Origin: an uncultured Candidatus Saccharibacteria bacterium | Lineage (GTDB): Bacteria > Patescibacteriota > Saccharimonadia > Saccharimonadales > Saccharimonadaceae | Assembly (NCBI GenBank): GCA_946538495.1 | Contig: CAMNGP010000005.1 | Location: 1-34,019, forward strand | Direction of reading: 5' to 3' | Length of the DNA stretch: 34,019 nt | Part shown: piece by piece, positions 1 through 34,019 of the stretch | How positions within the stretch are numbered: the first letter of the stretch is position 1 | Layout of the letters: every line of letters starts with the position of its first letter | Program-made: the position numbers and the translations under genes | The notes under the pieces: model-generated | Seen by the model: only the letters and a program-made list of their open reading frames with translations | Databases searched by the model: none | Told to the model about the DNA's origin: nothing

Positions 1-290
1 ACATATTCGTCACGCTAGCCGTGTTCCAGGAGGAGAGATCGCCTACGGACCAGGTAGTGGCGTTGCGGCCGGCATCGTAGAACATTTGGCCCATATTCGT
101 CACGCTAGCCGTGTTCCAGGAGGAGAGATCGCCTACGGACCAGGTGGTAGCGCTTCGGCCGGCTTGGGCGAACATGCTAGACATATTCGTCACGCTAGCC
201 GTGTTCCAGGAGGAGAGATCGCCTACAGACCAGGTGGTAGCGCCGTAGCCGGCTTGGGCGAACATGCTGCCCATATCCGTCACCTTAGAA
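1..290 (-). repeat. 90-bp tandem repeats encoding 30-aa DUF285 units
   Basis: Units begin at 1, 91, 181 and, more diverged, 271. The period is exactly 90 bp and the copies at 1, 91 and 181 are almost identical over their first 55 bases, so they diverged recently or are homogenised. The differences sit mainly in the variable tail of each unit. The array continues past the left edge. Confidence 0.9.
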
Positions 291-1306
291 GTATCCCAAG
301 TAGCAATAGTAGATAAATCAGATAAAGCACGCATCTGATAAAAGAAGCCGCTAGAATCCTCATTCATGTAAATCCTATTTGCCTCAGAGTAATAATAAAT
401 AGTAGTATCACTAGAATCATACCAAGCATAAATAGGTAGTGTTGAATCGCTAGTGGAAATAGTATTTGCAGTGTATGCAGTAAAGCTATTCGGTAAAGCA
501 TTAGCACGCTTTAGAGCGGTAATGGTGTTATCTTGGGTGATATAACTAGGACTAGTGGCCCCAGCTAGTGTTTTCAGCTTTACGTTTACATTCCGCCCAG
601 TATCTAACTTAGCCACGAATCTCGGATCTTCAGGAGCATTAGCATCATGTGGGTACACAAGTGTATAGCGTACTTTCCCATTATAAGTATCAGCCATTTG
701 GCCTGATGAGATAAAGGCAGCATAAGTAGATTGGAGTTTAGAACCAATTGTAGTATCGGTAGAAGCAGAATAGTTAGCTACTTTTGTGAATACATTAGGT
801 ACAGTATGATAGTCAGCAAATGATGCATTCGCTCCCCCACTTACATTAGGAGCTGATTCAATGGTAAGATTATTTGGTTGGTAACCATTAGTGTCTTTAA
901 TCATCTTCATCGCCCAGTTAGATGTAGAGCCAGACGTAGCTATACCAGTAGCAATAGTTTGTCCTGTACCACTGCCTATTAGTGTAGTATTGCCATATTC
1001 TTCATTAGAATAACCTATAGCATATAGTGCAAAGCCATCACCATCATTACAAAAGACAGTGAAGTTGGTATAGCCTATTTCACTCCTATATATACCAGGG
1101 TCAATAGTAGCTGTGTGTACTCCTGGTGTAGTATCGTCAGAAAAAGAACAAGAGACTGGAACATTAATGGATACGTCGGAGATGACGTGGTTATCTGCGA
1201 AAGACGTAGTAGAAATAAGCGAAACAAAAGAAAGAGTAGTAATACTCACCAGAAATAACGATAACTTAAAAATCCAAGAATGAATTAATCTTTCTTTTGC
1301 ATGCAT
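1..1306 (-). CDS. BspA-like surface protein with DUF285 repeats, 3' end missing
   Basis: The frame is open for 435 codons from ATG at 1306 and runs off the left edge of the window, so the C-terminus is not seen. The start is preceded by GGAG about 6 nt upstream. Residues 1-40 look like a signal peptide: a basic start, a hydrophobic core, then TSFA before DNH. Residues about 45-330 form an extracellular region of beta type. From about residue 335 the protein consists of 30-residue repeats with the core SSWNTASVTNMxxMF, the hallmark of the DUF285/BspA-like family found in surface proteins of Mycoplasma, Listeria and others. The likely role is adhesion or host contact at the cell surface; that is inference. 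A plus-strand open frame over the repeats (86-316) is only their antisense shadow. Confidence 0.85.
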   Translation of the reverse strand, partial: MHAKERLIHSWIFKLSLFLVSITTLSFVSLISTTSFADNHVISDVSINVPVSCSFSDDTTPGVHTATIDPGIYRSEIGYTNFTVFCNDGDGFALYAIGYSNEEYGNTTLIGSGTGQTIATGIATSGSTSNWAMKMIKDTNGYQPNNLTIESAPNVSGGANASFADYHTVPNVFTKVANYSASTDTTIGSKLQSTYAAFISSGQMADTYNGKVRYTLVYPHDANAPEDPRFVAKLDTGRNVNVKLKTLAGATSPSYITQDNTITALKRANALPNSFTAYTANTISTSDSTLPIYAWYDSSDTTIYYYSEANRIYMNEDSSGFFYQMRALSDLSTIATWDTSKVTDMGSMFAQAGYGATTWSVGDLSSWNTASVTNMSSMFAQAGRSATTWSVGDLSSWNTASVTNMGQMFYDAGRNATTWSVGDLSSWNTASVTNM

Positions 1307-1352
1307 ACACATCTCCAAATTATGTAATACTATGCATGCCCTTGATGAACTA

Positions 1353-1380
1353 ATTATAGCATAAGAATTTTAAAAACCAA
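1353..1380 (-). promoter_or_regulatory. Promoter of the BspA-like surface gene
   Basis: On the minus strand, TTGGTT (1375-1380), a 16-nt spacer and TATAAT (1353-1358) preceded by TGC, giving an extended -10 (TGNTATAAT). The -10 is about 46 nt from the ATG, so this gene has a normal leader with a GGAG ribosome site. Confidence 0.65.
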
Positions 1381-1382
1381 TA

Positions 1383-2621
1383 TTATTTTTTTAATTTTTG
1401 ATAAATATTTATAAACTTGTCTATGGTTTTTTCTAAATCATGCTCACCAGCAATTTTCACAGAATTCTCCGCAAACTTCTTCTGCAATTCCGCATCCGAC
1501 AGAATTTTGACCATAGCCTCGGCAATCTCCGCCGTATTACCCGGTCTACACAAAAATCCGTTTTTGTCCGAAATACACACCTCGGACACCGCCCCTTTAT
1601 CCACCGCGATCAAAGGTAACCCCGTAGCTGCCGCCTCTATCAAAACTATCCCCTGCGTTTCTATCTCACTCGCCGTCGCAAACAAAGTCCCCACCCTATA
1701 TAATTCATACAAATCTGGCGGCGTAACTCGTCCCAAAAACTTAATCGCACTACTTAATCCGTCATCTTTCACCATTTTTTCTAGCCGCGCCTTATCTACA
1801 CCATCGCCTACAATCACCATCTCTGTTTTCGGAACAATCTTACGCGCTTCTTTAAACGCCGCAATTACCGTACCAACCTGCTTTTCGGGGTCCACTCTTC
1901 CAACGTACAGCACAATTGGTACGTCTTTAGAAATGCCATATTTTTGATAAATCTCGCTCTTTGGCTTGCCTGGCTTAAAATTAGTTAGATCAACCCCATT
2001 AGACACCGCCGCAATCGGCACATCAATTTGATGTTTCGACAGTAAATTCCTAATTGACTGTTCCGTCGGCATTGTTACAAAATCACTTTTGCTCTGACGA
2101 TTACGAAAATAGGCACTAAGCATCGCATCCATCGGTTTTTTAACAACTTTTGGCACTTTAAGCGGCTCCGTAATCACCTCCGGCTGATTATGCTCCGTTG
2201 TTACTACTGGGATATGATGACGTCTCGCATAAGATACCACCGAAAGCCCAATTGGATCTGAAATCTGCACATGCACTACATCAGGTGCAAATTTATCTAA
2301 TGCTTTTTTGATTTCGATTGCCGGAAAAACCGACACCTTAAAGCCTTTTTTATAAAAAAGGTGCGGCAATTCCACGCCCAAAACCTTCTTCTTAGGCGGT
2401 ACGTCATTAATCTGATCTGGATAAACTCTGGTATTAATCGACCTTAGATAGTTTACCTTAACTCCATCTTGATTACGCACGTAATTCTTGCCAGTCTGCG
2501 ACGGGCAAAGCACCAATACTTCATGCCCACGCCTAGCCAATCCCACTGCCAAATTGCGCGAAAACACCGCCACCCCATTTATCATCGGATAATAAACGGC
2601 CGTCGCAATTACAATTTTCAT
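1383..2621 (-). CDS. GT4-family glycosyltransferase (glycolipid synthase-like)
   Basis: A 412-residue GT-B fold enzyme of family GT4. The N-terminal half has the INGVAVFSRNLAVGLARRGHEV segment (about 14-35) typical of acceptor-binding domains in diacylglycerol glucosyltransferases and related mannosyltransferases. The C-terminal half has VLYVGRVDPEKQ (238-248) and the E-x7-E motif at E321 and E329 that binds the nucleotide-sugar donor. It probably transfers a hexose from a nucleotide sugar to a membrane lipid or surface glycan on the cytoplasmic face. Similarity to 1,2-diacylglycerol 3-glucosyltransferase is the best guess, but the acceptor cannot be read from the sequence. Its ATG overlaps the stop of the S41 protease gene as ATGA, so the two are translationally coupled at the end of the ftsEX cluster. 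Confidence 0.88.
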   Translation of the reverse strand: MKIVIATAVYYPMINGVAVFSRNLAVGLARRGHEVLVLCPSQTGKNYVRNQDGVKVNYLRSINTRVYPDQINDVPPKKKVLGVELPHLFYKKGFKVSVFPAIEIKKALDKFAPDVVHVQISDPIGLSVVSYARRHHIPVVTTEHNQPEVITEPLKVPKVVKKPMDAMLSAYFRNRQSKSDFVTMPTEQSIRNLLSKHQIDVPIAAVSNGVDLTNFKPGKPKSEIYQKYGISKDVPIVLYVGRVDPEKQVGTVIAAFKEARKIVPKTEMVIVGDGVDKARLEKMVKDDGLSSAIKFLGRVTPPDLYELYRVGTLFATASEIETQGIVLIEAAATGLPLIAVDKGAVSEVCISDKNGFLCRPGNTAEIAEAMVKILSDAELQKKFAENSVKIAGEHDLEKTIDKFINIYQKLKK

Positions 2622-3808
2622 AGACTCTTCGCCTTATCCATCTGAGGATCTTTCATTGAATTAATATCCTCATAAGAACGCTCGACCTTAATATCTGGCT
2701 CGATTCCTTCCCCATTAATCGAACGGTCGTTTGGAGTATACCAATCGGCAGTCGTCACTTTGAGGACCGTCCCACCAGACAAATTATATAAACTCTGCAC
2801 TACACCCTTGCCATAAGTCTTTTCGCCCACAATTGTAGCTTTCTTATAATCTTGCAAAGCGCCAGCTACTATTTCTGATGCCGAAGCCGATGCACCATTT
2901 ACCAAAACTACCGTCTTCATATCCTTTAATATTGCCTTGCCGTTTCTAGCCGAAGAATCGGTATTGCCAAAGTGCTTCGATTTTTGCACCAAAACCTTGT
3001 CGCCATCAATCCACAAACTAAGCAAGTCTTGCGCCGCCGCTACATAGCCACCACCGTTATTTCGAAGATCCAAAATCACCTTTTTTACTCCCTTATCGGC
3101 AAAGTACTTGGCAAAATTTTGCACCATCGTGCCAGTGTCTTCGTCAAATCTTGTTACGGTCACAATTGCCGTAGATCCATCATAATCAACATAGGCCGAT
3201 ACATTATTTATAGCTTCCCTTTTCATAGTGAAGGACTTTTCTTTGCCATCACGCACGATAGTAACTGTTACTTCAGAACCAGTCTCGCCCTTCACCTTCT
3301 TCGCGATTTCATCGGTCGACAAATCATATACCACCTCGTCGTTAACCTTATAGATAATGTCACCGGCCAGCATCCCAGCCTTTTGCGCCGGGTTATCCGG
3401 CAAAGTACGAAGCACCCGCACATAACCGTCCCTGAGACCCATCTCAACACCAATACCCGAGCCTACATTACCATGCAAATCATCATAAAATTCCGCAGTT
3501 TCTTCAGAATCCATATAGACTGTATAAGTATCTCCTAGGGCCTTTGTCATGCCCTTTTTGGCGCCTTCAACTAGCTTTGCTTTGTCAATCTCACCATTAT
3601 ATGAAGAGGCTAGTTTATTATAAACCTCATCCAAAGCCGACCAATCAGTATTCGATGAACCGCCAATCCCTAGATAAGGCATAAATCCACCAAACCAACT
3701 ATTCCAATTTAAACCAACGATAAAACTCAGCACCACAAAAATAGCACCAACTATTATAGCGTTGCCAAGATTAGTCTTTTTTTCTTTCCACACTTTGTTT
3801 TCACTCAT
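2618..3808 (-). CDS. ctpA: S41 carboxy-terminal processing protease (CtpA/Prc family)
   Basis: A 396-residue protein with an N-terminal membrane anchor (about 14-33), a PDZ domain (about 115-190) containing the AGMLAGDIIYKVND groove segment, and an S41 catalytic domain. By alignment with the D1P protease, the catalytic serine is S309 within NGASASASE and the lysine is K334 within GEKTYGKG, 25 residues later as expected. It should cut C-termini of exported proteins outside the membrane; family members control peptidoglycan hydrolases, which fits the CHAP hydrolase just upstream. I place the start at 3808, not at the longer open frame from 3865, because a TGCTATAAT box lies 7 nt upstream of this ATG and inside the longer frame. 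The last four bases overlap the glycosyltransferase gene. Confidence 0.93.
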   Translation of the reverse strand: MSENKVWKEKKTNLGNAIIVGAIFVVLSFIVGLNWNSWFGGFMPYLGIGGSSNTDWSALDEVYNKLASSYNGEIDKAKLVEGAKKGMTKALGDTYTVYMDSEETAEFYDDLHGNVGSGIGVEMGLRDGYVRVLRTLPDNPAQKAGMLAGDIIYKVNDEVVYDLSTDEIAKKVKGETGSEVTVTIVRDGKEKSFTMKREAINNVSAYVDYDGSTAIVTVTRFDEDTGTMVQNFAKYFADKGVKKVILDLRNNGGGYVAAAQDLLSLWIDGDKVLVQKSKHFGNTDSSARNGKAILKDMKTVVLVNGASASASEIVAGALQDYKKATIVGEKTYGKGVVQSLYNLSGGTVLKVTTADWYTPNDRSINGEGIEPDIKVERSYEDINSMKDPQMDKAKSL

Positions 3809-3815
3809 GCACTCT

Positions 3816-3824
3816 ATTATAGCA
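3816..3824 (-). promoter_or_regulatory. Extended -10 of ctpA, leaderless start
   Basis: TGCTATAAT on the minus strand; only 7 nt separate TATAAT from the ATG at 3808 and there is no ribosome site. Transcription starting about 7 nt after the box would begin at the A of the ATG. It lies in the short gap after the CHAP gene. Confidence 0.65.
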
Positions 3825-3834
3825 CATTCAAAGC

Positions 3835-5010
3835 TTAATCGAAATGAATAAAGTTGTATTGCCAAACCTCACGCGCCGAAATCGTACGAGCACCAAAATC
3901 ACCATAGTGCGAGCTGCCAGAATAAAGATACGTCGCATAAGAATTATTGTATTCTGTCACATTAATTGAGCCGTCAGAGTTTACGCTTTCCACCCAGAAA
4001 ACATGGCCATAAGGATAACCATCTACCTGTCCAATCGTATTTGCAGCCGGAGTTTTGTCTACGCGATAACCAGCGGCCCTAGCATTATCATCCCAAGAAT
4101 AAGCATTGCCCCATGCCGCCGCTACGCCATGCGCCTCATATGCCTTCCATCCCGCATAACTCACGCACTCACAAACAAAACCACCAATCTTGTGCCAACC
4201 CCAAGCATCTTCCCAATAAGTAATATACTCATCCTGCCTTCCTGGACAATCACCTTGCCATGGATAAGTATTTGCTCCAGTATATGCACTACCACGATAT
4301 AGTTCCGGATGGGCTTCCTGCTCGGCTCGCTCCGCTTCGCGCTGCGCTAGCTGCGCCGCTTTTGCCGCCTCGGCATACGCCTCAGCATCGTTTTCATATT
4401 TATCAACTAGAGCCTGCTGTTCACTGCGCTTGGCAATCAAAGATTCCTTGGCAGCCTGCTGCTGGGCCAAAAGATCTTCTACCTCAGCCTTTTCTGCCTC
4501 AAGTTCTTCCTTAGCTTTTTTTACTGCCGCAGCCGAAATACTGATTTGTTCCTTCACCACATCTTCACGCGCAGCTTTTTCAGCCAAATCCGAAATCGAA
4601 CTCGCTCCAGCTAATATCTTAATCGGCTCCGCATCCGATTCAAAATGCATATTCACCAACAACTCAGCCAAAGCTTCTTGTTCTTCGTTTAACTTCTTCT
4701 CAGTTTCAAGTATTTGCGCTTTCAAAACTTTTACTTCTACTTCCGTCTCGGCGATTTCCGCCTCCTGTCTAGCAATTTCTGCCGAAAGCTCGCTTACTCT
4801 AGCCTGGTAAGCATTTGCGGATTTAGCCGCTGAAGCCGCATTACGATTTGCTTCCTTTTCTTTTTCTACTGCTTCACGACAAGCTGCCGAATTCTGACAA
4901 GCCTTCGAAATACCAGACACCTCGTTATTATAATTAAAAACACCAAAAGAAGACAAAACCAAAGCCACCGCCACCAAACTTGTTATAAATTTTTTGTTTT
5001 TAGTAGCCAT
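3835..5010 (-). CDS. Secreted coiled-coil CHAP peptidoglycan hydrolase (PcsB-like)
   Basis: 391 residues: a signal peptide or anchor (about 7-27), a long Ala/Glu/Lys-rich coiled coil (about 45-235), and a CHAP domain (about 240-391). The CHAP catalytic residues are visible as C282 in ECVSYAGW and H336 in YGHVFWVESV, with N355 in TEYNNS as a candidate third residue. This architecture matches PcsB and CwlO/EnvC-type hydrolase partners, in which the coiled coil is held by the FtsX extracellular loop and the ATPase cycle of FtsE releases the enzyme. ftsE and ftsX lie immediately upstream, strongly supporting this assignment. It would cleave peptidoglycan cross-bridges or amide bonds during division. 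Four cysteines (C38, C44, C255, C280) besides the catalytic one could form disulfides. The gene has its own -10 box 6 nt before the ATG. Confidence 0.9.
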   Translation of the reverse strand: MATKNKKFITSLVAVALVLSSFGVFNYNNEVSGISKACQNSAACREAVEKEKEANRNAASAAKSANAYQARVSELSAEIARQEAEIAETEVEVKVLKAQILETEKKLNEEQEALAELLVNMHFESDAEPIKILAGASSISDLAEKAAREDVVKEQISISAAAVKKAKEELEAEKAEVEDLLAQQQAAKESLIAKRSEQQALVDKYENDAEAYAEAAKAAQLAQREAERAEQEAHPELYRGSAYTGANTYPWQGDCPGRQDEYITYWEDAWGWHKIGGFVCECVSYAGWKAYEAHGVAAAWGNAYSWDDNARAAGYRVDKTPAANTIGQVDGYPYGHVFWVESVNSDGSINVTEYNNSYATYLYSGSSHYGDFGARTISAREVWQYNFIHFD

Positions 5011-5016
5011 ACTTTT

Positions 5017-5046
5017 ATTATACCATAAGAATTATGTTTTATGCAA
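5017..5046 (-). promoter_or_regulatory. Promoter of CHAP hydrolase, leaderless start
   Basis: Minus strand: TTGCAT (5041-5046), an 18-nt spacer and TGGTATAAT with TATAAT at 5017-5022. Only 6 nt lie between the box and the ATG at 5010, with no ribosome site. The box lies in the gap after ftsX and the -35 overlaps the ftsX end, so the hydrolase can be expressed apart from ftsEX. Confidence 0.65.
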
Positions 5047-6054
5047 ATACTTCGACACGGCTAGTCTTGCTGAAATTCTACCAATCAAGATTCCGCTCGC
5101 AATAAAGGCCAAAAAGACCAAGATCAACTTATTGGATTCGAGGATATTATTAATAGAACTCACATCAATTCCGTAGCCCATTAATCTTGGTGACAAAAAC
5201 TTAAAGCCAAAATATGAAATCGTAGCCGCCGCAGCCCCAGCAATAATTCCGCAAATCTCTGCCTCTACCAAAAACGGACCACGAATAAAACTCTTATCTG
5301 CGCCCACTAATTTCATCATATATATTTCTTCGCGGCGTGAGAAAATCGCCATTCTAATTGTGCTGAATATTATTAAAATCGAAATCACCAAGAAAACCGC
5401 CGCCAAAATAATACCACCAGTTCGCGCTATCTTTGCCCAGGAAGTGATCGTCGCAATTTCCGCTTGGTTTACATCATACGTCGGTACTTTCTCCTTGTCG
5501 GTATATTTCTTAAATAACTCATCATCTTCGACGATCGTTTTAATACTGCTAAGATCGTCTACATTGTAGACCTTTATGCGCATAGTCGACTGCATCTTGC
5601 CAATCATCAAAGCCTTCATCTCTTCATCAAGAATATTCAACACCTCATCGCTATTTGCATTCTCTTGCAAAAACTTCTCGTATTCTTCTTCCGAAGTAGA
5701 TGTCTCAACCGACTTAATATTCGAATCCTGCTTTATTGTATCGGTAAGTTGCTCCAAAATTTCCGCCGAAGTATTCGGTTTAAAATAAACCGTAATATCA
5801 ATCTTGTCCTTCATCATCTCGGCAGTATTTGTCAAAATTACGCTAGCAACAATTGTGATAAACAGAATTATCAACGTAATCGCCATAACCACCGTTGCCG
5901 CAGTAGAAAGCCAAATATTGCGCCCAAAGCCTTTCGTTCCATATTTTACAATTCTCGCCTTCTCGCGGACAATATGACGATTGCGAGTCTTCTGCATTTT
6001 CCTTAGGCTCTTTTTGGAAACCTTCTTTAGTTTTTGCTCTTTTTCTTTTATCAT
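5032..6054 (-). CDS. ftsX: Cell division protein FtsX
   Basis: A 340-residue ABC permease-like protein of the FtsX family. A basic cytoplasmic N-terminus (1-45) is followed by TM1 (about 50-75), a large extracellular loop (about 76-210), TM2 (about 213-235), TM3 (about 262-285) and TM4 (about 308-328). It has no transport role in characterised systems; with FtsE it transmits ATP hydrolysis through the membrane to a periplasmic or external peptidoglycan hydrolase. It starts 11 nt after the ftsE stop and has a GAGGTGG ribosome site, so it is expressed as part of the ftsE transcript. The hydrolase gene follows directly. Confidence 0.95.
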   Translation of the reverse strand: MIKEKEQKLKKVSKKSLRKMQKTRNRHIVREKARIVKYGTKGFGRNIWLSTAATVVMAITLIILFITIVASVILTNTAEMMKDKIDITVYFKPNTSAEILEQLTDTIKQDSNIKSVETSTSEEEYEKFLQENANSDEVLNILDEEMKALMIGKMQSTMRIKVYNVDDLSSIKTIVEDDELFKKYTDKEKVPTYDVNQAEIATITSWAKIARTGGIILAAVFLVISILIIFSTIRMAIFSRREEIYMMKLVGADKSFIRGPFLVEAEICGIIAGAAAATISYFGFKFLSPRLMGYGIDVSSINNILESNKLILVFLAFIASGILIGRISARLAVSKYLHKT

Positions 6055-6065
6055 CTATCCACCTC

Positions 6066-6833
6066 TTAAATTACTTTTCTTCTTGGTTTCAGGGCATGCC
6101 CAGGTGTTTGCACTCTTCTAGCTGGTTGTTTTGGTACCGGCGTGCTATCTAGGTTATAAATACCATTATTCTTTTGATCGTTCACGATTTTGCCATCTTT
6201 CAAAGTAATCACGCGCTTTTGAAGATTATTAACGATATTCTCATTATGAGTAGTTACTAAAATCGTAGTACCAAAATCATTAATGCGCTTTAATAAATCA
6301 ATAATTTCTTGGGTAGTAAGTTTATCCAAATTCGCCGTCGGCTCGTCTGCAATCAAAATCTTTGGTTGACGCGCTACCGAACGCGCAATCGACACTCGCT
6401 GCGCCTGACCGCCCGACAACTGATCCGGAAACTTATTTGCCTGCTCAGACAAATCCACCAATTCCAAAACCTTAGGAACCGTACGACGAATTTCTTTGCC
6501 GCTCATTCCAGCAATTTCTAAAGCAAAAGCAACATTTTCGTAAACCGTACGTCTTGGCAAAAGTTTAAAATCCTGAAACACTACACCAAGCCGCCTACGA
6601 TAGCCAGGAATATGGCGTTTTTTGACATAGTCAAGATCTATACCGCCAATAATAATCTTCCCAGAATCAGGAATCTCTTCCTTGGTAATCATTTTCATCA
6701 AGGTAGATTTGCCAGCACCAGATTTACCCACGAGAAAGACAAATTCGTTTGGTTCAATATGCAAGGAAACTGAATCGAGCGCCGCTTCAGAATCGCCAGG
6801 GTATTTCTTAGTCACAGAATCAAACAATATCAT
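6066..6833 (-). CDS. ftsE: Cell division ATP-binding protein FtsE
   Basis: A 255-residue ABC ATPase. Walker A is GKSGAGKS (36-43), the Q-loop is around Q87, the signature is LSGGQ (139-143), Walker B is ILIADE (159-164) and the switch histidine is H196. Beyond residue 220 there is a short tail ending in basic residues (KPRRK), longer than the minimal FtsE. It pairs with FtsX, encoded 11 nt downstream, to energise the CHAP hydrolase. The start at 6833 is fixed by the TATAAT box 6 nt upstream; no Shine-Dalgarno is present. Confidence 0.96.
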   Translation of the reverse strand: MILFDSVTKKYPGDSEAALDSVSLHIEPNEFVFLVGKSGAGKSTLMKMITKEEIPDSGKIIIGGIDLDYVKKRHIPGYRRRLGVVFQDFKLLPRRTVYENVAFALEIAGMSGKEIRRTVPKVLELVDLSEQANKFPDQLSGGQAQRVSIARSVARQPKILIADEPTANLDKLTTQEIIDLLKRINDFGTTILVTTHNENIVNNLQKRVITLKDGKIVNDQKNNGIYNLDSTPVPKQPARRVQTPGHALKPRRKVI

Positions 6834-6839
6834 ATCATG

Positions 6840-6867
6840 ATTATAGCATAAGCACAGTTACATGCAA
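6840..6867 (-). promoter_or_regulatory. Promoter of ftsE operon, leaderless start
   Basis: Minus strand: TTGCAT (6862-6867), a 16-nt spacer and extended -10 TGCTATAAT (TATAAT at 6840-6845). Six bases separate the box from the ftsE ATG at 6833. Confidence 0.7.
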
Positions 6868-6883
6868 CCAATAATTATTGGTT
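6866..6883. other. Perfect 18-bp palindrome over pheT stop and ftsE -35
   Basis: AACCAATAATTATTGGTT reads the same on both strands. It contains the pheT stop codon and touches the -35 hexamer of the ftsE promoter. There is no U-tract, so it is not a typical terminator; it may be an operator, or a coding coincidence. Confidence 0.4.
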
Positions 6884-9211
6884 ATGCTCGATGTGAAATG
6901 TAATATTCTTGGACTTTTGCCCTTCTGCTTGATATATTACCGAAGGCAAAATCTTTGCATTCGGATATTTTGCCTGGACCTCCTTTAACGCCTCTGCATA
7001 GCTTTTGTCAGAAGTAATCGTCAAATCTTCAACATGTTTTTTACCAAAAAAGATTTCTTTTTTGTAACTTACCAGCTGCAGCACTTCGTCCAAATCTAAT
7101 TCAAAACCAGCGAGATAAGGTGCTAATTTAAACTCGTTCCGCACAGAATTCTTAAATTCACCCACCACGCCCAAATATATGTCATTTGCGTAAACACCAA
7201 TCATACGCTTTGGCTCAAAAGGCTGCGCCTCGGCCTCATTTTTCTTCAAAGGCAAAAACTCCGCTTTGATATTCAGTTCGTCTAGTAGCTTCGCAGCATA
7301 TAGCTTAGCCTTATAAAATGCTGTTTCATTGTTCTTTCTTTCTGCCACCACGAATCCCACGGAATTCTTTTCTACTGGCACATTTTCTGAGTTCAACCCC
7401 CATTCTTTGCGATAGATTTTATTCATCTCAAAAATGGCAAACCTCTCAACCGGCAACTTCTCATTCAGATAAGTCTTTTCCAACAAACTTGGCACAATTG
7501 ACTGACGCACGTACTGTAACTCTGGCGAAATCGAATTCACAATTCTATAAGAATTCTTTGCATTTTGTTGAGCCTTGTTCAACAATTTTTCCGAAACAAA
7601 GCTATATGTTAACACCTCATTCGCACCATATTTTGCCATCAAATCGCGAATCGTGTGCTTCAGCTCAAACATCGAGTTTTTCTCGGCCGTACCATGCAGT
7701 GGCAAAGTTGGCACGATATTATCATATCCCAACAATCTGCCAACTTCTTCAATTACGTCTTCTTTAATGTGAATATCCGTTCGCCAATACGGAGCAACCA
7801 CTTTAAGCATTTCCCCATTTTGCTCAACATAAAAACTCACATTTTCTAAAGTCTTTACAATTAAATCTTTATCATACTTCGTGCCAAGCAAACCATTAAT
7901 CTCATCTACGGTGATTTTCACACAATCTGCACTACGATACCCCACAAATTCATCACTTAAAGAAACCGTCTTGGCACTAATTTCTTTTACCGCCTCAGCC
8001 AAAATATTAAAAGTGCCACCCGCCGGCACGCCTTTTGTAAATCTCGTAATTGCTTCAGAGAATATGCCGTGTGCCATCTGGGTCTTGCGCAAATCGTATA
8101 AACTAAAGGATGCAGACTCCAGTAAAATACTCTTAGTGTTTCCATCAATTTCCGTATTCTTACCACCCATTGCACCAGCCAGTGCCACCGGTACATTATT
8201 TGCGGTAATTAAAATATCACTATCAATACATTCGATTTCTTTACCATCTAATAATACTAGTTTTTCGCCCTGTTTTGCGCTACGCACTATAATCTTTGCC
8301 TCTCCGCCCGCCAGCGCAACAAATTTATCATAATCAAAAGCGTGCAAAGGTTGACCAGTCAAAAGCATCAGATAATTAGTTACGTCTACAATTCTAGAAA
8401 CTGTCATCATGCCAGATTTTGCTAGCAGAATCTGCATCTTTGAGAGGTATTTACTCTTTTCATCCGCATCTACCACCTTCAAATACGCCGCCGTATAACG
8501 CGAGCACAAATTACTGTCAGCTATTTCAATCTTTAGGTTAGAATCTTTGCTTTGGACACCATTACCATTTTTTACCAAAAATCCTTCTGGAAATACTTCT
8601 TCATGAGTCAAAAATTCCGGCTCTTCAAACTTCTGACCCATAATACCCGCCACTTCTCTTGCAAATCCAATTATGCCGAATGTATCAGGACGATGCGTCA
8701 AAGATTTGTTTTCGATCTCCAAAATCAAATCATTCAAATCAAAAACATCCGCCAAAAGATCGCCCGGCTTTGCCATCGCTGGATCAATTTCTGCAATTTT
8801 TTCATGCTTATCATCAAAATCAAGTTCATCCGCCCCAGCTAGCATACCATTACTTTCATATTTGCCAAGCATTTTACGTTTACCAATCACGAACGGCGCA
8901 TCCTGATGAACACTAGCCGGCACAATTGCACCCGGCGCAATCCAAACCGCCAACATCCCTTCGCGCACATTTGGCGCACCACACACCACCTCAAACATCT
9001 CGCCACCATTATTAATCTGGCAAAGCGTTAAATGTGTTTCAGGAATCTTTTCGGCTCTCTCCACCTTGACCACAAATATATTATCGTATTTATGAGTCTC
9101 ATCAATTACGCCTTCGACTTCTACCAACCTTGCGCCAATCAGTCGCACCAACTCGTCGTCAGGAATTTTAATATCAACATATTGTTTTAGCCAATTCAAT
9201 GATATTTTCAT
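6875..9211 (-). CDS. pheT: Phenylalanine-tRNA ligase beta subunit
   Basis: A 778-residue PheT of normal length. It opens with the family start MKISLNWLKQYVD, followed by a tRNA-binding (EMAP/OB) domain (about 40-150), the B3/B4 editing domain (about 210-390), the B5 domain (about 405-470), the catalytic-like core and a C-terminal FDX-ACB anticodon-binding domain (about 690-778). With PheS it forms the alpha2-beta2 enzyme that charges tRNA-Phe and edits Tyr-tRNA-Phe. The start is 1 nt after the pheS stop and a GGGAG site lies inside the end of pheS, so the two are tightly coupled. Confidence 0.97.
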   Translation of the reverse strand: MKISLNWLKQYVDIKIPDDELVRLIGARLVEVEGVIDETHKYDNIFVVKVERAEKIPETHLTLCQINNGGEMFEVVCGAPNVREGMLAVWIAPGAIVPASVHQDAPFVIGKRKMLGKYESNGMLAGADELDFDDKHEKIAEIDPAMAKPGDLLADVFDLNDLILEIENKSLTHRPDTFGIIGFAREVAGIMGQKFEEPEFLTHEEVFPEGFLVKNGNGVQSKDSNLKIEIADSNLCSRYTAAYLKVVDADEKSKYLSKMQILLAKSGMMTVSRIVDVTNYLMLLTGQPLHAFDYDKFVALAGGEAKIIVRSAKQGEKLVLLDGKEIECIDSDILITANNVPVALAGAMGGKNTEIDGNTKSILLESASFSLYDLRKTQMAHGIFSEAITRFTKGVPAGGTFNILAEAVKEISAKTVSLSDEFVGYRSADCVKITVDEINGLLGTKYDKDLIVKTLENVSFYVEQNGEMLKVVAPYWRTDIHIKEDVIEEVGRLLGYDNIVPTLPLHGTAEKNSMFELKHTIRDLMAKYGANEVLTYSFVSEKLLNKAQQNAKNSYRIVNSISPELQYVRQSIVPSLLEKTYLNEKLPVERFAIFEMNKIYRKEWGLNSENVPVEKNSVGFVVAERKNNETAFYKAKLYAAKLLDELNIKAEFLPLKKNEAEAQPFEPKRMIGVYANDIYLGVVGEFKNSVRNEFKLAPYLAGFELDLDEVLQLVSYKKEIFFGKKHVEDLTITSDKSYAEALKEVQAKYPNAKILPSVIYQAEGQKSKNITFHIEHNQ

Positions 9212-9212
9212 A

Positions 9213-10178
9213 TTAAAACTCCCTTAAGAAATTAAGATTACCCGATTCAAAATTCCGCACATCATTCAAACCATATCTTAGCATCACCAAACGATCAATT
9301 CCGCCACCCCAAGCAAAACCATGATATTTCGTAGGATCAATCCCGGCCATCTTTAATACGTTAGGATGAATCATACCGCAACCCAACATCTCAAGAAAAT
9401 CACCCTTTTTACCCCCAAGCGACTTTGGTTTTTCAATCATAAACTCCAAACTCGGCTCCGTAAACGGAAAATACCCAGGTTGCGTACGAATGTTTAATTT
9501 TTGCTCGTAGTATTTTTCAAAGAATTCTCGCAAAATACCCAGCATATCACCCATTGTGCATGTTTCTGAGACATATACGCCCTCACACTGATAAAAAGTA
9601 TGCTCGTGCGTAGCGTCCACATCTTCATTTCTAAAAACTCTGCCAGGCACCACCACCGCAATTGCCTTACCTTCATCCAATTTGCTTTTATACTTTTTCA
9701 GTACGCGATGCTGCATGGTCGAAGTATGAGCTGGCGGAATCAAGCCCTCTTCAGTTCTAAAAGTATCATACCCATCACGCGCTGGATGTTCTTTCGCAAA
9801 GTTCAAACTGTCAAACATATGAAATTCATCATCGAGCTGTCTAGATTCCATTGCATCAAATCCCATCATTTGATATATTTCAATCACGCGGTCTAACTCT
9901 GTCATCAAAGGATGCCTAGATCCCATCTCGGCAGAATACAACTCGGGCAGTGGCTCATTTACACCAGAAAAAGCCGTCACATCGATTGGCTCCACCTCTT
10001 TATCTAGCTCTGCCTTTTCCAACTGCTCGATTTGAAACAGAATCTCTTGTTTTTTACGATTTTGTTCCTGACCAAATTTGGCCTTTTCTTCAGTCGTCAA
10101 CTGACTAATCTTGGCATAACCAGCATTGATTTCCTTTAATTTTTGCTTCAGCTCTTGAAGTTTTTCCGCGCTTTCCAT
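9213..10178 (-). CDS. pheS: Phenylalanine-tRNA ligase alpha subunit
   Basis: A 321-residue class II aminoacyl-tRNA synthetase alpha subunit, a little shorter than the usual 330-350. The N-terminal coiled coil (about 1-60) binds tRNA. Motif 2 is GRVFRNEDVDATHEHTFYQ and motif 3 is GFAWGGGIDRLVMLRYG near the C-terminus. It forms the phenylalanyl-adenylate. It is the first gene of the pheST pair and has its own promoter; the -10 box is only 9 nt from the ATG, so at most a 2-3 nt leader is expected. Confidence 0.97.
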   Translation of the reverse strand: MESAEKLQELKQKLKEINAGYAKISQLTTEEKAKFGQEQNRKKQEILFQIEQLEKAELDKEVEPIDVTAFSGVNEPLPELYSAEMGSRHPLMTELDRVIEIYQMMGFDAMESRQLDDEFHMFDSLNFAKEHPARDGYDTFRTEEGLIPPAHTSTMQHRVLKKYKSKLDEGKAIAVVVPGRVFRNEDVDATHEHTFYQCEGVYVSETCTMGDMLGILREFFEKYYEQKLNIRTQPGYFPFTEPSLEFMIEKPKSLGGKKGDFLEMLGCGMIHPNVLKMAGIDPTKYHGFAWGGGIDRLVMLRYGLNDVRNFESGNLNFLREF

Positions 10179-10187
10179 ATACGCTAC

Positions 10188-10216
10188 ATTATACCCCCAA
10201 TTGACATTTTAATCAA
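10188..10216 (-). promoter_or_regulatory. Promoter of pheST
   Basis: Minus strand: TTGATT (10211-10216), a 17-nt spacer and TATAAT (10188-10193). The gap from the -10 box to the pheS ATG is 9 nt and there is no ribosome site, so the mRNA is leaderless or nearly so. Confidence 0.7.
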
Positions 10217-10245
10217 AGTATGATATAATCATAATATCAGGCTTT

Positions 10246-12837
10246 TCAAGCCGCATAATTTCGATTTCTTAATTCAGCAAATTCTATCTTGCCGCACCAA
10301 TAGCAATATACGTTTTCTTTTATTTGTTCATCCTCGACCAACATCATTGGTTTTTCAATATTAATGATATCGCCACCAAAGGCAAATCTTTCTAGTGGAT
10401 TATAATTCGCAATCGTTGTCAAATACGAAGCATAATTTAACGCCAATTCAGCTTCTGCTTTCGTCATACCAGACATTCTTGCAATGCGTCCAGCTGCAGA
10501 ATTATCTTTAGGATATTTTTTATTAAATTCCTCTCTTATCTTTGAAGTTTCACTTTGCGAAGATTTGACTAGTGCAGAAACTGCATCATAGAGCGCGTAA
10601 GCGGAATACTTTTCGACATCTCCATTATTCCCATTAAAGGTATATCTTGCACCCGTTGCAATATCGTTGTCAACAGGGCCACAAGCCTGATAAACGCCAA
10701 TAAGTTCTTGAAGTGAACTAAGAAGCTTCTCTAAACCATTCTCTTCATCATCACGATATCTTTCGCACACGCTAGCACTCTGTACGCCCGCCGAAGTTTC
10801 TCTATCCATGCCATATTTCACAAAATCCTGATATTCTTTACTCTCACTTATCGAGCCCCAATCACTTGCCGTGTTGCTCATATATTTTGTGCTTATAGTG
10901 TTGTGGGAATTGCAATACAAATCTCCTTCCGCACCAACCTTTTTCACCGTTGCACAGTTTCCGGCCAAAGTGGTGAACTTCTGATCGCTACCATCGGCTT
11001 TTGCTATACCAAACAAATCATTCACAGAATTACCAGCTAAATCAACCGCTGCACCCACTGCCGAAACCACGCCAACCCCGCCCCTTCCAGAATCAGTGTG
11101 AGAAATCAAACTCATCGAAAACCCATGCACGATGCTACCTAAGAAAGTGTGTGGCGAAGAAATATCAAATGGACTCAGTGTTGCACGGTCAGCCTCAGCC
11201 TTACGCGCCAAAGCTATATCGACATCCTGCTGATATTTCGCAATCGTAGCCGCATCGGACGGCATTGCGCCCAAAGCCCTTTGATTGATCGTATTTGACA
11301 AATAAGAACCGCCTTCCACAGCTTTATTTCCACCAACTACGCTTGAAAACAAACTGTCATCCATCGTCGCAACCGACATCTCAACGCTTCCCTTTGCTCG
11401 ATCAATAGTACTGTCATCGACGCCCCCAAATCCTTTACCCAATGCAACATCGGACGAGCTCTTGTCGCTCTTCACGGTTGTGCCAGTGATATTATCATTA
11501 TCCATCATGTTAGTAGCCACCAGAACTCTATCGCGGGAAAAGTTGTTTGCCTCGTTTACCGAATAGCCACCACCCGAAACCGCTGCCGCAAAATTGACCG
11601 TCTCCAAAATAGACTTCTTTGTCTTAGTCTCCTCCTGCGTATTAACATCAGTATACGTAACCTCGGTCGCTGAAGACAAAACATTCATTACCTGGTTTAC
11701 TGGCCCATCACCATCAATCCTAGCCCGTTGAATTGGCTCCTCAATCGCCAAAAACGCTTTTGCAGCTTGGGCTGGCTCGATCGCCGAAATCGCTGAATTC
11801 AATAGTTGAGCAGCTTTACTAGTATCACCAGAAGATCTCTTAGCTCCATCAAGAATCTCACTTGCGTCCCCTCCCGTAGACAAGCTCGACTCATCGCAGG
11901 AAGCGTCATCACAACCCGCCATCGACGAAGAAATGCTGCTATTTAAAGTCTTTTCCAAGGTCGAATTAAAACTTTCTTGGTCAGCCTCTTCATTACCGGT
12001 GGCTTTCCATCCATTAAACGCACCTCGCGTCAAACCTAAATCCTTATAAACCTCACTTACATCAGAACCATAATAGAATCTCGCCGACACGTCCAAAGCT
12101 TCAGAATATGCTGCATATAGTTTGGGATTTGATTCGGCCGCCGCTACAAAATTACTTGCATTCACCACCTCGTTATCGAACAAAAATGCCAATTCACCTT
12201 CCGCACCATATTTATGATAATCAAATCCAGTTGCTGCAATCTCATTGCTGGCGTCAATATTTGCAATGTAATTATTTGTACGTACAAAATCACCCGACGC
12301 CGTCACTTGTCCTACCAGAATACCCGCATCAGCCAAATCTTCCGCAAATCCATTAGGCATCTCTCCGTTAGCAGCCGATTCCGACAAAACATGCAAACCT
12401 TGTTGCTCAATAATTGCAATCGTCCCAGAAATACCAATCGATTCTTGTAGATTAAGATCAATCGCCCCAATCATCAGCATAGGTGAGCCAAAAAGCGCCA
12501 TTGGAATCAATAATACCCCAAGTAGCCCAACTATAGCACCTGATGTTGCTAGCTTCTTTTTATCAATCTTTTTTGGCGCTTTACCCTTTGCCACGTTTTT
12601 AGCGTTTGGATTATAAAGGCCGCCACCAATCCGTTCGGTATTCGCTAAACTAGGTTTTTTATCCGCTTTTTCAGCAGCTTTATTTTCTAATTTTTTTAAA
12701 TCAGCTACACTACTATTGTTCTTATCCTGCCCATTAGGCTTCTTATCGCCATTACGAAGTAAGAAATCTGGCGTATAACTTCTTTTACCCCCAGTATCAA
12801 AGATTCCTGCCGAGTTATTCTTTGAACGACCATCCAT
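10246..12837 (-). CDS. Large single-anchor membrane protein of unknown function
   Basis: 863 residues; I do not recognise a named family. Residues 1-97 are polar and lysine-rich and should be cytoplasmic. A strong hydrophobic segment at about 98-125 would anchor the protein, leaving some 730 residues outside. Two weaker hydrophobic stretches lie around TFLGSIVHGFSMSL and GVGVVSAVGAAVDLAG, so a further membrane contact is possible. The outer part is rich in Ala, Ser and Asp and has several cysteines, including GCDDASC and a YCYWC near the C-terminus, which could form disulfides. The general plan recalls large proteins accompanying type IV secretion loci in Saccharibacteria, but no such genes are nearby and I do not press this. 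A TGGTATAAT box 7 nt upstream fixes the start at 12837. A GGCTT/AAGCC hairpin overlaps the stop, without a U-tract. Confidence 0.85.
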   Translation of the reverse strand: MDGRSKNNSAGIFDTGGKRSYTPDFLLRNGDKKPNGQDKNNSSVADLKKLENKAAEKADKKPSLANTERIGGGLYNPNAKNVAKGKAPKKIDKKKLATSGAIVGLLGVLLIPMALFGSPMLMIGAIDLNLQESIGISGTIAIIEQQGLHVLSESAANGEMPNGFAEDLADAGILVGQVTASGDFVRTNNYIANIDASNEIAATGFDYHKYGAEGELAFLFDNEVVNASNFVAAAESNPKLYAAYSEALDVSARFYYGSDVSEVYKDLGLTRGAFNGWKATGNEEADQESFNSTLEKTLNSSISSSMAGCDDASCDESSLSTGGDASEILDGAKRSSGDTSKAAQLLNSAISAIEPAQAAKAFLAIEEPIQRARIDGDGPVNQVMNVLSSATEVTYTDVNTQEETKTKKSILETVNFAAAVSGGGYSVNEANNFSRDRVLVATNMMDNDNITGTTVKSDKSSSDVALGKGFGGVDDSTIDRAKGSVEMSVATMDDSLFSSVVGGNKAVEGGSYLSNTINQRALGAMPSDAATIAKYQQDVDIALARKAEADRATLSPFDISSPHTFLGSIVHGFSMSLISHTDSGRGGVGVVSAVGAAVDLAGNSVNDLFGIAKADGSDQKFTTLAGNCATVKKVGAEGDLYCNSHNTISTKYMSNTASDWGSISESKEYQDFVKYGMDRETSAGVQSASVCERYRDDEENGLEKLLSSLQELIGVYQACGPVDNDIATGARYTFNGNNGDVEKYSAYALYDAVSALVKSSQSETSKIREEFNKKYPKDNSAAGRIARMSGMTKAEAELALNYASYLTTIANYNPLERFAFGGDIINIEKPMMLVEDEQIKENVYCYWCGKIEFAELRNRNYAA

Positions 12838-12844
12838 AATATAT

Positions 12845-12853
12845 ATTATACCA
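12845..12853 (-). promoter_or_regulatory. Extended -10 of the 863-aa gene, leaderless start
   Basis: TGGTATAAT on the minus strand, TATAAT at 12845-12850, 7 nt before the ATG at 12837. No ribosome site is present. Confidence 0.65.
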
Positions 12854-12867
12854 CCTATGTTTACTGT

Positions 12868-13101
12868 TTAAAACACAAATATTGAAATCAATGACAAAAT
12901 TGCGCCCACAATTAAAACTATCCAAATCCAACCAAACTTGCCAGTCTTTTTCAAATCCTTTAAATAAGCCGCATCTTCCGCAAAATCAGGATCTTCATCA
13001 TCGATGCGAGAATTGCCACTTAGCTTCGCGCGCAAATCCGCATCAATACGCTGCGACAATTCATTACTTTTTTCATTTTCTTTATTTAATATTACACCCA
13101 T
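12868..13101 (-). CDS. Small C-terminally anchored membrane protein
   Basis: 77 residues: a charged cytoplasmic part (1-54) and one hydrophobic segment at the C-terminus (about 57-77, WIWIVLIVGAILSLISIFVF), so it is a tail-anchored type. No family is recognised. An AGGA ribosome site lies 6 nt before the ATG and a TGTTATAAT box about 30 nt upstream. It is read divergently from the aquaporin-like gene and in the same direction as the 863-aa membrane protein, 30 nt away. The two may act together, but the latter has its own promoter. Confidence 0.75.
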   Translation of the reverse strand: MGVILNKENEKSNELSQRIDADLRAKLSGNSRIDDEDPDFAEDAAYLKDLKKTGKFGWIWIVLIVGAILSLISIFVF

Positions 13102-13131
13102 TTTTTTCCTAAATAAATTATTGACTTTTTC

Positions 13132-13160
13132 ATTATAACATACAAAATTTGTGTTATAAT
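13132..13160. promoter_or_regulatory. Back-to-back divergent promoters on a 29-bp palindrome
   Basis: ATTATAACA (13132-13140) and TGTTATAAT (13152-13160) are perfect inverted repeats 11 nt apart. Each arm is an extended -10 (TGTTATAAT), one for the 77-aa gene on the minus strand and one for the aquaporin-like gene on the plus strand. Each arm falls at the -35 position (17-nt spacing) of the other promoter, so polymerase should not be able to occupy both at once. Confidence 0.65.
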
Positions 13161-13176
13161 AGACAAAATATCATTT

Positions 13177-13184
13177 AAGGAGGT
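13177..13184 (+). promoter_or_regulatory. Consensus ribosome-binding site AAGGAGGT
   Basis: An AAGGAGGT box 5 nt before the ATG at 13190, the strongest Shine-Dalgarno in the window and complementary to the usual 16S 3' end. It shows that this organism uses SD initiation alongside leaderless starts. Confidence 0.85.
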
Positions 13185-13189
13185 CTAAA

Positions 13190-14107
13190 ATGGCGACTAA
13201 AAAGTCGAAGACGTCGAAAAAAGCTCCGAAAGCTACATCGACAAAACCTAAAACTGCCACGAAAACTGCGAAAAAGACAGAGCTCGAGGCCATTAAAACC
13301 AACAAGGTGGAGAACAAACCAACCAATAGCAAAGGATTTTTGAAAGGATTCTTCGCACGCAAATACGAAGAAAAAGAAAGCATCCTAACAATCTTCAAGA
13401 ATCATAAATTCTACGGTTCATTGCTTGGCGAAATACTCGGCACAATGATTCTCGCCCTATTACTATTTTCAGTATTCTTAATGGGCGTACACAACATCGC
13501 GACTTATGCATTTGCTTTAATCGCAATCTTAATTGCCGTATATGCATTTTCTGGGGCTTGCCTCAACCCAATCATCACCGTAGGTATGATGGCTAGCCGT
13601 CGCATGTCGGTTATCCGCGGTGTCATGTACATCATCGCCGAAATCGTCGGCGCCTGGCTTGGTTGGCTCATCTTCAATGCCTTCCATCTAGCCGGTGGCG
13701 AAACTGCCTACGACATCCCAACCATTTCTGCAATTGGCGAAGGTGGCTTTTGGACTGTCGCGCTCATCGAATTACTCGGCGCAGCAATCGTTGCATTCTT
13801 CTTTGCCCGTGCGCTCAAATATCAACGCAGCGTGTTCACCTTTGCCGCAGTAACAGCTGGTGGCATCTGCTTAGCCATGGTAGTTGGTTATGTAATTTCC
13901 GCCGCATTTGTCGGTCTCAACAATAACTTCATCTACAATCCAGCAGTTGCCATGATGATGAAGATTTTCCCATCTTCTGGTGACAACTTTGGCGAAATCC
14001 TAGGTGGCATTTGCCAAGCTCTTTCTGCCTACGCAATTATCCCAATGATTGGTGGCGTAATCGGATTTTATCTTTCCGATTTCACCGCTAAGCTTGCAGA
14101 AGATTAG
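13190..14107 (+). CDS. Aquaporin/MIP-family channel with lysine-rich N-terminal tail
   Basis: 305 residues, about 60 longer than usual for the family because of an N-terminal Lys/Thr/Ala-rich tail (1-45) resembling histone H1 tails. From residue 75 there are six membrane segments and two half-helix loops: SGACLNPIITVG, with N126-P127-I128 in place of NPA, and NNNFIYNPAVAM with N250-P251-A252. The arginine that normally follows the second NPA and forms the selectivity filter is V253 here. A water, glycerol or small-solute channel is likely, but the changed filter makes the substrate uncertain. It is the only confident plus-strand gene, with its own promoter, a consensus ribosome site and a terminator shared with metG. 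Confidence 0.87.
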   Translation: MATKKSKTSKKAPKATSTKPKTATKTAKKTELEAIKTNKVENKPTNSKGFLKGFFARKYEEKESILTIFKNHKFYGSLLGEILGTMILALLLFSVFLMGVHNIATYAFALIAILIAVYAFSGACLNPIITVGMMASRRMSVIRGVMYIIAEIVGAWLGWLIFNAFHLAGGETAYDIPTISAIGEGGFWTVALIELLGAAIVAFFFARALKYQRSVFTFAAVTAGGICLAMVVGYVISAAFVGLNNNFIYNPAVAMMMKIFPSSGDNFGEILGGICQALSAYAIIPMIGGVIGFYLSDFTAKLAED

Positions 14108-14113
14108 CAATAG

Positions 14114-14144
14114 AAAAAATAGCCCCGTCGAGGGGCTATTTTTT
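14114..14144. terminator. Bidirectional terminator between the MIP gene and metG
   Basis: A perfect 13-bp stem, AAAAAATAGCCCC with GGGGCTATTTTTT, and a 5-nt loop. It has a U-run on both strands and so serves both converging genes. It overlaps the metG stop codon (14143-14145). Confidence 0.92.
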
Positions 14145-15558
14145 AATGCTTCGGAAATAGCGGCTGAACCGGTGGCGCCACCTGTTCAGCTTCAAAAACC
14201 TCTTTCACCTTAGCGGTAGCATTCGGTAAGAATGGCTCCAACATCAAATTCGCTATCATCAAACTACCCGCCAAATTTTGCAGGCATTCTTCTAATTTTT
14301 CTCCTTCACCCGCCTTGGCTAATGCCCAAGGTTTTTCATCGTCAATCCGTTTATTGATATCCTGAACTAGCGACCATGCATAATCAAATGCCATCGAAAA
14401 CTCAAACTTATCCATCAAAGCTTTATATTCTTCTGGCAATTCTATCGACACATCCCCAAGCGCAACATGGTTTTTAGACATCATCGTCGATAGTCTCTGC
14501 ACTAGATTGCCAAAATCATTCGCCAATTCATTGTTATAGGACTCTTCAAATTTTTCCCAAGTAAAATCAGCATCCGCAAAGGTATCAACTTTTCTTAAAA
14601 AGAAATACCTAAATGCATCCACGCCGTAACATTCTATCACTTCCAGAGGATCCACTACATTGCCAATCGACTTAGACATTTTTTGTCCATTAGCTAGCAC
14701 CATACCATGCGAAACAATTGTTTTTGGCAAAGGTAACCCTAGCCCCAAAAGCATTGCCGGCCAAATAATAGCATGAAAACGCAAGATATCCTTCCCGACA
14801 AATTGAGCCGTAGCTGGCCACCAATCCGATATGTCATTGTCAGGATACCCCAATACAGTAATATAGTTCGATAGCGCATCAAGCCACACATACATCGTTT
14901 GAGATTCATCATCCGGCACCGTAATGCCCCACTTAAGCTGGCTCTTTGGGCGTGAAACTGACACATCAGGCGATTCATCCAAAAGCTTCATTATTTCTTT
15001 TTTTCTAAAATCTGGCAAAATCAACATCTCTCCAGATTCTATTGCTTCACGAATCTTGTCCTTAAAGTCTGAAATTCTAAAATAATAATTTTCTTCTTCC
15101 AATTTTTCATAAGGTTTCTGATGGTCAGGACAAACGCCCCCGTTCTCGTCATATTCTTTTTGCGTAATAAATCTTTCGCAACCAGTACAATACCAACCCT
15201 CGTACTTTTCAAGATAAATATGGCTTGATAACTTCTTCCAAATTTCCTGTACCCTCTTTTCATGGTCAGGGTCAGATGTCCTCACAAAATCAGTATATGA
15301 AACGTTTAATTTTGCAATAAAATCTTGGAATTTTTTTGCATTACTATCAACATACTCCTGCACCGGAATATTAAGCTCTCTTGCTTTTTGAAAAATCTTA
15401 CCGCCATGCTCATCCGTACCTGCCTGCACCCTAACATTATCGCCCAATAGTTTATAATATCGCGCGCAAACATCAGCCAAGCAATAATCCATTGCGTGCC
15501 CAATATGCGGCACTCCGTTAACATACGGAATCGCAGTAGTAAGATATCTGTTAATCAT
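14143..15558 (-). CDS. metG: Methionine-tRNA ligase
   Basis: A 471-residue class I synthetase. HIGH is at 18-21 (PHIGHA) and KMSKS at 293-297. The connective-peptide insert keeps one zinc knuckle, C124-x2-C127 and C143-x2-H146. There is no C-terminal EMAP-type tRNA-binding extension, so this is the short form. It charges initiator and elongator tRNA-Met. It starts 9 nt after the proline-rich membrane protein gene; a TAAAAT box overlapping that gene's stop lies 6 nt before the ATG, so metG may be leaderless or may be read from the upstream transcript. Confidence 0.97.
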   Translation of the reverse strand: MINRYLTTAIPYVNGVPHIGHAMDYCLADVCARYYKLLGDNVRVQAGTDEHGGKIFQKARELNIPVQEYVDSNAKKFQDFIAKLNVSYTDFVRTSDPDHEKRVQEIWKKLSSHIYLEKYEGWYCTGCERFITQKEYDENGGVCPDHQKPYEKLEEENYYFRISDFKDKIREAIESGEMLILPDFRKKEIMKLLDESPDVSVSRPKSQLKWGITVPDDESQTMYVWLDALSNYITVLGYPDNDISDWWPATAQFVGKDILRFHAIIWPAMLLGLGLPLPKTIVSHGMVLANGQKMSKSIGNVVDPLEVIECYGVDAFRYFFLRKVDTFADADFTWEKFEESYNNELANDFGNLVQRLSTMMSKNHVALGDVSIELPEEYKALMDKFEFSMAFDYAWSLVQDINKRIDDEKPWALAKAGEGEKLEECLQNLAGSLMIANLMLEPFLPNATAKVKEVFEAEQVAPPVQPLFPKH

Positions 15559-15564
15559 GAAAAT

Positions 15565-15570
15565 ATTTTA
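15565..15570 (-). promoter_or_regulatory. Possible -10 of metG, leaderless spacing
   Basis: TAAAAT on the minus strand, 6 nt before the metG ATG, the same spacing as the clear leaderless promoters. It lacks the TGN extension and shares bases with the stop codon of the upstream gene, so support is weaker. Confidence 0.4.
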
Positions 15571-16662
15571 CAATGCATCACAGGTAAAGTCAAGCGACTC
15601 ATAATGAGCCTTGATGCCAGAAAAAGTCATATCAATCGAACCGTCATCTTTAATGGGCAAATAATAATTCAGGGCGTTCGCTGCGGTTAGTTGGTCTGCC
15701 GTTACTTCCTCAACTTTTAGATCAACAGGCTCATTATCAATAGCATCTTCGTCACTAGTCACTACATCTTTAGTCAAGGCAACCTTTGACAGCTTATTAG
15801 AAACAAACTCTACGCTAATACTAAGAGTACCAGAAGCTGCATCATTCTGTTCAGCTAGCTCTTCCTTCGTCAAGTTTCTCGTGCAACTTAAAGATTTATC
15901 AGTATCAGTAGTTGTGCTAGAATTTGAAGCCGTGTTATCATCGTCATCATCATCCACAACCACGGCATTGTTTGGCGTATTCGAACCGCTAGGCGTTGGT
16001 TCGGTCGGAGTGTTTAAAATGCTCATTATCAAAACACCTACCAAGGCAACAACTACCATAGCAGCAATAACTACTAAGATTACCAAAGTCTTGCTATTCT
16101 TCTTTCCGCCATCCATTGCATTTGGCTGACTAGAAATCTGGCCATCCGGTTGCGTAGCAGGATCATTAAACGAAACACTAGGAATCGGCCCTTCATCGGC
16201 CATGTCATTCATTACATCTGCGGGACCAGACACGGCAGAACCAATAGAACCAGGGGCTGGCGCAGCAGGAGTCATTGGAGCCTTTAGTTCTTCTTCCACC
16301 GGATCAGGCTGAGGAGTTGGCTCTGGGCGTAAAATCGCATCCATCGCCCCTACACCGTTTTGCACCGGTAAAGGCGGATTAATCGTAGTATTAACAGACG
16401 GCCTTATGACTGGATTAACGGGCGCCGCATTTACGGGAGCAACTGGTGCTACAGGTGCTGGCCTGGCTGACGCAATCGGCTCTGGCGGAGTCACTGGATC
16501 CACTGAGGCAACAGGCGCCTCTAGCTGCAAAGTTGCTGGCTTAATTACAGGTGGCTCACTCACCACTGGAGATTCTGACGCTACGGTTGGCGCTGGTGTC
16601 GGAGCAGGCGTAGGCGCTGGCGTGGGTGTCGGCGTTGGTGTTTGAGAATTCGTTGGATCCAT
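15568..16662 (-). CDS. Proline-rich single-pass membrane protein, unknown function
   Basis: 364 residues. The N-terminal half (1-185) is rich in Pro, Ala, Val and Thr and opens with alternating TP and AP dipeptides (about 8-27); it should be disordered and cytoplasmic. One membrane segment lies at about 188-213. An Asp run (DDDDDD) and Ser/Thr-rich linker lead to a C-terminal globular part of about 110 residues outside, with cysteines at CTRNL and FTCDAL. No family is recognised. AAAGGA lies about 8 nt before the ATG. The dipeptide run is encoded by near-repetitive GC-rich codons prone to slippage. The coupling to metG is probably positional only. Confidence 0.8.
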   Translation of the reverse strand: MDPTNSQTPTPTPTPAPTPAPTPAPTVASESPVVSEPPVIKPATLQLEAPVASVDPVTPPEPIASARPAPVAPVAPVNAAPVNPVIRPSVNTTINPPLPVQNGVGAMDAILRPEPTPQPDPVEEELKAPMTPAAPAPGSIGSAVSGPADVMNDMADEGPIPSVSFNDPATQPDGQISSQPNAMDGGKKNSKTLVILVVIAAMVVVALVGVLIMSILNTPTEPTPSGSNTPNNAVVVDDDDDDNTASNSSTTTDTDKSLSCTRNLTKEELAEQNDAASGTLSISVEFVSNKLSKVALTKDVVTSDEDAIDNEPVDLKVEEVTADQLTAANALNYYLPIKDDGSIDMTFSGIKAHYESLDFTCDAL

Positions 16663-16717
16663 TTCGATATTCCTTTTATTGTGTTATTAAAATTATTATG
16701 CTTATTTCTTCATATAA

Positions 16718-16746
16718 ATAATATCACAAAACAACAATAATATCAA
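16718..16746 (-). promoter_or_regulatory. Promoter of the proline-rich membrane protein gene
   Basis: Minus strand: TTGATA (16741-16746), a 17-nt spacer and TGATATTAT with the hexamer TATTAT (16718-16723). The start codon is 55 nt downstream, so there is a leader with an AAAGGA site. Confidence 0.5.
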
Positions 16747-16748
16747 AA

Positions 16749-18614
16749 CTATCTACCCGAAAAACCGCCTCCGCCGCCTCCGCCGCCGGAAAAACCACCA
16801 CCGCCACCACCAGAGAAACTCGAAGAAGAGCCGCCACCTGAGCTAGACATTGTGGTTGCCGTAGTGGCATAGGAAGCCGCCGTGCTCAAACTCCTAGTTA
16901 TTTCAGATATCATTATGCCATTCATCAAATAGTTCGGCTCTGCAATCTCCTCAACTTCACAATACTCCTTCATCTCATTCATCCAACTTTCTTCCAATCC
17001 AAATACCGCAGCGTATGGTAATAATTTCTCATATAGTTTCACAATACCTTTCGGCGAAACATCGGCACCCTCCACGCTTTGTAGCAGTTTCAAACGCTCC
17101 GCCTCGGCCATTTCTATATAAAGCTTTAAACCGTCCATATATCGCGAAGCTTCTAAACCCTTATTTGTATGATTACGATACTTCTGTGCCACGCCACTCA
17201 GAATTGCGCATATTATCACGGTCAGTACAATCACAATCAACGCCTGCTGGAAAAAGTATTCCTCGCCAACCATTATCCTACCATAAGTATAACTGATATC
17301 TAAAACGTCTTCCGCCATAGCTAACACAAACATCCCCGCCATAATCACAATCGGCACTATTATAAAAGTCATAGTAATCACATAGAAAATAACACTATTT
17401 TTGCTTTCTCCGGTCTTATAACTTTTTTCAACTAACTCATCATTTTTCAAATCATTGAGAATCTTCTTCTCCATCGAGTTTCTAAGCGAAATCAAAGTCG
17501 TAGTGGCGGTGCGCCTTTTTATGGCTATCTCTTCGCCCACCTCAGGTTTTGTCCCACCATTTAAAATCGCTAGTAGATTCAGATCTTCTTCTCGCAAGCC
17601 GTCCAACTTATTAACCAGCAAACTCCATTTCTTTTTCTCGAGCTTTTTAAGTTCAACATTTTTGTTCACAAGCATTTCTAGCAGCATTGCCACTTTTGCA
17701 TCTTTCTTCTTGCCGATATATAGCTCAGCCATCTCTGCCAACGTGTAATCTTTACTTGGTTGATATTCTGGTTTCACAAAAATTCCCTTGTAATATTTTG
17801 CCTTATCACGCGATTTCGCAAATTTCCAAACAAAGCGCATAATCACTAAAAGACATACTCCAATTAGCCCTAACATTAGCCAAACATACGTATAATCCTC
17901 TTCTGGCGCCGGAATCGTAAAGCTATCAGGTTTTAGTTCCACGTCAAATGTTAAATTTTCATGTGATTTCAAATTCTCTGCCCTAAATTCAACGCCGTCC
18001 GAAATCTCCTCAGTCACACATCTTTCCTGCCCACTTACGCCATAAGAACCCACATAACACCAGCTATCTCCCGTAAAAACACTTTTATCCTCAAAATGCA
18101 GCCTTGCTGTTACTGAGTCAAATCTTTGCGTGGCGCCATTGCCATTGGTATCCCAATATAGTTCTTGATAAGTCTTTCCGATACTTGTAAATTCTGTCAC
18201 AACTTTTTCAAATTCGTATTCAAAAACATATACTTGCTTGCCTAGTACATATTCTTCCGTGCCAGTACATACTGAATAATAATCATATCCCTTTTCAATA
18301 CTATAAATCGGTTCCGGTTCGCCATTTCTCGTAATCGTAATATCCTCCCGCGTTAATCTCGGCAAAGTGATATTCGAGCCGCCATGATTTGTAAATGGAA
18401 TCTGGCGACAAATCCCTTTATTCTGATTAAAATTCGGAAAGACCGCCGTCACACTTTCTTTTACTTTTAAATGTGATATGCCATCTTCACTCTTTGTGAG
18501 ATAATAATCCCCCGTAAAATCACTGAAATAAAAATCATTTACATCTACTGCACTCACCGGCGCAACCGCAAAAAATGATATTAATAATGCTAAAGCTAAA
18601 AACATCCTTTTCAT
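16749..18614 (-). CDS. DUF2207 membrane protein with Gly-rich C-terminus
   Basis: 621 residues from ATG 18614. A signal peptide (1-22, ending PVSA) is followed by an exported beta-rich domain (about 25-235) of DUF2207 type, TM1 (about 240-262), a cytoplasmic charged domain, TM2 and TM3 (about 400-428 and 450-472), a second cytoplasmic domain, and a tail of SSGGGSSSS and GGGGGGFSGGG runs. DUF2207 proteins are widespread in bacteria but their function is unknown. The Gly-rich end is a usual family trait. The start at 18614 is chosen over the longer frame from 18635 because a TGTTATAAT box lies 6 nt upstream, within the longer frame. Confidence 0.88.
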   Translation of the reverse strand: MKRMFLALALLISFFAVAPVSAVDVNDFYFSDFTGDYYLTKSEDGISHLKVKESVTAVFPNFNQNKGICRQIPFTNHGGSNITLPRLTREDITITRNGEPEPIYSIEKGYDYYSVCTGTEEYVLGKQVYVFEYEFEKVVTEFTSIGKTYQELYWDTNGNGATQRFDSVTARLHFEDKSVFTGDSWCYVGSYGVSGQERCVTEEISDGVEFRAENLKSHENLTFDVELKPDSFTIPAPEEDYTYVWLMLGLIGVCLLVIMRFVWKFAKSRDKAKYYKGIFVKPEYQPSKDYTLAEMAELYIGKKKDAKVAMLLEMLVNKNVELKKLEKKKWSLLVNKLDGLREEDLNLLAILNGGTKPEVGEEIAIKRRTATTTLISLRNSMEKKILNDLKNDELVEKSYKTGESKNSVIFYVITMTFIIVPIVIMAGMFVLAMAEDVLDISYTYGRIMVGEEYFFQQALIVIVLTVIICAILSGVAQKYRNHTNKGLEASRYMDGLKLYIEMAEAERLKLLQSVEGADVSPKGIVKLYEKLLPYAAVFGLEESWMNEMKEYCEVEEIAEPNYLMNGIMISEITRSLSTAASYATTATTMSSSGGGSSSSFSGGGGGGFSGGGGGGGGFSGR

Positions 18615-18620
18615 GACTTC

Positions 18621-18629
18621 ATTATAACA
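18621..18629 (-). promoter_or_regulatory. Extended -10 of DUF2207 gene, leaderless start
   Basis: TGTTATAAT on the minus strand; 6 nt separate TATAAT (18621-18626) from the ATG at 18614. No ribosome site. Confidence 0.65.
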
Positions 18630-18645
18630 TGTCAAAGCGGCCCAA

Positions 18646-20067
18646 TCACATCAAAGATTGCGCATAAAGCGCCAATTCTTCTTTTAAAAACCCATCTTCA
18701 AGCTTTTCCAGTTCTGCCATAAATCTTGGCGCCTGTCGTTTTAATCTTGCCTGGCGATAACTTTCATAAGATTCCATTTCCGATTCCGATAATGACTGTG
18801 GATAATTTCGACCCTTATAGTGCAGTAGCAACTCCGGCAATCTTGGGTCATGAAAATCAGGATGAAAGTCCGCCAGTTTGTTTAAATCGGCATTTCGTAC
18901 AGCAGCCACTTTTATTCTGTCGTTATCATTCAAGAATCCTTCATATAGCGCAACTTCTGGCTCAATTGCCTCGGGGAACTCTGGTCGGTTCTCGTACTCA
19001 CTTCGCATTTTTTCAGCAAACTCAGGATGCGCAAGCAAAGTCTGCAAATTCTTTTCGACTATTTCTTTCGAAAGTCCAATCTTCTCCCACCCGTTTTCAC
19101 TGTCTAATACCGATATCGGCGCCACCGCTGGGCACTTGTTATAGCATAATTCCTTAACAATTGGAAAGTAGGAAACGGAGCGGTCATGCACGGTGTGCTC
19201 TACGGGGCATGAAGACTTGGCCGGAGCAACCTGGAGCGTACCCGAAGGGCACGCTGCACGTGACCGCTCCGTTTCCCGCAAATCGTCAAGACCATATCTC
19301 AAATCAAATACCAAAACATTACCATTACGCCCAGTCGTTAGCGGAAAAGCCACTGTGGTTTTATTATGTTCCGATGAATATCTTCCCGAAGCATACACAA
19401 ACGGAGTTTTATTTTCAAGGTTTACTATTTTTTGCACATCTTTTTTGCCTCGAATTTTATACAAGAAGTCAAAAAGCTTCGGCTGCTTTTCCTTGATTAA
19501 TTTAGCCACCGCAATTGTCGCATATACATCCGACAACGCATCGTGCGCATGCTCATGCGCCACACCATTAAGTTTGGTAATTAATTCCAGTCGATTCGTT
19601 GCCCTACCATCCTCCGTAAAAGGCCATTCTATTCCTTCTGGCCTTAAGGCCCTAGTTAATCTCACCACATCCAGCATATCCCATCTCGATCGACCATCTT
19701 TCCATTCCCATTCATATGGATCATAAAAATTTCGCCACAGAATCGCTCGCATGAATTCATCATCAAATCGCACAGTATTATAACCCACCGCAATCGTTCC
19801 TGGCGTAAAAATCTCCTCCATAGCATATTTAACAAATTCTGCTTCGCTAATCCCATCCCTCAAAGTATCTTGTGGAGTAATTTTAGTCACATTAATCGCT
19901 CCTGGGCTAGGCAAAGCATCGTCAGTCATTTTAACTAAAACATTAACAGGTTCATCAATCGGCTCTAAATCTAGAGTAGTCCGCTGCCCCGCAAATTGCA
20001 TAATACGATCTTCACGCGCATTTAGCCCACTAGTTTCCAAATCATAAAAGAAAAAAATATTATCCAT
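18646..20067 (-). CDS. sbcB: Exodeoxyribonuclease I (DEDDh) with in-frame palindromic insert
   Basis: 473 residues from ATG 20067. The DEDDh exonuclease domain has D9 and E11 in FYDLETSG, the NTVRFDDEF motif matching the ExoI NNVRFDDE segment, and HAHDALSDV with the catalytic His and Asp. The C-terminal ExoI region has the conserved NKCPAVAP segment. It degrades single-stranded DNA 3' to 5' in recombination and mismatch repair. Residues about 264-299 are encoded by a GC-rich 106-bp element with terminal inverted repeats (19171-19276); they are Cys/Pro/Ser-rich, unlike the rest. The element falls in the variable linker between DLRYG and ELCYNKCP, so activity may survive. The start is set by a TATAAT box 6 nt upstream; the frame is open back to 20124 but that extension overlaps a terminator. 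Confidence 0.93.
   Translation of the reverse strand: MDNIFFFYDLETSGLNAREDRIMQFAGQRTTLDLEPIDEPVNVLVKMTDDALPSPGAINVTKITPQDTLRDGISEAEFVKYAMEEIFTPGTIAVGYNTVRFDDEFMRAILWRNFYDPYEWEWKDGRSRWDMLDVVRLTRALRPEGIEWPFTEDGRATNRLELITKLNGVAHEHAHDALSDVYATIAVAKLIKEKQPKLFDFLYKIRGKKDVQKIVNLENKTPFVYASGRYSSEHNKTTVAFPLTTGRNGNVLVFDLRYGLDDLRETERSRAACPSGTLQVAPAKSSCPVEHTVHDRSVSYFPIVKELCYNKCPAVAPISVLDSENGWEKIGLSKEIVEKNLQTLLAHPEFAEKMRSEYENRPEFPEAIEPEVALYEGFLNDNDRIKVAAVRNADLNKLADFHPDFHDPRLPELLLHYKGRNYPQSLSESEMESYESYRQARLKRQAPRFMAELEKLEDGFLKEELALYAQSLM
19171..19276. repeat. 106-bp palindromic element inserted in sbcB
   Basis: The ends are exact 16-bp inverted repeats: GGAAACGGAGCGGTCA at 19171-19186 and TGACCGCTCCGTTTCC at 19261-19276. 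Pairing continues imperfectly inward (TGCA and GTGTGC on the left with GCGTGC and TGCA on the right). The element is clearly richer in GC than the surrounding gene and is read in frame without stops. It has no room for a transposase. No second copy is visible in this window. Confidence 0.8.
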
Positions 20068-20073
20068 AGATCT

Positions 20074-20079
20074 ATTATA
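20074..20079 (-). promoter_or_regulatory. -10 of sbcB, leaderless start
   Basis: TATAAT on the minus strand, 6 nt before the ATG at 20067, with no ribosome site. The U-run of the preceding terminator ends about 11 nt upstream, so the -35 region lies in the hairpin. Confidence 0.6.
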
Positions 20080-20090
20080 CCTTATTTCAG

Positions 20091-20122
20091 AAAAAGGAGC
20101 GCCCCCGAGAAACCTCGGGGGC
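20091..20122 (-). terminator. Terminator of the 136-aa membrane protein gene
   Basis: A perfect 9-bp stem, GCCCCCGAG with CTCGGGGGC (20101-20122), and a 4-nt loop. On the minus strand it is followed by GCTCC and a U5 run (20091-20095). Confidence 0.85.
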
Positions 20123-20128
20123 ATTGAG

Positions 20129-20539
20129 TCAGAAACGGCGGTTCGGGTTCACATATAGTGTACCCGGATTGCGCGAGAGCTTATCCTTAAGCTCTTGGTA
20201 TTTTCGCTCCGACACAATCGTAGCGAGCACACCAAGTGCAACCCACACCGCTACGGTACAAACCGCTATGATGACAAGGGCAAGCACAACTCCGCGCCAA
20301 CCTTCAAGCAGGCCAGCAAGAGCGTCGCTCACTTCCATCAGCATTAAGATGGAGAACAAGAGCGTACCGCCAAACCTCGAGAGGGCCAAAACCCTCACGT
20401 TGTCGGCGCAGTTCACAATCCTGCGCAGCTGATCAGGCTTGTTGGCCCTTTCAAACTGCCAGCGGCCGAAAGCCGCCAGCCATGTCACAAACGCCGTTAC
20501 CGCAATGGCCACGAACGGCCAAAAAAGCCTATCCGCCAT
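20129..20539 (-). CDS. Small three-helix membrane protein A (136 aa), unknown
   Basis: 136 residues with three hydrophobic segments (about 4-24, 56-76 and 84-106), a basic stretch between the first two (RWQFERANKPDQLRR) and a charged C-terminal tail rich in Arg and Lys. No family is recognised. The DNA is visibly richer in GC than its neighbours and uses GC-rich Arg, Ala and Gly codons, suggesting transfer or an unusually strong expression bias. A GGAG site precedes the ATG. It is a single-gene unit with a near-perfect promoter and its own terminator. The adjacent 134-aa gene has the same size, layout and composition, so the two may be distant paralogues. Confidence 0.8.
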   Translation of the reverse strand: MADRLFWPFVAIAVTAFVTWLAAFGRWQFERANKPDQLRRIVNCADNVRVLALSRFGGTLLFSILMLMEVSDALAGLLEGWRGVVLALVIIAVCTVAVWVALGVLATIVSERKYQELKDKLSRNPGTLYVNPNRRF

Positions 20540-20577
20540 ATCATCTCCTAACTTACAAGACGACAGTCTACATTTAT

Positions 20578-20606
20578 ATTATATCACAAATATAATTATA
20601 TGTCAA
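20578..20606 (-). promoter_or_regulatory. Consensus promoter of the 136-aa gene
   Basis: Minus strand: TTGACA (20601-20606), exactly 17 nt, then TATAAT (20578-20583) preceded by TGA. This is the best match to the sigma-70 consensus in the window. The leader is about 35 nt with a GGAG site. Confidence 0.85.
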
Positions 20607-20627
20607 TTATTTCGAAGCAAAGAAGAT

Positions 20628-20649
20628 GCCCCCAGGCAATTCTGGGGGC
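20628..20649 (-). terminator. Terminator of the 134-aa membrane protein gene
   Basis: An 8-bp stem, GCCCCCAG with CTGGGGGC, and a 6-nt loop, followed on the minus strand by ATCTTCTTT. A second imperfect hairpin (about 20653-20675) lies between it and the stop codon. The stem resembles the terminator of the neighbouring 136-aa gene. Confidence 0.75.
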
Positions 20650-20684
20650 ATAACCCCCAGGATTTCCTGAGGGCATTGCGTCCG

Positions 20685-21089
20685 TTACTGGTGATTGCGC
20701 TCCCACTCGCGCAGCATGCGATTGTGACGCAGCCTTGCGAGCCTATCGCGACACTCAAGAGCATCGCGATAATCAATATAATAGAACGGAACCACCGCCA
20801 GGGCAATTAGGCATAGAGTCAGCCAAAGGCCAACCTCACCCGCCATTTCAGCGGCTCCGTACGGCGTCTCTGGATTGGCCTCGAAAAAGGCGTAGACGCC
20901 GTCTACCCCACCTAGGCCAAGCAACAAGTAGCCACACGAAATGACCACGCCGACAAAACACCAGAGCCTAATTAGGCTTTTGTCCTCCCCGTCGCGCGCC
21001 AGGTTGCCAATGTTGAACCTGATAGCCACACGGGCTACAACAACTATTGTAAAACAGGCCACGAAACGGACAACACCGATAATGCTCAT
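20685..21089 (-). CDS. Small three-helix membrane protein B (134 aa), unknown
   Basis: 134 residues with three hydrophobic segments (about 4-24, 41-61 and 84-104) and a strongly basic C-terminal tail (RDRLARLRHNRMLREWERNHQ). No family is recognised. Like its 136-aa neighbour it is richer in GC than its surroundings, is a single-gene unit with its own promoter and terminator, and places short charged loops between helices. AAAGGGGG lies just upstream of the ATG. The leader of about 60 nt carries an 8-bp hairpin at its 5' end. Confidence 0.8.
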   Translation of the reverse strand: MSIIGVVRFVACFTIVVVARVAIRFNIGNLARDGEDKSLIRLWCFVGVVISCGYLLLGLGGVDGVYAFFEANPETPYGAAEMAGEVGLWLTLCLIALAVVPFYYIDYRDALECRDRLARLRHNRMLREWERNHQ

Positions 21090-21124
21090 TTTTACCCCCT
21101 TTAATCTGCATTAATGAGCTTGCG

Positions 21125-21145
21125 AGGCCTTCCCGTTGAAAGCCT
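21125..21145 (-). other. 5' leader hairpin of the 134-aa gene
   Basis: On the minus strand AGGCTTTC pairs with GAAGGCCT over 8 bp (one G-U pair) with a 5-nt loop. It begins a few bases after the expected transcription start, so it may cap and stabilise the mRNA 5' end. Confidence 0.5.
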
Positions 21146-21154
21146 ATACTCTAT

Positions 21155-21183
21155 ATTATACCACAAGCATCATAAAAAGTCAA
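21155..21183 (-). promoter_or_regulatory. Promoter of the 134-aa gene
   Basis: Minus strand: TTGACT (21178-21183), 17 nt, then TATAAT (21155-21160) preceded by TGG, so both a -35 and an extended -10 are present. Confidence 0.85.
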
Positions 21184-21194
21184 TACAACCTCTG

Positions 21195-21920
21195 TTATTC
21201 GCCGGCATTCACCATCTCGTCATAATCCATGCCGTAGCTAGCATATTGCAATCTCATATAAGCCGCATCTAAATCACTCGCCAAAGTCTTTAGCGGGTCT
21301 TCCTTAGCCTTAGTCATAATCAAGAATTTAAGAGGTTTGTTCTTGCCACCACAAATATCCATCGAATCACCATAAGCCAATTCGCCAGGCACCGTAATCT
21401 CACGAATGCCGCCGATACGCATCCCTTCTACGCCTTGATTCCAACCTTCAATCATGCCTAGTGACGCATCCAAAATCTTAGCAAACGCCGTAGGGTTATC
21501 ATTGTTATCAAATGAAGAATCAAAAACCGATTCATCCGCACACCAACCTACGTAATACGCCAAATATTCTGCATTATCCTTGCTAATTTTATCCCCAGAA
21601 CCTTTCTCCAAATCCTTTACCTGCAAACCATCTTCATTAGCACTTGTTTCGTTATACGCCTTAATCTCTGATTTGTAAGCAATAAAACGATCATAATCAT
21701 CCTTCGTTTTTTCGGAAAATTCTGCTTGCAACTTATTATAAGCCTCTTGATATTCCGCTACCTTAGCCTGATCTACATTTGTATCACCCGAAGATGAACT
21801 ACTCCCGCCATTTAAAATAATGGCAGCATAGCTAGCAATAATCGAGCCAAGCATTAACACTGCAATTAGTGCAATAAAGATTCTCTGTTTTGTACTGGTT
21901 TTTAACTCTTTCTCATCCAT
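21195..21920 (-). CDS. Membrane-anchored FKBP-type peptidyl-prolyl isomerase
   Basis: 241 residues from ATG 21920. A short basic cytoplasmic start, one membrane segment (about 15-38), a Ser-rich linker, a helical region and an FKBP domain (about 90-205) with the signature GMIEGWNQGVEGMRIGG and ITVPGELAYGD. It should catalyse prolyl cis-trans isomerisation in exported proteins outside the membrane. A longer frame exists from GTG 21935, but GGAG lies 9 nt before the ATG at 21920, which I prefer. The promoter sits directly behind the rplO terminator. Confidence 0.92.
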   Translation of the reverse strand: MDEKELKTSTKQRIFIALIAVLMLGSIIASYAAIILNGGSSSSSGDTNVDQAKVAEYQEAYNKLQAEFSEKTKDDYDRFIAYKSEIKAYNETSANEDGLQVKDLEKGSGDKISKDNAEYLAYYVGWCADESVFDSSFDNNDNPTAFAKILDASLGMIEGWNQGVEGMRIGGIREITVPGELAYGDSMDICGGKNKPLKFLIMTKAKEDPLKTLASDLDAAYMRLQYASYGMDYDEMVNAGE

Positions 21921-21950
21921 TTCTGTAAACTCCACTTAAATAATAGATAC

Positions 21951-21959
21951 ATTATACCA
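21951..21959 (-). promoter_or_regulatory. Extended -10 of FKBP gene
   Basis: TGGTATAAT on the minus strand (TATAAT at 21951-21956), a few bases behind the rplO terminator U-run. The leader to the ATG at 21920 is about 24 nt with a GGAG site. Confidence 0.65.
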
Positions 21960-21961
21960 CG

Positions 21962-21989
21962 AAAAATAACCCCCGAAGAGGTTATTTTT
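21962..21989. terminator. Terminator after rplO, symmetric
   Basis: A 10-bp stem, AAAAATAACC with GGTTATTTTT, and an 8-nt loop. It ends the minus-strand ribosomal operon; its U-run leads straight into the FKBP promoter. Confidence 0.85.
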
Positions 21990-22002
21990 CATTTTTTAAG
22001 GT

Positions 22003-22470
22003 TTATTTGTCTGCCTTAGCAGCAGGTCGCTTAAAGATTGCAACTTTCTTAAACGAACCCCCAGCCTTTTTGATAGCCTGAACGGCAGTCTTGGAAGCAA
22101 ATTGCGTCTCAAGATCAATCTTAGCAGTGAGCTCGCCACGCGTAATCACTTTGACCTTAGCAAAAGGTGAAGTAATCAAGCCAGCTTCGGCCAAGATATA
22201 ATTATCGACCTTGCCCTTCAAATCGTTTAGACGATCGGTATAAACGACCTCGGCCTTAGTGTGAAAAGATTTAAATCCTTTAATCTTTGGTACAGCCTGC
22301 ATAATTGCACGCTGACCGCCCATGAAGCCTCGCGGCATCTTGTTGTGACCGGCACGAGACTTTTGACCCTTAGTACCACGACCAGCAGTTTTACCCTGGC
22401 CAGCCGCAATACCACGGCCTTTGCGCGTAGGGCGCGTATTTTTTGCAACGTTTAAATCATTGTATTTCAT
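22003..22470 (-). CDS. rplO: 50S ribosomal protein L15 (uL15)
   Basis: 155 residues, normal for L15. It has the basic Gly-rich N-terminus (RKGRGIAAGQGKTAGRGTKG) and the conserved GFMGGQ segment. It binds 23S rRNA late in 50S assembly. Its ATG shares one base with the rpsE stop (TAATG), so translation is coupled. In most bacteria rpmD (L30) lies between rpsE and rplO and secY follows; neither is here, and a terminator follows at 21962-21989. Confidence 0.97.
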   Translation of the reverse strand: MKYNDLNVAKNTRPTRKGRGIAAGQGKTAGRGTKGQKSRAGHNKMPRGFMGGQRAIMQAVPKIKGFKSFHTKAEVVYTDRLNDLKGKVDNYILAEAGLITSPFAKVKVITRGELTAKIDLETQFASKTAVQAIKKAGGSFKKVAIFKRPAAKADK

Positions 22471-23240
22471 TACTTATCCTCCTTTTTCGAGGTGGCCTTT
22501 TTGGTAGCTGTCTTTGCAGCTGCAGGCTTTTTGGCTGCAGTTTTCTTAGTAGCGGCCTTTTTGGCTGCTGGCTTCTTTTCTGCAGGCACATCTGCCTCTA
22601 CATTCTTTTCTACCTTTTCGGCCTTTTTATCTTGCTTGGCGCCAAGCCATTCTTTGCGTGGAACCTGCTGGCGCAAGCCTTCGATTACTGCATATGCAAT
22701 GTTTACCTTATTGGTAGAACCGAGTGATTTAGAAATCAAGTTCTTTACACCGGTCAAACCCATAATTGATCGCACAGTACCACCGGCAATAATACCAGTA
22801 CCAGGAGCAGCCGGTTTCATCAATACGTCAGCACCAGTTACCTTGGTGCGAGTTTCGTGGCAGATTGTTTCACCATCGACATTAAAGGTAATCATGGTTT
22901 TCTTGGCTTTGGAAGTAGCTTTAGCAACAGCAGTAGTTACATCGTTACCCTTAGCAACACCAATACCAACCTTGTTTTTGTGATTACCGATTGCGACCAA
23001 TGCCTTAAAGCGCATTCTACGACCACCAGCCACCGTACGCGAAACACGATCTACGGCGATAGTAATAGTGTCAAACTCTTTTGGACCAGCATCGGCACGT
23101 ACGCGATCACGACGGTTACGTCTATCCATTCTTCGCCCAGCGATGTCACGAGTTTGCTTAGTAGCCGCCACCTTGTCTTCCATCTTCAAGGTGCCAGATT
23201 TATTAATAACTCTTGGGGCTTTTTTATCAGTTTCAACCAT
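22470..23240 (-). CDS. rpsE: 30S ribosomal protein S5 (uS5) with histone H1-like C-terminal tail
   Basis: 256 residues against about 165 in most bacteria. The S5 core runs from about 52 to 205 and includes the S5 N-terminal segment with VAGGRRMRFKALVAIGN and the C-terminal segment with GIIAGGTVRSIMGLTGV. A 50-residue N-terminal extension and a C-terminal tail of about 50 residues are added; the tail consists of KKPAAKKAATKK-type repeats like those of histone H1. S5 contributes to decoding fidelity near the mRNA entry channel. GGAG lies 8 nt before the ATG inside the end of rplR. Confidence 0.96.
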   Translation of the reverse strand: MVETDKKAPRVINKSGTLKMEDKVAATKQTRDIAGRRMDRRNRRDRVRADAGPKEFDTITIAVDRVSRTVAGGRRMRFKALVAIGNHKNKVGIGVAKGNDVTTAVAKATSKAKKTMITFNVDGETICHETRTKVTGADVLMKPAAPGTGIIAGGTVRSIMGLTGVKNLISKSLGSTNKVNIAYAVIEGLRQQVPRKEWLGAKQDKKAEKVEKNVEADVPAEKKPAAKKAATKKTAAKKPAAAKTATKKATSKKEDK

Positions 23241-23242
23241 AA

Positions 23243-23572
23243 TTAAAACTCCAATCCTTCTTTGCGAGCCGCTTCTGCAAGCGCAGACATTCGTCCAGCA
23301 TATAATTTAGAACCACGATCAAAGACGACCTTGGTGATTTTGGCAGATTTTGCCTTTTTGGCAATCGCTTCACCAATTTTAGTTGCTTTTTCTACCTTAG
23401 TGCCGGTCATTTTTTGACCAACGGTAGTAACATAGCAAAGTGTAGCCTTTTTATCATCATCGATAATTTGCGCAGTAATGTGTTGATTCGAAAAATGAAC
23501 GCTGAGACGTGGCCTGTCGGCAGTGCCATGAATTTTAGCGCGCGTTCTTTTTGCTCTAAAAACCTTATTCAT
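23243..23572 (-). CDS. rplR: 50S ribosomal protein L18 (uL18)
   Basis: 109 residues, a short but complete L18. The RPRLSVHFSNQHITAQIIDD segment and the C-terminal VVFDRGSKLYAGRMSALAEAARKEGLEF block are characteristic. It binds 5S rRNA with L5. The ATG overlaps the rplF stop by one base (TAATG). Confidence 0.97.
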   Translation of the reverse strand: MNKVFRAKRTRAKIHGTADRPRLSVHFSNQHITAQIIDDDKKATLCYVTTVGQKMTGTKVEKATKIGEAIAKKAKSAKITKVVFDRGSKLYAGRMSALAEAARKEGLEF

Positions 23573-24108
23573 TATTTCTTACCCGCCTTTCCTGCCTTGC
23601 GAAGAATAACTTCATCAACATATTTGATACCTTTACCCTTATAAGGTTCAGGTTTCTTTAAGGCACGGATTTCTGCAGCCACCTGACCGACTTTTTGTTT
23701 GTCGATGCCAGAAACTGTGATTTCCATCTTATTAGTGGCAAGTTGCACGCCCTCAGGAGCTTTGTATTTGACTGGATGTGAAAATCCAAGCGCCATTTCG
23801 ATCTCCTGTCCACCACCAGAAAGGCGATAGCCTACGCCGTTAATTTCTAGTTTTTTCTCGTAACCCTTGGTAACGCCAACTACTGCATTGTTAAGCAATG
23901 CACGCTGTAAGCCGTGCCAAGCACGAGATTTTGGCTCGTCATCCTCACGGGTGACGGTCAAGACGTTTCCATCGATTGCAACCTTAGTTTTTGGCTGCAC
24001 CGGGACGACGAGTGAACCCTTTGGGCCCGCAACAGTAATCTCGCTGTCGCCGACCGTAATTGTCACTCCCGCCGGAATTTCGATGGGCTGTTTTCCGATA
24101 CGACTCAT
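23572..24108 (-). CDS. rplF: 50S ribosomal protein L6 (uL6)
   Basis: 178 residues, the normal length. It starts MSRIGKQPIEIPAGV and ends with the PEPYKGKGIKYVDEVILRKAGKAGKK region typical of L6. It is the first gene of this ribosomal fragment; the usual upstream partners rpsH, rpsN and rplE are not next to it. A leader of about 31 nt with AAAGGG precedes the ATG. Confidence 0.98.
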   Translation of the reverse strand: MSRIGKQPIEIPAGVTITVGDSEITVAGPKGSLVVPVQPKTKVAIDGNVLTVTREDDEPKSRAWHGLQRALLNNAVVGVTKGYEKKLEINGVGYRLSGGGQEIEMALGFSHPVKYKAPEGVQLATNKMEITVSGIDKQKVGQVAAEIRALKKPEPYKGKGIKYVDEVILRKAGKAGKK

Positions 24109-24139
24109 ATCTTTTCCCTTTTATATTAATAACCTTAAC

Positions 24140-24148
24140 ATTATACCA
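24140..24148 (-). promoter_or_regulatory. Extended -10 of the rplF-rplR-rpsE-rplO operon
   Basis: TGGTATAAT on the minus strand, TATAAT at 24140-24145, with a 31-nt gap to the rplF ATG and an AAAGGG site. It lies between the cpsB stop and rplF. Confidence 0.65.
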
Positions 24149-24154
24149 CAGTTT

Positions 24155-24865
24155 TTATCTTGTAGCAAGTATTTTACTGGGGTTATCAACTAACAGCTGC
24201 TTTAATTCTTTCTCACTATAAATTTTCGACAACTTTTTCTGAGCAGATCGCACAAAATCAGGGCCTTCCAAATGATGAATATCGCTGCCAAACGCAAAAA
24301 TCATTTTTTCTTTGGCGATTCTCTTAATGGTCTTTTTGACGTTTCTACCATATTTGCCAGTAATACTGCCAAGATTACATTGCAAAAGCACTCCCATTTC
24401 ATGCAGATTCTGCACCACCTCAAAATTCTCATTCACAATGGCATATCTTTCTGGATGCGCCAAAACCACCTTATAACCTTTATTTAATAACTCAAGAAAA
24501 TAATCTTCATAATTCGGGAATTCCCCATCCATTGGCAATTCAATCAGCAAGTATTTGCTATCATTAAGTGCAGATATTTTTCTCTTCTTCAAAAACTCTA
24601 AAATATCCTTATCGATATAAATCTCATTGCCAAGATAAACATTTACGCCAATGCCTTCAGTGTTAAGAGCCTTCTGTAGCTCTTTTAAAAGTTTAGAATT
24701 CTGAAAACGCGTTGAATTATAAATTGTATCCGCCACATAATGCGGCGTAGCAATTATATCCGTCACACCTTGTTCCGCCAATTCTCGCACAATCGCCACA
24801 CAGTCCACCAAAGAACCTGGCCCATCGTCAATTCCAGGTAAGATATGCGCATGGATGTCTATCAT
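24155..24865 (-). CDS. cpsB: CpsB/YwqE-type PHP-family tyrosine-protein phosphatase
   Basis: 236 residues of the PHP metal-dependent phosphatase family. Metal-binding motifs in order are IHAH (4-7, H5 and H7) with the following PGIDDGP, TPHY, GNEIYID, AHPERY and GSDIHH. It removes phosphate from the tyrosine cluster of the bacterial tyrosine kinase CpsD and so controls capsule or exopolysaccharide length. Its ATG directly follows the stop of the kinase gene, as expected for a functional pair. Confidence 0.93.
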   Translation of the reverse strand: MIDIHAHILPGIDDGPGSLVDCVAIVRELAEQGVTDIIATPHYVADTIYNSTRFQNSKLLKELQKALNTEGIGVNVYLGNEIYIDKDILEFLKKRKISALNDSKYLLIELPMDGEFPNYEDYFLELLNKGYKVVLAHPERYAIVNENFEVVQNLHEMGVLLQCNLGSITGKYGRNVKKTIKRIAKEKMIFAFGSDIHHLEGPDFVRSAQKKLSKIYSEKELKQLLVDNPSKILATR

Positions 24866-26245
24866 TTACTTTGTATCGCCGTAATAATAATAGTTACTAT
24901 TGTAATATTTTGTCGATTTACGATTTACCAAGTTAAAGACCACGCCTGCCACATTGGCACCCACCTTTTGGAGTGAATCCTTGGCCGCAATCAAATCATT
25001 CTTTGCCGTGCTAGAATCCTTTACCACAATCAAAGTTTCATCCATAAAGCTAGATAGAATCACCGAATCAGCCAAGCCTCCTACTGGCGCCCCATCAAAT
25101 ATTACCACATCATAATGCTCGCACAATACGTTAATCAAACGATTATTCTTTTTGGAGGCTAAAAGCTCGCTTGGATTTGGCGGATAAGTACCGCACGTAA
25201 TCACACTTAAACCTTTAATCTTAGTCTCGCGAATATATTTATTAATACTTCTCAGATCACCCGCCAAAAGATTAGAAAGCCCTTCGGTATTTGGTAGACC
25301 AAACAATTTATGAACTCTGCCCTTTCTTAAATCGCAGTCTACCAAAAGCACTCTCTTGTCGGCCTGCGCAAACGAAATCGCCAGGTTTGCCGACACAAAA
25401 CTTTTACCCTCTCCAGCATTCGTGCTCGTAATCAAAATCGATTTAATATCTCTATCTACCGCGGTAAACTGCAAATTAGTTCTAAGACTCTTAATGTTTT
25501 CGCTTACAATCGACTTTGGCAATCGCTCAACGATTAGCTCACCACCAGTACGCTTAGTTTTGATATCACCCTTCAAAATCTGCGCAGTAACCGGCAAACC
25601 GATGCTCTTCTCCACGTCATCATTATGCTTTACGCTGTCATCAAGATAAAATCTCAAGAATGCAAACGCCACTACGCCAAGTACCGCAATCGCCACGGCC
25701 AAAACCAAATCACGCGTCAATGTGTTGTTGGCTGGAGATTCTGGTGTAAACGCCACCGATAATTGAGTGACATTCTCTGTTTTATAAATATTGGCGACTT
25801 CCTCAGCAAAGACTTTTGCAATTTCATTAGCAATCATTGCGGATAATTTAGCATTCAGATCTTTTGCGGTAATACTAAGAATCGCTGTATCATCTACCGG
25901 CTTAATCACGAGATTCTTTTTGAGTTCTGCCACAGAAGAATGCAAACCTAAATTCTCGATCACGCGATTAAGCACTAACTCACTTTTAGCAATTTCGCCA
26001 TAAGTCAAAACAAGTTTTTGGCTAGCATTAATATCATTAAGCGTAGCAGCTGATGCATTATTCCCCTCCACATTTGCATTATCCGACTTCGCAATTACAA
26101 CAGTAGTTTGAGCCTGATATATTGGTTTTTTAACCATATTATCATAAATTGCCACACCACCAACGGCAATGACAATAAAAACTATAAACGCTAATATATA
26201 ATGTTTTAAATAGACGAAAAAATCTTTAATGTTTATTTCTTCCAT
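24866..26245 (-). CDS. CpsC-CpsD fusion: Wzz chain-length regulator with BY-kinase
   Basis: 459 residues. The N-terminal part is a Wzz/CpsC adaptor: TM1 (about 14-35), an external loop and TM2 (about 178-200). The C-terminal part is a BY-kinase: Walker A TSTNAGEGKS (273-282), Walker A' LLVDCDLRKG (300-309) and Walker B VVIFDG (380-385). The C-terminus has a tyrosine cluster, Y447, Y448, Y452-Y455, the usual autophosphorylation site. In Firmicutes the two parts are often separate genes, whereas proteobacterial Wzc-type proteins are fused. It should control polymer length and export. The start is supported by AGGAG 7 nt upstream. Confidence 0.95.
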   Translation of the reverse strand: MEEINIKDFFVYLKHYILAFIVFIVIAVGGVAIYDNMVKKPIYQAQTTVVIAKSDNANVEGNNASAATLNDINASQKLVLTYGEIAKSELVLNRVIENLGLHSSVAELKKNLVIKPVDDTAILSITAKDLNAKLSAMIANEIAKVFAEEVANIYKTENVTQLSVAFTPESPANNTLTRDLVLAVAIAVLGVVAFAFLRFYLDDSVKHNDDVEKSIGLPVTAQILKGDIKTKRTGGELIVERLPKSIVSENIKSLRTNLQFTAVDRDIKSILITSTNAGEGKSFVSANLAISFAQADKRVLLVDCDLRKGRVHKLFGLPNTEGLSNLLAGDLRSINKYIRETKIKGLSVITCGTYPPNPSELLASKKNNRLINVLCEHYDVVIFDGAPVGGLADSVILSSFMDETLIVVKDSSTAKNDLIAAKDSLQKVGANVAGVVFNLVNRKSTKYYNSNYYYYGDTK

Positions 26246-26263
26246 AAATAACTCCTAACCACA

Positions 26264-26291
26264 ATTATAGCATAAGCGTCAAACTTGTAAA
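26264..26291 (-). promoter_or_regulatory. Promoter of the cpsCD-cpsB pair
   Basis: Minus strand: TTTACA (26286-26291), a 16-nt spacer and extended -10 TGCTATAAT (TATAAT at 26264-26269). The leader of about 18 nt contains AGGAG. Confidence 0.65.
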
Positions 26292-26296
26292 TAGCA

Positions 26297-27583
26297 TTAT
26301 TCAGCATTTTCCGAATCGTCTTCTTTTTTATCGACAGCCACTAAATAAGCATTAATCTCTTCCTTCACCTTTTGCACTGATTCCGGATCAGGAATCATTA
26401 CATAGAGCGGCAAATTCGACCCCATACTGTAAGTTGGTTGATGCGTACCTGTTCCGTCCACCGCAATCGATTTTACCTGCCAATTAATCGGATCAGTTAA
26501 TTGTCGCCTAATGAACTTAGAGATGTTGTCTCGCGAAATTGTAGTTTCGAACGAATCCGCCGCAATATCCAAAATCGTCGGAATCTTCAAAAGATAATCT
26601 TTTGAACCAGACAATCGTCCGATTATACTTGTAATCACTTGCTGTTGGTTTTCACCACGGTGCTTATCACCAGTTAGATAGGTTTTTCTTTCCCTCGCGA
26701 ATCTTAATGCGCAATCCCCATCCACATGCTGCTTGCCTTCAACAAACGTGCATTTCTTTCCGTTGGATGCATTTAAAGTCATTGCGGCATCCGACTCAAT
26801 ATCAATTCCATCTAATTGATCTACTACCTTTACGACCGTATCAAAACTTACCTTCACGGTATAGTCAATTTTAATACCCAAAAAATCTTCTATCGTAGTT
26901 TTACTCATATTGATACCGTATAAGCCAGCATGTGTCAATTTGTCCTTCAACCCCACTGTATCATGCAGCTGCACATAAGTGTCCCTTGGAATTGAAGCCA
27001 GCAAAATCTTGCCCGTCTGAGGATTGACCGCCACAACAATATTTACGTCAGAACGCGCCGTGGTCTGCAACCCAGTTCTAGAATCGCTTCCAGAAATATA
27101 CACAATAAACGGCTCAGTCGTAATCTCCTTATCCGAAATTGCCACTTCTTCATCATTTAGTTCAATCTCAAATTGATAAATTACTTTTGTAGTATCCGCA
27201 AGGTCTTTAATTTCTTCTTTTAATAATTCATAACGATCAGATTCTAGCACAATCGCGTCAATCACCCGACTGTTTAATGACTCAATCATCAAATTCGCTT
27301 CATCATAAAAAGTTGCGTCAGTTTTTACAATTTCATCCAACTTTTGCGCTGCATTGGCAGCTTTCGTATCGGCCTTCAAAAAACCAACGCCCTTATTGGC
27401 TAGCGCCGCCACGTCCTCAATTTCACTTTTGCTAGACACAACAACGCTGTAATTCTTCATTTCGGGTTTACGCTCGGTAATTTTATCAAGAAAACCATTA
27501 TAGGCCAGAAGATACCTAGCCGCCACTCCCGCCGCCACCAGCAAGACTATTCCGATAATGCCCAGAATAATCTTTTTTATCAT
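26297..27583 (-). CDS. LytR-CpsA-Psr (LCP) family glycopolymer transferase
   Basis: 428 residues. One N-terminal membrane segment (about 4-27), an external region of about 130 residues without a recognised domain, then the LCP domain (about 160-330) with RSDVNIVVAVNPQTGKILLASIPRDTYV and the arginine-containing RFARERK and GDKHRGENQQQ motifs that bind the lipid pyrophosphate. LCP enzymes move polymers from an undecaprenyl carrier to peptidoglycan or proteins. It starts 12 nt after ugd with AAAGGAG, so it is co-transcribed with it. The tail (about 335-428) includes the PTYSMGSNLPLYVMIPDPESV segment. Confidence 0.93.
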   Translation of the reverse strand: MIKKIILGIIGIVLLVAAGVAARYLLAYNGFLDKITERKPEMKNYSVVVSSKSEIEDVAALANKGVGFLKADTKAANAAQKLDEIVKTDATFYDEANLMIESLNSRVIDAIVLESDRYELLKEEIKDLADTTKVIYQFEIELNDEEVAISDKEITTEPFIVYISGSDSRTGLQTTARSDVNIVVAVNPQTGKILLASIPRDTYVQLHDTVGLKDKLTHAGLYGINMSKTTIEDFLGIKIDYTVKVSFDTVVKVVDQLDGIDIESDAAMTLNASNGKKCTFVEGKQHVDGDCALRFARERKTYLTGDKHRGENQQQVITSIIGRLSGSKDYLLKIPTILDIAADSFETTISRDNISKFIRRQLTDPINWQVKSIAVDGTGTHQPTYSMGSNLPLYVMIPDPESVQKVKEEINAYLVAVDKKEDDSENAE

Positions 27584-27595
27584 TGCTGCTCCTTT

Positions 27596-28780
27596 CTAAT
27601 CACGCTCAAACAAATCGCGTGTATATACTTTTTCGCGCGCATCTTCAAGCTCAGGTGTAACACGGTTAGCCAGAATCACAGAACTCTTCTTCTTGAATTC
27701 TTTCAAATCATTTACAATTTCCACACCCTCATATTCGGCATCTTTCAAGGTTGGTTCATAGATGATCATTTTCTTTTTCTTAGCTTTCAACATCTTAATA
27801 ATGTCTTGAATTGCTGCCGCTCGGAAATTATCCGATTCTGACTTCATCGTCAGACGATAAACACCGACCACTTTTGGCTCCTTTGCCATTACTTCGTCTA
27901 CCACAAATTTCTTACGTGTGATGTTTGCCTGCACAATCGCCCTAATCAAATCTTGAGGCACATCCTTATAATTAGCCAATAATTGCTTGGTGTCCTTTGG
28001 CAAACAATATCCACCATAGCCAAAAGATGGATTATTGTAATGCGAACCAATTCTTGGATCTAACGAAACACCGTCTATAATACTTTTTGCATTCAAACCT
28101 TTGACTTCCGCATAAGTATCCAACTCGTTAAAATAAGCAACTCTTAATGCTAAATATGTATTTGCGAATAACTTGACCGCCTCAGCTTCTTTGCTATCCA
28201 TTGTCAAAACCTGCACATCTTTAGCTAAGGATACATCACGTAAGATTTCTGCAAATCTCTGGGCTTCTTCCGAATACGAGCCCACAATGATACGCGAAGG
28301 ATATAAGTTATCATAAAGCGCCTTGCCCTCGCGCAGAAATTCTGGCGAAAAGAAAATATTGTCAATATCGTATTTGCGACGCATCTCGTTTATATAGCCA
28401 ACTGGAATTGTAGATTTTACTACCATTGTAGTCTTTGGATTATCTAAAGAAATCACCTTTTCGATAATGTCTTCAACTGAGCTAGTATTAAAATAGTCCT
28501 TCGTCTCGTCATAATCAGTTGGTGTCGCAATAATTACGTAATCCGCATCCGTGAAAGCTTCTTTCCAATCCAAAGTCGCTTTAAGATTTAGAGTCCTTTC
28601 GCCCTTCGCTGCTTCTTCAAAGTATTTCTCGATATATTCATCCCGAATCGGTGAAATATATTTATTCACCATTTTGACTTTTTCTGGCACAATGTCTAGA
28701 GCCATTACTTCATGATTTTGAGACAGTAAAGTCGCGAGCGACAGCCCTACATACCCAGTCCCTGCAACTGCAATTTTCAT
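27596..28780 (-). CDS. ugd: UDP-glucose 6-dehydrogenase
   Basis: 394 residues. The N-terminal Rossmann motif is GTGYVG (7-12) and the catalytic cysteine is C259 in [13 protein letters not shown]. It oxidises UDP-glucose to UDP-glucuronate with two NAD+. An ATG exists at 28792, but GGAG lies 6 nt before the ATG at 28780, and that product begins [12 protein letters not shown] as family members do, so I take 28780. The product is the substrate of the epimerase encoded at 32239-33288. Confidence 0.96.
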
Positions 28781-28811
28781 TTTTAACTCCATTCTTTTAT
28801 ACTTTATATTA

Positions 28812-28839
28812 ATAATACCCGATAAAAAATTTTTGTCAA
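28812..28839 (-). promoter_or_regulatory. Promoter of ugd-lcp
   Basis: Minus strand: TTGACA (28834-28839), a 16-nt spacer and TATTAT (28812-28817). It lies between the surface-protein stop and ugd. I see no clear terminator in this gap, so some read-through is possible. Confidence 0.5.
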
Positions 28840-28857
28840 TTAAGCTTACGGTAACGC

Positions 28858-31800
28858 CTATTTATCCTCTTCATCCTCTTTATCTCTAGTGGCAAGATAA
28901 AATAGACCAATAATTGTTGCCGTAGCTGCCGTACCAACTAAAACACTTGCAGCAGTGTTATCTTTCGAATTTCTGGAATCATCAGAAGAATATGTTGACA
29001 CAGTAACACCTAAAGGCTTTGCATAGTCAGATTCGATTTCATCGGAAGACGGTTCATCTTCCACATCAATCGGTGCATTTACCACAGGGGTGCTTACAAT
29101 ATTAGGTTGTTGTACTTCTTCTGGGGCCTCTGGCTCAGCAGGGCAATATTCCTCTTTTAGACGCTCCGACCCTTCGCAGTATGTTAACCAAATATCAGTA
29201 TTAAGCTGATTAGATATTAGATACCATTTGAATACATCGAGCGTAATACCATATTTAGTAGCGAGATATTTAGCCTCACGAACACGTAAATCATCAAACA
29301 TCTTGCGCGGCAAACCGATGTCGGCAAAATCTTCAAAGGTATACAAATTATCAGGATTAGAAATCACTTCTTCCCTAATGGCTGGCCACTTTATATTTTC
29401 GTCAAAACCATAGAGGTTCGATAGATAAGTAGCGCCATCCGTAGTGATAATACCATTAGCTATAATATTATAATATTGGCTTGATACAACATGATAGTAA
29501 TTTACCTCTTCCTGGATATATTCAATGCTCGTAACTGTAACGATTTCTAACTCATCGTTAGAGTTAACTTTATAAATCCTCGAGCCTACGCCAAAATCCG
29601 CCCCATCTATAGTAACGAACTCATTACGATCAACGTCAAACACACCATGCCAGCCAGCAGTTTTAAGCTCGGTGCCATCACTGAATCTAGTAAGTTGATA
29701 CTCCGTGGTAACAGCTTCCTTTTCAACCCAAGCCGGGTATTCCGCACCAACACTACCAGTTTCATAATTCCAGACTTTTAGTAATGTATCATAATTAACT
29801 TGTTCGATAGGCATCGTAGTACCATCAGCTAACGCAATCAACGTCCCTTCAATCAAACACCAGTTGTAAGGACAAGTCGCCGTAACAACGATGTTGCCAG
29901 TAACATTGTTAATCGTGATACTACCATTACGATATGTATAATCTGTTCCCGAAGTAAGCGTAACGCCATTCATTGTAATAGTAACTGAACCCGGAGTATT
30001 ATAGTTATTATTAGGCGAAATCGTACCAGTATATGTTCCACCCAACTGAACAGTGCTGCCGCTGTTGCTCAGCGAACCATTAGAGATATTACCAGTAACA
30101 GTAAAGTTCCATCTAAGCTCTGTGTCAGCAGATCTGGAAGCGTGCCCCGAATCAGTAGTCGCGCTGTCTATTTCGCTTTGGGTTGCAGTATTTCCTTCGT
30201 CATCAAAACCGACTACCACTATACCATAGGTACCGTCGGTAAGTCCTGTAAGTGTATATGTCGTAGTATCACCGCTAATTCCAGTGACTGGAGAACCACA
30301 AGTATATGAACTTCCATTTCGCAGACACGGATAGATTGCGTAACTAGCAACGCCTACATTGTCTGTACCGATCCATGATACAGTCGCTTGGCCAATAGTA
30401 TTGTTACGCACCACGGAAACCTCACTGATATATGGAGCTTCATTATCTACAAATGACGGATCCTTATCAACAGCAAGTTTTAAGGTCCCACTATTGGTCT
30501 CGATGCCATCATATGTGATTACCACAGCCGCGTTCACGAAGTCACTACCATAAGTGGCTCCACTGGCTTTTTTGATATAAAAAGTATATGTATTCGTGCT
30601 ATTTGCGGCAATTGTTTGCGCATCTAAATAACCGCCGGTAGAGTTGGCCACCACAAAATCTGAGCCCAATAGGTCGATGGTGAAAGTCTTACTCGACGTA
30701 AAGGTATTTTGGACGCTGAGCTGGAACATAGCTAAATCATTGCTGCCAGTCAAATCTCCTTGATTGGAGCCATAAATACTACCTACTAACGCGCCACTTT
30801 TATCCTCAACAGGTTCAACTTCCATACCTCCCTCAACACCATGTGTACCAGATACATAATCCGCGGTTAAGATTACATTAAAGCTAACCGTACTGTTTGC
30901 CGGAATAGTATCGCCTACCGATATACCATCTAACTCATAATAAACTTCACTAGTTGTGGTAGAAGAAAGTCTTAAGGTCAAGTTTGCAACCGGAGCAGTA
31001 AAGATATAGTCACTAGAAGTGGTGTTCGACATGGTAAAGCGATATGTCGCCTTAAAGGTATTATCATCTTGCGAGATACCACTTTTGAAGGTAAGATCAA
31101 AGTCTACGTCATTATTATCACCCACTGAAGGATGCGGCGTACCATTTACGTTAGTACCAGACACATAGCTAACATTTGTAATCTTAACATCACCAGTTTC
31201 AAGATATTCATAGCCATCTTGAATTGTATAATTAATACCAAGCGAATTAATATTCACAATGACATCGGTTAAATCTGGAGTATGTGCCCTAGTTACGCAG
31301 TTAATCCTAAGAACACCAGTACTAACATTGCCTCTTGGATTATCACAAGCCTGTCCGCCAATCGTAACAGATATGTCGTTCGGCACAAAATCCGTCATAA
31401 GTGATGTAGTAATCGTGACATTCTCGTAACCAGATTTTGGGCCCGAAGATGGAGAGATTGTAGCCTCGCCTCCAACTACATCGGTGGCTTCAATCAAAGC
31501 ATGATACGAAATATTGGTTTGATATGTACCCGAATGGCTTAAAACATCGCTACCTATTCTCATACCGTAATATATATTAAAACTATCATTGCCAGATACA
31601 GCACTTTGAACATTTCTAACAAGAGTAAAGCCTGGATTTATTTCTATTCCAGAATAGGTATTGCTAGCCGCTGGAGTACCAGAAGTATAGGTTGGACTAT
31701 AATTATTGGTTGGAAGGCCAGTTGTAGTATTTGGAATACCAAAACCCCAAGTGTTCGTGCTGAGAGTGCTAGCTGTAGCTGGAGTTGTATTAGTTTTTGA

Positions 31801-32157
31801 AATTGAGGGATCACCCGTGGTGCCATCAACTAATACTAAATTACCAGCAGATGATTCGTCTGACGGAACATTAACATATATTCTATACCCCGAAGGCGCA
31901 TTAGTATTAACCACAATGGTACGCATAGTACTAACGTAACGTTCAGCCGTGCTCCCATCAATTATCTCTATACCTTGATTCTGATTTTGTATAGCCATAT
32001 TAATGGTATAGCTATTAGGATCAATTGTAGCAAATGCAGCTCCGTTCACATTAGCTATTGTCGCCAAAAAGACGCCAGCCAAAAATATTTTGGCGTGCTT
32101 TATTATAATAAAAACAATTACCCTTATAGACGTCCTAATCACATGCTCCAAACTCAC
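28858..32157 (-). CDS. Large surface protein with IPT/TIG, FN3 and Hint (intein-like) domains
   Basis: Up to 1099 residues. Parts in order: a hydrophobic export signal (about 12-42), a region of about 180 residues typical of secreted fibres, an IPT/TIG domain (about 229-320, [17 protein letters not shown]), further beta-rich repeats, an FN3 domain (about 571-665, ending [13 protein letters not shown]), a short beta domain (about 683-760), a Hint domain (about 767-908), a helical region with cysteines, a Pro/Glu-rich spacer, and a C-terminal membrane segment (about 1068-1090) followed by an acidic end. I see no clear LPXTG. The start is uncertain: no ATG exists in frame; GTG at 32157 is the longest, but TTG at 32151 lies 7 nt after GGAG, which suits initiation better. 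It sits between the epimerase and ugd genes. The role could be adhesion or self-processing display. Confidence 0.87.
29437..29859 (-). other. Hint (hedgehog/intein-type) domain
   Basis: Residues about 767-907 (GTG numbering). Block A is C767-L-I-E-G-T with ADGTTMPIE. Block B is around H837 in [16 protein letters not shown], about 70 residues later, as in Hint folds. The end is [21 protein letters not shown], matching block F, but the usual final His-Asn pair is Thr-Asp (D907). The domain is about 141 residues, with no homing endonuclease. Confidence 0.75.
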
Positions 32158-32174
32158 ACTCCGTTATATGTATT

Positions 32175-32203
32175 ATTATATGTTTAGCATGAGCGTAATG
32201 CAA
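32175..32203 (-). promoter_or_regulatory. Promoter of the Hint-domain surface protein
   Basis: Minus strand: TTGCAT (32198-32203), 17 nt, then TATAAT (32175-32180). The leader is 17 nt to GTG 32157 and 23 nt to TTG 32151, with CGGAG inside it. Confidence 0.7.
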
Positions 32204-32238
32204 TAGTTTTTATTATTTTTTATTTTATTAAAATCTGT

Positions 32239-33288
32239 TTAGCCGTAGTATTCTTTGTACCATTCAGCGAATTTACGTAGCCCCTCGCGAAGTGAAGTGT
32301 GAGGCTTGAAGCCGAAATCTTTTTCTAATGCCGATGTATCAGCATAAGTCACCGACACATCACCTGGCTGCATAGGCACTAGTTCCTTATGCGCTTCAAA
32401 ATCATAATCTTCTGGCAAGACCTTAGCGCGAATGAGTTCTTCTTGCAAAATCTGCACAAAGTCTAATAAGTTTTCTGGATTTGAATTGCCAATATTATAA
32501 ACTTTGTATGGTGCAATTGGCAGTCCATCTTCACCGTTTTGCTTTTCTGGCGCTTTCGCCATTACCCGCATTACACCTTCTACGATATCATCAATATAAG
32601 TAAAATCGCGTTTACATTTGCCGAAGTTAAAAATTTGAATCTTTTCGCCTTTGATTAATTTATTAGTAAAGCCAAAATAGGCCATATCGGGCCGCCCAGC
32701 CGGACCATAAACGGTAAAGAACCGTAATCCGGTAGATGGGATGTTGTATAGTTTGGAGTAAGCATGTGCAAGTAGCTCATTTGATTTCTTAGTCGCAGCA
32801 TATAAGCTCACGGGGTTGTCAACTTTGTCTTCTACTGCAAACGGGACTTTTTTATTACCACCATAAACTGATGACGATGATGCATAAACTAGATGCTCCG
32901 GCTGATAATGTCGACAAGCTTCGAGGATATTATAAAAACCAATAAGGTTTGACTCAATATACGCATCTGGATGATCTATGGAGTATCTCACGCCAGCTTG
33001 CGCCGCAAGGTTTACTACGATGTCTGGATGGTATTCTTCAAAAAGTTTATTAACGGCTTCTTTGTCTGCTAAATTTCCTTTGATGAAAGTAAAGTTCTGA
33101 TACTGTTCTAAATCTTTTAGGCGATATTCTTTTAATTTTACGTCATAATAATCATTCACCGAATCAAACCCAATCACTTTAGCATTTGGATTTTCCTCAC
33201 ACACTCGCTTCGCGAGTGCCCAGCCGATAAACCCCGCCGCGCCAGTAATTAAAATAGTTTTTTCACCAAAATCAATCTTATCACCCAT
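32239..33288 (-). CDS. UDP-glucuronate 4-epimerase-like NAD-dependent epimerase
   Basis: 349 residues of the extended short-chain dehydrogenase family. The NAD-binding motif is GAAGFIG (16-22), the catalytic pair is Y163 and K167 in SLYAATKKS, and the serine of the triad lies in SSSSVYGG (about 137-144). The RYSIDHPDAYIESNLIGFYN and AGRPDMAYF segments fit the UDP-glucuronate epimerase group, which makes UDP-galacturonate. With ugd nearby this substrate is likely but not proved. I start at ATG 33288, not at the longer frame from 33357, because a TGGTATAAT box lies 6 nt upstream and the extra 23 residues come from a terminator-like hairpin. Confidence 0.92.
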   Translation of the reverse strand: MGDKIDFGEKTILITGAAGFIGWALAKRVCEENPNAKVIGFDSVNDYYDVKLKEYRLKDLEQYQNFTFIKGNLADKEAVNKLFEEYHPDIVVNLAAQAGVRYSIDHPDAYIESNLIGFYNILEACRHYQPEHLVYASSSSVYGGNKKVPFAVEDKVDNPVSLYAATKKSNELLAHAYSKLYNIPSTGLRFFTVYGPAGRPDMAYFGFTNKLIKGEKIQIFNFGKCKRDFTYIDDIVEGVMRVMAKAPEKQNGEDGLPIAPYKVYNIGNSNPENLLDFVQILQEELIRAKVLPEDYDFEAHKELVPMQPGDVSVTYADTSALEKDFGFKPHTSLREGLRKFAEWYKEYYG

Positions 33289-33294
33289 ATATTC

Positions 33295-33303
33295 ATTATA
33301 CCA
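33295..33303 (-). promoter_or_regulatory. Extended -10 of the epimerase gene, leaderless start
   Basis: TGGTATAAT on the minus strand (TATAAT at 33295-33300), 6 nt before the ATG at 33288, with no ribosome site. It directly follows the U-run of the upstream hairpin. Confidence 0.65.
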
Positions 33304-33304
33304 C

Positions 33305-33360
33305 AAAAAAAGGGAGCCATCTGCGGTAGGTGAATGCTCACCGTGCAACAGGCTCACTTA
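33305..33360 (-). ncRNA. Short structured transcript or attenuator before the epimerase
   Basis: On the minus strand a folded segment ends in CC and a U7 run (33305-33311). The outer stem is GAGCC with GGCTC (33351-33355 and 33314-33318). The inner hairpin is GGTGA with TCACC and a 4-nt loop (33329-33342), or alternatively CGGT with ACCG. A sigma-70 type promoter lies just upstream (33366-33394), so RNA of about 55 nt is predicted, ending before the epimerase -10 box. It may be a small RNA or a leader that attenuates the epimerase gene. Confidence 0.5.
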
Positions 33361-33365
33361 CATAC

Positions 33366-33394
33366 TATATATCAAATCAGCAAATTTATGTCAA
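33366..33394 (-). promoter_or_regulatory. Promoter upstream of the structured short transcript
   Basis: Minus strand: TTGACA (33389-33394), exactly 17 nt, then TATATA (33366-33371). The expected start is at about 33358-33360, immediately before the folded element. Confidence 0.55.
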
Positions 33395-33695
33395 TAACCA
33401 TCCATCTTTTGTCAATGTAAATTAGACCTTTTAATCCTTTGCCTTCTCTTTTTCTTTTTATCAACTCGCGTAGTATCTGTTTATCGCGCACTTTCATACG
33501 AGAACCGTCGAAGACGATAACCAGCCAATGATAGTATTTTCGCTACGCGTTTTTCGTGAGGTCAGGGATTAGCGTTAGCCAGAATGATAACTATTCCTCC
33601 CTTTCTAGTTTCTTCATGCTCCCCACCCTATCACATCCCACCAAAAACTTCAACCCCTCACAAATCGCTATTGCTAAAACACCGTAGAAATACAT
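33372..33695 (-). pseudogene. Possible broken small gene with two in-frame TAG codons
   Basis: From ATG 33695 one frame runs 108 codons to TGA at 33372-33374, interrupted only by TAG at 33591-33593 and TAG near 33540. The first piece (34 aa) looks like a membrane start, MYFYGVLAIAICEGLKFLVG. The last piece is basic and protein-like, with HWLVIVFDGSRMKVRDKQ and ending WMVIDINLLI; from an internal ATG at 33497 it could be a 41-aa product. No family is recognised and no good ribosome site is seen for either ATG. It may be a decayed gene or chance. I see no other gene in 33358-33738. Confidence 0.25.
33467..33554. other. Nested inverted repeats, possible structured RNA
   Basis: Plus strand: CGCGTAG (33467-33473) pairs with CTACGCG (33543-33549), TATC (33474-33477) with GATA (33530-33533), and TTATCG (33481-33486) with CGATAA (33515-33520), all correctly nested. 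T5 follows on the plus strand (33550-33554), as in a terminator or the end of a small RNA. It overlaps the broken frame. Confidence 0.35.
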
Positions 33696-33738
33696 TATCT
33701 TGCTTAAAGCCTCATTGTAAAAAATAACTATTGCGCTC

Positions 33739-33975
33739 TCATCTATTCTTTAAAATATTTTTGAGGTTAAAAGCCCTAAACGCCCCAAGTAAATTATCCT
33801 TATATAAAATAATGTGTATCAATAGAGAAACAGAAACCGATATGGCAATATAGACCACACCAGCAAATATAAAGTCTCCTACACCACTTACATTAATATC
33901 AATTGCGGATATTATAAAGAAAATAATAAAGAAAGTTATTATCGTTACAGCAAATCTCGTAAGGCCAAAAACCAT
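33739..33975 (-). CDS. Small membrane protein (78 aa), unknown function
   Basis: 78 residues with two hydrophobic segments (about 6-24 and 32-56) and a basic C-terminal tail (FRAFNLKNILKNR). No family is recognised. There is no ribosome site, but a TATAAA box lies 7 nt before the ATG at 33975, the same spacing as the leaderless genes here, which supports translation. No terminator is evident downstream. It could be a short hypothetical gene or a remnant. Confidence 0.55.
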   Translation of the reverse strand: MVFGLTRFAVTIITFFIIFFIISAIDINVSGVGDFIFAGVVYIAISVSVSLLIHIILYKDNLLGAFRAFNLKNILKNR

Positions 33976-33982
33976 GTTTCTG

Positions 33983-33988
33983 TTTATA
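33983..33988 (-). promoter_or_regulatory. Possible -10 of the 78-aa gene, leaderless spacing
   Basis: TATAAA on the minus strand, 7 nt before the ATG at 33975. It is not a perfect TATAAT and has no TGN extension, so support is modest. Confidence 0.35.
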
Positions 33989-34019
33989 ATGTTATTTTTT
34001 AAATAAAAGATGTAATCAA

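Follow-up and report, generated by a model that had tools for sequence, protein, structure and literature searches.

A probably mobile family of small palindromes with a conserved centre and locus-specific arms in Saccharibacteria and Bifidobacterium

Results

We identified a 106-bp insert in the exonuclease I gene sbcB of an uncultured Saccharibacteria bacterium as probably being a copy of a small, non-autonomous mobile palindrome family in which the centre alone is conserved. We assign this reading, including the steps of the mechanism proposed below, a probability of roughly two thirds. The insert lies within the 34,019-nt stretch of DNA analysed as a whole (the window) and shows the following features:

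18646 to 20067, minus strand: sbcB, encoding exonuclease I; the insert forms residues 264-299 in the linker before NKCPAVAP
19171 to 19276, minus strand by the orientation of the core, as for sbcB: whole palindromic element with perfect 16-bp arms; other copies in the same genome by DNA search and covariance model
19171 to 19186, strand not applicable: arm 1, site-specific, GGAAACGGAGCGGTCA, with imperfect pairing on to about 19192
19193 to 19254, minus strand: conserved family core of about 62 nt with three small hairpins, from the ungapped 49-copy alignment and pair counts
19208 to 19239, minus strand: 32-nt kernel common to the Bifidobacterium copies, here ACGCTCCAGGTTGCTCCGGCCAAGTCTTCATG, the group consensuses being identical at 30/32 positions
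19261 to 19276, strand not applicable: arm 2, site-specific, TGACCGCTCCGTTTCC

A sequence-only reading of this DNA had described exact 16-bp inverted repeats enclosing 106 bp in sbcB, with a composition unlike that of the gene and no stop in its frame, and our data bear out each of these statements. The repeat pair GGAAACGGAGCGGTCA/TGACCGCTCCGTTTCC is exact over 16 bp (19171-19186 and 19261-19276) and is the strongest in the whole 34-kb window, the chance expectation being about 6e-4 perfect 16-bp repeats per 34 kb at spacings of 30-110 nt, and the hairpin folds 7 SD below shuffled sequences. The GC content is 0.64 in the element versus 0.41 in the remaining sbcB. The element is translated without stop into residues 264-299, RETERSRAACPSGTLQVAPAKSSCPVEHTVHDRSVS, of a protein assigned as exonuclease I because of its Pfam domains RNase_T and Exonuc_X-T_C. 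Its length of 106 bp is not divisible by 3 and the frame is kept via neighbouring indels, as is generally found for genic copies, the lengths of which cover all three residues modulo 3. The AlphaFold2 model of SbcB has a mean pLDDT of 80.9 with residues 273-297 as the sole stretch below 50; the insert region is a predicted disordered linker. Comparison of SbcB homologues, as the sequence-only reading had proposed, revealed no ordinary conserved sequence at this place: the linker of other species has no sequence relation to this one and is for the most part shorter, and among 30 relatives it is hypervariable, several having short and unrelated linkers and others carrying this or other palindromic inserts.

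The element is not unique in its genome, which we examined through targeted stretches: the search for further copies advised by the same reading yielded seven beside the sbcB insert at the DNA level and 18 matches, the sbcB insert among them, with a covariance model built from an ungapped alignment of 49 copies. The centres of these copies agree and their ends differ, every copy having its own near-perfect inverted repeat. The 16-bp ends had been taken for the ends of the family, which turned out to be wrong: almost every locus has arms of its own and the copies have just the core in common, so that looking for identical ends elsewhere would not have succeeded.

All copies share a layout in which a conserved core of about 60 nt (with the kernel of 32 nt) lies within near-perfect inverted-repeat arms of about 19 bp. 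Full-type copies are composed of the first arm of about 19 bp, a 7-bp hairpin (CGTGYCC-TTC-GGRCACG), a 4-bp hairpin (GGCC..GGCC), AAGTCYTYA, a 5-bp hairpin and the second arm; shorter variants retain the 27-34 nt loop alone and have longer arms. The same core occurs at unrelated sites in either orientation. Across 96 full-type copies, 4.6% of the arm positions beyond the core edge are mismatched, and arms of different copies are identical at a mean of 4.4 of 14 positions. The left arm shows a weak purine-rich bias with G at the arm end, which stands against our best explanation.

Some copies show additional features. In alignment A3 (columns 11, 19, 54 and 61) the first and third small hairpins swap C-G to T-A together, as if both were copied from or bound by one thing. 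An intergenic copy on contig 10 of genome G047 (L032, about 1.5-1.8 kb) has its right half repeated behind it twice, in tandem and in degenerate form; at the orthologous site in the genome studied here (L006) there is a single copy with different arms. Intergenic copies of the latter genome (L007:1472-1589, also L006 and L008) contain, on one side or on both, TATAAT-like boxes in their arms or edges, an arrangement that looks like an inverted duplication of a promoter by the palindrome.

Fifty-seven of the 96 full-type copies lie in frame in genes, taken as open frames of at least 200 codons, a criterion that itself selects in-frame copies and thus leaves disruptive insertions uncounted. Thirty of them are oriented one way, mostly encoding ..ACPSDTLRAALAKSSCSAEH.., and 27 the other way, mostly encoding ..CSAEHKDLARAARSVSEGHA... 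Genic copies are read mainly in two reading frames; many intergenic copies have stops in all frames. The GC content of the arms is 0.53 in genic versus 0.32 in intergenic copies. Host genes include sbcB, tsaD, topA, uvrB, gatA, lepA, ksgA and ileS. Pfam domains span or flank the genic inserts, confirming as hosts UvrB, topoisomerase I, a GatA-type amidase, class I tRNA synthetase, leucyl-tRNA synthetase, KsgA, MnmA, CTP synthase, LepA, an FtsJ-like methylase, an aminotransferase, a glycosyltransferase, SbcB and TsaD. One MnmA-type gene (L206:49-1554) has two in-frame copies.

Of 30 TsaD loci examined, 25 carry a palindromic insert in one and the same position, and these inserts represent at least four core families. 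At the same kinds of gene sites, notably in TsaD, we observed at least three further in-frame palindromic insert families with other conserved centres (B: L102, L119, L075; C: L262, L276, L278; D: L267, L268, L270, L272). Three TsaD genes (L275, L282, L280) carry, in this linker, palindromes that are bare or nearly so and have no core; these may be what a core deletion left behind, or else represent the ancestral state.

At the covariance-model threshold used, the family is present in 98 of 174 genomes of the Saccharibacteria genus, and in a sample of the order one of 143 genera gave matches to the model. An exact 29-nt core pattern scanned over 84,980 species retrieved 70 stretches, 69 from Saccharibacteria, among them Ca. 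Nanosyncoccus alces of the same genus, and one from Bifidobacterium rousetti. The family is not limited to Saccharibacteria. Six exact copies of the kernel are present in the B. rousetti genome; of the 91 genomes in the Bifidobacterium genus, 43 contain the element, the assignment of these genomes to the genus resting on the B. rousetti record. All 49 of the 49 Bifidobacterium copies read have a near-fixed 32-nt core between site-specific arms of 28 bp on average; the core consensuses of both groups agree at 30 of 32 positions, and a second core subfamily, ACACTCAAGGCCGTTCGGCCAAGCTTACG, with site-specific arms is likewise present in both. In the order sample (Actinomycetales) 7 of 396 genomes match, all from the Bifidobacterium genus, and in the phylum sample the query genome alone matched, with none from other Actinomycetota genera. 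Pfam gave no support for genic placement in Bifidobacterium, so the copies are probably intergenic there. In B. rousetti (L111:7600-7850) two adjacent hairpins of two subfamilies lie directly behind a long ORF, presumably ribonucleotide reductase-like from reading its translation.

Rfam contains no match for the element, and no such family is described for Saccharibacteria or Bifidobacterium in the literature searched (subscription papers being outside its coverage). Collections of phages, plasmids and viral contigs contained no carrier, the one hit being a partial 25-nt match to a Streptomyces plasmid inside a transposase gene (E 0.03), and we rejected a phage or plasmid as carrier.

Orthologous empty sites lack both arms and core. 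At TsaD site 1 (L106 compared with L125/L017) the insert replaces about 6 nt; further comparisons were possible for L119 with L087/L091 and for L019 with L083. No clear target-site duplication, for which the sequence-only reading had suggested looking, was found in flanks and empty sites, the relatives being distant. Inverted target duplication, by which one arm would equal the host flank, was rejected as it is not seen at alignable empty sites. Cores at the same site are as distant as those of random pairs (median of 11 edits each). Core variants are shared within a genome more than by chance (12 pairs, P=0.0046) and not by site (2 of 28 informative same-site pairs), and as the variants track the genome and not the site, the sites are re-used. 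This core pattern putatively results from repeated insertion into a restricted number of linkers that tolerate it. At a given site, arms belonging to different core families are alike to a marginal degree only, for which reason strong arm homology across families was rejected. A Y1 transposase is absent from the genome studied and from nearly all element-rich ones, 7 of 170 genomes being over the cut-off, and was rejected as mobiliser; the analysis found no mobilising enzyme. No recent insertion event was seen because most genomes are MAGs and the relatives are distant.

Homologous arms (same site, same core family) show 60 column changes on both arms with pairing kept versus 44 other changes, counts that are not independent because the pair comparisons overlap. 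In two TsaD genes with flanks 88.6% identical, a 3-nt indel is matched in both arms. Among 53 same-site pairs, 12 have cores in opposite orientations. Template switching homogenises arms and inverts spacers (PMC8604942), and both marks of inverted repeats maintained in this way, arms changing together and spacer inversion, are found here. Two old orthologous pairs (L018/L134 and L004/L016) have arms that changed little, and never in a paired manner, so the arms are not always fast-drifting. In mRNA sense, genic arm mismatches beyond the core edge comprise 29 A-C versus 12 G-U, and this excess disfavours selection for an mRNA hairpin.

Discussion

We propose a mechanism according to which a host or element enzyme would insert the unit upon recognising its core, probably in folded single-stranded form. 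Insertions in genes would survive only at flexible linkers tolerating about 33 extra residues, which would explain why the same linkers are hit repeatedly by different subfamilies. The hairpin at a replication fork may then provoke template switching, whereby one arm is copied onto the other; this would keep the palindrome near-perfect while its sequence drifts, and occasionally flip the core. The family may have crossed between Bifidobacterium and the Saccharibacteria genus by horizontal transfer. A more far-reaching version, which we put forward tentatively and hold to be somewhat doubtful, is that transposition or upkeep rewrites both arms together, the loop being inherited as sequence and the stem as shape, and that such a family moves between Saccharibacteria and Bifidobacterium, loading the same essential-protein linkers time and again.

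Near-identical cores with unrelated arms inside one genome, and the slow in-place arm change in the two orthologous pairs, would also be expected if the mobile unit were the core and new arms were made at each insertion as an inverted copy of some template; arm differences would then reflect separate insertions and no drift. We regard this as rather unlikely, since both arms are missing from the empty sites that can be aligned, clear relatedness and co-variation are seen between the arms of homologous sites that hold the same core family, and left arms have a weak positional bias in common. Strong folds and covariation, together with about 40% of the copies being intergenic and several adjoining promoter-like boxes, suit a structured RNA with a hairpin kept by transcript selection for regulation, processing or stability. 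This explanation is improbable given the occurrence of both orientations inside genes, a mismatch spectrum (A-C 29, G-U 12) opposite to the preference of RNA selection, the lack of an Rfam match and the fact that nearly half of the genus is without the element at the threshold used.

As the element is a hairpin in essential genes, it might be an intervening sequence cut from RNA or bypassed in translation, like the yeast mitochondrial byp elements. Genic copies are, however, stop-free in frame, mainly in two frames and with frame-restoring indels, and it is many of the intergenic copies that do have stops in all frames, making such a role very improbable. The hypervariability of the linker in all relatives would fit an ordinary variable linker or an assembly artefact, to which we give practically no weight: many independent assemblies contain the same core, in unrelated genes as well as between genes, and the named-strain records of Ca. 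Nanosyncoccus alces G3_2 and Bifidobacterium rousetti RST9 carry it.

A mobile palindrome family with a conserved centre would take protein-coding palindromes outside Rickettsiales and to a far larger scale, into housekeeping genes of very small genomes. Its locus-specific yet always paired arms would constitute a natural record of bacterial template switching at dozens of independent sites, and a search for a shared mobilising enzyme is now possible. Bifidobacterium belongs to the Actinobacteria, as do the known hosts of Saccharibacteria; the sharing of the family by these two and no other sampled group points to DNA exchange of an epibiont lineage with Actinobacteria.

Rickettsia palindromic elements (RPE) and their Wolbachia counterparts are hairpins of about 100-150 bp found intergenically and in frame in conserved genes, where they are tolerated, their mobiliser being unknown (PMC2229807). 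The sequence-only reading had stressed this resemblance. It holds for behaviour, the present family also consisting of multi-copy palindromic hairpins of 100-150 bp that are mobile and tolerated in frame in conserved genes (57 of 96 copies) as well as intergenically. It does not hold for sequence: no relation was found, the 29-nt core pattern scanned over 84,980 species having no match in Rickettsia. RPE copies moreover share family sequence, whereas the arms here are unshared (4.4 of 14 positions). As reported in PMC6649704, Rickettsia elements lose palindrome identity over time; in contrast, the arms here stay paired and the family spans two phyla. This source also describes coding palindromes in Nematomorpha mitochondria with site-specific perfect inverted repeats and co-evolving arms, for which template switching was proposed. 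Site-specific coding inverted repeats with arms evolving together are seen here too; its abstract and discussion describe no shared mobile core for the Nematomorpha palindromes, which are mitochondrial and have both arms encoding conserved protein regions (PMC6649704).

Our family resembles bacterial MITEs (ERIC, Correia/NEMIS, RUP) in being small, non-autonomous, palindromic and sometimes in frame. MITEs have terminal repeats conserved across a family, usually with target-site duplications, whereas the ends here are not conserved, the arms of different copies are unrelated and the flanks show no general duplication, as far as the distant relatives allow this to be seen. It shares with REP/RAYT systems small hairpins with a conserved recognition part; REP stems are conserved, and the Y1 transposase is absent from the genome studied and found in very few genomes of the genus. 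We read the family as a new variant among protein-coding palindromic repeats, RPE-like in behaviour but no RPE.
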